NCBI GenBank assembly: GCA_029239975.1
Contig: JARBTX010000008.1
Span: 62,001-126,000, forward strand
Length of the DNA: 64,000 nucleotides
Direction: 5' to 3'
Origin: Anaerocolumna sp.
GTDB lineage: Bacteria; Bacillota; Clostridia; Lachnospirales; Lachnospiraceae
In this document: positions 1 through 64,000 of the stretch, piece after piece
Numbering within the stretch: position 1 is the stretch's first letter
How the letters are laid out: every line of letters starts with the position of its first letter
Translations under genes and position numbers: made by a program
The notes under the pieces: model-generated
What the model saw: only the letters and a program-made list of their open reading frames with translations
The model's database searches: none
What the model was told of the DNA's origin: nothing

Positions 1-893
1 CCCATGGATGGTGCCGTAGCTATTAAGTAGGATGCACCATATGTCTCTGGAAGATATTCTTTTAATCCTTGATGTAACTGATATGCTAACTGTCTTCCTT
101 TTATTAAGGCTTCTGATACACTGAAAGGATTTGTAGAATCAACGTTCCATAAATGTCCGGCATTAAACCCTACTGTACGTGGTCCAATCAATGAATTGCA
201 ACAATGTGGATCAACTACTAACGGATATTTTTCTGATCTTGCAATATCATATATTGCACAATCCGGATTATTCATATGAAGAAAAGGGGAGTTATGGTAA
301 TGATATTCATCTACATTTGTAATTGCAAAGCACTGAGTTGAAGGTTGAACTTCTCCACTGCCTTCTTCACCATATTCAAAAGATAACCCTGACATAGCTA
401 CAAGGTCAGCGTCTCCAGTACAGTCAATATAAATCTTACTTTGATAAGCTAAAATCCCTGCTTTATTGGTTGCTACTATATATTCTATTTTTTTATCTGT
501 ATTTACAGCTGATACTACTTGGGTGTTAAATAAAACCGTTACACCAGCATCTACTACCATTTGGTCATAGACTCTTTTTAGCGCTTCTGGGTCTATTGGT
601 ACCCAATCCAGATCTCCTGCTTTTACATGTTTCATATTTGCTTTTGCTTTCTCAAATACTTCAAGAGCAATACCACGATAAACTACTTTCGTGCGATCTG
701 AAAATGGACACCAAGCAGGCACAAGTCCATTGGTTCCCATACCACCTAATGCTCCTGTTGATTCAATTAACAATACGCTTGCTCCTTCTCTTGCAGCAGA
801 TATTGCAGCAGCACAACCAGATGGTCCACCACCTACAACAATAATATCAAATTGATTATTTAAAGGTATGTCTTTAGAAAATTGAATGTTCAT
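1..893 (-). CDS. FAD-dependent oxidoreductase, truncated at the window start
   Basis: Minus-strand reading frame starting at 893 (MNIQFSKDIPLNNQFDIIVVGGGPSGCAAAISAAREGASVLLIESTGALGGMGTNG...) is open to base 1. Contains the GGGPSGCAAA Rossmann FAD motif. Absent from the ORF track because the stop lies outside the window. Confidence 0.85.
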   Translation of the reverse strand, partial: MNIQFSKDIPLNNQFDIIVVGGGPSGCAAAISAAREGASVLLIESTGALGGMGTNGLVPAWCPFSDRTKVVYRGIALEVFEKAKANMKHVKAGDLDWVPIDPEALKRVYDQMVVDAGVTVLFNTQVVSAVNTDKKIEYIVATNKAGILAYQSKIYIDCTGDADLVAMSGLSFEYGEEGSGEVQPSTQCFAITNVDEYHYHNSPFLHMNNPDCAIYDIARSEKYPLVVDPHCCNSLIGPRTVGFNAGHLWNVDSTNPFSVSEALIKGRQLAYQLHQGLKEYLPETYGASYLIATAPSM

Positions 894-959
894 TTCTTCC
901 TCCTTGCTATGTTATATTATAATCTCTAAGCGTTTGCTTCGATGTGATATCCAAATGTA

Positions 960-2279
960 TTAATAAATAACCGTCATAATTGAATGAGCTCCTAGTGTTA
1001 AATCACTAATGTTGTCATTATCGCAAAGCTTAAAATCACATGCACTATCCGTTTTATTAAGTATTACTATTACCTTCTCTCCATCTGGATTAACAAAACC
1101 TACAGTCTCCAACTGATCACTAAAACGAGATACTACAATCCTTTTTGCACCTTTCTTAATAAAACGGCTAAAATGTCCAATATAAAAATAAGAAAGTTTT
1201 AGTTCAATTGTATCTTTATCTGGGTCACACATAACAGGAGCATCACAGTAGTTTCCTACATGATTTGGGCCTCCATCAGAATCTAAAATTACATTCCAAT
1301 CTAAATAAGCATTCATACCCGAATTTAAGTTTCCAATTATATCATGTGCATATTTTTCTGCTATTGTAACTGGATTCGGATTTCTATAAAGTGAAAACTC
1401 AGCACATCCTTCTGAGAATATTAATTCTTTTTCAGGAAACTTATCTCGCACCAATTTTAATGCTTCAAAATGATCTCCTGAATACCAGTGAAAGGCGATA
1501 CCATCTATACATTCATAAGCTTCTTTATCAGATATTGTTGCAACTGCACGATCATAAACTCTTTCTTTGTTATGATCCCAAATATTAATCTTTACATGTT
1601 CTAGTCCATGTTTATTTAACACTTTCTTTAAGTAATTACATGCGAAATTCTTCTCATCTTCTACAGTAAAAACACAGGAATCCCATCTTTGAATCGCTTT
1701 TGGTTCATTTTGAATGGTTATTCTGGTTACATCAATTCCATGATTTTTATATTCTATAATATATCTGGCTATAACTTCTGCCCATCTTTGGTAATATTCC
1801 GGAAGTAATATTCCACCCTGGTTCATTTGTTTATTGGATTTCATAAAGGCTGGTGGACTCCAAGGGCTGCCTAGAAATTGTATGTTAGGATTTTTCTTTA
1901 GCGCTTCTTTAACATAGGGAATAACATACTTTTCATCCTGTTCCAATGAAAAACTACGAAGTTTGGTATCTGTCTCATCTGTTACATATGCGCTGTTTCC
2001 TAAAGAAAAATCACAACTTTGAATATGAAGTCTACAAAAATTATAATTATTTCCTTGATCTCCAAAATACAAATTTGTGAGTATTTCTTGCTTTTCTTTA
2101 CTCATTCTAGAAAATGTATAGGCAGATGATTCTGTAAGAGCTCCACCGAATCCAATCATTTCTTGTCTTTCTTCCATTGCATAAACTTTAATTAATTTAT
2201 TCTCTATGTCATGATCTGTATAGAAATCTTTTTCTGATCTTACCAATTGATTCTCTGCATTTGTTGTATATAGTATCAT
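960..2279 (-). CDS. Glycoside hydrolase family 30-like enzyme (glucosylceramidase / beta-glycosidase)
   Basis: Motifs GSPWSPPAFMK, ITIQNEP (acid/base) and LIFSEGCAEF (nucleophile). Start reassigned from 2420 to 2279 (MILYTTNAENQ) because of an AAAGGAG RBS just upstream. Confidence 0.85.
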   Translation of the reverse strand: MILYTTNAENQLVRSEKDFYTDHDIENKLIKVYAMEERQEMIGFGGALTESSAYTFSRMSKEKQEILTNLYFGDQGNNYNFCRLHIQSCDFSLGNSAYVTDETDTKLRSFSLEQDEKYVIPYVKEALKKNPNIQFLGSPWSPPAFMKSNKQMNQGGILLPEYYQRWAEVIARYIIEYKNHGIDVTRITIQNEPKAIQRWDSCVFTVEDEKNFACNYLKKVLNKHGLEHVKINIWDHNKERVYDRAVATISDKEAYECIDGIAFHWYSGDHFEALKLVRDKFPEKELIFSEGCAEFSLYRNPNPVTIAEKYAHDIIGNLNSGMNAYLDWNVILDSDGGPNHVGNYCDAPVMCDPDKDTIELKLSYFYIGHFSRFIKKGAKRIVVSRFSDQLETVGFVNPDGEKVIVILNKTDSACDFKLCDNDNISDLTLGAHSIMTVIY

Positions 2280-2351
2280 TGAATTATCTCCTTTATAATT
2301 GATTTGTAATATAGGATTAGAGTGTAAAATTGAGGGCTTGCTATGATAGAA

Positions 2352-2401
2352 ATAAGGGGTATCACAAAATACTACAGTACATATTTTGCAGCACCCCTTA
2401 T
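2352..2401. repeat. 50-bp imperfect inverted repeat (hairpin, MITE-like)
   Basis: ATAAGGGGTATCACAAAATA ... TATTTTGCAGCACCCCTTAT with a short centre. Confidence 0.6.
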
Positions 2402-2418
2402 GGTTAATATCAGTAGAC

Positions 2419-2558
2419 ATTGCGAAACTTCAAAGATATACATATTATCATACAATTTATACGTGTTTTCTAGCTGAATCTTGCCCCCTAGGGCAACTGA
2501 AGCTAGAAAATTCGTATAAATCGTATGATAAATTCGTTAAACTATATAGTTTCGCAAT
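2419..2558. repeat. 140-bp nested inverted repeat between SBP and GH30 genes
   Basis: Left arm blocks ATTGCGAAACT, TTATCATAC, ATTTATACG, TTTTCTAGCT, TTGCCC recur as reverse complements in the right arm in mirrored order. Confidence 0.8.
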
Positions 2559-2581
2559 TACTTAGTTAAAATAATTCTTTC

Positions 2582-4201
2582 TTATTTATAACCAAATTCT
2601 TCACAGTGAGCAATCCATTGTTGTTTATAACTATCTTGAATTTTTTGAAGACCAGCTGCATCTGCTTGTTTTAGGAATTCTTGTATTGATGCTTCAACAT
2701 CATCAACAAGACCTGCTTGAATTGGTGTTAAGTATTGAGATATAACGGAATTTAAATTCGCTCTTTCTATTTCATAAGTAGAATAGTCTTCAATAAAACC
2801 AGTGGAAAGTTCTTTACCTTGCCATTTTGTATTTGCTGAAACTACATCATAAGAATCAATTAAATCTTTGTATGCAGTATCATCGCTAGGTTTCATTTCC
2901 TTTTTAAAGAGATGATTTCTTAAATTCCATGTATTCATATTTTCATAACTAAAGCCTGAATCCTTGATTTCTTCATAGTACTCACCTTCAGCAAGATTCC
3001 AGTGTTTACCTTGAATACCGTATTGTACAAGGTCGTTTGCTGTTTCATCTGTCATAAGGAAGTCAAGTGCGATTAATGCTCTTTCAGGATTCTTTGAGTT
3101 ATGTGGTATAACAGTTGCATTTTGTAATGGTGATGCAGGAGCAAGATTATTTTGAACTACACCATAAGTTACATATCCTATCTCCCAATCAGGATGTTTC
3201 TCTTTTGCTGCATTATAGGAACCGATCCATTTATCTTGATTCATATTAGCAACAGATGCTACGATTAAGCCTTCATCGAAACTATCTTCTTCTGTATTAG
3301 ATAATGAACTTCTTGACCAAAATCCCATATCTGCCCATTTTTTAAGTAATTTCATATCTTCTACAAAATCTGGAGATCTCCAATAATCTTGTACATCTGT
3401 AGGTGTCTCGTAACTTGCTGTTAAGCCGTAGTTTGCCATAGCATTACCATATTTTAAACCAAAGATTGAGTTCATATAGAATGCATTCATATAGTTATTT
3501 GAAATAGTAATTGGTGAAATAAGACCTTGATTTGGATCATTTTTTTGAATTCCACTAATATAAGCTTCAAAGTTTTCTAACGTATTAGGAACTGGAAGAT
3601 CATATTTCTTTCTTAAATCTTCACGATATCTAATACCAGATGCTGCATATGTTCTTTGATCTGCAGGAATGCAATAAAGTGCACCATCCACTTTACACAT
3701 ATCATATATTTTTTGATCCATTAAGCTATTCAAATTAGGTGCATATTCTGCTAATAAATCGTCAAGTGCATAAAATGCGCCTGTTTGAGCTAATGTTCCA
3801 TAATTTGTCCAGTTAGCAGCATACATTAAATCGCACTGTTCTCCTGAAGAAAGTACTAAATTATATTTTTGAGACCAGTCTGTCCAAGTAGTAAATCTAA
3901 ATTCGATGGTTGTATTAATTTTTTCAGATAAATATTTGTTTAATTCATCTACTACTGCTTGATAATCTTTTCCTGGATCTCCTACTAAATAGAATACTAA
4001 ATTCATTGGTTCAGAAAGATCATATCTTTCCTTTGGATCATTGGATGTAGAATTTGTAGTCTCCTCTTCTACTTCTTGGTTGTCAGTTGCTGCTACTGTT
4101 GGTTCGCTGTTCGTTTCTTTTGTTGGTGTTGTTTTTTTTGCGCAACCAACTAAAGATAGAACCATACAAAGCATTAAGATAATACTTGTAATTTTTTTCA
4201 T
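2582..4201 (-). CDS. ABC transporter extracellular solute-binding lipoprotein (LplA-type, family 1)
   Basis: Signal peptide with lipobox (MLCMVLSLVGCAKK); adjacent to LplC/LplB-type permeases. Confidence 0.88.
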   Translation of the reverse strand: MKKITSIILMLCMVLSLVGCAKKTTPTKETNSEPTVAATDNQEVEEETTNSTSNDPKERYDLSEPMNLVFYLVGDPGKDYQAVVDELNKYLSEKINTTIEFRFTTWTDWSQKYNLVLSSGEQCDLMYAANWTNYGTLAQTGAFYALDDLLAEYAPNLNSLMDQKIYDMCKVDGALYCIPADQRTYAASGIRYREDLRKKYDLPVPNTLENFEAYISGIQKNDPNQGLISPITISNNYMNAFYMNSIFGLKYGNAMANYGLTASYETPTDVQDYWRSPDFVEDMKLLKKWADMGFWSRSSLSNTEEDSFDEGLIVASVANMNQDKWIGSYNAAKEKHPDWEIGYVTYGVVQNNLAPASPLQNATVIPHNSKNPERALIALDFLMTDETANDLVQYGIQGKHWNLAEGEYYEEIKDSGFSYENMNTWNLRNHLFKKEMKPSDDTAYKDLIDSYDVVSANTKWQGKELSTGFIEDYSTYEIERANLNSVISQYLTPIQAGLVDDVEASIQEFLKQADAAGLQKIQDSYKQQWIAHCEEFGYK

Positions 4202-4261
4202 TGTTTATGTTTCCTCCCATAATATAGTTTTTATATATTAAGCACGAGTTCGTGCAAAATA

Positions 4262-5176
4262 TCAACCTTTTACTGCACCTACCGTTATTCCAGATACAAA
4301 ATATTTTTGTAGGAACGGATATAATAATATAATTGGCCCTGTAACAATAATCGTCATTGCTAGTTTTGTAGATTCCGATGGAACCTCCAGTACGATTCCT
4401 GACGTAAGGGCAAGATCCCTGATCGCTTGGGCTCTATTCAGCAGATTATATAAATAAAACTGCAACATGTATTTGGATGTGTCATTGATAAATAAGGAAG
4501 AACTCATCCAGTTATTCCAATATCCAAGTGCTAAAAACAAACCGATTGTAGCAAGTGCAGGCCCAAGCACTGGAAGTACAATTTTACCAAAGATAGAAAT
4601 ATGTCCAGCACCATCTATCTTTGCTGCTTCTGTAATCTCATCTGGAACAGAACCTTTAATAAATGTTCTCATTAAGATGATATTATAAGAAGATAAAACA
4701 CCTGGAAGCCACAAAGCTGTTAAAGTACCATGCAAGTTCAAAATTTTAGATATTGTGATGTACCAAGGTATTAAGCCACCACCAAAGATTGTGGTAAAAT
4801 ATATAATAAAGGAAATCCTGTTTCTATATTTAAATTCTTTTCTCGATAAGACATACGCTGTAACTGTAGTTAGTAATAGTCCCACACCAGTACCAATTGC
4901 TGTAACGAATATAGTTACTTTGTAAGCATTTAGCATATCTTTCGGATTACCAAGTATTAATTTGTATGCGTCAAGGGAAAAGTTTTTGGGTATTATACTA
5001 TATCCTTCATGAAGTATTGTACTGTTGTCTGTCAGTGATCCTGATAATATTAATATAAATGGCAAGATACATATCACTGCAAATAACGTTAGAAATATAT
5101 ACGCGATTAAATCAAATGTGATTGTATATCCAGATTTCTTTATTTTTCCTACCTTTTTTGTCCTGTTCATTTTCAT
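4262..5176 (-). CDS. Carbohydrate ABC transporter permease (LplC/YtcP-type)
   Basis: EAAKIDGAGHISIFGKIVLPVLGPALAT EAA loop; multiple TM segments; C-term YFVSGITVGAVKG. Confidence 0.9.
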   Translation of the reverse strand: MKMNRTKKVGKIKKSGYTITFDLIAYIFLTLFAVICILPFILILSGSLTDNSTILHEGYSIIPKNFSLDAYKLILGNPKDMLNAYKVTIFVTAIGTGVGLLLTTVTAYVLSRKEFKYRNRISFIIYFTTIFGGGLIPWYITISKILNLHGTLTALWLPGVLSSYNIILMRTFIKGSVPDEITEAAKIDGAGHISIFGKIVLPVLGPALATIGLFLALGYWNNWMSSSLFINDTSKYMLQFYLYNLLNRAQAIRDLALTSGIVLEVPSESTKLAMTIIVTGPIILLYPFLQKYFVSGITVGAVKG

Positions 5177-5229
5177 ACTATTGTATATTATCCTTTCTTT
5201 TTACACTCATTTATTCAATTGCAAAACTA

Positions 5230-6732
5230 TTAGAATAATGCATAGTCCTCGTTCTTACGCTTAACGATAAAATTGGTGATTAATATAATGATAAATCCAA
5301 AAATTGACTGGAACAGACCTGCTGCTGTACCTAAACCATTATTTAAAGGATTTGTCATCGTTAGACGATATACATAAGTATCAAAAATATCAGTTGTATT
5401 ATATAAAAGTCCATTATTACCTACTACTTGATAGAACAAATCGAATTGACCACGCATAATGTTACCTAAAGAGAAAAGCACTAATATGATAAACGTAGGT
5501 TTTAATAGTGGAAGTGTAATAAATCGAATCTGTTGAAAAATATTAGCCCCATCTACTTCTGCTGCCTCATAATACGTTTTATCAATTCCTAATATCGCAG
5601 CAAGATATACAACGGAACCATACCCTACTCCTTTCCATAATTCAAAGAAAACTATGATAAACGGCCAATAGCCAGGTGTATTATAAAAATCGATTCGGTT
5701 TAAACCGATGGAAGTTAAAAAGGTATTCACAGCACCGGTTTCGTATGTTAGCGCATTATAAACGATAACATTTAATAATACGTAAGAAACAAAGTGTGGC
5801 ATAAAAATCAAAGTTTGATTTAACCTTTTGAACCATTTGCATGATAACTGGCTGATTAAAATAGCTACAAATATTTTAAATATATGGCCTAACACGATAA
5901 ATACTATATTATATAAAACGGTGTTCTTCACTAACTTAAGTAAATCTGCTTTCCATATGTACTCAAAGTTGTCAAACATAACAAATGGACTAGTCCATAA
6001 TCCATCACGGAAATTAAATTTCTCAAAGGCAAAATAGATACCTGCCATAGGAAGATAGGAGTTTACTGCAAAAAACAAGATGGCAGGTATTAAAAGAACG
6101 AATAATACCCAATTTTTTCTTAATTCCTTAAAAAAACCTGGTTCTTTATATAATCTTCTCTCCGGTGCTTCCATGTATTTTATTACTACAAATCCTACAA
6201 TTGATAAGATAATAATAAGGAATAGTAAAAAAGAAAATGAGAACACATTCACAAGTCCTAATACCTTATTTGAATAAATACAATAAGCTATTATTAAAAT
6301 ACTTAGTGCTATATTTGAAACCATAGCATATTGCCCTGCTTCATAGATTTTTATGTTACTTCTACCATTACTACATTTTTGAGCTTTTATTAAATAATTT
6401 AGATTTAATACGATGGTTACAATAGTTATTGCAAATAAAATCATTGCAAAAAAACCCAGTACACCAAATCCACTTTTATGAACAAAGGACAACATATTAA
6501 ATGTACTATAACTTGTACTTAATCCATCTCCCAACATATCCAGCTTAAGGACAGAAAGTATTTGTGCAGTATCCTTTATTTTGATTGATTTTATCAGAAT
6601 AAACAGAAGTGTCGTTAACAGTGATACTGCTTGAGATACCCATATACCTAGTTTGCTTCCGCCGTAAATTCTGTCCCAGCAACTGTCTACACCGTCATTT
6701 TGGGTGACACTTTTTTTATTAGCTTTTTTCAT
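5230..6732 (-). CDS. Carbohydrate ABC transporter permease (LplB-type) with long extra N-terminal membrane region
   Basis: EAAEVDGANIFQQIRFITLPLLKPT EAA loop; canonical permease begins around residue 205 (FFKELRKNWVLFVLLIPAILFFAV). Confidence 0.88.
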   Translation of the reverse strand: MKKANKKSVTQNDGVDSCWDRIYGGSKLGIWVSQAVSLLTTLLFILIKSIKIKDTAQILSVLKLDMLGDGLSTSYSTFNMLSFVHKSGFGVLGFFAMILFAITIVTIVLNLNYLIKAQKCSNGRSNIKIYEAGQYAMVSNIALSILIIAYCIYSNKVLGLVNVFSFSFLLFLIIILSIVGFVVIKYMEAPERRLYKEPGFFKELRKNWVLFVLLIPAILFFAVNSYLPMAGIYFAFEKFNFRDGLWTSPFVMFDNFEYIWKADLLKLVKNTVLYNIVFIVLGHIFKIFVAILISQLSCKWFKRLNQTLIFMPHFVSYVLLNVIVYNALTYETGAVNTFLTSIGLNRIDFYNTPGYWPFIIVFFELWKGVGYGSVVYLAAILGIDKTYYEAAEVDGANIFQQIRFITLPLLKPTFIILVLFSLGNIMRGQFDLFYQVVGNNGLLYNTTDIFDTYVYRLTMTNPLNNGLGTAAGLFQSIFGFIIILITNFIVKRKNEDYALF

Positions 6733-6796
6733 CCTTATTCCTCCGTTATATATGTAATAAATTTGTATAATAGAAATTAGCTAGGCCAATTTTCAA

Positions 6797-9046
6797 TTAA
6801 CTAATGCCAGGCGTTTTTCTGCGATATTCATTTGGTGTAACCCCATTTACTTTTTTAAAGGCGCGATAAAAATAAGAAGAACTAGTAAATCCTACCTTTT
6901 CTGATATTATACTTACCGATAAAGAACTTTCTGTAAGTAACTTTCTAGCTTGCTCCATTCGCTTATTCAGAAGTGTTTCATTGATTGTACTTCCCGTATA
7001 CTGCTTATAAATTCGGCAAATATACGCAACAGACATACCAACTTCTTCCGCTATTATTTCTATGGATAACAAAGGATTCGCAAATTCTTTCTCTATTTGT
7101 AGATTGATATCTACAATAATCTGACTTAGTTTATCATTTCTCTTATTCTCCTGATCTTTTTGAATTTGAACAAACAACTCTCGAATCTTTTCATTCCTTT
7201 CTTCGATGGTATCAAATTCTTGCAGTAAATTTGTTAAGATAATAGAGCTCGTAAGAGATTGAATGGAACTATTCTTCATGATTAAATTAACAACATTGCT
7301 TATCATGAAGATCAAACGACTAATTACCATGTTATAAATAACAATAGGATAATGGTAAGTCTCCGTAACAATTGTTAAGTATATTTCTTCTGCTTCTTTC
7401 GCCTTTCCATGAGTTAGACATTCCATTAACTGCTTTTCTTTATTTTCGGGATAATCATAATTTTCTACCTCATTTATCTTCATATCAGAAAAATGAATGA
7501 TACTACCATTTTCCCAAAAGATACTTCTGGATGATATTTCTTCAATTTGCTCATATTGATGATATATTTTGTTTGGGTCTTCTTCAAAATTACTGAACGC
7601 AATGGACATAGAAACCTGAAAATACTCATTTACTAGTCTTTGCATGTGTTTAATATGGGCATCAATTGTTTCTATTGATTCGTTACAACCAGTTACTATA
7701 AATAACAAACTTTTATCCAAACTCATATCTAAGCAATACGAATAGACACTTTCACCCAGTAACTCATTTAAAATGTTTACAGCTGCAAACTTATAGGTAC
7801 TTATAATTTGAGAATTGGATGTTTCTAGTAAGTACTGGTAATTGTCTACATTTATGGATAATAAAACAAGTTTGTGGTTTTCCGTAAAGGGTATTCCAAG
7901 TATTGCTAACATGTCTGCACCGTTTATCAGTTTTCCACCGTTTTCCAACCCACCACTTTCCAATAACTCTTTTAATTTAATTCGTTTGGTTATGGTTTCT
8001 GTCTGGCGTTTTTCCCTTTGTAGCGTTTTAATATTACTTGACATTACACGAATCGGAGCTGATAAACGAAAGGAACATATAAATGCAACAACTAATCCAA
8101 TACATGCAATTAGAATTGTCATTAAAATTGTTATTGATTGTAATTTATTAACTTGTGATAACAATTCATTATAGTTAATAATACTAATATCTCTCCAACC
8201 ATACTTATCCATATGAGTGTATATAACAACCGACTTCATACCATTTATTTTGGTTAGAAAGTAACCTGATTTTTCTTTATTAATAATGTTCTCATAGTCA
8301 AATTCATCCTTTACATTATCAAGTACTTTGAAATCTTCGGAGTTAGAATATATCACCTTACCAGTCTTATCCACTACAAGTGAAATAGCACTCGTATCCA
8401 CTGACTTCTCTGTTTGAAACAAATATTCTGACTCCAAATTTAGCATTATTACATTTCTTTGATTACTGTTTTTGAAGATATCATACATCATATAAGTGTA
8501 AACACATTTTGTGGTATTATTATTTACCTGATAATATCTTGGTACTGCAATAAATGGGATATAATCTGTACAATTTTCAATCATCGCAACTGCCGATGAA
8601 TCATAAAAATTAGATTTCGTATAATAATCTGCATTCCAAGGTCTTATCAACTCACTTTCATTGGATACATCATAAATTCTATTGTTTTTCATGTTATATA
8701 CATAAATAGAATCTACATTTGGTATGGTTACTAGATAGTAACGTAGCTGAAGAAATGCTGCACTCGCCTCAATAGGATTAATTTTTGGGAAGGTGAGCAG
8801 CTTTGTTATTGAGATATCATTATAAATCTGATATAGCGTATTTAATGCAATATTAGATAATTGTAATCTCTGCGCTTCTTCACTTTCCATCTTATCGAGA
8901 TTGGTTTCATACTCATGTTTCATTAAAATTGATTGAAAGTTTACATAGAGAATTGACGATGTGATTAATATAGCAATAACAACACAAACTATAATTGTAA
9001 TTGATACTCTTAAGTAAACTTTGCTTTCTTTACTTCCTGTCTCCAA
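6797..9046 (-). CDS. Membrane-anchored AraC family transcriptional regulator (sensor + HTH_18)
   Basis: N-terminal TM and extracellular region, second TM, C-terminal AraC HTH (SVSIISEKVGFTSSSYFYRAFKKVNGVTPNEYRR). Confidence 0.88.
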   Translation of the reverse strand: METGSKESKVYLRVSITIIVCVVIAILITSSILYVNFQSILMKHEYETNLDKMESEEAQRLQLSNIALNTLYQIYNDISITKLLTFPKINPIEASAAFLQLRYYLVTIPNVDSIYVYNMKNNRIYDVSNESELIRPWNADYYTKSNFYDSSAVAMIENCTDYIPFIAVPRYYQVNNNTTKCVYTYMMYDIFKNSNQRNVIMLNLESEYLFQTEKSVDTSAISLVVDKTGKVIYSNSEDFKVLDNVKDEFDYENIINKEKSGYFLTKINGMKSVVIYTHMDKYGWRDISIINYNELLSQVNKLQSITILMTILIACIGLVVAFICSFRLSAPIRVMSSNIKTLQREKRQTETITKRIKLKELLESGGLENGGKLINGADMLAILGIPFTENHKLVLLSINVDNYQYLLETSNSQIISTYKFAAVNILNELLGESVYSYCLDMSLDKSLLFIVTGCNESIETIDAHIKHMQRLVNEYFQVSMSIAFSNFEEDPNKIYHQYEQIEEISSRSIFWENGSIIHFSDMKINEVENYDYPENKEKQLMECLTHGKAKEAEEIYLTIVTETYHYPIVIYNMVISRLIFMISNVVNLIMKNSSIQSLTSSIILTNLLQEFDTIEERNEKIRELFVQIQKDQENKRNDKLSQIIVDINLQIEKEFANPLLSIEIIAEEVGMSVAYICRIYKQYTGSTINETLLNKRMEQARKLLTESSLSVSIISEKVGFTSSSYFYRAFKKVNGVTPNEYRRKTPGIS

Positions 9047-9249
9047 TAAGCATCCCCCATGTCATTTAAGCTAGGTTGATTGTAGTCTAATTTTAAATCC
9101 GTGTATACTTTCAAATCTTGTTTTTCATCTCCATTTCATACTTTTTGTAGTGTACTATTTTGATATAACTATATTTTTTTGTATTTTAGCTATTTGATTA
9201 CGTTATTTTTCAATGTAAATGAATCCAATTAGATGATTATGGTCAAAAA

Positions 9250-9276
9250 AATAGAGAGTATTATGAACACTCTCTA
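9250..9276 (-). terminator. Stem-loop terminator of the 9290 gene
   Basis: TAGAGAGT...ACTCTCTA hairpin immediately after the stop codon, followed by a T run on the minus strand. Confidence 0.65.
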
Positions 9277-9289
9277 CTTAAAAGTATAA

Positions 9290-11521
9290 TTATTTTTTAC
9301 GAAATTCATTGGGTGTTACACCATTTTCTTTCTTAAACACTCTGTAAAAATATGTGGAATTCGTATAGCCAACCTTACTAGCAATCTCATTTACTGACAA
9401 TTCTGTACTAATTAATAATTCTCTTGCCTTATTCATTCGTTTTCCTGCTAATACATCAATGATTGTACTCCCTGTATACTGTTTATATATTCGACACATA
9501 TATGCCGTAGACATACCAATTGTATCTGCCAGATAGTCAAGAGAAAAGAAGTCGTCTACATATTTTTCGTCTATAATACGATTGATTTTTCCAACAATTT
9601 GCTCTTGTTTCTCATTCTTTCTATTTTCAATTTCAATCTGAATTCGATCAAATAACTCATAGAATTTCTCATTTCTTATTTCTATCGTATCGACTTCCTC
9701 CATAAGATTAGAAAGAGCAAAAAATCCTACAAAAGAAGTTTCTGTACTATTCTTTTTAATTATTCTAACAACGTTGTCTATAGCAAATATTAAACGACTG
9801 ATTGCCATTTTATAAATGATAATAGGATACTGGTACGTTTGTGTTATGATATCCTGATAAATTTTTTTAGCTTCATCTGCTTTACCTAACATCAAACTTT
9901 CCATCAATTGCTTCTCTTTTTGATCAGGATATTCATAATGATAATCTGTTTTTACTTCAAACTCAGATAGGAATTTATGATAAGCTTCTCCATAGAAGAT
10001 ACTTTTTGATAACGTTTCTTCTATATTTTCATACATGGAATATAATTTATCTGGTTCTTCTTCTGTATTACTTACAATAACCGATATAGATATAGAAAAG
10101 TAATCCATTATAGTATGTTGCATTTGATTGATTTGAGTTTCCATATATTCTTTGGATATGGTGGTACCTACATTTAAGATCATCAAACTTTTATCATTTC
10201 CCATATCTAAATAATATGTTTTCGCCTTTTCACCCAGTAATTCATTTAATATATTGAATGCAGCAAATTTAAATGCCTGTATATCTGACGCACTGTTCGT
10301 CTCTAATAATGTTTTATGCCTATCTACATGTAGACATAATAAAATTAATTTATTTTCTTTAGAGAATTCCATACCCACTAACGATAGTAAATCTCTTCCC
10401 GTCTTACGATTTCCTTTGCTATCCTGTCCACCGTTTTCTAATAATTCCACTAGCTTCCTTTTATTCGATACCATCTCTAATTGACGATTTTCACTTTGTA
10501 GATTTTTCACATCCATAGACAAAGATTGAATTGGCAAACTTAATTTCTTTGAAAAGATATGTGCTACTAATCCACCAACTAATGCAATTAATATAGTTAT
10601 CATGATACAGATTGCCTGCATCTTATTCACCTGAGCCAATAAGATATGGTAATCAATTATGCTGATATATCTCCAATGATGCTTGTCTTCACTTGTAAAT
10701 ATAACAATTGACTTGTTACCATCGATTTCCGTTAGAAAGTATCCAGACTCTTCCTTCCAGGTTTTTCTCTCAGGATCAAAATAACGTTGAAGCTTCTCTG
10801 TTACTAAAAACTGATCCGAATTAGAATATATCACTGTATCATTCTGATCTACCACCAAAGAGGTACCATTTAAATCATCTTGATTTTCTTCTTGAAAAAG
10901 GTATTCGGATTCCAAGTTTAGCATAACAACATCACTACGATTGCTATTATTAAATGTATTATACATCATATATGAGTATACATTCTTAGTATAAGTATCA
11001 TTTACTTGATAATATCTTGGCACTGGAATAAATGGTAAATATTCAGTACAATTATTGATCATATGAACAGCCGATTGATCAAAAAATTCGCCATCGTTTT
11101 TATCATAATCCACTCTCCATGGCCGAACTAAATCTGATTCGTTGGTAACACTATAGATTCTATTATTGTTCCTATTATAGATATATATGGAATCCACATT
11201 AGGAACGGTAGCTAAATAATAACGTAATTGTATGAAGGCTGTGTTTTCATCAATAGCATCAACACTCGCAAAGGTACGTAACTTTTTTATAGAAATATCA
11301 TTATATATTTGAAATAATGTACTTAAAGCTATATTAGACAGTTTTGTGATACGCGCTGACTCATTTTCCATCTTTTCAAGTTTCGCTTTATATTCATGTT
11401 TCATAAGAATGGATTGGAAATTAACATAAAGAATCGTTGATGTTAAAAAGATAGCTATGACTACACAAAATATCATAGTGATATATAATTTTAGATGAAG
11501 CCTACCATCTTTTTTATTCAT
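9290..11521 (-). CDS. Membrane-anchored AraC family transcriptional regulator, paralogue of the 6797 gene
   Basis: Same architecture and extensive similarity to 6797..9046. Start reassigned to 11521 (MNKKDGRLHLKLY) on a CGGAGGAACAA RBS. Confidence 0.88.
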   Translation of the reverse strand: MNKKDGRLHLKLYITMIFCVVIAIFLTSTILYVNFQSILMKHEYKAKLEKMENESARITKLSNIALSTLFQIYNDISIKKLRTFASVDAIDENTAFIQLRYYLATVPNVDSIYIYNRNNNRIYSVTNESDLVRPWRVDYDKNDGEFFDQSAVHMINNCTEYLPFIPVPRYYQVNDTYTKNVYSYMMYNTFNNSNRSDVVMLNLESEYLFQEENQDDLNGTSLVVDQNDTVIYSNSDQFLVTEKLQRYFDPERKTWKEESGYFLTEIDGNKSIVIFTSEDKHHWRYISIIDYHILLAQVNKMQAICIMITILIALVGGLVAHIFSKKLSLPIQSLSMDVKNLQSENRQLEMVSNKRKLVELLENGGQDSKGNRKTGRDLLSLVGMEFSKENKLILLCLHVDRHKTLLETNSASDIQAFKFAAFNILNELLGEKAKTYYLDMGNDKSLMILNVGTTISKEYMETQINQMQHTIMDYFSISISVIVSNTEEEPDKLYSMYENIEETLSKSIFYGEAYHKFLSEFEVKTDYHYEYPDQKEKQLMESLMLGKADEAKKIYQDIITQTYQYPIIIYKMAISRLIFAIDNVVRIIKKNSTETSFVGFFALSNLMEEVDTIEIRNEKFYELFDRIQIEIENRKNEKQEQIVGKINRIIDEKYVDDFFSLDYLADTIGMSTAYMCRIYKQYTGSTIIDVLAGKRMNKARELLISTELSVNEIASKVGYTNSTYFYRVFKKENGVTPNEFRKK

Positions 11522-11768
11522 TCCCAATTGTTCCTCCGAATTTTTATTACTAAATGTAACCTTATATCCTAACACATTATAGCAGTTTAAAATAATATTT
11601 CGCAACACATTAATTGTACCAGATTGGTTATATCATATTTTCTTGACCTATTTGGACAAAATTAAATTATATTTTACTTTTAATTCAAAAATCAAACGTA
11701 AAATCTGAACTCTATTAGAAATTTGTCATATAATTAATATTAAATGATAAAAAAATAAGGAGTTAAGT

Positions 11769-12110
11769 ATGGAACTTGGTGAATTTGCTGCTAATTATCC
11801 TGAATTATATGCAATGTTAGAAGAAGATATCAGATATTATATAGCAGAAAACAATATGAACGGAGACGAGTCTCTTAGTGCATGGGACGATATGATTGAT
11901 AGTATTCTAAATAAGTATGAGCAGGATAATTATTACGGATTCAATATGGAAGATGTTATGTCTCAACAAATGCCTTTTGATGGCTTTATGGGTAGGGATA
12001 GGGACTTTAGATTCCGCCGTCGTCGCCGCCGTTTCCGCGACTTTAATATAAGAGATATCATCAGACTTTTATTCTTAAGACAATTATTTGATAGAAGACG
12101 CCGCCATTAA
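11769..12110 (+). CDS. Small hypothetical protein with acidic N-terminal part and Arg-rich C-terminus
   Basis: ATG preceded by AAGGAG; 113 aa; tail RDRDFRFRRRRRRFRDFNIRDIIRLLFLRQLFDRRRRH. Confidence 0.75.
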   Translation: MELGEFAANYPELYAMLEEDIRYYIAENNMNGDESLSAWDDMIDSILNKYEQDNYYGFNMEDVMSQQMPFDGFMGRDRDFRFRRRRRRFRDFNIRDIIRLLFLRQLFDRRRRH

Positions 12111-12150
12111 TTAATATATTTTCACCAAATGTTTTTTTATTGAAATTATT

Positions 12151-12187
12151 AATAAGCACTCTACCATTCTCAGATAGAGTGCTTATT
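12151..12187. terminator. Bidirectional stem-loop terminator between convergent genes
   Basis: AATAAGCACTCTA ... TAGAGTGCTTATT. Confidence 0.7.
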
Positions 12188-12213
12188 GTAATATATAATT
12201 AATTTTTTTGATT

Positions 12214-14250
12214 TTATAACTGCAGATTTCCTTCCATTCCTTCAAACTCTATTACCTTTTTACTCTTATCTTTCATCGTAATATGAATAGGTCCAAAACC
12301 TCCACAGTTCTCTTTATCAGTATACTCTATGGAATGAATTGGGAAAATCTCATCTTTTGTGAAATCCTCTAGGCTCTCTTTTGTAATTACCTGAGAGATT
12401 AAAACATAAGGTTCATAACCATACTTTTTTTCCCTGGTAAGTTTCGCATACGCCACAATGGACTTTTCAGAATCCGGATTGGTTCCTGTACTAGGAAGGA
12501 AGTTAATCTCATCCCAACCATCATATATAGTCATAGCCAATTGCTTCTCTTTTCCATTAAAGTCATGACCTTTTAAAATAATTGCTTTTGCATTTCCATT
12601 TTCTAAACGAATTATTTCTGTCCCATTGTCTGGAAATCCATAGGCTCCAATGGTCAACGAGATTGGTGCTTGAAAGAGTCTTAATTTATCAATCCGAACA
12701 ATTCCGTTTGGAACTACGAAATCTGCTAAATTGATGGCTTGCATCCAGTGACACTCTCTAAATAAATCATAGTTAAAAAATTGTCTTCTATATAGAACGC
12801 TCTCCTTCTCTCCATGCCAGAAGGTCACATTACATTTCTCATATCTTTTAGAACCAAGATCCGTTAATACATACTGCTGTGATTCCACATCTAAACTTGG
12901 AGCTGATTCCCATGGGTATTTACTATTATAGCTTAGCTTGGAGTAATTCCACATTCCATGTACATCACCATTGTTCTTAACCACTTTACCTGTACGAAGA
13001 ATTGTCTCTCCATTAGCACCATGATTGGAAAAGCATAATGCAGGACCGTTTAACGTTGTCACCTTCGTTTCCTTCTCACCAAGGTTTTCCCAGCTTCCGT
13101 TGTTCTCCGTTGCAGTCCAAAAAGGGTGATTTTCTGGCAGATGCAGACAAAGAAATGCCTTACCCAACCAGAAAGGGGATTCCGCACAAGAATAACCTTG
13201 CACCAATGGAGTAAATTGACCATAAAATCCTAAGGTTGGTACCCCTTTATATAAGAAATCTTCTCTCGTTAAAAACTGAAGCAGAGAACCAGACGAAATT
13301 CGCCTTGCAAGCCCTGGGTTAACAACAGAGTTATTTAGCATACAGTTCCCATCAAAAGCACTAGTTGCTGCATTTCTATAAATATTGCTTCTACCCCACA
13401 TATTAGTGAAACCATCACGATCAAAAAAGTCTGCATAAGTTTCCATCAATTGATTAGAATTTTCTTCAAACTTACTTGCTAGATAAGGTTCATTCTCATA
13501 GCCATACCACTGATTCCAAATAGGTGCATAAACATTAAATGCCCAGCAAGAATAGTAATCAAAGGATTGACCATCTCGGTACCAACCATCACCCACATAG
13601 TAATTTAATATTGCTTGCCCATGATTTCTCATGATATCTTGATCAATAGGATAACCTTCCTTATAAAGGAATGCCAAATCAAGCATGTTGAATAATCGCC
13701 AGTTCTGCGGAACTGTATTTCCATGGCCATAACCTGTTAGAAAGTCAGCTATAATGTCTTTCTCGGCTTTCGTATAAGTATCCCAGATTTCTTCTTTACA
13801 GTTTTGTAAGCAAATAACCAAAGCACAGGTTTCTACTGTCTGTTGAAATGATCTATGCTTATTCCCTGTTAAACGTTGGAGTTCTTCATAACTTCCCACC
13901 GAATTGATATCACCTGGAGTACAAGCTCTCAAAACCTGTGACTTATAATAATCTCTAATATTATAACCATCGATGGTTAACTCAGGATTAATATGAATTA
14001 ATGGTGCTGCAATGAAAAAGGATCTAGCTAATCCTTCAAAAAGTTCTGCTTTTAACTGTTCTATCTTACTATCTTCTCTAGGATAAGAAATATGAGTTTC
14101 CTTCCTAGGCATGATAACAGGATCATCTATAGATTTAATATTTTGAAATATACCTGTTAGTAAATACTCACCAGCCTCTATCCATGTCTCTCTGGTTAAT
14201 CCTGTATAAGGACTAAGGGTAAAATCTAATTTTTTCGGTTGAAATGCCAT
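12214..14250 (-). CDS. DUF2264 domain-containing protein (likely carbohydrate-active enzyme)
   Basis: Recognisable DUF2264 features (LSPYTGLTRETWIEAGEYLL, GDGWYRDGQSFDYYSCWAFNVYAPIW); next to GH88. Confidence 0.8.
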   Translation of the reverse strand: MAFQPKKLDFTLSPYTGLTRETWIEAGEYLLTGIFQNIKSIDDPVIMPRKETHISYPREDSKIEQLKAELFEGLARSFFIAAPLIHINPELTIDGYNIRDYYKSQVLRACTPGDINSVGSYEELQRLTGNKHRSFQQTVETCALVICLQNCKEEIWDTYTKAEKDIIADFLTGYGHGNTVPQNWRLFNMLDLAFLYKEGYPIDQDIMRNHGQAILNYYVGDGWYRDGQSFDYYSCWAFNVYAPIWNQWYGYENEPYLASKFEENSNQLMETYADFFDRDGFTNMWGRSNIYRNAATSAFDGNCMLNNSVVNPGLARRISSGSLLQFLTREDFLYKGVPTLGFYGQFTPLVQGYSCAESPFWLGKAFLCLHLPENHPFWTATENNGSWENLGEKETKVTTLNGPALCFSNHGANGETILRTGKVVKNNGDVHGMWNYSKLSYNSKYPWESAPSLDVESQQYVLTDLGSKRYEKCNVTFWHGEKESVLYRRQFFNYDLFRECHWMQAINLADFVVPNGIVRIDKLRLFQAPISLTIGAYGFPDNGTEIIRLENGNAKAIILKGHDFNGKEKQLAMTIYDGWDEINFLPSTGTNPDSEKSIVAYAKLTREKKYGYEPYVLISQVITKESLEDFTKDEIFPIHSIEYTDKENCGGFGPIHITMKDKSKKVIEFEGMEGNLQL

Positions 14251-14276
14251 TTATTTCACCACTCCTCTCCTTTGTT

Positions 14277-15407
14277 TTACCAGATAAATAGTTCCTGACC
14301 AGTTAACTTCCATATTGCTTCAATAAAAAAATAATCACCATATATAATCGCAAATTCATGCTTCTCATCATGATATGCTGCAGTGCAGTTTTCCACTATA
14401 TTATCTGTATTCGTATCCCAGTTACATCGATTGGCTTCTAGTGATTTTAATAATTTTAATGCGTTATTATAATAGATATGCTTCTCATGTTCTGTAACAT
14501 ATTTTTCGATTTCAAGTAATCCACAGGCTGCAATCACGGACGCACAAGAGTCTTCAATCCATGGATCTTGTGGTTGTCTAAAATCTACTGGGATTAGACC
14601 GTTATCTGGTATATTAGCGATAAAATAATTTGCAATTCGTTTGGCTGCATCTAAGTATCTTGTATTCTTAGTATGTATATAACTTAAAGCAAAACCATAG
14701 ATTGCCCATGCTTGTCCTCTTGTCCAAGAAGATCCTTCTTCATAACCTTGCCCACCATAGGTTCTAACCATCTCACCGGTATTAGGATTAAATTCTACAA
14801 TATGATTGACAGAACCATCTCCCCTTATGAAATATTTTTCAGCTGTATCAGCATGAATGGTAGCTATCTGCATAAATCTAGGATCTTTCGTTTCTTCATA
14901 AGCCCAATAAAGTAGTGGCAGGTTCATCATACAATCGATTATTGCCCACCCTATGGTTTTACCCGGTACATTTTCATTCCAAGCACGTATAAATCGTCCA
15001 ACTGGATTAAATCGTCCTGCCAAATCGTTGGCTGCTAAAAGGCCTCTGTTACGAGATTCCTGGTTACCTGTTAGACGATAATGTGCAATGGCTGTTGTTA
15101 ACCACTTAAAACCACTATCATGGTCCATGCCCATAGCATTCATCAGGTTTTGATCTAACTTTCTCTCAGTATCCAGAGCATTTTCCTTATAGATGTCTTC
15201 TTTAGTGGCATTGTACAGCTGCCACATCATACCACCCCAGAAACCATTGGTCCACCAACAAACATTTTCCACAGACATATCATTAAACAAACCGTCCACT
15301 GTAGTATACGGTATTTTATTCTGATTCCTGACTGCTACAATGCTAACCTTTTCCCGTATTTTCTTTGCTACCTCTTCTGCCCAATTCTTATCTTTTACTC
15401 GATCCAA
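14277..15407 (-). CDS. Glycoside hydrolase family 88, unsaturated glucuronyl hydrolase
   Basis: CWWTNGFWGGMMWQLY, MGMDHDSGFKWL, SSWTRGQAWAIYGFALSY motifs typical of UGL. Confidence 0.9.
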   Translation of the reverse strand: MDRVKDKNWAEEVAKKIREKVSIVAVRNQNKIPYTTVDGLFNDMSVENVCWWTNGFWGGMMWQLYNATKEDIYKENALDTERKLDQNLMNAMGMDHDSGFKWLTTAIAHYRLTGNQESRNRGLLAANDLAGRFNPVGRFIRAWNENVPGKTIGWAIIDCMMNLPLLYWAYEETKDPRFMQIATIHADTAEKYFIRGDGSVNHIVEFNPNTGEMVRTYGGQGYEEGSSWTRGQAWAIYGFALSYIHTKNTRYLDAAKRIANYFIANIPDNGLIPVDFRQPQDPWIEDSCASVIAACGLLEIEKYVTEHEKHIYYNNALKLLKSLEANRCNWDTNTDNIVENCTAAYHDEKHEFAIIYGDYFFIEAIWKLTGQELFIW

Positions 15408-15621
15408 TACACTTTCCTCCTTAATATTAATATATAATTAGTGTGATTTTGTTCGTACAAAATGCTATTGAAGTAATAAGATTAAGGCTTCCTAGACCCA
15501 ATTTTACCAATAGATCATTTTGCAGTATTATGTTTTCTATTATACCTAATTGAAATATACAAATTAATAGCTTATAATGTTATATACTAACCTTTTCTGC
15601 TATTATTTATGGAGGATACCT

Positions 15622-16401
15622 ATGTTTACTGTAACCAACGGAGGATATAATGCAAGGCACCCGAAAACCTTTTTAATGTCCCGGCCTAAGGGTTTAAATA
15701 ACTATTTATTACTTATCATTAAGACACATGGCATTTTTGAGATTGATGGTTTAACCTTTGTTGCAGAACCAGGCAGTGCTGTTATTATTGACCGCAATAC
15801 ACCGTACCAATATTATAATCCTGATGGGGAATATGCTGACGATTGGATGCATTTTGAATGTTCTGATGATCAATTCTTTAAAAGCTCGGGAATTATTTTT
15901 AATGTGGTTTTTTCTTTGCGCAATCCATCAAAATTCACTTTATATATAGAACAAATCTTATGGGAAAGAAACTATACTCCGGAAAAATATCGATATGATA
16001 ATGTAAGTATGCTTTTTCATGTACTCATTAATAATTTAATACTTGCCTATCAGGAAAAGAATATCTCTCACATTAACAGCCCCTATTATACCAAATTACA
16101 AAATGTAAGACTTACCCTGCAGGCAGCACCTTATGAAAAATATTCACCAAAAATTATTTCGGAACAATTAGGAATCAGTGCTTCCTACTTCCAACATTTA
16201 TATACAACCATCTTTGGAATCTCTTTTCAATGCGACTTAATCAATATACGAATGGAATATGCAAAGAATTTGGTAAAAACAACGAACCTGACCATTGAAC
16301 AAATCTCTGAGATGTGCGGATACTCAAATGAAGTACACTTCTATCGCCAATTCCGAAAAAAAGTGGATATGACTCCTGCTGCGTATAGAAGGAGTCAATA
16401 A
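15622..16401 (+). CDS. AraC family transcriptional regulator (cupin + HTH)
   Basis: C-term LTIEQISEMCGYSNEVHFYRQFRKKVDMTPAAYRR; start moved to 15622 on a GGAGG RBS. Confidence 0.87.
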   Translation: MFTVTNGGYNARHPKTFLMSRPKGLNNYLLLIIKTHGIFEIDGLTFVAEPGSAVIIDRNTPYQYYNPDGEYADDWMHFECSDDQFFKSSGIIFNVVFSLRNPSKFTLYIEQILWERNYTPEKYRYDNVSMLFHVLINNLILAYQEKNISHINSPYYTKLQNVRLTLQAAPYEKYSPKIISEQLGISASYFQHLYTTIFGISFQCDLINIRMEYAKNLVKTTNLTIEQISEMCGYSNEVHFYRQFRKKVDMTPAAYRRSQ

Positions 16402-16417
16402 ATTGAAAAGCTTACAT

Positions 16418-16449
16418 TAAAAAAAAGAGAACTTGCGTCCTCTTTTTTA
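16418..16449 (+). terminator. Stem-loop terminator
   Basis: AAAAAAGAG-aacttgcgtc-CTCTTTTTT directly after the AraC gene. Confidence 0.65.
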
Positions 16450-16465
16450 ACCTAATTATTATAAC

Positions 16466-16512
16466 GTAAAAAACCTTCCCTTTACTTTGGAAAGTATCGG
16501 AAGGTTTTTTAC
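16466..16512. terminator. Bidirectional stem-loop terminator
   Basis: GTAAAAAACCTTCC ... GGAAGGTTTTTTAC. Confidence 0.7.
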
Positions 16513-16615
16513 ATTTTTCTACAGCCACCACCCTGTGGTGATGATTGCCTTATTTGATTTTATGATTTTATATTCTGAAAACATTCAAATGTTTTGTAAC
16601 AACATAGGGGTATAC

Positions 16616-17308
16616 CTATGCTTCAAAACTATCCTCAAAATAGTCTTTGTAATTTATTTCAATATGAGGTTTCATACGTTCTATACTATAACTTAAATGT
16701 TCTTTCAACACTTCAGCTAATCCAACTTTGTCTTTGTTTTGTATCATTTCAAATATTCTTTTATGATCTTTAATAATTCGAGCAAAATTAGTTTCGGTTT
16801 CAAAATCAAGTTTTCGAAATCTTGTATAATGCACCTGTGCATCTTGTATGATTTCCCATATTTTCATCATGCCGGTCACTTCAAACCAGACTGCATGCAT
16901 CTGTAAATCCAGTTGATAAAACATTTCTGGTGTAAAATCTTTTTCTAATATAATTGCTTCTTGTTTTCGAATCATGTAACGTACATCTTCTAAAATCATA
17001 GGAGTAGTAATATCTATAAAATCGCATATTACGTTCGTTTCAACTGCTATTCTCATATAAATCAACTGTTTTATTTCACTCATATTTAATTTTGTTACAT
17101 ATGTACCATGATATGGCATTGTTGCAACAAAACCTTGTTCCTGAAGACGCCACAATGCATCCCTTACCGGTGTTCTCGATACATTAAATTTCTTACAGAT
17201 TTCATTTTCACTAATTGCTTGTCCGGGAACTAACTCCAAACCAAGAATCTCACTTTTTAACTCTTCATAAACTACGTAACTAAGATTTTTAGTTTCCGAT
17301 TTACTCAT
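16616..17308 (-). CDS. GntR family (FCD) transcriptional regulator
   Basis: N-terminal wHTH (AISENEICKKFNVSRTPVRDALWRLQEQGFV) and helical FCD C-terminus. Confidence 0.9.
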   Translation of the reverse strand: MSKSETKNLSYVVYEELKSEILGLELVPGQAISENEICKKFNVSRTPVRDALWRLQEQGFVATMPYHGTYVTKLNMSEIKQLIYMRIAVETNVICDFIDITTPMILEDVRYMIRKQEAIILEKDFTPEMFYQLDLQMHAVWFEVTGMMKIWEIIQDAQVHYTRFRKLDFETETNFARIIKDHKRIFEMIQNKDKVGLAEVLKEHLSYSIERMKPHIEINYKDYFEDSFEA

Positions 17309-17599
17309 ACTTTATACACTCTCCTATCTTAGGTATTTTATCACACTTGGTTAATCCTAACAATCATCTTTTTAAAAACCTTATTAATTTTATAAAATTA
17401 TTCATCCGTACAAATTCATACTCATAAACAACTTTATACGTTAAAAGATTCTTAATATTAATCATAACCATCCTTTTCAGAGTGCATATAATACGACATA
17501 AACTCTGGTATAATCGCTTTCATATAATAGATCTGAAAATCGAGTAGGAGCAAAGAATTTAATCATTCTTTGCTCCAAGGATAATACTATAGTATAGAC

Positions 17600-18385
17600 T
17601 TATTCCGGTTGCTTACCAATATAAGCCAAAATACCTCCATCTACATATAACACATGTCCATTTACAAAATTTGATGCATCAGAAGCTAAGAATACAGCTG
17701 GTCCCATTAAATCTTCCGGTGTTCCCCAACGTCCTGCAGGTGTTTTTGCAATGATAAAATCATTAAAAGGATTTCCTTTTACACGTAAAGGTTCTGTTTG
17801 TGGTGTAGCAATGTATCCTGGTCCAATACCATTACATTGAATGTTTGAAGCACCATATTCAGAGCAGATGTTTTTCGTTAACATCTTTAAACCACCTTTT
17901 GCTGCAGCGTAAGCAGATACTGTTTCACGTCCAAGCTCACTCATAAGGGAACATATGTTGATGATTTTACCATGACCTTTTTTAATCATGCTTGGAATAA
18001 CTGCTTTTGATAATATAAATGGTGCATTAAGATCAACATCAATAACTTGTCTGAAGTCAGCAGCCGTCATTTCACACATTGGAATTCTTTTGATAATTCC
18101 AGCGTTATTTACTAGAATATCAATTACACCTACTTCTTGCTCAATCTTTGCAATCATCTCAGTTACCATATCTTCATTTGTTACATCACATACATAACCA
18201 TATGCTTTTATTCCAAGTTCTTGATAGGAAGCGATTCCTTTATCGACTAACTCTTGTTTCATATCATTAAAACAAATAGTTGCACCTGCTTTCGCATAAG
18301 CACTTGCAATAGCAAAACCTATTCCATAGGATGCTCCTGTAATTAATGCTATTTTTCCTTCTAACGAAAATTGATTCATTTCCAT
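17600..18385 (-). CDS. kduD: SDR family oxidoreductase, 2-dehydro-3-deoxy-D-gluconate 5-dehydrogenase / gluconate 5-dehydrogenase-like
   Basis: TGASYGIG, NNAGI, SAYAAAKGG SDR motifs; clustered with kduI. Confidence 0.8.
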   Translation of the reverse strand: MEMNQFSLEGKIALITGASYGIGFAIASAYAKAGATICFNDMKQELVDKGIASYQELGIKAYGYVCDVTNEDMVTEMIAKIEQEVGVIDILVNNAGIIKRIPMCEMTAADFRQVIDVDLNAPFILSKAVIPSMIKKGHGKIINICSLMSELGRETVSAYAAAKGGLKMLTKNICSEYGASNIQCNGIGPGYIATPQTEPLRVKGNPFNDFIIAKTPAGRWGTPEDLMGPAVFLASDASNFVNGHVLYVDGGILAYIGKQPE

Positions 18386-18412
18386 ATTAAATCCCTTCCT
18401 TATTTCTATATT

Positions 18413-19720
18413 TTATTTAATTAATCCAAGTCTTTCAGGAATTGTCATAGACAATTCTGGAACATACGTTACTAATAACAATAATATTATAGTAATTATA
18501 AAGTAAGGTATTAAAGTCTTAAACACTTCTTCAATTTTTACATTTGCCACTTTACATCCTGTAAATAAGATTGGACCTACTGGTGGTGTAATTGTTCCGA
18601 TACATAGATTAAATACCATCATGATACCAAAATGAACTGGATGCATACCAAAACTTGTACATATTGGAAGAAAAATTGGCGTAAAGATTAATACTGCTGG
18701 TGTAGGATCCATAAAAGTACCAACAATAAGTAAAATCACATTCATAAGAAGTAATATTACTATTTTGTTATCTGTTAGCCCAATTAAGCCACTTGATATA
18801 ATTGCTGGAATATGAGTAAAGCTTAAAAGCCAACTCATGATGGAAGAAACACCTATCATAAAAATAACAATAGCAGTCATCTTAGCACTATCAAGTAAAA
18901 TTTTATGCAATTGTTTTACTTTTAGTGATCGATAGATAAAACTTAATATTAAAGAATATACAACTGCAATTGCGGAACCTTCTGTTGCAGTAAAAACACC
19001 TTTTAAGATACCACCAATTACTATTATAATAAGTAGTAAACTAGGAATTGCTTCTATAATTGTTCTGATTGCTACTGATAAAGTAAGTTTTTCATTTGCT
19101 CTATAGCCACGTTTTGCAGCCATAATTCCTGCTATTAACATAACACCAAGTCCCCAGATAATTCCTGGAATATATCCTGCCATAAACAATGCTGAGACAG
19201 ATACACTACCTGCAACAGTTGAATATACAATTACTGTATTACTTGGTGGAATTAACATTCCAGTTGGTGCAGATGCAATATTAACTGCTGCAATATATTC
19301 TTTTGAATATCCTTCTTTTTCTTCTAATGGTCCTAATGTACCGCCAATCGCTGCTGCCGCTGCAACTCCCGAACCACTGATTGCTCCAAAAAGCATATTT
19401 GCCACAACATTGGTCTGTGCTAACGCGCCAGGCATCCTTCCACTTAAAACCTTTGCGCAATTTACTAGTTTTATTGCAATACCACCATTATTCATAATGT
19501 TACCCGCTAGTATAAAAAACGGTATAGCTAGTAATGAGAACGAATTCACACCAGAGAATATTTTTTGTGATGAAGTCGTCATAGCATTTTCAAAAGGAAG
19601 AATTAATAACATTGCTATAGTTGATGCTGCACCAATACTAATACTAATTGGTACTCCCATAACCAACATAACTACAACACCAATTAAAAGCACCAACCCT
19701 ATAATCATTGCTTCACTCAT
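18413..19720 (-). CDS. TRAP transporter large permease (DctM)
   Basis: Hydrophobic DctM family protein; GAISGSGVAAAAAIGGTLGPLEEKEGYSKEYIAAVN motif. Confidence 0.92.
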   Translation of the reverse strand: MSEAMIIGLVLLIGVVVMLVMGVPISISIGAASTIAMLLILPFENAMTTSSQKIFSGVNSFSLLAIPFFILAGNIMNNGGIAIKLVNCAKVLSGRMPGALAQTNVVANMLFGAISGSGVAAAAAIGGTLGPLEEKEGYSKEYIAAVNIASAPTGMLIPPSNTVIVYSTVAGSVSVSALFMAGYIPGIIWGLGVMLIAGIMAAKRGYRANEKLTLSVAIRTIIEAIPSLLLIIIVIGGILKGVFTATEGSAIAVVYSLILSFIYRSLKVKQLHKILLDSAKMTAIVIFMIGVSSIMSWLLSFTHIPAIISSGLIGLTDNKIVILLLMNVILLIVGTFMDPTPAVLIFTPIFLPICTSFGMHPVHFGIMMVFNLCIGTITPPVGPILFTGCKVANVKIEEVFKTLIPYFIITIILLLLVTYVPELSMTIPERLGLIK

Positions 19721-19722
19721 GA

Positions 19723-20220
19723 TTATAATCCCCCTTTCACATTAATTTTTTTGAATTCACGTAATAGATTTCTTTCATTAAATAGAAAATAAAAAATAAT
19801 AAAGCAAGAACTTATTGGTACTGCAGAATAAATTACTCCCATAGGAATCTGTAATGTTGCGTCCAACTGTACCATCTGATCAGCCATTTGTTTAAATCCA
19901 CCATACACTAAAACACCCACAGTAAACAATACAATAATAACTTCACTAATAATCTCAATTATAATCCTTGCTTTTGCAGGCATTTTTTCTCGCACTACTG
20001 CAATATTCATATGTTCGCGTAATCCAAATACATAAGCAGAACCGTACATAATTAACCAAACAAACATATACTTAGAAATAATTTCTGTATAAGCATTAGG
20101 GTTATTAAAAAAATAACGTACGATAACTTGATAGGTTACTAATATAGTCATTAATGACAATAGAATAACGCAAATCCATTCGATCGTTTTATCTAAAATT
20201 CTTTTGATAGAGTCCATCAA
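19723..20220 (-). CDS. TRAP transporter small permease (DctQ)
   Basis: Four TM segments; located between DctP and DctM. Confidence 0.9.
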   Translation of the reverse strand: MMDSIKRILDKTIEWICVILLSLMTILVTYQVIVRYFFNNPNAYTEIISKYMFVWLIMYGSAYVFGLREHMNIAVVREKMPAKARIIIEIISEVIIVLFTVGVLVYGGFKQMADQMVQLDATLQIPMGVIYSAVPISSCFIIFYFLFNERNLLREFKKINVKGGL

Positions 20221-20241
20221 AATACCTCTCTTCTATTGATG

Positions 20242-20288
20242 ATTGCAAATGGATTCTCAGAGAATCTGCTTTGAATCCATTTGCAAAA
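20242..20288 (-). promoter_or_regulatory. Intercistronic stem-loop between dctP and dctQ
   Basis: ATTGCAAATGGATTC ... GAATCCATTTGCAAAAT, no U tract on the transcript strand. Confidence 0.6.
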
Positions 20289-20293
20289 TAATG

Positions 20294-21310
20294 TTATTCT
20301 GCTAAAGCTCTAATTTGGTCATATAATGCCTTAGCGTTTTCGCTCTTACCTACAACATCAGCTATAACAGGTTGAACTGCCTCTTGGAATGGAGTAATAT
20401 CAACTTCTGTAAATGTTGCTCCGCCTGCTTTTGCAGTTTCAATAGCTGTTTCTATTTGTTCATTCCAAAGTTCGAATTCACGATTTGTATATTCTTTACA
20501 AAGATCTTTTAAAATCTTCTGGTTTTCTTCACTCATACCGGAAAGTGTATCTGCATTGATTACTAATAAATCTGGAATCATAAGATGTCTTGTGTAAGAG
20601 AAAAATGGAGCTACTTCATAATGTTTTAAATCTGCATAAGTAATTTCATTATTTTCTCCACCATTAATGATACCTTGTTGAATTGCAGTATATACTTCAC
20701 CTTGTGCCATAGGAGTTGCAACACCACCCATAGCATTTAACATAGCGATTGAAGTAGGTGCTTCCATAACTCTGATTTTATATCCAGCTAAATCTTCTGG
20801 TTTTGTAATTGGCTTATCAGTATAAACACAACGAGAACCTGCGGTAAATGCTGCTAATACGTTAAATTTATTTGCAGTAGTACTTGTAAAAATATCGTCT
20901 AGAATACCACTTGTAAATACTTTTTTCTGATGTTCAATGCTATCGTATGCATATGGTAATCCAAGAACTGCAAAATCACTATTTACATTTTCAACAATTG
21001 AATTAGCTACCATTGCCATTTGTATCGTACCATTTTGAACTAATTCAAACGCATCTTTTTGTGAACCAAGAAGTTCATTCGGACTTATTTCAATCTCATA
21101 TGCTCCGTTTGTTGCTTCTTTTAGTTCTTTACTTAATTCAGCTAATGCTTTGTACTGTGGGTGATTCTCTGACTGATTAAATGCTAATTTTAAAGTTGTT
21201 GTTTTTCCAGCTCCACCTTGTCCATTATCTCCAGTTGAAGCTTTTCCACATCCTGCTAATGACAATACCATAGCTCCTGCTAAAATTGCTGCTAAAATTC
21301 TTTTCTTCAT
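20294..21310 (-). CDS. TRAP transporter substrate-binding lipoprotein (DctP)
   Basis: Lipobox (MVLSLAGCGK); DctP-type sequence (GYKIRVMEAPTSIAMLNAMGGVATPMAQGEVYTAIQQGIINGGENN). Confidence 0.92.
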   Translation of the reverse strand: MKKRILAAILAGAMVLSLAGCGKASTGDNGQGGAGKTTTLKLAFNQSENHPQYKALAELSKELKEATNGAYEIEISPNELLGSQKDAFELVQNGTIQMAMVANSIVENVNSDFAVLGLPYAYDSIEHQKKVFTSGILDDIFTSTTANKFNVLAAFTAGSRCVYTDKPITKPEDLAGYKIRVMEAPTSIAMLNAMGGVATPMAQGEVYTAIQQGIINGGENNEITYADLKHYEVAPFFSYTRHLMIPDLLVINADTLSGMSEENQKILKDLCKEYTNREFELWNEQIETAIETAKAGGATFTEVDITPFQEAVQPVIADVVGKSENAKALYDQIRALAE

Positions 21311-21370
21311 AATTTTATCCTCTTCTCACATATATTATCTAACTTATCCCTTTTGAATAAGCAAAGATCG

Positions 21371-22213
21371 TTATTTAAGTTCTGTTTTTATTATATTGTC
21401 CATATCATCAAAGGCTTGGTTTTCTCCACCCATTGCCCATATAAATGTATAATTAGAAGTTCCTGCTCCACAATGAATACTCCAACTAGGACTAATGACA
21501 GCTTCTTCATTTTTCATAACGAGATGACGAGTTTCTTGTGGTTCACCCATCATATGAAATACAACATTATCTTCTGGCACTTCAAAATACATATATATTT
21601 CCATACGACGTTCATGTGTATGACATGGCATGCTATTCCAAACACTACCAGCCTCTAATACTGTCATACCCATGGATAATTGACAGGTCTCTAATACATC
21701 TGGATGTATAAATTGATTGATAGTTCGCTTATTTGATGTATTTGCTTCTCCAACTGCTCGTTTTGCTGCGTTTTCAATTGGAATTAATGCAGTTTTACAT
21801 ACCTTGTGTGCTGGCGCACTAACCATATAAAATTTTGCAGGGTCTTTTGCATCATCACTGGAAAATAATACTTCTTTCGTTTCTTTCGCAATATATAGGC
21901 AGTCTTTATATCCCATTTCATATATTACTCCATCGGCCTTAACACTACCTTTACCACCAATGTTAAAAATACCAATTTCACGACGTTCCAAAAAGTAATG
22001 AGTTCCAAAGTTTTTCCAACAATCGATTCCTTTATCAATTGAAACTGTTTCAGTTGTTGGCATACATCCAAGAGTAACCATACGATCAACGTGGGAATAT
22101 ACTGCCTTAACTTCATTCGCCTCATATAAGTTTTGTATCAAAAACTCTGAACGAAGCTCATTTGTTGTGTATCTTTTTACATCTTTTTGATTTGCTGAAT
22201 ATCGAATATCCAT
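21371..22213 (-). CDS. kduI: 5-dehydro-4-deoxy-D-glucuronate isomerase
   Basis: MDIRYSANQKDVKRYTTNELRSEFLIQNLY; EAGSVWNSMPCHTHERRMEIYMYF; start at 22213 on a GGAGGAACAA RBS. Confidence 0.93.
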   Translation of the reverse strand: MDIRYSANQKDVKRYTTNELRSEFLIQNLYEANEVKAVYSHVDRMVTLGCMPTTETVSIDKGIDCWKNFGTHYFLERREIGIFNIGGKGSVKADGVIYEMGYKDCLYIAKETKEVLFSSDDAKDPAKFYMVSAPAHKVCKTALIPIENAAKRAVGEANTSNKRTINQFIHPDVLETCQLSMGMTVLEAGSVWNSMPCHTHERRMEIYMYFEVPEDNVVFHMMGEPQETRHLVMKNEEAVISPSWSIHCGAGTSNYTFIWAMGGENQAFDDMDNIIKTELK

Positions 22214-22242
22214 TTGTTCCTCCTTTATATGATATAACATTT

Positions 22243-22310
22243 TTTGTATACACATTATTTTGTTGTATATATGTATTTTACTTGTATACAAATTAATTAT
22301 TTGTATACAT
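22243..22310. promoter_or_regulatory. Array of four TTGTATAC-type palindromes, 19-bp period (putative GntR operator)
   Basis: Palindrome cores at 22246-22251, 22265-22270, 22284-22289 and 22303-22308. Confidence 0.6.
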
Positions 22311-22404
22311 ATTAACACATCATATCAACTTGTGCAACATGTTAATTTAACCAAATATATGAGCGAAAACTTTAGTTAATATTACTGTTACTTATTTTAA
22401 ACAT

Positions 22405-22452
22405 AACAAAAATGCCAACAATCCGTATAATTTAATACGTTTGTTGACATTT
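22405..22452 (-). terminator. Stem-loop terminator downstream of the iclR gene
   Basis: TGTCAACAAACGTAT / ATACGGATTGTTGGCA followed by TTTTTG on the minus strand. Confidence 0.6.
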
Positions 22453-22470
22453 ATTATTAACTATTCTATA

Positions 22471-22580
22471 AAGTTATATTATCAATTTATAATGTTATAT
22501 TATCAATTCATAATGTTATATTTTCATTTCATAAGTTATATTATTAATTCATAATGTTCTATTATCAATTTATAAAGTTC
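22471..22580. repeat. AT-rich tandem repeat, about 21-bp unit, about 5 copies
   Basis: aagttatattatcaatttat / aatgttatattatcaattcat / aatgttatattttcatttcat / aagttatattattaattcat / aatgttctattatcaatttat. Confidence 0.75.
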
Positions 22581-22678
22581 GAAACTGTAATGATTAAATA
22601 TTCCATTATTGCGTTTCGTATCTGCGATTATGCTATAACTAATTCTATATTGGCATACATAGGTTTAGCTGAAATTTT

Positions 22679-23464
22679 TTATTGTTCCAGTATTCTTTGT
22701 ATTGTATCTTTCGTTTTCAATATATCCACAGATAATTGCTTCACTCTATCATCTGTCATAAGTACTGCCGGCGCAGAGATACTGAATGCATTATTCGGGA
22801 GACCATGTAGATCACGAACACAAACCGCAATACATCGCACACCAAGCTCATTTTCTTCATTATCAAGCGCATAAGCATTTCTACGAATTTCGTTTATTTC
22901 AATCATAATTTTTTCAAATGTGGTTATTGTATGTTCTGTTTTCTTTTCAATAATACTGTTTTTCCAGATATATTTAATGTCCTCATCTTTCATTTCAGCT
23001 AAAATCGCTTTCCCAACTGCTGAACAATACATAGGCCTTGCAACTCCTACTTGCGAAGCCATACGAATTGCACTTTCACGCGGATCCACAGGTTCCACTT
23101 TATCTAAATAGAATACTTCTGTTCCTTCTCTTCGAACAAAATGAACGGTTTCTCTACATTTATTTGCTAACTCTGCAATTAATGGATGTACCATTGAAAC
23201 GATATCTGTTTTTGCTTTCACTTTCTCTGATAATTTTACAATTTTAAATGTGAGACAATATTTACCCGTATCATCCTGCTTCACATAATCCATACAGATC
23301 AACGATAAGAGTAGCCTATGAACAGTACTCTTATGCAATTCTAGCCGATTACTTAAATCTATAATTCCAATTGGTCCTGTTTCTGCCAATACTTCTAAAA
23401 CTCTAAAAATTCGTTCTGCGGATTGCACTGGATTTTTAGTACCTTTTATACTACCCTCTTCCAT
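22679..23464 (-). CDS. IclR family transcriptional regulator (KdgR-like)
   Basis: SAERIFRVLEVLAETGPIGIIDLSNRLELHKSTVHRLLLSL wHTH; divergent from kdgA; start at 23464 on GGAGG. Confidence 0.88.
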   Translation of the reverse strand: MEEGSIKGTKNPVQSAERIFRVLEVLAETGPIGIIDLSNRLELHKSTVHRLLLSLICMDYVKQDDTGKYCLTFKIVKLSEKVKAKTDIVSMVHPLIAELANKCRETVHFVRREGTEVFYLDKVEPVDPRESAIRMASQVGVARPMYCSAVGKAILAEMKDEDIKYIWKNSIIEKKTEHTITTFEKIMIEINEIRRNAYALDNEENELGVRCIAVCVRDLHGLPNNAFSISAPAVLMTDDRVKQLSVDILKTKDTIQRILEQ

Positions 23465-23640
23465 AAATACCTCCAAAGTTTAATCTATATAAAAATTTAG
23501 CCAAATGATTGAAGTAAAGTAACATGATTAGTTTATCAGTACAATCATAAAATTTCAAGATACGCGATATAATAAATCCCAACAAGTAAACTGATTCATA
23601 AACAGTACAAGGATAACATATCTTTTTAATCTTAAATTTC

Positions 23641-23669
23641 TTGACAATTATATTTTCGAAATGTATACT
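23641..23669 (+). promoter_or_regulatory. Sigma-A promoter of kdgA
   Basis: TTGACA-17 bp-TATACT. Confidence 0.7.
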
Positions 23670-23684
23670 AAAAATACCTTATTG

Positions 23685-23699
23685 TGAAACTTTGTTTCA
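23685..23699. promoter_or_regulatory. KdgR-like operator box
   Basis: TGAAACTTTGTTTCA palindrome, with ATTGTGAAAC repeated directly downstream. Confidence 0.6.
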
Positions 23700-23724
23700 T
23701 ATTGTGAAACCATAGGAGGTTATA

Positions 23725-24687
23725 ATGAATATTATTTTAGACAAACTTTCAAAAATGGGAATCGTCCCAGTAATTGCATTAAACAAACCAGAAGATGCTG
23801 CCCCTTTAGCAAAAGCCCTATGTGATGGTGGACTTCCTTGTGCTGAAGTTACTTTTCGAACAGATGCTGCTGAAGAAGCAATACGAATTATGACCAGAGA
23901 GTACCCTGACATGTTAGTAGGTGCTGGTACAGTTCTTACAACCGAACAAGTGGATGCTGCTGTAGGTGCTGGTGCTAAGTTCATTGTAAGTCCCGGACTT
24001 AACCCGAGAATAGTAAAATATTGTGTTGAAAAAGGTATTCTAATCTTACCAGGATGTACAAATCCTAGTGATATTGAGCAGGCTATAGAATGTGGACTTG
24101 ATGCTGTAAAATTCTTTCCTGCTGAAGCCAGTGGTGGCCTTAATATGATTAAAGCCATGGCTGCACCATATAATAAAATAAAATTTATGCCTACTGGCGG
24201 AATCAATGAAAAGAATTTAAATTCTTATTTGGATTATAATCGTATTATTGCTTGTGGTGGAAGCTGGATGGTTAATTCCGACTTAATATCAAATGGTGAA
24301 TTCGATCGTATTACTGAACTTACAAAAGAAGCAGTATCAAAAATGTTAGAATTTAAAATAGAACATGTCGGTTTTAATATGAATTCGGAAGCGGAAGCAG
24401 ATGAATTAGCAGATGTATTTGATACTATGCTAGGATTTAAAAAGAAAGTTGGCACTGGTTCAATTTTTGCAGGAACTGGCCTAGAATTATTAAAATCTCC
24501 TTTTTTAGGAACAAATGGCCATATTGCTATAAGAACGAATTATATAGATCGTGCTGTATTCCACTTAAATTTACGTGGTTTTGAATTTAACATGGATACC
24601 GCTAGATATGATGATAAAGGTAACCTAAAGACAATATATCTAAAAGATGAGTTTGGTGGATTTGCACTACACTTATTCCAAAAATAA
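23725..24687 (+). CDS. kdgA: KDPG/KHG aldolase with C-terminal VOC (glyoxalase)-like domain
   Basis: N-terminal Eda (GIVPVIALNKPEDAAPLAKAL, CAEVTFRT, VGAGTVLT, PGCTNPSDIEQAIECGLDAVKFFPAE); about 105 extra residues (FKIEHVGFNMNSEAEADELADVFDTMLGF...). Confidence 0.88.
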   Translation: MNIILDKLSKMGIVPVIALNKPEDAAPLAKALCDGGLPCAEVTFRTDAAEEAIRIMTREYPDMLVGAGTVLTTEQVDAAVGAGAKFIVSPGLNPRIVKYCVEKGILILPGCTNPSDIEQAIECGLDAVKFFPAEASGGLNMIKAMAAPYNKIKFMPTGGINEKNLNSYLDYNRIIACGGSWMVNSDLISNGEFDRITELTKEAVSKMLEFKIEHVGFNMNSEAEADELADVFDTMLGFKKKVGTGSIFAGTGLELLKSPFLGTNGHIAIRTNYIDRAVFHLNLRGFEFNMDTARYDDKGNLKTIYLKDEFGGFALHLFQK

Positions 24688-24703
24688 TTTAGGAGGTATT
24701 TCA

Positions 24704-25729
24704 ATGTCAAAAAAAGTAATCACATTTGGTGAAATTATGTTGCGTCTTGCACCTGAAGGCTATTACAGATTTGTACAGGCAGAACAATATGGAGCAACCT
24801 ATGGTGGCGGCGAAGCGAATGTTGCTGTAAGTCTTGCTAATTTCGGAATCAATGCAGGATTTGTTACCAAATTACCAAAACATGAGATTGGTCAAGCAGG
24901 TATTAATGCTCTACGTCGTTTTGGTGTTGATACTACTCATATAACCCGCGGTGGTGAACGTGTTGGTATCTACTTTCTAGAAAAAGGTGCTAGTCAAAGA
25001 CCTTCTAAAGTTATTTATGACAGAGCAGGCTCTTCTATTGCAACAGCTACTACTTCCGATTTTAATTGGGATCAAATTTTTGATGGTGCCCAATGGTTCC
25101 ATTTTACAGGCATTACACCAGCTCTTGGTGATAATGTAACTGCAATTTGTTTGGAAGCTTGTAAAGCTGCAAAAGAAAAGAACATTACAATCAGTTGTGA
25201 TTTAAATTACAGAAACAAGTTATGGTCAAAAGAAAAAGCTGGTAAGGTTATGGCAGAACTCTGTCAATATGTTGATGTTTGCATAGCAAACGAAGAAGAT
25301 GCTAGTGATGTATTTGGGATCAAAGCAACTGATACGGATGTAACCACTGGTAAAGTGAATCATGAAGGATATAAAGATGTTGCAAAACAATTGGTTGAGC
25401 GATTTGGATTTAAAAAGGTGGCTATAACATTAAGAGAATCTCTTTCCGCTAATGATAACAATTGGGCTAGTATGTTATACGACGGTTCTGATTTCTTCTT
25501 CAGTAAAAAATATTTGATGCATATTGTTGACCGTGTTGGCGGTGGCGATTCCTTTGGAGCTGGTTTGATTTATGCTTGTTTAAATAATTATGACTCACAA
25601 AAAACAATCGAATTCGCGACTGCTGCTAGTTGTTTAAAACATAGTATTGAAGGAGATTTTAATCAGGTATCCGTTGATGAAGTTACAAAACTTGCTGGTG
25701 GAGATGCTTCCGGCCGTGTACAAAGATAA
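24704..25729 (+). CDS. kdgK: 2-keto-3-deoxygluconate kinase (PfkB family)
   Basis: ITFGEIMLRLAPEGYYRFVQA; DRVGGGDSFGAGLIYA PfkB signature; start at 24704 on AGGAGG. Confidence 0.85.
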   Translation: MSKKVITFGEIMLRLAPEGYYRFVQAEQYGATYGGGEANVAVSLANFGINAGFVTKLPKHEIGQAGINALRRFGVDTTHITRGGERVGIYFLEKGASQRPSKVIYDRAGSSIATATTSDFNWDQIFDGAQWFHFTGITPALGDNVTAICLEACKAAKEKNITISCDLNYRNKLWSKEKAGKVMAELCQYVDVCIANEEDASDVFGIKATDTDVTTGKVNHEGYKDVAKQLVERFGFKKVAITLRESLSANDNNWASMLYDGSDFFFSKKYLMHIVDRVGGGDSFGAGLIYACLNNYDSQKTIEFATAASCLKHSIEGDFNQVSVDEVTKLAGGDASGRVQR

Positions 25730-25755
25730 TCTGATAACTATTTGAATATACCCTT

Positions 25756-25806
25756 AAAGTACGCGTTACAAATGATTATTATCATTCATGTAACGCGTAC
25801 TTTTTA
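25756..25806 (+). terminator. Strong stem-loop terminator
   Basis: AAAGTACGCGTTACA...TGTAACGCGTACTTTTT with nested AATGAT/ATCATT. Confidence 0.85.
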
Positions 25807-26076
25807 ATCTTCTATTAAAAAGCTAGTTTCCTAACTTACCAGTCTACGCACGGATCTTCATTACATCGAGATGAGTTATTTTTACAATTGTAGATTTACA
25901 TTTTGCTGTTCTTATATCTAAATGATTATTGGCAACCAAAGCTCGACAACTTGCCTATCAAGGGCAGGGTATATCTCTAATTTAGGAGCCTTGGCATGTA
26001 CAACAATACACACTTTCAACATGCCGTTTCTGCGGTATTATTTGGATGATTGTAAAATACCATACTACGAAAAAGT

Positions 26077-26817
26077 TTACCGTGGGGTATGTGAGCTTAC
26101 ATAATCCGAATAGCTGCTGCCTGTATATTTTTTGAAGCAACGTCCAAAATAGTTCGGGTCAGGGATGCCGACATCATTGGCAGTACAGAACATTTTCTTA
26201 CTTGTTCCTGCAAGCACGATTGCCCGTTCCATCCGGCACTTGTTCAGAAACTCGACAAAGGTCTTTCCTGTTTCCTGCTTAAATTTCCGACTAAGATAGC
26301 TAGGATTAAATCCAAAATGCTGAGCCACAGAGGTTAAGTTAATATTAGAATCGGTAAAATTATCGCGTAAATACTGCATTATCTTCTCGATATCAGACGG
26401 AGTAATTTCATGTCCAATCTCCTGTGTACGAGTATTGTTTTTATCAAGTTTTTCTTTTATCTTGATTAACACCTCGTTCACCTCTTGCCGTACAATCGGT
26501 TTAAGCATATACTCTACCACCGGTAGACGAACACACTGACGTGCATACTCAAAATCATCAAATCCTGTCAAAACAACAATCATCAAGTCTGTATATCGCT
26601 TCGTTGCAACTTCTATAAATTCTATCCCATTCATAAAAGGCATGGAAATGTCAACAAACACAACGTCTGGCCGCAACTCATCAATGATGTTAATCGCTTC
26701 TATACCGCTCGCTGCCTCACCCACCAATTCCATATCAAGAGATTGCCAATCTATGGAAACCTGTAGTAGCCTACGAGCAGACATCTCGTCGTCTATGATC
26801 ATAACTCGGTACATCAT
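26077..26817 (-). CDS. Response regulator with AraC-type output (YesN-like)
   Basis: REC domain (MIIDDEMSARRLL, DVVFVDISMPFMNGIEF) plus AraC HTH. Confidence 0.92.
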   Translation of the reverse strand: MMYRVMIIDDEMSARRLLQVSIDWQSLDMELVGEAASGIEAINIIDELRPDVVFVDISMPFMNGIEFIEVATKRYTDLMIVVLTGFDDFEYARQCVRLPVVEYMLKPIVRQEVNEVLIKIKEKLDKNNTRTQEIGHEITPSDIEKIMQYLRDNFTDSNINLTSVAQHFGFNPSYLSRKFKQETGKTFVEFLNKCRMERAIVLAGTSKKMFCTANDVGIPDPNYFGRCFKKYTGSSYSDYVSSHTPR

Positions 26818-28568
26818 TCTTCCCCCTCTCCTTTTGTTTTCCTCATCTTGGGAATGTAGATCTCAATTTCCGTATACTCGCCAGGCTCACTATATATCTG
26901 TACTACATTGTCACAGTCATAGTAATAACGTATTCGATTGATGGTTCCGCGTAGGCCAAAGCCAGACAGCACCTTAATATCATCTTTCTCGCTTGCTTCT
27001 AGTACGTTCTTTATCTGCTCAGGGCTCATGCCAACACCGGAATCGTACACATTTATACGCATGCCATTCTCTTCCATACAGGTAGTGATGCGAATAACGC
27101 ACTTTTCTCCCTTGAGACGCACTCCATGGTAAATACAGTTTTCCACAAGCGGTTGAAGTATCAGCTTAGGTATCATGTAGTCGAGTGTACTATCGTCAAG
27201 GATATATTCATCCTCAAATATATCTCCATACCGAAGCTTTTGCAAAGAGAGATAATCCTGAGTAATGCGCAGCTCACGCTTTAGTGGTATCTCGCGATCA
27301 CCTTTACTAAGGAAATTGCGGTAAAAACTGCCTAGTGTCTCCAGTGCATCATGCGCTTTGCTTGCATTCTCCTGCACTGCCATATAGCTAATGGTTTCTA
27401 ATGTATTATAAAGGAAATGTGGCTTTATCTGCTCTTGGAGCACACGTATCTCTGCCTTCTGCACATTCTTTTCATTCGCCAGCAGGCGATAGAACAGCTC
27501 GTTAAGATATTCTATCATGCTATTGTAGCTTTCAGCTAACCTACCAATTTCGTTGTTCGGCATTTTGGTATCAATCTTCTTAAGCCACCCTGATGATCTC
27601 GTACGCTCCATTGCTTCGCTTAGATTCCTAATAGGCCTTGCAATATTCACTGTAATAAACCAAGCACAAACAAACGCCGACAGGATAAATGCTATGAGAG
27701 TGATCATCAACGCAAATAAGGTATCTCTAGGTAGTGGCTCTGCTCCCCTACCACTGACACACAAAACCACGAGCGGTTTTATCGCCAGTTTGCCGGTCAA
27801 AGTCTTTCTCTCGCCATCTAAACGAATACTCTTATAAACTATACTATTACTATCGTAGTCACTGTCATACAATGCACCGATTTCTTCATTCCCACATAGA
27901 AGTGTAGCATTACAATCAAGTATACACATTCCGCTGGAATTCTGTAACGCAAGCGCATCATCAAACACATCCCCTGATATATTCATCATTAGCATACCCA
28001 AAAGCTTTTGTGAATTAATATCATATATTGCACGTGACATAGTAAGCAATGGTTTACTTCTTTTTTTTCTAATTGTGCCGTTGCCATTAATTGAAATAAC
28101 TATGGCACCACGTGCATCCAATATATTAGAACGCTCTGCGTCATTTATATCAACAGAATATTCACCTATTCCTGTACTTACATGCTCCCCATCGTTACGG
28201 ATGATATATACAGAATCAATATAGCTATATAAACTTTGTATTTCATTTATACCCTCTCGTGCATCATATCTCTTTTCTCTATCTGTTTTGTCAGTTTTTA
28301 AATAGCTCACGACTCTGTCATTGAGCATAATCAGACGTGTCAAATAATTGTAGTTCACCAAACTTGCTCTGATGGTGGACACCACATTGTTGACCGCCGT
28401 CTCCGATGTTCTTGCTTTGAAATCATCTTCCGTTTTCTTAATTATGATAGAGGTTGTTATCAAAAACATAATACTAAAAAATAGCAACAGAATAATAAGC
28501 ATTAACAGGGCCTTGTGCTGTAGCGACATTTTAATATCGCGTTTTAATTCATTGCCTCCATACCTCAT
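26814..28568 (-). CDS. Sensor histidine kinase (YesM-like, His_kinase/HATPase)
   Basis: HAMP region, LQEQIKPHFLYNTLETISYMA H-box, HATPase N/G boxes; 4-bp overlap with the response regulator. Exact start uncertain. Confidence 0.9.
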   Translation of the reverse strand: MRYGGNELKRDIKMSLQHKALLMLIILLLFFSIMFLITTSIIIKKTEDDFKARTSETAVNNVVSTIRASLVNYNYLTRLIMLNDRVVSYLKTDKTDREKRYDAREGINEIQSLYSYIDSVYIIRNDGEHVSTGIGEYSVDINDAERSNILDARGAIVISINGNGTIRKKRSKPLLTMSRAIYDINSQKLLGMLMMNISGDVFDDALALQNSSGMCILDCNATLLCGNEEIGALYDSDYDSNSIVYKSIRLDGERKTLTGKLAIKPLVVLCVSGRGAEPLPRDTLFALMITLIAFILSAFVCAWFITVNIARPIRNLSEAMERTRSSGWLKKIDTKMPNNEIGRLAESYNSMIEYLNELFYRLLANEKNVQKAEIRVLQEQIKPHFLYNTLETISYMAVQENASKAHDALETLGSFYRNFLSKGDREIPLKRELRITQDYLSLQKLRYGDIFEDEYILDDSTLDYMIPKLILQPLVENCIYHGVRLKGEKCVIRITTCMEENGMRINVYDSGVGMSPEQIKNVLEASEKDDIKVLSGFGLRGTINRIRYYYDCDNVVQIYSEPGEYTEIEIYIPKMRKTKGEGEE

Positions 28569-28802
28569 TTCTACACCTCAACCACGTATATTTATGTAAA
28601 TGCTACTTTTACCCATACTTTACATTTGATATCGTATCACACCTGCTCTTTATTTTCAACACGATACATCCAGGTTATCCAAAGCTGATATTTTCAAAAT
28701 CATAAAGTAAATAGTAAATATTACAACGGGTCTCCGACTCTGTTGTGTATAAAGCTACTCAAGCATAGTCCGAAACCCATCTAAAAAAATATTAACTTAC
28801 CA

Positions 28803-29699
28803 CTAGCCCTTAATTGCTCCTGCAATAAAGCTATCTTGAATCTTCTTACTAAAGAATATATAGAATATTAGTGTAGGGAATGTTGCTAAAACCAACGCCG
28901 CACCAATAGGTCCCCAATCCGTCGTGTACTGTCCAGAAAGAGCCTGCACGCCGACTGGTAGTGTTTTGTGCACAGAATCACTAATAAAGATATTCGCAAA
29001 CATCAGCTCGTTCCAGCACTGCAGGAAAGTATAAATTGACACCGTTGCCACAGCCGGCTTCATCAGTGGCACTATGATTCTAAAGAAAATACCCCATGTA
29101 TTACAGCCATCGATACACGCTGCCTCATCAAGATCGATCGGTAATTCTTGCATGAAACCTGTGCAAATAAGTATTCCCATTGCTAATGAAAAAGCAGCGT
29201 AGGGAATAATAAGTGCAAAGTAAGTATTGAGCAAATGCAGTTTTGAAAGAGTAACATAAATGGGCACAATTGCCGCATGAATAGGAATCGTTAATCCTAG
29301 CATAAAAAATGAGTTCATACGCTTTCTTCCATTCCAAATAAATCTAGTCAGGGCAAAAGTCGCCATAAGTGAAAACAACATAACTATTGCAATGGTCACA
29401 ATGGCAATAATAGTACTATTTAAAAAGTATTTACCAATGTGTCCTACACTTAATGCTTTTTCATAGTTTGACCACAACCACTCTTTCGGAAGACCAGCAA
29501 CATTTGTACCAAATATTTCTTCGTTGCTCTTGAGTGAGAAGGTAAACATCCAATATACGGGGAACAGGTTAATGAGTGCCCAGATACCAAATACTATATA
29601 TACCCAAATCTCTTTACCCTTAGTTCCATTATTCTGGAAGGATTCACTCTGATGTCTGGATTTTTTCTTTTGATCCAGAAAGATATCACCTTTTTTCAT
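28803..29699 (-). CDS. Carbohydrate ABC transporter permease (MalG-type)
   Basis: EAACIDGCNTWGIFFRIIVPLMKPA EAA loop; start at 29699 on GGAGG. Confidence 0.92.
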   Translation of the reverse strand: MKKGDIFLDQKKKSRHQSESFQNNGTKGKEIWVYIVFGIWALINLFPVYWMFTFSLKSNEEIFGTNVAGLPKEWLWSNYEKALSVGHIGKYFLNSTIIAIVTIAIVMLFSLMATFALTRFIWNGRKRMNSFFMLGLTIPIHAAIVPIYVTLSKLHLLNTYFALIIPYAAFSLAMGILICTGFMQELPIDLDEAACIDGCNTWGIFFRIIVPLMKPAVATVSIYTFLQCWNELMFANIFISDSVHKTLPVGVQALSGQYTTDWGPIGAALVLATFPTLIFYIFFSKKIQDSFIAGAIKG

Positions 29700-29703
29700 G
29701 TTG

Positions 29704-30585
29704 TTAATCCTCCTTATCCCTAAATATGCGGCCAATAATTATAGCAAATGTGAAGCACAACACGATGAGAAGGAAAGCAATCGTACTGCCCATACCATAT
29801 CTATTACGCAGGAACAACATACTTATCATCAGAGTACTAGGAACTTCAGTTGCGTGTAACGGTCCGCCATTAGTTAAAACATATATTAAATCAAAAGACT
29901 TAAGGGAGCCTGTAACAGCAAATATTGTGCTAATCTTCAGTATTGGCTTAATGTATGGTAAAACAATATAACGGTTTACCTGCCACTCTCTTGCTCCATC
30001 TATCATTGCTGCCTCACGATACTCGATAGGAACACTCTTTACACCAGCAAACATTAGTAGCATATGATAACCAACATACTGCCATAAAACAGGTACGAAA
30101 GTAGCACCAAGCGCGGTAGTTATTTCTCCAAGCCAAATCTTTGCCAGACTATCCAGGCCAAGAGATCGCAGCATTACATTAAGGATTCCATATGATGGAT
30201 TATAAATCTTTAACCAGAGTTGACCGATAACAACAGTCGATATAAGAACGGGCATAAAATAAATTGAAAGGAAACCTCGTTCCCCCTTTCTTCCCTTGCC
30301 GAGAAGAAGTGCAAGCCCCAGTGCAAGTGGCAATTGAATCATTACCGAAAGCAATGCCAAAAGCAACGCATTGCCCAGTGCTTTTACAAAGCCTATCGAA
30401 TTGCTAGTAAACAATTCACTATAATTTTCTAATCCAATGAAAGTCTTATTTCCAAAGCCGTTCCAATCAAATAAGCTGTAATAGCCCGACATAAATATCG
30501 GTGCCACAAGAATGAAAAGAAAAAGAATCAGCGCAGGGAGAATAAAAAGAATAATTGTTAGTTTATTACTGTATAGTTTTTTCAT
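29704..30585 (-). CDS. Carbohydrate ABC transporter permease (MalF/UgpA-type)
   Basis: EAAMIDGAREWQVNRYIVLPYIKP EAA loop; start at 30585. Confidence 0.92.
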   Translation of the reverse strand: MKKLYSNKLTIILFILPALILFLFILVAPIFMSGYYSLFDWNGFGNKTFIGLENYSELFTSNSIGFVKALGNALLLALLSVMIQLPLALGLALLLGKGRKGERGFLSIYFMPVLISTVVIGQLWLKIYNPSYGILNVMLRSLGLDSLAKIWLGEITTALGATFVPVLWQYVGYHMLLMFAGVKSVPIEYREAAMIDGAREWQVNRYIVLPYIKPILKISTIFAVTGSLKSFDLIYVLTNGGPLHATEVPSTLMISMLFLRNRYGMGSTIAFLLIVLCFTFAIIIGRIFRDKED

Positions 30586-30607
30586 CTTGATTCCTTCCCT
30601 AATAGAT

Positions 30608-30669
30608 AAGAAGCGGTTCCCAGATGATTTTGATCCAGACAATCGTTGGGAAACCGCTTCTTTTTTTTA
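30608..30669. promoter_or_regulatory. Strong intercistronic stem-loop between SBP and permease genes
   Basis: AAGAAGCGGTTCCCA ... TGGGAAACCGCTTCTT; the T tract lies only on the antisense side. Confidence 0.75.
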
Positions 30670-30737
30670 TTGAATCAGAACCTAATGGTTTTTATGGCTC
30701 CATTCATATTACTTATATTAACAAATACTTCCCATAA

Positions 30738-32078
30738 TTATTTTTTAAGGTCTTTATCAAGGCCTTCAACAAATGCCTTACCATCAATTGCAGAAGCATA
30801 AATCTGATTTACATAGTCAAGATAAATGTTTGCATTATCAGCAGACTGAATACCATCACCAAAAAGAACACTCTGCTTTGAATTATTCATAATTTCAGCA
30901 ACTGCTAGTGTTAAAGGGTTAAGATTACTTGTGTCATAATCAGGTGTCCATGCTGGAAGTCCATTACCATCAAGGTAACCATAGTGGCAAACGCCTTTAG
31001 CAAGTTCAAGTGCAGCCATTGCAGCAATCTCAGGATTCTTAGAATTTGCTGAAACAGCAAGTGAATCACTAGGACCTCCAATAAGTTCGCCCAATTGAGA
31101 TTTGGTAGAATCAATAACTGGGAACTCAGCAACTTGAACCTTATCAGCTATGTCAACAAAACTTGCACAGTTCCATGTACCATTAATATAGAAAGCGTAT
31201 TTTCCTGATATGAAGTTTGCTTTCACCTCATCATTACTAAGTGCAATTCCTTCTGGATCAAAGTACTTCTTATTAATCATTTCTTGGAATTTGTTAACTG
31301 CATTGATAACTCCTTCGTTATTCCATGGAGTTTTACCAAGATACATATCAGTAAGTGCAGTAGCACCAACGCTCTTTTCGATCATAGACTCAAGATATTC
31401 GGTAACACACCAAGTCTCTTTACCTGAACAACCAAAAGGAATAATTCCCTTTGCAATAAGAGCGTCACAACAAGCTATCAGTTCTTCATATGTACCAGGA
31501 ACTTGATCGAAACCTGCTTGTTTTAATAATTCCTTGTTAGCAAACATAGCAACAACATTGTAATTTGTTGGTGCAGCATATAGCTTGCCGTCATATTTGT
31601 GGTTTACTAAGAATTTATCTTGCAATTCAGAAGCATAATTAGCATATGCATCATCTAAGCAATATACACGTCCAGCATCAACAAATTCTCTAAGGAAACC
31701 GCCTCCCCATGTGAAGAAGATATCTGGTAATTCATTTGCTGCAGCGGCAGCTTTAATCTTAGTCTTATAATCCTGGTTTTGGGTAGCTTCCCATTTGAGG
31801 TTGATTTCCGGATGTGCTTTCTGGAAATCAGCGATGGCAGTTTCATAAGCATGACGATTTGAGTCACTCTCTACTGCTATACACCACATAGTAAGGTTAA
31901 CAGGCTCACTCTCGCTTACAGCCGGTGCTTCGGTAGCTTCCGGTGTTTCAGTTGCTGTATTAGCTTCGGTTGCTGTAGGTTCAGCATTGTCGGTAGATGT
32001 GCTAGAATCTTTTTTCCCACATGCAGCGAGGGATACAAGCATCATCATAGTCATTAGTAATGCAATAGCTTTTTTCAT
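30738..32078 (-). CDS. ABC transporter extracellular solute-binding lipoprotein (family 1)
   Basis: Lipobox (MMLVSLAACGKK), SBP family 1 pattern; adjacent to MalFG-type permeases. Confidence 0.92.
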   Translation of the reverse strand: MKKAIALLMTMMMLVSLAACGKKDSSTSTDNAEPTATEANTATETPEATEAPAVSESEPVNLTMWCIAVESDSNRHAYETAIADFQKAHPEINLKWEATQNQDYKTKIKAAAAANELPDIFFTWGGGFLREFVDAGRVYCLDDAYANYASELQDKFLVNHKYDGKLYAAPTNYNVVAMFANKELLKQAGFDQVPGTYEELIACCDALIAKGIIPFGCSGKETWCVTEYLESMIEKSVGATALTDMYLGKTPWNNEGVINAVNKFQEMINKKYFDPEGIALSNDEVKANFISGKYAFYINGTWNCASFVDIADKVQVAEFPVIDSTKSQLGELIGGPSDSLAVSANSKNPEIAAMAALELAKGVCHYGYLDGNGLPAWTPDYDTSNLNPLTLAVAEIMNNSKQSVLFGDGIQSADNANIYLDYVNQIYASAIDGKAFVEGLDKDLKK

Positions 32079-32201
32079 TATACTCCTCCTATAAAATAAT
32101 TTTATTTATGTTAATGCGATATGACCCCGTGTATATTAGAAGCATCCGGATTTTTGTCGTATGTCTCTTACTCTTAAGTCCAAATCACATTTCCATCTCT
32201 G

Positions 32202-32780
32202 TTATTCGTTGCTTGTTCTAACCATAGGCCATGGATATTCTATCTGCAGCTTACTATCGCCTAACTTAAAATAGCACACTGTATCTTCAAACTGATCTTT
32301 GTAAACAAGCTTAAAGGTCGAATTCTCATCATCTACTGTATAGTTCCCGGAAAAGAAACCATCCTCCATGAATGTTCCCGCCTCAGTAAAGGAGTAAGAC
32401 CAGTTTTTTTCTGCACAGGACCATTCACCTACCAGCCCATTTGGCTCCCCTTTACCACTAAAGGTATATGTATTATTACTATATAGATACATTCCCTCAT
32501 CATTCAGTACATAGCGAAGTTTTATTATCTTATCGTCTTTATCCTTTAACTTAATAAATTGACTGTCACATTCGAAGGAATAGTCCTTACCTTCATACTG
32601 TGCGGTACCATCTTTATGAAATACTGCTATAGCCGTCTCCTTATCGTGTGTATAAGCCCAACTACCATATATCGCATTTGCTTCGTTTGGTTTTGCGGTG
32701 GTATTCTTACCACATGCAGTCATAAATAGCATTATAAGCATAATTACCAAAAATGATGTCAGATATTTAACTTTTTTCAT
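32202..32780 (-). CDS. Hypothetical lipoprotein
   Basis: MKKVKYLTSFLVIMLIMLFMTACGKN lipobox; start moved to 32780 on AGAGGGA RBS. Confidence 0.7.
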   Translation of the reverse strand: MKKVKYLTSFLVIMLIMLFMTACGKNTTAKPNEANAIYGSWAYTHDKETAIAVFHKDGTAQYEGKDYSFECDSQFIKLKDKDDKIIKLRYVLNDEGMYLYSNNTYTFSGKGEPNGLVGEWSCAEKNWSYSFTEAGTFMEDGFFSGNYTVDDENSTFKLVYKDQFEDTVCYFKLGDSKLQIEYPWPMVRTSNE

Positions 32781-33374
32781 GCAATTCCCTCTTTCTAGAC
32801 TCATTATATAATTATCTTTCTATAATTTAAATGTAATATATTTACTTCAGCAAGCACAATTTTTACTATTTTCACTAAATTTTATATTCTTAATTTTCAT
32901 TTTATATCTAAAGAATTAATTTTTATCGGGTATAGTGAGTAAGTAGTTCCCATCCTCTCAGACGAGTAAGTAAGAGAAATCTCACTTCAAACTTCTTCGA
33001 GCAAGTTACAGTATTTAAACCTAGGAACATCAACTAATATAATAGCTTCTCAACATTGATATATATGGAAACCTTTTGAATTCAATTTCTATGATAGAGT
33101 GCTTATTTTGGAGTTTATTTAAATAAATATTCACAGTTTTCATTATATCATTAAGATCATTAGATATTCTGAAAAAGCCCTTTTGTAAGCATATTAATCA
33201 CCATTGTCTTTATACAGTTTATACCATTCTGATTTAAAGTTAAATAATTATAATTGAACAATATTAGTTTACAAGATATATATAAAAGTTGTAAATCTTT
33301 AATTTTTTGCAACTTTATGGTATAATAACTACCTGATAAAACTCGTTACTTCCAAGGATTATATCACAAACAAA

Positions 33375-33416
33375 AAGTTCCATATCAACTAATTACTTTA
33401 TTGATATGGAACTTTT
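33375..33416. terminator. Stem-loop terminator
   Basis: AAAAGTTCCATATCAA ... TTGATATGGAACTTTT. Confidence 0.7.
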
Positions 33417-33441
33417 ATTATTAAATTAATCTTTTCAGATA

Positions 33442-33542
33442 TTATAGCTGCAAATTTCCTTCCATTCCTTCAAACTCTATTACCTCTTACTAGCTAGATA
33501 AGGTCCGTTCTCATATACAAACCGCGGATTCCAAATAGGTGC
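33442..33542 (-). pseudogene. DUF2264 gene relic (internal segment joined to C-terminus)
   Basis: Minus-strand APIWNPRFVYENGPYLASK then VIEFEGMEGNLQL-stop; these match APIWNQWYGYENEPYLASK and VIEFEGMEGNLQL-stop of the intact gene at 12214..14250. Confidence 0.85.
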
Positions 33543-33548
33543 TTAGTT

Positions 33549-35231
33549 TTACTTTTCATCATACGTCTGATAGGATTCAAACAATCTCTTGACAACATTA
33601 TAAGCTAACTTTTTGCGTCGGTATTCATCAACAACGCCTTTATTATTCATAGTTCTAGGACGTACCCAGAACCATTCTTCACTCACACGGATATCACAGA
33701 ACTGCCATATATACACACCACTACAACCAGGTTGCGACATAACTGCTGTGATTTGCTTTTCTAATGTTTCAGCTTGATATTCCTCAGTCCATTTTGAGTT
33801 ATAAGAATTATGATAACCGTATATGCCTCCTGCACCAATTTCCGTTACAAGGAAGGGCTTTCCTGATCCTTCCGTTTCTTTTTGTACCCATTCATATAAA
33901 TCTTTTAGATATTCTTCCACAGGTGTATCATGATACCAAAGTGGATAAATGTTATAGGAAACCACCTCCGGTAAACCTAAGCATAAATCCGACTTAAACT
34001 TGCAACTGGCAAAGGAACGTGGTCTTGTGGTATCTAATTCACCAATGATGTCAAACTGTTTACTATAGCATTCTTTACCATATTCACTATCACTCGCACA
34101 TTCATTTAAAATACCCCAAATATAGATACAAGGGTGATTGTAATGCATTGGAATCATCTCTCTTATCACTTGCTCAGCTTGTGGCCTAAAATTTGGATTT
34201 TTCATATTCTCAACACTCAACCCACGTGCATGATTTTCTTCCCACACAAGGATTCCTTGTTCATCACATAGATCAAGGAAAATCTCATCATTTGGATAGT
34301 GTGCAGTTCGTAACGAATTTGCTCCCAAATGTTTTGTTATTTCTATATCGGCTGCTATAGCAGAATAAGGCAAAGCACAACCAAACTGTGGATGATCCTC
34401 ATGTCTACAAAGTCCCTTTATTCTTAGGGTACGACCATTTAACACTATCTTTTTCCCTTCGACTTTAACTTCTCTAAAACCAAAGCGATCGATTAAGTCA
34501 TCAATTTCCATACCTTCCTCACGGACAACAGCGACTACATTATAAAGCTTAGGATTTTCAGGTGCCCATACTTCAACATCGTCAAAAGCTACTTCTTTCG
34601 ATAAGATTAACTCACTTTCCGCACCAATATCCACAGTATCCCATTCAAGGCTTTTACCTGCTAACTCAGTTTTCAAAGTTATCTGATGTGATCTACTATC
34701 AATATTTTCCACAGCAATCACAATCTTTGCATTCCAACTCCCCTTCTTTGTATAAGGTGTCACATGAACATACTTAATATATACATCCTTAAGCTTTTCC
34801 AAAACAACAGGTCTACTTATTCCACCATACGACATATAGTCATTTGGTATATGTAACGCACTGGCCTCACTAAAACGATTATCTGCCTTTATTTTCAGTT
34901 CGTGTACACCTTCTGGTAGTTCCTTGACGATAGCAGAAAAACTTGTATAGGCATTATAATGATGTGCAATCACTTTACCGTCTAAGGTTACAGTAGCAGT
35001 ATGACTGACTCCTTTAAATTCTAGCCGTATATTACCACTGGCTTGAAACGAAGTTTTGTAGATTCCCTCACCACGATATCCAGAGAAGTCAGGATAGTTT
35101 TCCCAACAACTAGGTGTTGCTACTTGATATGTTTTGTTTGCAAACTCACCCTGACAAGCAGAAAATTCCCATAAACAACCGGTAAGTTCCTCTTGTGGTC
35201 TAATGTTGTGTGTTGAAAATGTTCTTATCAT
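33549..35231 (-). CDS. Glycoside hydrolase family 2, beta-glucuronidase-like
   Basis: WGILNEC acid/base, FLVTEIGAGG nucleophile, and the N-x-K motif (MNNKGVVDEYRRKK) typical of beta-glucuronidases. Confidence 0.85.
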   Translation of the reverse strand: MIRTFSTHNIRPQEELTGCLWEFSACQGEFANKTYQVATPSCWENYPDFSGYRGEGIYKTSFQASGNIRLEFKGVSHTATVTLDGKVIAHHYNAYTSFSAIVKELPEGVHELKIKADNRFSEASALHIPNDYMSYGGISRPVVLEKLKDVYIKYVHVTPYTKKGSWNAKIVIAVENIDSRSHQITLKTELAGKSLEWDTVDIGAESELILSKEVAFDDVEVWAPENPKLYNVVAVVREEGMEIDDLIDRFGFREVKVEGKKIVLNGRTLRIKGLCRHEDHPQFGCALPYSAIAADIEITKHLGANSLRTAHYPNDEIFLDLCDEQGILVWEENHARGLSVENMKNPNFRPQAEQVIREMIPMHYNHPCIYIWGILNECASDSEYGKECYSKQFDIIGELDTTRPRSFASCKFKSDLCLGLPEVVSYNIYPLWYHDTPVEEYLKDLYEWVQKETEGSGKPFLVTEIGAGGIYGYHNSYNSKWTEEYQAETLEKQITAVMSQPGCSGVYIWQFCDIRVSEEWFWVRPRTMNNKGVVDEYRRKKLAYNVVKRLFESYQTYDEK

Positions 35232-35425
35232 AGTATTCTCCCTTCAATTATAACCTTGACTTAATTGATTATTATTGTTTTAATACACTAATAAATCTAC
35301 TGATATAAAGTAATGTTGTAACATAATACGAATAATATCATATTAACCTCAGTATAATGAATTGCACATTCACTATCAATAATATATAATAAGAAAAAAC
35401 TGATATATTCTAAGGTGATGATGAT

Positions 35426-36205
35426 ATGTTTAAAATTCTTCGTATGGGCTGTAATTCTGTACATGACAATAATTTTTCTGTTAATCGTCCTAATGGGTAC
35501 CAATGGGGTCTTCTATTACTTGTAAAATCTAAGGCAATTTTTACTATAGAAAATGAAGATATTTCTACACCTGCAAATACTCTGATTATCTTTGATAAGA
35601 ATTATCCGCATGAGTACAGGGCAAGTGGGACCGAATACAAAAATGACTGGATTCATTTTGAATTTGATCCATTCTTTCTTAATCAATACCCACTTACATT
35701 AAACACACCATTATATTTGTCAAATCATTACTACATCTCTGATTTAATTCAAAAAATGGCGAATGAATTCTATTCTAATAATAAATATAAAGAACAAACC
35801 ATCGAATATTTGGTGAAGCTTTTATTCATAAAGGCAAAGGAACAAATGGAGCCAAATACAATCCAACCTAGACACTCAAAAATTCATGATGATTTAGTTA
35901 AACTACGAAGTGAAATCTATAGTAATCCACACAAGAACTGGTCAATACCATTAATGGCAGATATGCTACACATAAGCTGTGGTCATTTACAAAATATTTA
36001 TAAAGATACCTTTTCCATCTCCTGTATGTCGGAGGTTATTGCAAGCCGTATTACATATGCCAAAGAACTCCTTTTAGATTCAGATTTATCTGTCGGAGAA
36101 ATTTCAACCTTGTGTGGTTATCAAAATGAAGTTCATTTTATGAGACAGTTTAAACAACTATCTACTTTAACTCCCACTGAATACCGCAGGTTAAACAGTA
36201 AGTAA
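35426..36205 (+). CDS. AraC family transcriptional regulator
   Basis: C-term LSVGEISTLCGYQNEVHFMRQFKQLSTLTPTEYRR. Confidence 0.85.
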   Translation: MFKILRMGCNSVHDNNFSVNRPNGYQWGLLLLVKSKAIFTIENEDISTPANTLIIFDKNYPHEYRASGTEYKNDWIHFEFDPFFLNQYPLTLNTPLYLSNHYYISDLIQKMANEFYSNNKYKEQTIEYLVKLLFIKAKEQMEPNTIQPRHSKIHDDLVKLRSEIYSNPHKNWSIPLMADMLHISCGHLQNIYKDTFSISCMSEVIASRITYAKELLLDSDLSVGEISTLCGYQNEVHFMRQFKQLSTLTPTEYRRLNSK

Positions 36206-36304
36206 AGCTTATTTGTAACACTGATTAAACAGGATCTTAGTATTCCATTCATTCAATTAGTCAAACTACAATTCCCCCTGTTCTCGCAAAAGTGTAAAAC
36301 AGAT

Positions 36305-36466
36305 TTAATGACCATGGTTATCATAAGCATGATTTTCTATATAGGACATCATTTGAAGTGATATTGTTTTATTAGTCACACCAAGTTTTTCTCTTAATTC
36401 TTCCTGTGTAATTTTATTTTCTCGACGGAGTTCAGCAATAAATTTACCGATTTTCATCATATCCAT
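36305..36466 (-). pseudogene. XRE-family HTH regulator, N-terminal fragment
   Basis: MDMMKIGKFIAELRRENKITQEELREKLGVTNKTIS then loss of the HTH continuation and a stop after 53 aa. Confidence 0.7.
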
Positions 36467-36617
36467 TCTTATTTTACCTCTCTCATTAGATTTCTACATA
36501 GAAATAATAAATAAAATTCACGAAATTGTCTTTACCATATATAGCGAATAGCATTGGACATAGTGTAAATACTAAATTTTTACCAAAAAAACACCCTATC
36601 ATTTTCATGATAGGGCG

Positions 36618-36677
36618 CCCTATAATTTCATCTCCACACAGCTCACCATTTTCTTGAAATCCTTCTAACGAATATAG
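36618..36677 (-). pseudogene. GNAT acetyltransferase C-terminal fragment
   Basis: LYSLEGFQENGELCGDEIIG resembles LYSSVGFHENGEMCEDEIVS of the intact GNAT at 45612..46100. Confidence 0.6.
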
Positions 36678-36754
36678 AATAATTGGTAGCTTGGGATGTA
36701 ATATTCCCAATATCGGTTGTTTAGGAATTTAAATTGAATATATCCTGATTAGTA

Positions 36755-39514
36755 TTAAAAAGGACTAAACTCTTTTACAAGTTCAAATTTAATATCACTT
36801 AGTACGATACCACTTTGGCCGAAATAAAATTTCAGATAGCTGTTTTCTCCAAACATCATGATATTTCTCTCCATTACAATCTCTTTACCGCTTGTCCCGA
36901 CAACAGTTAAAGTTGCTACCGGATGTCCACCTAAGAATAGAGTAAAAGGCATCTGTGCAATCTCACTCGCATCTGAACTTACCGTAATGTATACTTTATA
37001 TTCACCTTTTCTTAGAATGTGCACACCAAAAACAGCTGTAGAGCCCTTAGTGGTATCAACTGAACTAAGATTAATAACACTTCCATTATCAATATCATAG
37101 TATTTAATATTCTCAGCAAATAATGTATCCCCTTGACTTCCACTAACGTCGGAATTGATATAATTCTCCGGATACATCATTCGATCCATAGCATTAGAAA
37201 ACATCAAAGCATGACAGATGTTAACAGTACTTCTCTGAAGATCTCCTCTGGTAATTACACCTTTTTCAAGCATTTCCATGGTATTATCCTGAAGAGAATT
37301 TGTTTTTGAATCTGAAGCAACCATATAGAGATCATTCTGAGCACGTACCATATAGGCCGTATTCTGTCTTGATTGACTCTCTCCTTCTTCGTTTATTTGT
37401 GCCCACCAATCTGTCATTACTATACCCTGAAAGCCCCACTCTTCACGAAGGATTGTAGTATTTAAATCATAACTTCCTGCGCACCAAATACCGTTCACTG
37501 GGTTATAAGATGTCATAACATAATGAGCACCACCTTCTTTAACGGCAATCTCAAATCCTTTCAGATAAATCTCCCTTAATGCTCTTTCAGATATAACAGA
37601 ATTACAATCCATGCGGTGGAATTCCTGATTGTTACCACAAAAATGCTTTATGACACCGGTTGTTCCTTGTTTATGCAACCCTTTTAATTGAGCAGCTGCG
37701 ATCTGACCTGTAAGATAAGGATCCTCACTAAAGTATTCAAAATTTCTACCATTTAACGGATTTCGATGTATATTTATTCCTGGTCCAAGTAAGGCTTCTA
37801 TTCTATGCTTACCTAATTCAATTCCAAGCATTTCAAATAAGTCTTCATTCAACTTACGATTAAAAGTACAAGCAAGTAGTGTTCCGTTTGGAAGACTGAA
37901 CGCCTTCGTACCACAATCCATTCTAATTCCAGAAGGACCATCAGCACAACATCCAATCGGAATTCCGAAATTTTTTAATTCCTCTGTGACGCCTCCATAT
38001 GCTCCGGCTGTACCCGGTGTAACTTTAGGACTACACATACCTTCTCCCCTGATAATACATGTCAAGTCTTCATTTGATAATTGGGCTATGAAATTCTCCA
38101 TGGAAGTCTTATTATTTAAAACATCTGCCAGTTTGTAACCCTGATCTCCTGTATATGGATAACTACTAGGACGGTTATTCATGATACGATCTGATAACGC
38201 AATTGTACGAGTTGGCACCTTCTCCTTCTCTAACGAGAACTCTACTTCGTTATGCTTCCTTATCTTCATTCGATCAAAATGTTCAACTGGAGCCATAGCT
38301 TCAGACAATTTTTCTGTTACAATTAAGTTCTGCAACGTGTAGCAATCTGCTAAAACTGCACTTTTCACGTCAGAACCAATATAGATAGAATACTCTCCTG
38401 CTTCCAGTACATAGCAAGATTTATATCCCGTACATCCACTGTCATCATAGGATGCTAATTTGTTCTGATCTATAGTAAAACAAAGCGTTTCACTTTCTTT
38501 CGGTTTAAGCAGTCCAGTCTTTCCGAAATCCACCAATACTCTTGATGGTTTACCTAATAATCCCTGTGGAGCTTGTACATATATCTGTACTACTTCCTTT
38601 CCTGGAATGTCACCAATATTTGTGACTGTTACAGAATAAGTTAGTTCTGATTGTTTCTTAACTTCCAATTCAAAAGACGTGTAAGAGAGTCCGTATCCGA
38701 AAGGGTACTTTACCTTATCCTTCGCAACAGTTTCAAAGTATCGATATCCAACATAGATATCCTCCTCATAGAAATTGACTTTTTCGTCTCCATAATTGTG
38801 ATAGGATGGATAATCCGTCAGGTTATAAGCAATTGTATCTGTTAATTTTCCACATGGGTTAATCTTGCCTGTGAGAACATCCGCTACACCATTACCACCT
38901 TCTTGTCCTCCTTGCCATACATAGATGACAGCATCTGGCTCATATTCATCCATCCATCCCATGTCAATTATATTTCCAACATTAAGAACTACAACCATTT
39001 TGGTAAAATTTCGTCGTACCTGCTCGAGCATGGACTTCTCTTGTGTTGTTAGATAATAACTTCCTTCTGTAGCAGTATTATCCCTGTCCTCTCCAGCTGT
39101 TCTTCCCAATATAACGATTGCAGTATCCGATTTTTTACTAGCATCTTGTAGTAGATTATCTGATAAAGGCATTTCTTCCTGAAACCAAGGTTCCTGTGCC
39201 CATCCCATTCCTACATCAAAGGGATGCTCCTTTACCCACTCACTATATATTTCTAAGAGCTCTTTATTCACAACTACTTCTTCTGAATTAATTAATCCCT
39301 CTGTTATACCGATACTATAATCTACATTAACCATTCCACCTGAACCTGTACCACTTTTATAATAATTCATTTGACTTCTTCCAAATATTGATACAGTTTC
39401 TCCTTTTTGAAATGGGAGCGTCTTATTTTCATTAAGGAGTAACACACATCCTTCCGCTGCTGCCTGTCTTGCTAAACTCTTATATTTTTCTAAGTCAAGT
39501 TGATATTGTTTCAA
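36755..39514 (-). CDS. Glycoside hydrolase family 3 with inverted domain order
   Basis: GH3 C-domain and Fn3-like segment precede the GH3 N-domain (GPGINIHRNPLNGRNFEYFSEDPYLTGQ, IVMTDWWA nucleophile). Confidence 0.88.
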   Translation of the reverse strand: MKQYQLDLEKYKSLARQAAAEGCVLLLNENKTLPFQKGETVSIFGRSQMNYYKSGTGSGGMVNVDYSIGITEGLINSEEVVVNKELLEIYSEWVKEHPFDVGMGWAQEPWFQEEMPLSDNLLQDASKKSDTAIVILGRTAGEDRDNTATEGSYYLTTQEKSMLEQVRRNFTKMVVVLNVGNIIDMGWMDEYEPDAVIYVWQGGQEGGNGVADVLTGKINPCGKLTDTIAYNLTDYPSYHNYGDEKVNFYEEDIYVGYRYFETVAKDKVKYPFGYGLSYTSFELEVKKQSELTYSVTVTNIGDIPGKEVVQIYVQAPQGLLGKPSRVLVDFGKTGLLKPKESETLCFTIDQNKLASYDDSGCTGYKSCYVLEAGEYSIYIGSDVKSAVLADCYTLQNLIVTEKLSEAMAPVEHFDRMKIRKHNEVEFSLEKEKVPTRTIALSDRIMNNRPSSYPYTGDQGYKLADVLNNKTSMENFIAQLSNEDLTCIIRGEGMCSPKVTPGTAGAYGGVTEELKNFGIPIGCCADGPSGIRMDCGTKAFSLPNGTLLACTFNRKLNEDLFEMLGIELGKHRIEALLGPGINIHRNPLNGRNFEYFSEDPYLTGQIAAAQLKGLHKQGTTGVIKHFCGNNQEFHRMDCNSVISERALREIYLKGFEIAVKEGGAHYVMTSYNPVNGIWCAGSYDLNTTILREEWGFQGIVMTDWWAQINEEGESQSRQNTAYMVRAQNDLYMVASDSKTNSLQDNTMEMLEKGVITRGDLQRSTVNICHALMFSNAMDRMMYPENYINSDVSGSQGDTLFAENIKYYDIDNGSVINLSSVDTTKGSTAVFGVHILRKGEYKVYITVSSDASEIAQMPFTLFLGGHPVATLTVVGTSGKEIVMERNIMMFGENSYLKFYFGQSGIVLSDIKFELVKEFSPF

Positions 39515-39750
39515 TTAAATCTTCCTCCTGTTGCTCTTTCGCTATTATGTCATTGTTATTTGTGTCATATAGTTTTTCACTTTTTTCCTTACTATTCAAC
39601 AAGCAGAAAAACATCGCACAAGTCCTTATTATAATCTATCTTTTCATCTAATACTAGTGTCATTGCATTTTCTTTTAAAAAGGCTTCCAGACTAGTACAG
39701 TTATCGTGTGTTTCTGTCCTGTGATATCCACTATATCTAATATTAAAAAA

Positions 39751-39779
39751 TAGGATAGCCTAATTCTAGGCTACCCCAT
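39751..39779 (-). terminator. Stem-loop terminator of the threonate-type operon
   Basis: TAGCCTA-attc-TAGGCTA followed by T run on the minus strand. Confidence 0.65.
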
Positions 39780-39799
39780 TTGTATGATTGATTTTAAAT

Positions 39800-40546
39800 T
39801 TATACAGAAATAATTTTAACACCATCTTTTACTAGCCTGTCCAGTTCATTTTCGCTGAACTTGTAATCCGTTACTACTGCTGTATAATCTGATAAATTTG
39901 ACACCTTACTCATGGCCTTTTTATTAAATTTTGAATTATCAACTGCTAAGTATAACTGCTTACAGTTTTTCATTATTAGTCTCTTAAAAAATACCTTTTC
40001 AATAGTTGGTGTCAATACTTGCATATTTCGATCAATTGATGCTGCTCCAAAAAAACCAATGTCAAATTGAAAGTTTTCCATCATTTGGGTAGCATAATAA
40101 CCATACATACTTCCCGTCGTTTTTTGAACTGTTCCACCACAAACAATTAATTCCACATCACTATTTTTAAGAAGTTGCGCAATCTCAAGGTCATTTGTTA
40201 CAACCAATAATCCCGGTATGGAAGAAATCATTCTAGCTATTTCATAAGTTGTAGTCCCTGCATCAAGAAATACCACATTATCTGCTTTTACATGCTCAGC
40301 ACATTTAGATGCTATTTGTTCCTTACTTTTTTTGTTGTTTATCTGCTTATCTGCATAGGTGACTTCTTGTTTAATTACAGCACCGCCATAACATCGTTCA
40401 ATGATTCCTTCATCTTTTAACTTTTTTAGATCTCTTCTAATGGTCATCGTGCTCACGCCAAGGTCTTCAGCTAATTTTTCCACTTGGACATTTCCATTCT
40501 CTTGAATCATTTCAATTATTTTCTTTTTTCGTTCTGCTATAAACAT
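39800..40546 (-). CDS. DeoR family transcriptional regulator
   Basis: VQVEKLAEDLGVSTMTIRRDLKKLKDEGIIERCYGGAV. Confidence 0.92.
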   Translation of the reverse strand: MFIAERKKKIIEMIQENGNVQVEKLAEDLGVSTMTIRRDLKKLKDEGIIERCYGGAVIKQEVTYADKQINNKKSKEQIASKCAEHVKADNVVFLDAGTTTYEIARMISSIPGLLVVTNDLEIAQLLKNSDVELIVCGGTVQKTTGSMYGYYATQMMENFQFDIGFFGAASIDRNMQVLTPTIEKVFFKRLIMKNCKQLYLAVDNSKFNKKAMSKVSNLSDYTAVVTDYKFSENELDRLVKDGVKIISV

Positions 40547-40577
40547 ATTATCACCTCTATGATTACATCATAACAGA

Positions 40578-41981
40578 TTAAATAAAAATACTCAATACTA
40601 ATACTTCAACAAATCCAACTGCCCAAGCAATTGTTGTAGTAACTGACCATACCTTTAGTTGCTCTTTTGTATCACTAATTCCCAATGTTCTGTTAACTAC
40701 CCAGAAATAACTGTCATTAAAATAACTAAAGAATAAGGAACCTACGCAACATGCAACTGCTCCAAGGTATGGATTAACTCCTGCAGCTATAATAATTGGT
40801 GCTGTGATACTGGCTGCTGTTGTCATAGCAACTGTACCAGAACCCTGAATCGCTCTCATAATAGTTGCAATAATAAATGGAAGAACTATAATTGGAATCG
40901 CTGTTGCTGCAAGGTTTTCAGCCATAAAAGTTCCAAGCCCGCTGTCTTTAATGACCTGACCAAGTGCTCCACCACCACCTGTTACTAACATGATGATACC
41001 TGCAGATGCCATTCCTTTTTCCATTTCTTTTAACACGGTCTTTTTATCTAGTTTTCTGCCAAGTGTAAAGATTGATAACATTAAACCTAAACCAACAGCG
41101 ATAATAGGAGATCCTAAAAACTGGAATATTCCCATGAAACCACTTGTCATCTTAAGAGCGCTAGTAACTGTACTGATTAAAATAAGTACGATAGGTAAAA
41201 TAATTGGACCAAATGATTCAATTGCGGAAGGTAATTCTTTTCCTTTCATTACAAATGTATTTGTATAATCAGCTTCCTTATAATTTTCACGAACAAATCC
41301 ATCTCCAGTTTCATTTGGAATCTGATATAATTTCTTACCAATAAATCTAGCATATATTAAACATGCAACAGTCATAGGAATTGCAAGCACCAAAGCAAGT
41401 AAAATGAATTTTCCTGCATCAATACCATAGATACCGCTAACACCTAATGGTCCTGGTGTTGGGGGAACTAATGAATGTGTAATAACTAAACCTGCTGCAA
41501 GTGCAACTCCTAATGAAATCACAGATTTTTTAGTTGCCTTTGAGATAGCTTTTGCAATAGGTGCTAGAATAACGAAACCGGAATCACAGAAAATAGGAAT
41601 AGAAACCAAAAAACCTGTGAAAGCCATTGCTTCTTCTTCTCGTTTTTTACCAAATAGCTTTAAGAAAAAGTGTGACATTTTTTCCGCTGCACCGGTAATT
41701 TCAAATAACTGTCCCATCATAACACCGAAACCAATAACAATACCGATACTTCCGAGTGTCCCACCGAAACCATTTTTAATAGAATTCGTTATACCAAATG
41801 TCGTTCCGTTTTCTAATTTAATATCTACTAATGGCATTCCCCCAACCAAACCAACTACTGCACTGGCAATTATAAGTGCTAAGAATGCATGAATTTTTGT
41901 TTTTAAAACTAAAAATATTAATAAAATAATACCAACAATTAACCCAAGTAACATTCTTTCCCCACTAAGTCCACCTACCAT
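40578..41981 (-). CDS. GntP family permease
   Basis: GntP/GntT family membrane protein (GLVITHSLVPPTPGPLGVSGIYGIDAGKFILLALVLAIP). Confidence 0.9.
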   Translation of the reverse strand: MVGGLSGERMLLGLIVGIILLIFLVLKTKIHAFLALIIASAVVGLVGGMPLVDIKLENGTTFGITNSIKNGFGGTLGSIGIVIGFGVMMGQLFEITGAAEKMSHFFLKLFGKKREEEAMAFTGFLVSIPIFCDSGFVILAPIAKAISKATKKSVISLGVALAAGLVITHSLVPPTPGPLGVSGIYGIDAGKFILLALVLAIPMTVACLIYARFIGKKLYQIPNETGDGFVRENYKEADYTNTFVMKGKELPSAIESFGPIILPIVLILISTVTSALKMTSGFMGIFQFLGSPIIAVGLGLMLSIFTLGRKLDKKTVLKEMEKGMASAGIIMLVTGGGGALGQVIKDSGLGTFMAENLAATAIPIIVLPFIIATIMRAIQGSGTVAMTTAASITAPIIIAAGVNPYLGAVACCVGSLFFSYFNDSYFWVVNRTLGISDTKEQLKVWSVTTTIAWAVGFVEVLVLSIFI

Positions 41982-42001
41982 AATACGTTTCCTCCAATCT
42001 T

Positions 42002-43000
42002 TTAATTTCTAAAGTTTAATGAATATTTTGCTGCTAATAAAATAGCTTCAATCATACTAACTGCACTTGCTATTCCAGTACCTGCAATGTCAAATGCTGT
42101 ACCATGGTCTACTGATGTACGTAGTATTGGCATTCCCCCCGTGATTGCTATCGTACGTTCAAAGTCAACCGTCTTAGTTGCAATATGACCCTGATCATGA
42201 TAGAGTGACAAAACGCTATTATATCTGCCTTGTAAGGCCTGATGGAATACCGAATCTGCTCCAATTGGTCCAACTACATTAAAGCCCTGTGCCTGTAACT
42301 CTTCTACTGCTGGCATTACCTCCTCTACTTCTTCATTTCCAAACAACCCATGTTCACCACTATGTGGATTGAGACCAGCAATTGCCATGGTGCCGTCTGT
42401 TACACCAAGTTTTTTTAACACTTCTTGACATCTGTTTACATAATCCATAATTCTGTCTTTTTTCACCATATCACAGGCTTGTCTTAGAGAAACGTGTCTG
42501 CTTAAGAAAAATACTCTCATCCCTCTTACTTCAAACATTGTTAGGGGATCTGGTGTGTTGGTTAAAGCTCCAAATATCTCTGTATGGCCTATATAATTAA
42601 TATTACCGGCCTTCAATGCCTCTTTGTTAATAGGTGTAGTAGAAACCGCATCAACTTTACCATCATTGGCTAACTCTATGCTTTTTTCTATATATTCGTA
42701 TGCTGCTTTCCCACACATACCACTAACTTTACCAAATTCAAACTTCGAAATGTCGACATTACCCAAATCAATTAAGTTCAGTATATTTTCTTCATAAATT
42801 CCTTGTTCCGGGCTTTCAACTACATTAACTTTAAGGTCTACTTTACAAATATCAATTGCAATATCAATTACTTTTTTATCTCCAATAATAATACATCTTG
42901 CTTTATCAAAAACCTCCTTATCAGCAATTGATTTTACAACTATTTCAGGTCCTATACCTGCTGGGTCTCCTAAAGGTATGGCAACTAATGGTTTTATCAT
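42002..43000 (-). CDS. pdxA2: 4-phospho-D-threonate/erythronate 3-dehydrogenase (PdxA2 type)
   Basis: [50 protein letters not shown]; adjacent DUF1537 kinase. Confidence 0.88.
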
Positions 43001-43034
43001 AATTATCTTCCTTTCGATTCAACATATTTTATAC

Positions 43035-43095
43035 TTTTATATAAATAATTTTTCTTTTATATAAATAATTTTTTTATATAAATAATTTTTCTTTT
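43035..43095. repeat. AT-rich tandem repeat, about 19 bp x 3, overlapping the kinase 3' end
   Basis: tttatataaataatttttct repeated three times. Confidence 0.75.
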
Positions 43096-44378
43096 AAGTA
43101 TGTGATACATTTGTTTATAGCATTGCTCTGTCCAACCATTCCTCCTTTCGTAACGATTTTTAATCCATCAAACTCACCTTTTAATATCATTCCATATGCA
43201 GCAAGAGGTAATACTTCATCTAACAGATTTAATCCTGCCGTATCAAATTTTTTACAAACTGCTACTGTTATATCTCCGCCACTTGTATACAATCCTTGGA
43301 AGGTTTCATCATTTTTACAAATACGGTATGTTATTTCAGCAAATGCTGTATTGATCTTATCACTAATCTGATCCACCGTACTGTGATCTCTTTCCGTATA
43401 ATATTTAAAGTCTATTCTATTTTCTGGCATTAACCCATCACCAGTAACCGTACTAACTTTGAATCTAGGGCTGTTTTCTAGAACTTCTCTCACTACTCTA
43501 TCAATTTCTACTTCACGTCGTTCTTCACTCTCAATTAATTCTTTCGTCCTTACAAATATATTAAAGGTTTTCTGGGATAGCCACAATTCTTCCATCTGAC
43601 TTTTGGTTACTGGGTTAACACTTCCTACAACAGCTAATATCTTATCTTTGGCTTTCGTTTCACCAGGAATAATTATTTTCCTTGCAACCGTTGCCGTAAA
43701 TACACCAGGATCAACTGTCACAAACTTTATTCCGCTTGTTATAACAGCATCTGCAATTAAATCCAAATCCTCGTGGGTTACACAATCAAATACAATAGTA
43801 CGGTTTCCTCCTTTTACCAACTCGTTAATCTTATCTGCCAGATAATGTTTTCCTTGCATCATATCTTCCATAAATAATGATGCTACTGGATACTTGCTTT
43901 GTTGTTCAAAAACTTTTCTGACTTCTGATGTGGTAACAGGTGTTTTTGGATCTAAGGCTACTTCAGTTTTATGAAGGGGTAAACCGTTAACTAGCATGTA
44001 CCCACCTATCACAACTCTTCCTGATTCTGGAAAACATGGCGCTGAAATGGCAATATAATCATCCCCTAACACATTTAGAATTGCATCTGTTTCACTTCCC
44101 AAATTTCCACGAAGTGTACTGTCGATTCTTTTTGCATATAACTTAATGGTTTCATTCTTTAACAGATTCGTTACATTTGTTACACGATTATAGGCAATTT
44201 CGCTGCTAACGCCTCTGCTATTAGTGGGATACATCAGGCAATCACATTCCGCTAGCGTTGTTAATTCAAGTCGTTCATTGTTTAAAACTGTGAACGTATT
44301 ATAATTCATCTTCTTTAGTAACACACCTGTTGCATTTGCGCCGGTTAAGTCATCTGCTACTACAATACATTGCGGCAT
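43074..44378 (-). CDS. Four-carbon acid sugar kinase (DUF1537), D-threonate/D-erythronate kinase-like
   Basis: IVVADDLTGANATGVLL N-term; KRIDSTLRGNLGSE; VTKGGMVGQ C-domain. Confidence 0.88.
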   Translation of the reverse strand: MPQCIVVADDLTGANATGVLLKKMNYNTFTVLNNERLELTTLAECDCLMYPTNSRGVSSEIAYNRVTNVTNLLKNETIKLYAKRIDSTLRGNLGSETDAILNVLGDDYIAISAPCFPESGRVVIGGYMLVNGLPLHKTEVALDPKTPVTTSEVRKVFEQQSKYPVASLFMEDMMQGKHYLADKINELVKGGNRTIVFDCVTHEDLDLIADAVITSGIKFVTVDPGVFTATVARKIIIPGETKAKDKILAVVGSVNPVTKSQMEELWLSQKTFNIFVRTKELIESEERREVEIDRVVREVLENSPRFKVSTVTGDGLMPENRIDFKYYTERDHSTVDQISDKINTAFAEITYRICKNDETFQGLYTSGGDITVAVCKKFDTAGLNLLDEVLPLAAYGMILKGEFDGLKIVTKGGMVGQSNAINKCITYLKEKLFI

Positions 44379-44444
44379 TATATAATCCTTCTTTCTTATA
44401 GGTGGTTTTACTCAATTGTTCGTTTGTGTTTGTTTCATAGTGTT

Positions 44445-44473
44445 ATTGTACATTGTATGTTCGTTTTTGTCAA
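44445..44473 (-). promoter_or_regulatory. Sigma-A promoter of the acid-sugar operon with TGTTCGTTT boxes nearby
   Basis: Minus strand TTGACA-17 bp-TACAAT; TGTTCG[TA]TT at 44417, 44458, 44531 and 44541. Confidence 0.65.
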
Positions 44474-44679
44474 TTCCTTTGTTTAATTTTTATATTAAAA
44501 TTGATTTTTGTTGTATAATGAATATATAATTGTTCGATTATGTTCGTTTATTTGCTATTATATAAAATATATAAACTCTTCTAGTACCCTGCAATGGATC
44601 CAACTATTAGAAACAATCTTTTCTCCTTTAATAAGAAATCTTCCCCAGAGCGATTTTTATAGGATAAGACGAACAATCT

Positions 44680-44752
44680 TAATAAAAAAGGCTCTTTACC
44701 TAGTATTTAGCATGATTTAATTGAATCATACTTAAATACTAGATAAAGAGCC
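44680..44752 (-). terminator. Large stem-loop terminator
   Basis: GGCTCTTTAcCTAGTATTTA ... TAAATACTAGaTAAAGAGCC, T-rich on the minus-strand exit side. Confidence 0.75.
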
Positions 44753-44758
44753 AAAATA

Positions 44759-45297
44759 TTAAGATTTGATATACGCATTATCTAATCTTATTATCTTATT
44801 AAATTTTCTTTTTCTATTCAAGTTCTTGAATTTTTTTTGAATTGTTTTAAAGGCTTCATAAAAGCTAGTTGGAATTTCGACTGTAGAATATGCCTGGGCT
44901 ATTTTATACCTTTCAGATTCTCCCTTAAGTGTTATAAATATATTCTTACTAGTTTAAGTCCACCTTCCAAAATCCCAATTTCAACATTTTCTATATTGGA
45001 AAAAGAGAAAATCTGAATATTATCGTATGCAGATAAAACATATTCCTCTGTAATAATCAGTTTCCATTCCTTAAATTGTTCCGTATCCACTTTCTCTAAC
45101 TGTACATATGAAATGTCGTTTGAAATTCCTTTACAATCTTATTATCTCTGTCTACAAAAACCGTCAACCCATTCTTGTGTAACTTCTCAATTGCCATAAA
45201 ATTCAGGCTTTTGAAGTAATCCAAATTTAGAGTGGAACTCACTATCTTTTAACTTAGGCAGTTTTTTGAATAAATCCATCATATTAATTTCTCTCAT
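44759..45297 (-). pseudogene. Decayed hypothetical gene with multiple frameshifts/stops
   Basis: Minus-strand MREINMMDLFKKLPKLKDSEFHSKFGLLQKPEFYGN / ISNDISYVQLEKVDTEQFKEWKLIITEEYVLSAYDNIQIFSFSNIENVEIGILEGGLKLVRIYL / ESERYKIAQAYSTVEIPTSFYEAFKTIQKKFKNLNRKRKFNKIIRLDNAYIKS-stop, in shifting frames. Confidence 0.7.
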
Positions 45298-45611
45298 TTT
45301 ATCATACGTATATAAACTTATGAATTATAAAGGTATTTTGTAACCACTTTTTGCATTTACATACTTCATATTTTCAGTAGTGATAGAGTGCTTTATTTTT
45401 CATTTTAGCCTATTATAATATATAGGCGTATATTGTGATATCATTTGACCATTGAAACATCCTTAAAAGCCATTTTTTAGCGGCTCCGAAGGCTCTTGCT
45501 TCATTATAGCCAATTGAAAAATCAAACAAATGGATTCGCCTACTTTTGATTAAGGACAGCTTGAGCTGCCCTCAAAGAAAACATAGTAATACCCTGTTTT
45601 TCCAAAATAAA

Positions 45612-46100
45612 TTATTTCTTATTTAGTTTTAGAACTGACACAATTTCATCTTCGCACATCTCACCATTCTCATGAAACCCTACAGAAGAATAAAGTTTTT
45701 TTGCAACTACATTTTCAGGTTCATAGGAAAGCCAGCAATAATCCGCATTACCGCAAGGCATTGATTCTATGTATTGCAATGATGCTAATAATGCTTTCCT
45801 TCCAATTCCTTGGTGCTGATATTTATTATCAATCATAAAACGCCAAATGCAATAATTGTTTTGAGCAATTACCGGCTCATCTTCGTCACCGGTTGTACCA
45901 TATCCAAACATAACAAATCCGACAAGGCAATCCTCATCATATATACCAAACGGTAAAGCTACTCCACCCGAAGTGATAGTAGTATATGCTTCTATAATAC
46001 TTTCAGTATTGGTAGCTACAAAATTCTCCTGTTCAACTGCCACCGACAGCTTAATTACCTTCCATACATTTTCAGAATCAATCTTACGTAATTCTATCAT
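45612..46100 (-). CDS. GNAT family N-acetyltransferase
   Basis: MIDNKYQHQGIGRKALLASLQYI acetyl-CoA motif; VVAKKLYSSVGFHENGE. Confidence 0.88.
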   Translation of the reverse strand: MIELRKIDSENVWKVIKLSVAVEQENFVATNTESIIEAYTTITSGGVALPFGIYDEDCLVGFVMFGYGTTGDEDEPVIAQNNYCIWRFMIDNKYQHQGIGRKALLASLQYIESMPCGNADYCWLSYEPENVVAKKLYSSVGFHENGEMCEDEIVSVLKLNKK

Positions 46101-46363
46101 ATATACCTCCCCAAATTCCTGTTTTTTAGTATATTCATCAATTCACGATTGTAAGCCACTATATCATTATATTACCTAAATGAGGCTGTAATATAAAATA
46201 TAAGTCAATTATCTCAAACAGATTCGTAATATAATAAAATTGTATAATAAAAGGTTATACAATTCAACCATAGTATGTAAATATTGGTTTTTAAATAATA
46301 TTTAAAAAGAAATGAATCTCATACACAATAAGAGAATATAGTAAAGTGTTACAGCCTAAAAAT

Positions 46364-46402
46364 AAAACACCCTACCACTTTACATGATAGGGTGCCTTCT
46401 AT
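46364..46402 (-). terminator. Stem-loop terminator downstream of ppdK
   Basis: CACCCTA...TAGGGTG with A/T-rich flanks. Confidence 0.6.
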
Positions 46403-46469
46403 TTCTACATAGTTACTCAATACAGTTTCACCTAAGTTAAACCATAGAAAAACATTGTAACTTCAATTA

Positions 46470-49094
46470 TTATTTTTTAGCATTTAATACAGCTTGAGCT
46501 GCTGCTAATCTTGCGATTGGCACACGGAATGGTGAGCAAGATACATAGTTAAGACCTACATTGTGACAGAATTCAACAGTTGAAGGATCTCCACCGTGTT
46601 CTCCACAGATACCTAACTTGATGTTTGGTCTTGCAGTACGTCCTTTTTCAGATGCCATTTTAACAAGTTGGCCAACACCATCTTGATCTAATCTAGCAAA
46701 TGGATCAGATTCGAAAATCTTAGTTGTATAGTATGAATCTAAGAATTTACCAGCGTCATCACGGGAGAAACCGAATGTCATCTGAGTTAAATCGTTAGTA
46801 CCGAAGGAGAAGAATTCTGCTTCTTCAGCGATTTCGTCAGCTAATAATGCAGCACGAGGAATTTCGATCATTGTACCGATGTGGTATTCAATGTCAGATC
46901 CTTTTTCAGCTTTAACAGCTTCAGCTGTTTCAACTACGATATCTTTAACGAATTTTAATTCTCTCTTTTCGCCAACTAATGGGATCATGATTTCAGGAAC
47001 GATATCAAAACCTTTTTCTTGTTTCACTTCGATAGCTGCTTCCATAACTGCTCTTGTTTGCATTCTAGCAATTTCAGGGTAAGTTACAGCAAGACGGCAA
47101 CCTCTGTGTCCCATCATAGGGTTGAATTCGTGTAAGGAATCACAAACAGCTTTTACTTCTTCTACAGAAAGACCCATATCTTTAGCTAATGCTGCGATAT
47201 CGTCTTCTTCTGTTGGAACGAATTCATGTAATGGTGGATCTAAGAAACGGATAGTAACTGGTCTACCTTCCATGACTTCGTATAAGCCTTTGAAATCTCC
47301 TTTTTGGAAAGGAATTAATTCGTTAAGAGCTTCTTCTCTAGCTTCAACAGTCTTAGAAAGAATCATCTTTCTGATCTTGTGAATTCTTTCGCCTTCAAAG
47401 AACATGTGCTCTGTACGGCAAAGACCAATACCTTCAGCACCAAATTTAATTGCGTTAGCTGCATCTGCAGGAGTATCTGCATTTGTTCTAACTTTTAATG
47501 TTCTGATTTCATCAGCCCATGTCATAATTCTATCAAAGTTACCGCTGATAGCAGCTTCTACAGTTGGGATATCTCCGATGTAGATGTTACCAGTAGAACC
47601 GTCAAGTGAGATATAATCTCCTTCTTTAACAGTATTTCCAGCGATAGTAAAGAATTTTTCTTCTTCGTTGATGTTAATTTCACCACAACCAGATACACAA
47701 GCAGTTCCCATACCACGAGCAACTACTGCTGCGTGAGATGTCATACCACCACGTACTGTTAAGATACCTTCAGCTGCATGCATACCTTCGATATCTTCTG
47801 GAGATGTTTCAAGACGAACAAGGATAACTCTTTCGCCTTTTTCATGATGATTTTTAGCGTCTTCAGCTGTAAAGTATACTTTACCTGCTGCTGCACCAGG
47901 AGAAGCTGGAAGAGCTTTACCAACTGGTTTAGCTTCTTTAAGAGCTTTAACATCAAATCCTGGATGTAATAATTGATCTAAAGATTTAGCTTCAATTCTT
48001 GCGATAGCTTGTTCTTTTGTGATCTTTCCTTCATCTACTAAATCGCAAGCGATTTGAAGAGCAGCTGGAGCTGTTCTCTTACCATTACGAGTTTGTAAGA
48101 AGTAAAGTTTTTTATCTTCAATTGTGAATTCCATATCTTGCATATCTTTGTAGTGATTTTCAAGTAAGTTAGCAATTCTCATGAATTCATTAAATACTTC
48201 TGGCATATCTTCTTCAAGCTTTGTGATAGGAAGTGGAGTTCTGATACCAGCAACTACGTCTTCACCTTGAGCGTTGATTAAATATTCACCATAGATTTTA
48301 GCTTCACCAGTAGATGGGTTACGAGTAAATGCAACACCAGTTCCGGAAGTTTCACCCATGTTACCAAATACCATTGCTTGAACGTTAACAGCTGTACCCC
48401 AATCACCAGGGATATCATTCATTCTTCTATAATAGATAGCACGAGGGTTGTCCCATGAACGGAATACTGCAGTAATTGCTTCAATTAACTGTTCCTTTGG
48501 TTCTTGTGGGAAATCTGTACCTTTTTCTTGTTTGTATAATGCTTTGTAATGCTCGATTACTTCTTTTAAATCATCAGCAGAAAGTTCAGTGTCATAGTGA
48601 ACACCTTTCTTTTCTTTGATTTCATCTAAAACTCTTTCGAATTTAGCTTTGCTGATTTCCATAACTACATCAGAGAACATTTGAATAAATCTTCTGTATG
48701 AGTCATAAGCGAATCTAGGGTTTCCAGTTTTCTTAGCGAAACCTTCAACAGCTGCATCAGTTAAACCTAAGTTAAGGATTGTATCCATCATACCAGGCAT
48801 GGATGCTCTTGCTCCAGAACGAACTGATACTAATAAAGGATTTTCAGTATCACCGAATTTTTTTCCTTGTTGTTCTTCAAGAAGCTTTAATGAATCGAAA
48901 ATCTGACCTCTGATTTCGTCAGTTATTTTTTTACCACTCTTATAGTAGTCAGTACAAGCTTCTGTTGTTACGATAAAGCCTTGTGGAATTGGAAGTCCTA
49001 AGTTAGTCATTTCTGCTAAGTTAGCACCTTTACCACCAAGCAGATTTTTCATGTCTGCTTTACCTTCTTCAAACAAATATACCCATTTTGCCAT
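46470..49094 (-). CDS. ppdK: Pyruvate, phosphate dikinase
   Basis: GGMTSHAAVVARGMGTACVSGCG catalytic His region; SFGTNDLTQMTFGFSRDD; full-length 874 aa. Confidence 0.97.
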   Translation of the reverse strand: MAKWVYLFEEGKADMKNLLGGKGANLAEMTNLGLPIPQGFIVTTEACTDYYKSGKKITDEIRGQIFDSLKLLEEQQGKKFGDTENPLLVSVRSGARASMPGMMDTILNLGLTDAAVEGFAKKTGNPRFAYDSYRRFIQMFSDVVMEISKAKFERVLDEIKEKKGVHYDTELSADDLKEVIEHYKALYKQEKGTDFPQEPKEQLIEAITAVFRSWDNPRAIYYRRMNDIPGDWGTAVNVQAMVFGNMGETSGTGVAFTRNPSTGEAKIYGEYLINAQGEDVVAGIRTPLPITKLEEDMPEVFNEFMRIANLLENHYKDMQDMEFTIEDKKLYFLQTRNGKRTAPAALQIACDLVDEGKITKEQAIARIEAKSLDQLLHPGFDVKALKEAKPVGKALPASPGAAAGKVYFTAEDAKNHHEKGERVILVRLETSPEDIEGMHAAEGILTVRGGMTSHAAVVARGMGTACVSGCGEININEEEKFFTIAGNTVKEGDYISLDGSTGNIYIGDIPTVEAAISGNFDRIMTWADEIRTLKVRTNADTPADAANAIKFGAEGIGLCRTEHMFFEGERIHKIRKMILSKTVEAREEALNELIPFQKGDFKGLYEVMEGRPVTIRFLDPPLHEFVPTEEDDIAALAKDMGLSVEEVKAVCDSLHEFNPMMGHRGCRLAVTYPEIARMQTRAVMEAAIEVKQEKGFDIVPEIMIPLVGEKRELKFVKDIVVETAEAVKAEKGSDIEYHIGTMIEIPRAALLADEIAEEAEFFSFGTNDLTQMTFGFSRDDAGKFLDSYYTTKIFESDPFARLDQDGVGQLVKMASEKGRTARPNIKLGICGEHGGDPSTVEFCHNVGLNYVSCSPFRVPIARLAAAQAVLNAKK

Positions 49095-49260
49095 TTTAGT
49101 AATTTACCTCCTAAAATTTTTTCATTTTTTGACTTTTCTAGTCGCCATTTAACATTATATCATAACTTTTCTAAATAAGGAAATATTTTTTTATGTTTTT
49201 AAAATTTGGTTTAAATGCCAAAAAACACATAGAATTTTAGCAATTTATACACATTTTGCA

Positions 49261-50649
49261 TTAAAAATCAAATTTATCTTCAAAATATGTTTTTAAATCA
49301 GCTATTTTAACTCTAACTTGTTCCATGGTATCTCTATCACGAACTGTTACAGATTCATCTGTTTCTGATTCAAAATCATAAGTAATACAGAATGGAGTGC
49401 CAATTTCATCTTGTCTTCTATAGCGTTTACCAATATTACCTCTGTCGTCAAATTCGCAATTATATATTTTGCTTAAATCTGTAAAGATTTTTTCAGCACC
49501 TTCGGATAATTTTTTAGATAATGGTAATATACCAACTTTAACTGGTGCTAAAGCAGGGTGGAAATGTAGAACGGTACGTACATCTCCTTCACCTAAATCT
49601 TCTTCATCGTAGGCTGCACAAAGGAATGCTAGAGTAACTCTATCTGCTCCTAAAGAAGGTTCAATAACATATGGTACATATTTGATTTTCTTTTCATCAT
49701 CAAAATATGCCATATCTTCTTTCGATACATTTTGATGTTGCGTTAAATCATAGTCAGTTCTATCAGCAATTCCCCATAATTCACCCCAGCCAAATGGGAA
49801 AAGGAATTCAATATCTGTTGTTGCTTTACTATAGAAAGATAATTCTGCAGCATCATGGTCACGAATTCTCATCTCATCATCTTTCATACCAAGAGCTTTT
49901 AACCAATTAATACAAAATTGTTTCCAATAAGCAAACCATTCTAAATCAGTATCTGGCTCACAGAAAAATTCTAATTCCATCTGCTCAAACTCTCTAGTTC
50001 TAAAAGTAAAGTTACCAGGAGTAATTTCATTACGGAATGATTTACCTACTTGTCCAATACCAAACGGTATCTTCTTTCTTGAAGTTCTTTGTACATTTTT
50101 AAAATTAACAAAGATACCTTGTGCAGTTTCAGGTCTTAAGTAAACTACATTCTTTGCATCTTCTGTAACACCTTGAAAAGTTTTAAACATTAAATTAAAT
50201 TGACGAATGTCAGTAAAATTATGTTTTCCACATGTAGGACAACTTATTCTATGTTCTTCAATATATTTCGCCATATCTTCATGAGACCATGCATCAACGG
50301 AACCTTCTAATTCAATGTTATTTTCATGAGCATAATCTTCAATGATTTTATCTGCTCTAAATCTTTCATGGCATTCTTTACAATCCATCAAAGGATCAGA
50401 AAAACTTCCAAGATGTCCGGAAGCTACCCATGTTTGTGGATTCATTAAAATCGCACAATCAACACCTACATTATATGGATTTTGTTGAATAAACTTTGAC
50501 CACCATGCTTTTTTCACGTTGTTTTTTAGTTCTACGCCTAGGTTACCATAATCCCATGTATTAGCAAGACCACCATAAATCTCAGAACCTGGGTACACAA
50601 AACCTCTTGCCTTCGCTAAGGCAACAATCTTTTCCATTGTTTTTTCCAT
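49261..50649 (-). CDS. glyS: Glycine--tRNA ligase (dimeric type)
   Basis: [44 protein letters not shown]; class II motifs. Confidence 0.96.
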
Positions 50650-50763
50650 ATTAATCCTCCATTCTATCTAAAAACTGCGCATTTGGGCATCAGCACATTC
50701 CCATCTGCCACTTCTAGTCCTTATATGTTAACAACCATTGGTTGTAACTCACAATTTTAATAA

Positions 50764-51363
50764 TTAAGGTTTATAAATAATAACTGTCTCACCTTCAGCT
50801 GCTGTTTGCATTTTTGATTTACTAATCAATGCACCTTCTGAATAATACTTTATTGTACCATCAACCAAAACATCGGTATTTTCATTCAGTACTAATACCT
50901 TATATTTACCATTTTTTAATGCTACATCTTTTGATATATAGGAACTATCTGATGCATTAACAAAAACATCTGGTAGTGTAAGATCACTGCTCTTGGCTTC
51001 TTCCGCTGTTAGTAGGTTTGCTTCTACCTTATTAAAGGTTTTATAATGATCTATATTGGAGAAATTTAATATCAATACAGCATCACCATCTTTTTGCTCG
51101 AGAGAATTTAATGTAATCGCATTTTCCCCATTCGTTTGATTGTATTTATTAATATTTTCTGTGATAAATGTATTTAATTCTGTAAGATTATAATAAGATT
51201 TATCGAATACTTCTACAGTAGCAGCTTGTATAGTTCCATCATTTTTAACTAAAATTGTGTTTGTTTTAACATCTTCATCTGTAATTACTATATCTTTTCT
51301 TTTACAGCCAACCATTAAAATAAAACAAATGGTCAACATTGTATAAAGAGTTATTTTCTTCAT
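50764..51363 (-). CDS. Hypothetical lipoprotein
   Basis: Lipobox MVGCKRK; 199 aa with RBS. Confidence 0.75.
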   Translation of the reverse strand: MKKITLYTMLTICFILMVGCKRKDIVITDEDVKTNTILVKNDGTIQAATVEVFDKSYYNLTELNTFITENINKYNQTNGENAITLNSLEQKDGDAVLILNFSNIDHYKTFNKVEANLLTAEEAKSSDLTLPDVFVNASDSSYISKDVALKNGKYKVLVLNENTDVLVDGTIKYYSEGALISKSKMQTAAEGETVIIYKP

Positions 51364-51446
51364 TATTTGGATCCTCCATCTAAACTTGTTATAAGTTTTT
51401 TACCATTGTAACCTTAATTAGGATTATTTTCAACAGAATTTTGAAT

Positions 51447-52208
51447 TTAGAATAGCTTTTCTAATAATTCTAAAGATTTCATCTTTCTATCTACATAAAG
51501 AATTTTATAACTTTCCATACATTTCTGTAATTCATATAATACTTCATTTGAAACAGTAAACGTGTATAATTTCTCAATGGTAGAAGTGATTATGTATTGC
51601 ATGGTATAAATAGTTGAATCACTTACTTTTATAAGGTTAGTATTAGTCTTTGCACACACTTTACATACTATTCCACCTGCACTACTATTAAAGTAGAGAC
51701 AATCATTCGTACTCTTACAACTAACGCATTGAAAGACTTCTGGTGCTTCACCATTTAATGTTAGAATTTTCAGCTCATATATACGCCTTACAAGTTGCTT
51801 ACCAATAGTTTCTTGTGATAATGCACGTAACGATTGATATAGTAGTTTTAGAATTTCTGTACTATCTTCATTCTCATTGGTAAAATAATCAGCTAGCTCA
51901 CAAAAATATAAACCATAATAAGCTGCCTCTAAATCTTTTCTTAACTCTTCGAAGTAATTCGAAATATCAACCGATACAATGTTATAAGAATTTCTTCCTT
52001 CATATAACATAAATTCTCCGAAGGAAAATGGTTGGCTGCATGCCAAAAAGGCACTATTTGGTTTTCTAGCGCCTTTGGCAAATGCAGTAATTTTTCCACG
52101 TTCTTTCGTTAATATAACCAATCGTTTATCATACTCTCCAATTGGCATGGCTGATAAGACTATCCCCGTCACAGGTGATGCTATCACCACGGTATCCACC
52201 TTCTTCAT
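51447..52208 (-). CDS. recO: DNA repair protein RecO
   Basis: VTGIVLSAMPIGEYDKRLVILTKERGKITAFAKGARKPNS; zinc-finger cysteines CVSCKSTNDC...CKVC. A GTG start a few codons downstream is possible. Confidence 0.92.
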   Translation of the reverse strand: MKKVDTVVIASPVTGIVLSAMPIGEYDKRLVILTKERGKITAFAKGARKPNSAFLACSQPFSFGEFMLYEGRNSYNIVSVDISNYFEELRKDLEAAYYGLYFCELADYFTNENEDSTEILKLLYQSLRALSQETIGKQLVRRIYELKILTLNGEAPEVFQCVSCKSTNDCLYFNSSAGGIVCKVCAKTNTNLIKVSDSTIYTMQYIITSTIEKLYTFTVSNEVLYELQKCMESYKILYVDRKMKSLELLEKLF

Positions 52209-52320
52209 TTTCTTTTGCTATATATTGTGTACTCTCTTCTGATGTACACGCAATATAATTTAAGTAATCAGATATATTTCCTGTTTTAGCAAATCTGTCC
52301 CAATAGTTTATATTTTTCAT
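52129..52320 (-). CDS. YqzL-like small protein
   Basis: YWDRFAKTGNISDYLNYI resembles YqzL; position between era and recO as in Bacillus; overlaps the recO 5' end. Confidence 0.6.
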   Translation of the reverse strand: MKNINYWDRFAKTGNISDYLNYIACTSEESTQYIAKENEEGGYRGDSITCDGDSLISHANWRV

Positions 52321-52480
52321 AGATATGCCCCCTTCTAAATGGAAGAAATAAAATATATGTTACGCTTATATTTTTTCCAATCGGCAACATTCTAAACTGA
52401 TAAGAATATCCCAGAAAAAAATGAGTAAAAGGGTCTTGACAAAATTAAGCTTTTGATTATTCTTATAATTTCTACTTTAT

Positions 52481-53389
52481 TTACATATCTCTTTTGTTAT
52501 ATCCGTAATTACTTAAAAATAAATCACTATCTCTCCAGTCTTTTCTTACCTTAACCCAGAGCTTTAGATTTACTTTCATGTCAAGTAGATTCTCCATCTC
52601 TTGCCTTGATTGTGTACCAATTCGCTTTAACATTTCACCTTTTTTTCCGATAATAATACCCTTGTGTGAATCTCTTTCACATACGATTGTAGCATCAATG
52701 TCAATAATATCACTACCAGGTCTATCTTTCATACGATCGATTACAACTGCTATTCCATGAGGAATTTCATCTTTTAGAAGACGTAATGATTTCTCACGTA
52801 TTAATTCAGCAACAATCTGTCTCTCAGGTTGGTCAGTAATTGTATCTTCATCATAATACTGTGGACCTTCTGGTAAATGTTTTAATATAGTATCTAGCAA
52901 CAAATCTGTATTATCCCCTTTTAAAGCGGAGACGGGTACTATCTCGGTGAAGTTATAAATATCTTTATACGTATCAATAAATTTTAAGATTTCTTCTTTC
53001 TTTACTGTATCTACCTTATTAATAACTAAAATAACAGGAGTTTTTACTTTCTGAAGTTGTTCTACGATGTACTTTTCACCAGCACCAATAAAGGTGGATG
53101 GTTCTACTAACCATAGTATGACATCTACTTCATTTAAGGTACGTTCTGCTACACTGACCATATAATCGCCTAATTTATTTTTCGCTTTATGAATACCAGG
53201 GGTATCTAGGAATATGATTTGTCCCCTGTCGTCTGTATAAACTGTTTGGATACGATTTCTTGTTGTTTGTGGTTTATCCGATGTAATTGCTATCTTTTGC
53301 CCAATTAATTGATTCATCAATGTGGATTTCCCCACATTAGGACGTCCGATTAAGGTTACAAAACCGGATTTGTATTTATTTTCTGTCAT
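52481..53389 (-). CDS. era: GTPase Era
   Basis: GRPNVGKSTLMN, DTPGIH, NKVD; C-terminal KH region. Confidence 0.97.
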   Translation of the reverse strand: MTENKYKSGFVTLIGRPNVGKSTLMNQLIGQKIAITSDKPQTTRNRIQTVYTDDRGQIIFLDTPGIHKAKNKLGDYMVSVAERTLNEVDVILWLVEPSTFIGAGEKYIVEQLQKVKTPVILVINKVDTVKKEEILKFIDTYKDIYNFTEIVPVSALKGDNTDLLLDTILKHLPEGPQYYDEDTITDQPERQIVAELIREKSLRLLKDEIPHGIAVVIDRMKDRPGSDIIDIDATIVCERDSHKGIIIGKKGEMLKRIGTQSRQEMENLLDMKVNLKLWVKVRKDWRDSDLFLSNYGYNKRDM

Positions 53390-53647
53390 GTGTTTTTCCT
53401 TTTTTCTTATTAGTATTTTTGATCTAGTATCTCATAATATCGTTTTGCAATTGAATATATAGATTCAAGTGCCATAAGCCTTATATATAGTAAGTTATAA
53501 ATACGAGCACATTCTGTTCGGATGGTGAAGACAGACTGAAAGTGTTTGCCTTTTATCACTTTATGGTAAGACGAGTCCAGATGAACATGTATGCACTCAT
53601 ATTCACTTATTAATCACAATGGCTAATGACACTTGAATTCTTTATAC

Positions 53648-56596
53648 TTATTTAATTAAAGTTCTAACTTCAAAGAACATATCTTTATTTTGTTCTATTT
53701 TCTTTTCATTTCCAATTACACAGATGTTTCCATCGTTCATAATTGCTTTTATAATATCGGCAAGAGCACGAATATCCTCTAAAGTAACATTTAATATCTC
53801 ATCTCTTTGTCTTTGAATGTCTTCTTGTGTGATGCCAGATAAATAAGATACCATTGATACATTTCCTTTAATTCGTGGAGTCCTTGGTGTATCAATGCCG
53901 CTTATAGTACCTATGATATATTTTGTCATGTCTCTTTCATCTGCTGTAAAGTTTCTAATAAAATCTGCTGCTTTTTCGTAAACTTCATTGGTTTCTCTAA
54001 GGTTTGGATCACGGTATGATGTAAAATATCCATTACCACTTATGCTTGAGAAGCCGCACATACAGCCATATGCTCCACCCTTTACACGAATGTTATTCCA
54101 TAGATAGTCATAACTCATAATTATTTTAAGGATTTCAAGGGCACCAGTATACTTAAAACCTGCTTTAATAAAGTTACCAGCTCTTGCAACATACTGAACT
54201 TGACCGGAAGTTTTAAATCCTTCGTTGGCACGTTTTAAATCGAAATGCTCTGTCACTGTGTTAGTAGTTTCAGATTTTAATTGTTCCACAAATGGTAATA
54301 ATCTTCCTTCTAATGTCTTTAATCCCTCTTCATCTGAAGTAAAGCTTATAATTAAATTCTCCTTTGTGAATATGATATTCATTAAAGATTGTAATTTTTG
54401 AATTAAATCTTCTTTTTGATTATTAAAATTAGCCTCTAAGTTCTCGATAAACTTATAATATGAAATCCCTCTTGTTTCCTCATTAAATCTTCCAGCCTCA
54501 GAGAAATAAGACATACATCTATCTACCGCAACAGAATGTCCTGAAGAGTTCATATGCATTTGCAATCTTGACTTAATTTCTGATATGATTTCTAAAAGAC
54601 GTTTTTCATCCTTTAGTTTTGTGAAACTAATTATTTCTTTTAATAAGTCAAAAGCATAATCCATTTCATCGTATAGAACTTTTACTTCTAGTTGGAAAGT
54701 AGCTAAATATTCTGTAGCACTTCCTTTTTTAGCAAATGTTGCGATATCACTACTTATACCACCAGTATGAATATTAATCTCATTAGAAAGTTCTAAAAAG
54801 CTATAGTGTTCTGTATCGATATAACCTAAAACTGTTGATAACAAACCAATATAAGGGGTTAATTCTTTTGGTACATCCTCTAAATCAAATAATAACTTCA
54901 TATAAGCAATTCCATTCGTATAGACATCATGATGAATTAATGGAATACCTTCTACTTCTTTTTCTTCATTAAAGATTGGTTGTGCCCCTCTTTCAATATC
55001 ATCACGACTAAGTAATGGTATCTTTTCCATGTCTTCTTTGGATGAAGGTTCTTCCTGATACTCTTTTAGATGTTTTGTATCAGCAATAATTTTCTGTAAT
55101 TCTTCTCTAGAAAGACTTGATTTATAATCAGCTAGTTTACGTTTTAGTAGTTCTTCCTTTAAAGCAGTAAGCCCTACTTGTGGTCTTAAAACAACAAGAG
55201 ACACATGTGGATTATTTAAAAGATGTTCTGTAATGATATTGGTATAATAATCTGTTCCAATTTTAAATTTTAATAATTCAAATATCTTATTAGAATTTAA
55301 TTTTAGGAATGGCTTATTATCATCATATAACCAACTAGATAGCATCTGAATTCCATACATAAGTCCTTTAGGGAATTGACCAAAATCTGCTTCTCTATAT
55401 TTAAATTCATAGTAATTAATGGCAGCTTTTAATGATTTCTCATCAATACCTTTGTTTACTATCTCTTCTAATGTAGTACGAATCAATTGAATAAAATCTT
55501 CTTTTTGATTGTATTCTGCATTTTTTGCTATAATTGAGAATATAGGTTGATAAGTATCTGCATCATAACTATTTATAATGTCCTTACCTATTCCTGCATC
55601 CAGTAATGCTTGCTTTAATGGAGCCCCTGGTGCAGCTAATAATACATATTCAATTACTTGTAATGCCATACATAATTCTTTGTCTAGACTTGTTCCAATA
55701 GAAAGATTGTAACTTAAATACGTATTGTTACTTGCTTCTTCACTTTCACTTAAAGAATACTCATCTTCAATGGTATTCATTTCTTTAAATGGTTCCTGAT
55801 ATTTAATTTCTGAATCCACTTTATCGTCAACAAAGTTAGATAAATATACCTCATCTAACCAAATTAACTTTTCTTGTACATCCATATCACCGTATAGATA
55901 AATATAGCTATTGGATGGATGGTAATACTTGTTATGAAAATCTAAAAACGCTTGGTAAGTTAAATCAGTAATAAATTCAGGGTCACCACCGGATTCTACG
56001 CCATAGGATGTATCAGGAAATAACGATTTTTGAATAGTACGGAATAATTGTTGCTCCGGTGACGAAAACGCACCTTTCATTTCGTTGTACACAACGCCAT
56101 TATACTTTAACTCATCTTCTTCATTTTCAAGTTCATAATGCCATCCTTCTTGCTGAAAGATTTCTTCCTTTTTATAGATATTTGGATAAAATACTGCATC
56201 CATATATACATGCATTAAATTCTGAAAATCTTGCTCATTGCAACTAGCAATTGGATAAATTGTTTTATCTGGATAGGTAATTGCATTTAAGAATGTATTT
56301 AAGGAACCTTTTGCTAATTCTACAAAGGGATCCTTGGATGGAAATTCCCTGGAACCACATAAAACAGAATGTTCAATTATATGTGGAACTCCTGTGCTAT
56401 CAAAAGGTGGCGTTCTAAATCCAATTGAAAATACTTTATTGTTATCATCATTGGTTACTACTGCAACTCTTGCACCTGTTTTCTTGTGCTTTAAGTATAA
56501 TCCTAAGCTATTTATATCTTTTAAATCTTCTTCATATACAAATTCGTAAGCTGGTAGCATTCCTAGTTCTTTGCTACTCTTTAGATTTCTTGACAT
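53648..56596 (-). CDS. M16C family zinc metalloprotease (presequence protease-like)
   Basis: Inverted zinc motif context GVPHIIEHSVLCGSREFPSKDPFVEL; NAITYPDKTIYP; 982 aa. Confidence 0.94.
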   Translation of the reverse strand: MSRNLKSSKELGMLPAYEFVYEEDLKDINSLGLYLKHKKTGARVAVVTNDDNNKVFSIGFRTPPFDSTGVPHIIEHSVLCGSREFPSKDPFVELAKGSLNTFLNAITYPDKTIYPIASCNEQDFQNLMHVYMDAVFYPNIYKKEEIFQQEGWHYELENEEDELKYNGVVYNEMKGAFSSPEQQLFRTIQKSLFPDTSYGVESGGDPEFITDLTYQAFLDFHNKYYHPSNSYIYLYGDMDVQEKLIWLDEVYLSNFVDDKVDSEIKYQEPFKEMNTIEDEYSLSESEEASNNTYLSYNLSIGTSLDKELCMALQVIEYVLLAAPGAPLKQALLDAGIGKDIINSYDADTYQPIFSIIAKNAEYNQKEDFIQLIRTTLEEIVNKGIDEKSLKAAINYYEFKYREADFGQFPKGLMYGIQMLSSWLYDDNKPFLKLNSNKIFELLKFKIGTDYYTNIITEHLLNNPHVSLVVLRPQVGLTALKEELLKRKLADYKSSLSREELQKIIADTKHLKEYQEEPSSKEDMEKIPLLSRDDIERGAQPIFNEEKEVEGIPLIHHDVYTNGIAYMKLLFDLEDVPKELTPYIGLLSTVLGYIDTEHYSFLELSNEINIHTGGISSDIATFAKKGSATEYLATFQLEVKVLYDEMDYAFDLLKEIISFTKLKDEKRLLEIISEIKSRLQMHMNSSGHSVAVDRCMSYFSEAGRFNEETRGISYYKFIENLEANFNNQKEDLIQKLQSLMNIIFTKENLIISFTSDEEGLKTLEGRLLPFVEQLKSETTNTVTEHFDLKRANEGFKTSGQVQYVARAGNFIKAGFKYTGALEILKIIMSYDYLWNNIRVKGGAYGCMCGFSSISGNGYFTSYRDPNLRETNEVYEKAADFIRNFTADERDMTKYIIGTISGIDTPRTPRIKGNVSMVSYLSGITQEDIQRQRDEILNVTLEDIRALADIIKAIMNDGNICVIGNEKKIEQNKDMFFEVRTLIK

Positions 56597-56757
56597 TTGG
56601 TATCCTCCTATTTAATTAATTTAGTCAATCTTTATTGTTATGCCATTACTCGGTAAAATGAAATTGTTAGTCCCAATATATGGCTATTTTATACTGTTAT
56701 GACTTGAATATCTGGTAATTATAACATATTCTAGAAAAAAAGTCATGTAAAATACTA

Positions 56758-58143
56758 CTAATGTTTTTCGATACCATACTTCAATAATTCGATAGAATCT
56801 TCCCATCTTCCAACGGATGTTGAATTCATGACCACACTAATACATTCTTTCCCGTCCTTTACAGCAGCTGAAACTAAGCATCTACCAGCAAGTGAACTTG
56901 TACCTGTTTTAAGTCCCACTGCATACTTATAAAACATACCACTACCAGAAACAATTAATTTGTTGCTAGAATTCCAAGTTACATCTTCACCGCTTAGAAA
57001 TACGTTTCTGGAATGACTTTTATCCGATATGGTATAAATTGTTTCATTTTTAAAGGCATTCATTGCAATTATTCCCATATCATATGCAGTCGTATATTGA
57101 TCGTCGTCATCATACCCATCTGGGTTTTTAAAATTCGTATTCTTTAGTCCTAATTCTGTTGCTTTCTCATTCATTAATCGAACAAATTCTTGTACTGCTA
57201 ATTCTTCATCCACTTTTTTATTCTTTAACGAGACTCTCCCAACATATGTTGCAACAGAATATGCTGCGTCATTACCGGAAGGAATTAACATTCCTTCTAA
57301 TAAAGTTTCAAAAGTCATCTTTTGGCCAACAGATAGATATGCTCTACTAGAATCTGAAGCAATCATATTAATTTCATCACCGATCGTTACTTCATCAGAT
57401 AATTTACAATAATCTAGTGCTACCAATGCTGTCATTAATTTTGTTGTGCTAGCAGGATAAATAAGTTCAGTAGCATTCTTATGAAACAGTACCTTTCCTG
57501 TTTTAACATCTAATAAAATTGCACTTGAAGCGTCTATATCTATGGATGGGTTACTTATATTAAGAGCTGCTTGCACAGTCTCACTTACAATATCCTTCTT
57601 TTTATCAGTTTCAAGCATGGATAATTGAGAACTACCACTTATACCAATGTTATCTACGTTGTTTTGTAAATTAGTTTTATTCTGTACATCACTTTGATAC
57701 TGGTTATTTTCAGCATTACTTGCTATATCTTGTATCGTGTTTCTATCCGTTGAATACAAACTATTATCATCTATGTTAATAGTTTCGTTGGTAACATTAT
57801 TGGTATTGTCAATTTCTACTGTATAGTTCCTTGATTTATCATCTGAATCCGATTTTGTTCTATCTTTAGATATACTATCTGTTATTTTTTTGGATTCATT
57901 CGTATTTTTATCATTTATATTAATACTATTATTATTGAAACTATTTTTTTCATTATTATCGGTAACATTTAAGATTCTAGAGTTGGCTACTTCAAATTCA
58001 GCAAATTCATCTGTATCTCCAACCAAATCATTTGAAATGTAATCTCCAATAGAATTTTTTATCTCACTATAAACCATTGTACTTAACAATGTTCCTGTGA
58101 AAAGAATTACTACTACTCCAATGATTCTTATTCCTTTTTTCAT
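56758..58143 (-). CDS. D-alanyl-D-alanine carboxypeptidase (peptidase S11)
   Basis: PASTTKLMTALVAL SxxK, SGNDAAYSVA SxN, KTGTSSLAG KTG; start at 58143 on GGAGGG RBS. Confidence 0.92.
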   Translation of the reverse strand: MKKGIRIIGVVVILFTGTLLSTMVYSEIKNSIGDYISNDLVGDTDEFAEFEVANSRILNVTDNNEKNSFNNNSININDKNTNESKKITDSISKDRTKSDSDDKSRNYTVEIDNTNNVTNETINIDDNSLYSTDRNTIQDIASNAENNQYQSDVQNKTNLQNNVDNIGISGSSQLSMLETDKKKDIVSETVQAALNISNPSIDIDASSAILLDVKTGKVLFHKNATELIYPASTTKLMTALVALDYCKLSDEVTIGDEINMIASDSSRAYLSVGQKMTFETLLEGMLIPSGNDAAYSVATYVGRVSLKNKKVDEELAVQEFVRLMNEKATELGLKNTNFKNPDGYDDDDQYTTAYDMGIIAMNAFKNETIYTISDKSHSRNVFLSGEDVTWNSSNKLIVSGSGMFYKYAVGLKTGTSSLAGRCLVSAAVKDGKECISVVMNSTSVGRWEDSIELLKYGIEKH

Positions 58144-58242
58144 AGTCCCTCCATGTTTTTTAATAATTCTTATTCTATTATTTATTACCATATATAGCAA
58201 GTGGTATTCGAAAACATAGCAAACTATCAAATTTTTTCATAA

Positions 58243-58275
58243 AAAAAGGACTATTGCTACCGCAATAATCCTTTC
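58243..58275 (-). terminator. Stem-loop terminator
   Basis: AAAGGACTATTGC-tacc-GCAATAATCCTTT, T run on the minus-strand exit side. Confidence 0.75.
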
Positions 58276-58287
58276 AATTATATATAT

Positions 58288-59130
58288 TTAATTCTCATCA
58301 AAATTGATGTCAATATTACCTACTCCACCGTTAATATCAAGTGTATTATCAGCAGTCATATTATTCCAATTAATATTAGAATATTTTTGACCATCTATAT
58401 TAATATTACCTAAGCCTTTATCTACTTTGATATAATAATCGTCTGAGCTACCAAGAAGGTTTAAATCAACTTCTCCAATACCACAATCTATTTTATTTCT
58501 ACCAAATAATTGGCCTTGTAAACTAATATTACCTACTCCACTATCAATATCAACATCTGTAAATTTTACTTGTTCAAAATCGATTTCACCAACACCACCA
58601 TCTAATTTAACTTTGTCGGCAATTATATTCGTTCCTTCAATGTTACCAGTTCCTGCATTAATATCTAACTTCTTAGTTATAATATCATCTAGGGTAACAT
58701 TACCTGCACCAGCATCGATTCTAATATTTTCAGCTACAAAATCTTCTGGAATTAAGATAGTAATTTGTGATTTATTATTAAAATTATTATTACCACCTAA
58801 GAAGTTCCAAAAATTAAATCTGCTTTTTATTTTTAAATCTCCACTAAAATTTTTCTCTGCGGTAAAATCATCATCTACATTTTCAGCAATCACTTCAACC
58901 TCATCCGTATTGCCTAATTTAATTGTAAGTTTTCCAACACTATGATTTACAGATATACTTTTAACATCTTCAAAGCTTTTATTTACGTCTATAACGTTTC
59001 CGGATCCACCACCGGATAAAACTCCGGTTAATGCCATTAATCCTGTAGCAATTCCTGTAATTATGGAAAGTGCTATAAATGCTGCAAAACCAATGGCAAG
59101 GTATTTAATTACTTTTTGAAATTCACTCAT
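58288..59130 (-). CDS. DUF4097 family beta-helix protein with N-terminal TM
   Basis: Repeated G-x-G-[NE]-[IV] turns (DAGAGNVTL, NAGTGNIEG, DGGVGEIDF, DSGVGNISL, DCGIGEVDL, DKGLGNINI, NGGVGNIDI). Confidence 0.85.
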   Translation of the reverse strand: MSEFQKVIKYLAIGFAAFIALSIITGIATGLMALTGVLSGGGSGNVIDVNKSFEDVKSISVNHSVGKLTIKLGNTDEVEVIAENVDDDFTAEKNFSGDLKIKSRFNFWNFLGGNNNFNNKSQITILIPEDFVAENIRIDAGAGNVTLDDIITKKLDINAGTGNIEGTNIIADKVKLDGGVGEIDFEQVKFTDVDIDSGVGNISLQGQLFGRNKIDCGIGEVDLNLLGSSDDYYIKVDKGLGNINIDGQKYSNINWNNMTADNTLDINGGVGNIDINFDEN

Positions 59131-59807
59131 TTTATATCAATCCCCCCAAACATACATGTTGAATTTAAATATATGGTAGGTGCATTTGGATCTGGAGAGT
59201 TAAATGCTTTATTATCAACTCCACCAAAAATAGGTACATTGGATACTTTTACTTTAACATTACCTGGAACATAAATATTAATTCCACCAAACACTGCAGT
59301 TGCATTGATTACTACATCTTCATCAATAATTGCATTTCTTAAATCTAAATCAACACCACCAAAGATAGCATTCATTGTAGTTCCCATAAACTTTTCACCA
59401 GTTACTTGATAACGTCCACCAGAAAATATAGCCGAATGTTCTGAATTTCCACCTTGATATTTAATATCAATGCGTCCACCGTGTTCTCCACGGAATAAAT
59501 TCTTAAATATCATACTAAGACCGATTAATACAAATATAAATGGTACAATTAACTTACCTAACACATTTCCTTCTACAACACCTTGTGCTGCTAATAATAA
59601 CATAATACCTATCATTAAACCAATTAGATTGCTAACTTTAAAACCATTTTGTATTAAACTAATGCCACATGGGATAATAATGAACAATGTCCACCAACCA
59701 TCAAAGAAAATGTTAAATTTCCACATATCAAATGCATTCCCTGCAAAACCTAAACCTATTAATATGAAGAATGCTCCCCATAAAATATTTGATGTTTTTA
59801 ATCTCAT
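59127..59807 (-). CDS. LiaF-like membrane protein (DUF5668/LiaF C-terminal domain)
   Basis: TM-rich N-term; FGGVDLDLRNAIIDEDVVINATAVFGGINIYVPGNVKVKVSNVPIFGGVDNK. Confidence 0.88.
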   Translation of the reverse strand: MRLKTSNILWGAFFILIGLGFAGNAFDMWKFNIFFDGWWTLFIIIPCGISLIQNGFKVSNLIGLMIGIMLLLAAQGVVEGNVLGKLIVPFIFVLIGLSMIFKNLFRGEHGGRIDIKYQGGNSEHSAIFSGGRYQVTGEKFMGTTMNAIFGGVDLDLRNAIIDEDVVINATAVFGGINIYVPGNVKVKVSNVPIFGGVDNKAFNSPDPNAPTIYLNSTCMFGGIDIK

Positions 59808-60128
59808 ATATAAAACCTCCCTTAAATTTGATTCATATCTTATGCATTAATGATACTATATAGTCTCCTTTATAACTAGTTACATTTGTCATATCCTACT
59901 ACTGTGTTTTGTCATGAGATTTTATATGTGATAAATTACAAATGTTAACACTCCCATTGTTCAAATAGATTTGTTTAATATTATATATTGTAATGAGACA
60001 ACCATAATGATAATAACTATATTTTAAGAAATATGCCGAATTGATTGACTTTATAAGTAATATCATTTAGAATTTATTTAGAAAATATATACAAAAAGTG
60101 CAATAAAAAGCACAGTCAGGAGCCATAG

Positions 60129-61052
60129 ATGCATCATTTTATTATCAATCCAAAATCCCGAACAGGACGTGGCATAAAAATATGGACCATCGTTAAACAG
60201 GAATTGGATACGGCTAAAGTACCCTACACTTATCATTTTACTGAATATAAATTTCATGCATCCAAAATAGCAGAAGAAATATGTAGAGAATATAGTGGAA
60301 TCAAGAATATCGTAGTCCTTGGTGGAGATGGAACTGTTAATGAGGTTATTAATGGAATTCATGATTATGATGAAGTCTTATTAGGTTATATTCCAACTGG
60401 TTCAAGCAATGATTTAGCAAGGAGTTTAGTTCTTTCAAAGGACTCTATTCAGAACTTAAAACATATCCTTTCACCCAAAGAATTTAAATATATTGATATT
60501 GGTGAAATAACAATACAACATACTGGAGAAAAACGTAGATTTGCAGTAAGTACTGGAATGGGTTTTGATGCTGCTATTTGTGAAGAAAGTTTTAGGTCTA
60601 ACTTAAAAACAGTATTAAATAAATACGGCTTAGGTAAATTAACTTATATTATCATTGCATTAAAACAATTAATTGCCTGCCCATTTATGAATGGTAAAGT
60701 AATTATTGATGGTATACAAACAAAGTCTTATAAAAATGTTTTAATGATAACAAGTATGATTCAACGATATGAAGGTGGTGGTATGAAGATAGCTCCTGCT
60801 GCTAATCCATCGGATGGTAAGTTATCAATATGTATTGTTCATGGCTTATCTAGAGCGAAAATACTTTTCTTGTTACCCACTTTGTTAATTGGAAAACATG
60901 TGCATTTTAAGGGCGTTGATACATTTGATTGTGAAACACTAGGCATTCAATTAGAACAAGCTGCAGGAGTTCATGTAGATGGTGAATATCCTGGTGAGTT
61001 TCAGGAATTACAAGTCATATGTCTGCCAAAACAACTACGAATTATTATATAA
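60129..61052 (+). CDS. Diacylglycerol/lipid kinase family protein (YegS/DgkB-like)
   Basis: HHFIINPKSRTGRG; VVLGGDGTVNEVINGI; GYIPTGSSNDLARSL. Confidence 0.93.
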   Translation: MHHFIINPKSRTGRGIKIWTIVKQELDTAKVPYTYHFTEYKFHASKIAEEICREYSGIKNIVVLGGDGTVNEVINGIHDYDEVLLGYIPTGSSNDLARSLVLSKDSIQNLKHILSPKEFKYIDIGEITIQHTGEKRRFAVSTGMGFDAAICEESFRSNLKTVLNKYGLGKLTYIIIALKQLIACPFMNGKVIIDGIQTKSYKNVLMITSMIQRYEGGGMKIAPAANPSDGKLSICIVHGLSRAKILFLLPTLLIGKHVHFKGVDTFDCETLGIQLEQAAGVHVDGEYPGEFQELQVICLPKQLRIII

Positions 61053-61111
61053 GATATTTATTAATAAGATAAAACTAACTCACTTTAGAAAAAGAAAGAA
61101 GGTAAATACAA

Positions 61112-61990
61112 ATGCGTAGGAGTTCCAATCACATAACAACTCTGATTATAATATTAAGTATTCTATCAGTAACTGTACAATTTGGTACTTATTATTTTCT
61201 AGGTGCAACTATCTATACTATCGCTATCGCAGTGCTAGTAAGTCTTGTAATTTCACATGTTTTTTTAGAACAATCATTAAATTATGAACCTTGCTTTAGC
61301 TATTCCTTACTTAATGTTTTTATTAGCGTTGTAATTACCCTTTTATCTTTTTACGGAAATGGCGAATCCTTTATTACTTTCAATACATTTCTTTATCTAT
61401 TTGTACTTATTAATTGGTTTATACCTACTATCTATAGTATTATCAGATGCTTATTTGACCATGGGCCAAAGTATAACAGATTCACAAACTTTTATCGTAA
61501 TAATAGTATTGTATTTATTATATTTTATATAGTCATTCTAATATATATTTTCTTTCTAGATAAAAGTTCAAATCAATTTAATAATGTTGATTTAAAATCA
61601 TTAAACATTATACCATTTCTAAGTTTTGCAACATTTATTGAAGGGTATTTGGATGGAGTCATTTCAATGAATGTAATTCTAAATTACTTAACTAAAGGTA
61701 TACTATTATTTATGCCTTATGGATTTTATATTATATTACTATTAAAGAATACAACTCGTATTGTACGATTCTTAAGTTTACTTTTCCTTCCACTTATAAT
61801 TGAAGCACTACAATGGTTAACAAATCGTGGCAGAATAGATATTGATGATATTTTACTTGGATTACTTGGTGGATTTATTGGTGCTCTTTGTTATCATCTA
61901 TTAAATAGCATTTTTAGAATTGTGAAGGATGAAGATTTCTTAACAGAACGATCTATTTATTCATTTTATAGGAACTCATTACATTTCTAA
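61112..61990 (+). CDS. VanZ family protein
   Basis: LFMPYGFYI ... FLSLLFLPLIIEALQWLTNRGRIDIDDILLGLLGGFIGALCYHL. Confidence 0.88.
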   Translation: MRRSSNHITTLIIILSILSVTVQFGTYYFLGATIYTIAIAVLVSLVISHVFLEQSLNYEPCFSYSLLNVFISVVITLLSFYGNGESFITFNTFLYLFVLINWFIPTIYSIIRCLFDHGPKYNRFTNFYRNNSIVFIIFYIVILIYIFFLDKSSNQFNNVDLKSLNIIPFLSFATFIEGYLDGVISMNVILNYLTKGILLFMPYGFYIILLLKNTTRIVRFLSLLFLPLIIEALQWLTNRGRIDIDDILLGLLGGFIGALCYHLLNSIFRIVKDEDFLTERSIYSFYRNSLHF

Positions 61991-62009
61991 GTAACATTCT
62001 TAATTTTGT

Positions 62010-62142
62010 TAAAAAAATTTTGTTCGAAAAAATATTTGTTAGAAAAAAACATTTGTTAGAAAAAATATTTGTTAGAAAAAAATATTTGTTAGAAAAATAT
62101 ATTTGTTAGAAAAATATTTGTTAGAAAAAGTAAATTTGTCAA
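62010..62142. repeat. Tandem repeat, 15-17-bp unit, about 8 copies
   Basis: (AAAAAATATTTGTTAG)n with small length variation. Confidence 0.85.
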
Positions 62143-62173
62143 GAATACATTTGCATCACATAAATAAAATTAA

Positions 62174-62222
62174 TATAGCGTTTATAATGAATTATAAATC
62201 ATTATAAACGCTATTTTTTAGT
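62174..62222. terminator. Bidirectional stem-loop terminator between convergent genes
   Basis: ATAGCGTTTATAATGA ... TCATTATAAACGCTATTTTTT. Confidence 0.8.
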
Positions 62223-62270
62223 GTTTACTTTTAAGAAAACAAAATAATATAAATCTATGTTTATTCTAGG

Positions 62271-64000
62271 TTAAGTTACTACATTATACCAAAACTGATT
62301 CAGCTCTTTTATCATGGATTCTTTATTTACAGTAATATTAGGGTACCACTCACGTGGGAAAAGGTTCGTATATTGAGATTGCTTAAACCGCTCATCTAGT
62401 AATAATATGGCACCTTGGTCATCCATTGTACGTATAACTCGTCCTGCTGATTGTAATACTTTATTCATTCCTTGATATAGATAGGCATAATCAAAGCCAC
62501 GGCTATTTCTATTATCATAAAATTCACGGAATAGTTCTCTTTCATTGCATATCATTGGGAGTCCCGTTCCAACAATAATTACACCAATTAAACGATCGCT
62601 CTTTAGATCAATTCCTTCACTAAATATACCACCCATTACGCAAAAACCAATTCGGCTTATATCTGGATTCTGTGTAAAATCATTTAAAAATTCTTCTTTT
62701 TCTAATTCAGACATAGTATTTTTTTGAACAACTAATCCTTCTAATCTTCCATCTGCAAGACCTGCTACTTGATTTAACATCTGATAAGATGGAAAGAAAA
62801 CCATGTAATTTCCTTTTTTAGCTTGTGTAAATGCTTCTATATAATCAAATATTTTCTTATATTCTGTTTCATTTCGTCTGGTATACTTGGTGCTAACATC
62901 ATTTCCTATCATAAGTAGACGTTTATTCACGTCAAAAGGGGATGGGGCATAAACTGCATAATCCTCTTCACGTCCACCAAGTTGTTCTTTATAATATTGA
63001 ATAGGAAGTAAAGTTGCAGAAAAAAAGATTGCACTTCTGCCCTTTTCTAAATAAGAATTTAAATTCTCTGAAGGATCCATACACAATAACTTTATTCGAA
63101 ATTCACCTTGTTCATCATAATCTGTATAGGTAATGTATTTATCATTGTATAATTCATAGATATATAAAAAGTGTCTTATATCTAGATAAAGAGTTAATAT
63201 CTCATCTTTCCCTTCAGAATCAGCAAACTCTTTTAAGTATTCATCAAACTCTGACATAAGTCTCATTAAATGTAACACGAAATCCGATATATTATCGATT
63301 ACCTTACAATCATCACATTCTCTTCTTAGTTTTAATAAATCACTATTACAGGTTTCTAAACGTTTTTCTAATCTCTTATCATTCTCTTTAATCAACTTTT
63401 TCACAGATAAAAATTGATTTTTATATAATGTTGCACTATACATTTCTCTAGCACGTTCTACTAAATTGTGAGCCTCATCAATTAGAAATGCATAATCATT
63501 TTTTTTATCTCCCATAAAAAATCTTCTAAGATATACATTAGGATCAAATACGTAATTGTAGTCACAAATAATACTATCCGACCAGTTGGTAACATCAAGG
63601 CTCATTTCAAATGGACATACATTATGTTTTTTTGCATACGCAAGTATTAAATCTCTTGATATCCCTTCTTCATTTTGTAACAAATCAAAAACTGCATCAT
63701 TCACTCTGTCATAATGTCCTTTTGCACATTGGCACGATACCGGATTACAATCTGGTTTATCCAATATACAAACTTTATCCTTCGCAGTAATTGTAACTGA
63801 TTTTATATGAAGACCATTTTGTATTAGGGTTTGAAATGTTTCTTCGGCAACGGTTCTGGTAATTGTTTTCGCTGTTAGGTAAAATATTTTACTCAATACA
63901 CCTTCCCCCATTGCTTTTATAGCTGGAAAAACAGTAGAAATGGTTTTACCTACTCCAGTGGGTGCTTCAATGAATAATCTTTTATCCCTAATAATAGTCT
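62271..64000 (-). CDS. DinG/Rad3-type ATP-dependent DNA helicase, truncated at the window end
   Basis: Frame continues past the ORF-track start (63911) to the edge, encoding RLFIEAPTGVGKTISTVFPAIKA (Walker A); DEAHN box; Fe-S cysteine cluster; QSAGRVIR motif VI. Confidence 0.93.
   Translation of the reverse strand, partial: TIIRDKRLFIEAPTGVGKTISTVFPAIKAMGEGVLSKIFYLTAKTITRTVAEETFQTLIQNGLHIKSVTITAKDKVCILDKPDCNPVSCQCAKGHYDRVNDAVFDLLQNEEGISRDLILAYAKKHNVCPFEMSLDVTNWSDSIICDYNYVFDPNVYLRRFFMGDKKNDYAFLIDEAHNLVERAREMYSATLYKNQFLSVKKLIKENDKRLEKRLETCNSDLLKLRRECDDCKVIDNISDFVLHLMRLMSEFDEYLKEFADSEGKDEILTLYLDIRHFLYIYELYNDKYITYTDYDEQGEFRIKLLCMDPSENLNSYLEKGRSAIFFSATLLPIQYYKEQLGGREEDYAVYAPSPFDVNKRLLMIGNDVSTKYTRRNETEYKKIFDYIEAFTQAKKGNYMVFFPSYQMLNQVAGLADGRLEGLVVQKNTMSELEKEEFLNDFTQNPDISRIGFCVMGGIFSEGIDLKSDRLIGVIIVGTGLPMICNERELFREFYDNRNSRGFDYAYLYQGMNKVLQSAGRVIRTMDDQGAILLLDERFKQSQYTNLFPREWYPNITVNKESMIKELNQFWYNVVT

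Follow-up and report, generated by a model that had tools for sequence, protein, structure and literature searches.

A row of four equally spaced palindromes precedes the kduI operon in the window, a 64,000-nucleotide stretch of Anaerocolumna sp. DNA. Which regulator reads these sites, and what does their regular spacing signify?

Four palindromes across a predicted promoter

The operon runs leftward on the minus strand in the order kduI-dctP-dctQ-dctM-kduD-gntR. Its first gene, kduI (21371..22213), encodes 5-dehydro-4-deoxy-D-glucuronate isomerase (NF002091.1, 430.6 bits against a cut-off of 250). Profile matches identified the solute-binding subunit DctP (20294..21310) and the large permease DctM (18413..19720) of a TRAP transporter, and the small permease DctQ (19723..20220) was recognized by a weak match below the cut-off. 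They are followed by a kduD-type SDR dehydrogenase (17600..18385), whose top model is gluconate 5-dehydrogenase NF005488, and by an FCD-type GntR regulator (16616..17308; PF00392 and PF07729 above cut-off), the proposed array binder. An IclR gene (22679-23476) lies upstream of kduI, with kdgA and kdgK divergent. These genes and a GH88-like hydrolase gene (14277-15407) mark a pectin or uronate catabolic region. The source genome has a second kduI (G000:C156:32804-33607) that is 56% identical.

Direct reading and a pattern scan placed the palindrome centres at 22248.5, 22267.5, 22286.5 and 22305.5, confirming the three steps of 19 bp given in a preliminary description of this DNA. Counted from the promoter-proximal end, candidate operator site 1 (22301..22310) reads TTGTATACAT forward and ATGTATACAA on the minus strand, one mismatch from a perfect palindrome. 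Site 2 (22282..22291) is the perfect palindrome TTGTATACAA, site 3 (22263..22272; TTGTATATAT) is the weakest with two mismatches, and site 4 (22244..22253; TTGTATACAC) has one. Tandem Repeats Finder returned a period of 19 with 4.1 copies. The array totals 4 mismatches in 40 positions and is the best equally spaced four-site chain in the window when spacings of 15-30 bp are allowed. Among chance chains, the minimum was 10-15 mismatches when the whole window was sampled 60 times with a Markov-1 model, and 11-18 when the intergenic region (21% GC) was sampled 2000 times. A chance origin in AT-rich DNA was rejected on these grounds, since every Markov sample required at least 10 mismatches. The array is also the sole multi-site 19-bp chain in the whole 4.8-Mb genome. 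The single palindrome TTGTATACAA is not enriched genome-wide (20 exact copies versus 19 for the reversed control), and a genome-wide regulon of single palindromes was therefore rejected. Because the single 10-mer is unenriched, the signal is carried by the tandem arrangement.

The kduI ATG at 22213 is preceded by a directly readable Shine-Dalgarno sequence, AGGAGG (22219..22224, minus strand), and the array occupies the region 30-98 bp upstream of the ATG, inside the predicted leader. A predicted extended -10 element, TGTTAATAT (22309..22317, with TAATAT at 22309-22314), and a predicted -35 element, TTGCAC (22332..22337), are separated by a 17-bp spacer on the minus strand, an arrangement that recurs in orthologous loci. 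Transcription presumably starts near 22302, within site 1, which overlaps both the predicted start and the last two bases of the predicted -10. Because the extended -10 overlaps site 1, the array spans the transcription start and the leader, with sites 2-4 in the leader. The array had previously been placed upstream of the operon. This is correct with respect to the kduI start codon, but the array is not merely upstream, as it covers the -10/+1 region and the leader.

Its position inside a predicted transcribed leader, and the presence of another AT-rich tandem repeat, of 21 bp, upstream at 22455-22579, might suggest that the array is structured leader RNA, or AT-rich repeat DNA with an intrinsic bend, rather than a protein site. 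However, the leader folds no better than its shuffles (z -0.44), no Rfam family matches it, loopless 10-bp palindromes are unable to form hairpins alone, and the conserved part is the palindromic core, not composition. Such an origin is scarcely credible.

Spacing of the palindromes in related operons

Comparison within the genus was uninformative, as none of 14 other congeneric genomes encodes the GntR. Its nearest relatives are found in Herbinix and Anaerobium, and the patchy operon was perhaps horizontally acquired. Orthologues with 55-71% identity were present in seven further family genomes, in each case next to kduI, kduD or both. At 6/7 of these loci the region just upstream contains palindromes spaced by 19 or 20 bp, and the seventh (L018) has one palindrome and a half-site. 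A collection scan yielded 80 loci with orthologues of the operon's FCD GntR (53-86% identical), three of which (L025, L030 and L076) are truncated at contig ends. Among sites with at most two mismatches at the 80 loci, 19 pairs were 19 bp apart and 52 pairs were 20 bp apart (71 together). Any other distance below 39 bp was represented by at most three pairs.

To reduce redundancy, 63 promoters with flank identity below 70% were anchored on their best site. Second sites fell at -20 (18), -19 (16), +19 (9) and +20 (21), or 64 matches where about 0.6 per offset is expected by chance; 300 shuffled sets gave at most 6 at any offset. With spacing left free between 14 and 26 bp, 84/87 neighbouring sites were at 19 or 20 bp. 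The preliminary description had made conservation of the spacing in close relatives the test of its proposal, and the 80-locus set bears it out with 19/20-bp arrays upstream of orthologous operons. Its picture of four sites strictly 19 bp apart applies less widely. The restricted spacing is general, but the interval is 19 or 20 bp and three sites are typical. Among the loci studied, four sites at exactly 19 bp occur only in the window and in L034.

Two or more tandem palindromes characterize a clade of 46 proteins that includes the window GntR. When sites with up to three mismatches were counted, arrays lay upstream of kduI or kduD at 48 loci, 11 of them with two sites, 30 with three, 6 with four and 1 with five. 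A related kduI-gntR clade (L067-L101, about 21 GntRs) has a single palindrome followed 9 bp downstream by the half-site ATACAA (16/16). Its proteins have K in place of the S of the tandem clade at position 33, adjoining the contact residue Glu34. Two loci (L070 and L086) have a two-mismatch site, and no site was found at L037 or L099. The closest GntR relative (L024, Herbinix, 83%) belongs to an operon lacking kduI and dctPQ, and this operon has no array. Two TTGGATACAA sites 23 bp apart (9378-9410) accompany a distant homologue (37%) whose operon is gntR-kduI-kduD (L021).

Because the sister clade works with a palindrome and a half-site, an array of several full sites is inessential. This, together with the degeneracy of sites 3 and 4, could mean that the best palindrome is a single working operator, the remaining copies being either remnants of tandem duplication or weak bystanders. 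Comparison of the loci argues otherwise. The linkers are not duplicated and average 47% identity between loci, while the sites are retained at 77%. Mapped on the GntR tree, switches between 19 and 20 bp number at least eight on the upstream side and at least five on the downstream side, and none leads to 18 or 21 bp. Insertions and deletions thus occur, but just 19 and 20 bp are kept, which indicates selection on spacing. Selection on the extra sites explains both the linker/site contrast and the spacing limits and leftover repeats do not, so a single operator is unlikely.

Tandem palindromes 20 bp apart as a generic feature of other Lachnospiraceae operons were rejected, as a pattern search of 397 genomes gave approximately chance numbers, mostly three-mismatch matches. 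A one-mismatch match from this search (L124) was discarded because it lies within coding sequence. Another match, L125 in a further Lachnospiraceae genome, has a different layout at another operon. Its three TTGTATACTA/TTGTATATAT palindromes (1501-1530) overlap at 10-bp steps between a sugar-kinase-like and a SIS-domain-like gene, and are probably a different GntR operator.

The proposed regulator of the array

The sites share a GT-N2-AC core, and TTGTATACAA fits the FadR-subfamily consensus as judged from position frequencies over 105 sites. FCD (FadR-subfamily) GntR operators are AT-rich palindromes with conserved TKGT/ACMA boxes and a GT-N2-AC or GT-N3-AC core (PMC4494728). Because the 80 loci were gathered via the GntR itself, a reciprocal control was carried out with 30 kduI promoters from 200 family genomes, chosen regardless of GntR. 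A palindrome with at most one mismatch was present in 4/4 kduI promoters with gntR in the operon and in 0/26 others (Fisher p = 3.6e-5). Furthermore, Hungatella-type genomes, which have gntR with kduD and kduI at a separate location, carry the array at kduD and none at kduI. This co-occurrence and placement indicate that the array tracks the gntR operon, as expected of an autoregulatory operator.

The protein sequences are consistent with this assignment. Glu34, Arg45, Thr46 and Arg49 are invariant in 80/80 GntR proteins, with the same numbering as in Agrobacterium Atu1419. In this FCD protein, which was crystallised with the 10-mer ATGTATACAT, the four residues contact DNA (PMC7797058). That 10-mer is nearly identical to site 1, and the contact residues are common to both systems. 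The metal-ligand pattern D134, H138, H182 and H204 is also invariant in all 80 proteins, as in the FCD metal pockets of DgoR and TM0439 (PMC7674646).

The IclR-type regulator directly upstream has KdgR, the classical kdu regulator, as its best model, and it or an AraC-type regulator at 15577 might bind the array instead. Yet an IclR homologue was found in 0/80 array loci. The array contains no TGAAACnnnGTTTCA-like IclR/KdgR palindrome, of which the window has one perfect match, at kdgA. A perfect KdgR/PlaR-type box, TGAAACTTTGTTTCA, lies beside iclR at 23685-23699, 1.4 kb from the array. Binding of the array by a neighbouring regulator is therefore very improbable. The earlier choice of the operon's own FCD GntR as cognate regulator is upheld by the co-occurrence and by the array following gntR, and comparative sequence data allow this regulator to be named with good confidence.

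The TGAAACTTTGTTTCA box, compared with the KdgR/PlaR consensus of PMC6958661, is located just downstream of the TTGACA-17-TATACT promoter of kdgA-kdgK and has a half-site near 23703-23711. Standing beside the divergent IclR gene, it is likely an IclR operator.

A literature search, which mostly did not extend to subscription papers, returned nothing specific on TTGTATACAA with GntR or on kdu regulation by GntR in Lachnospiraceae. These bacteria are common in guts, and their regulation of kduI/kduD is undescribed in the literature found. The present assignment would provide a regulator, an operator and a promoter for the kdu/TRAP uronate operon of Lachnospiraceae, including Hungatella, Enterocloster, Lacrimispora, Anaerobium and relatives.

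A possible mechanism and its precedents

The array is best read as an autoregulatory operator row for the operon's FCD GntR (probability roughly 0.8), with one dimer per palindrome, cooperative repression and an acid inducer. FadR-type dimers cover approximately 19-20 bp of DNA. One GntR dimer would be seated on each 10-bp palindrome, and dimers 19-20 bp apart would then lie edge to edge, touch and load cooperatively. With no inducer present, the occupied row would stop RNA polymerase and serve as a roadblock. Entry of a pathway keto-acid or sugar acid into the metal-containing FCD pocket would release the row and switch on the genes for uptake, kduI, kduD and the repressor itself, with negative feedback. 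We infer that the GntR binds the array, that it represses rather than activates, and that it answers to an inducer. By analogy with FCD proteins whose metal pockets share the D/H/H/H pattern, a compound such as KDG or one of the pathway's diketo acids would be a likely inducer.

FCD activators exist, such as the citrate activator CitO (PMC4746285), and the GntR could bind the array as an activator. Position argues against it, since the array starts on the -10 and runs downstream of the predicted start in the window and in most multi-site loci. The register TTGnnn-17-TGnTAnnnT is shared by most multi-site loci, where the -10 and the first site have 2 bp in common; across the clade the -10 reaches 2 or 4 bp into the first of the tandem sites. 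Five loci (L026, L032, L033, L034 and L040) have an additional weaker site in the -35/-10 spacer. The predicted layout of promoter and array is repressor geometry, and activation appears improbable.

The autoregulatory row has precedents, and the array is a variant of the known tandem FCD operators of NanR and DgoR, not a new class. E. coli NanR with its (GGTATA)3 operator is likewise a FadR-subfamily GntR acting on repeated sites at an acid-sugar catabolic operon (PMC8012715). Several NanR dimers bind side by side with spacing-dependent cooperative repression, and cooperative multi-dimer loading is proven there (PMC8012715). Both operators have two or more sites at restricted spacing, here 19/20 bp only. 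They differ in that NanR recognizes single GGTATA repeats about half a turn apart, whereas the sites here are full palindromes 19-20 bp apart. NanR cooperativity depends on a 32-residue N-terminal extension (PMC8012715) that is lacking in all 80 GntR proteins, each of which has 9-13 residues ahead of the column of window residue V13; the protein here has only about 12 before its helix-turn-helix domain. The spacing constraint suggests, by analogy with NanR, that dimers cooperate here as well.

E. coli DgoR is an FCD repressor of a sugar-acid operon, with closely spaced inverted repeats overlapping the promoter and a metal-dependent effector pocket (PMC7674646, PMC12288454). It has two repeats with GT-N3-AC cores, in contrast to the 2-5 repeats with GT-N2-AC cores and fixed 19/20 spacing found here. 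The Atu1419 palindromes do not form a tandem array: 109-190 bp separate them, and a tetramer bridges them with looping (PMC7797058). Thermotoga maritima UxaR (TM0439; PDB 3sxy, 3fms), among the nearest solved structures to the window GntR by sequence, is an FCD GntR for pectin/uronate catabolism. The accessible part of its description reports a 17-nt motif in several operons and does not describe a phased array (PMC3750489). The survey by Suvorova et al. 2015, which included one clostridial FadR-subfamily regulator, reported weaker boxes 7-12 nt from the GntR palindrome centre, and the half-site at +9 in the single-site kduI clade resembles them; the survey described half-boxes but no chains of full palindromes (PMC4494728).

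The four sites had also been called phased. With 10.5 bp per helical turn, successive sites are rotated by -69 degrees when 19 bp apart and by -34 degrees when 20 bp apart. Because 19 bp falls short of two full turns, the term calls for caution, and the four window sites do not share one face of the DNA. Contact between nearest neighbours accounts for the strict spacing better than face alignment. We tentatively suggest that an FCD GntR without a NanR-type extension might form a short left-handed row of one dimer per 19-20 bp (-34 to -69 degrees) through an undescribed dimer-dimer interface, and that evolution might tune it by the number of seats (2 to 5) or by the 9-bp half-site layout. The loci form a natural operator series for one orthologous repressor, with one site and a half-site or with two, three, four or five sites at 19 or 20 bp. 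With this series, cooperation of FCD dimers without the NanR-type extension is directly testable.

The AT-rich 21-bp repeat upstream of the kduI promoter is a second regular array, seen among 200 family genomes in the source genome only. It consists of TTATNAATTNATAA palindromes at 22479, 22500, 22541 and 22562 and a two-mismatch copy at 22521, with spacings of 21, 21, 20 and 21 bp.
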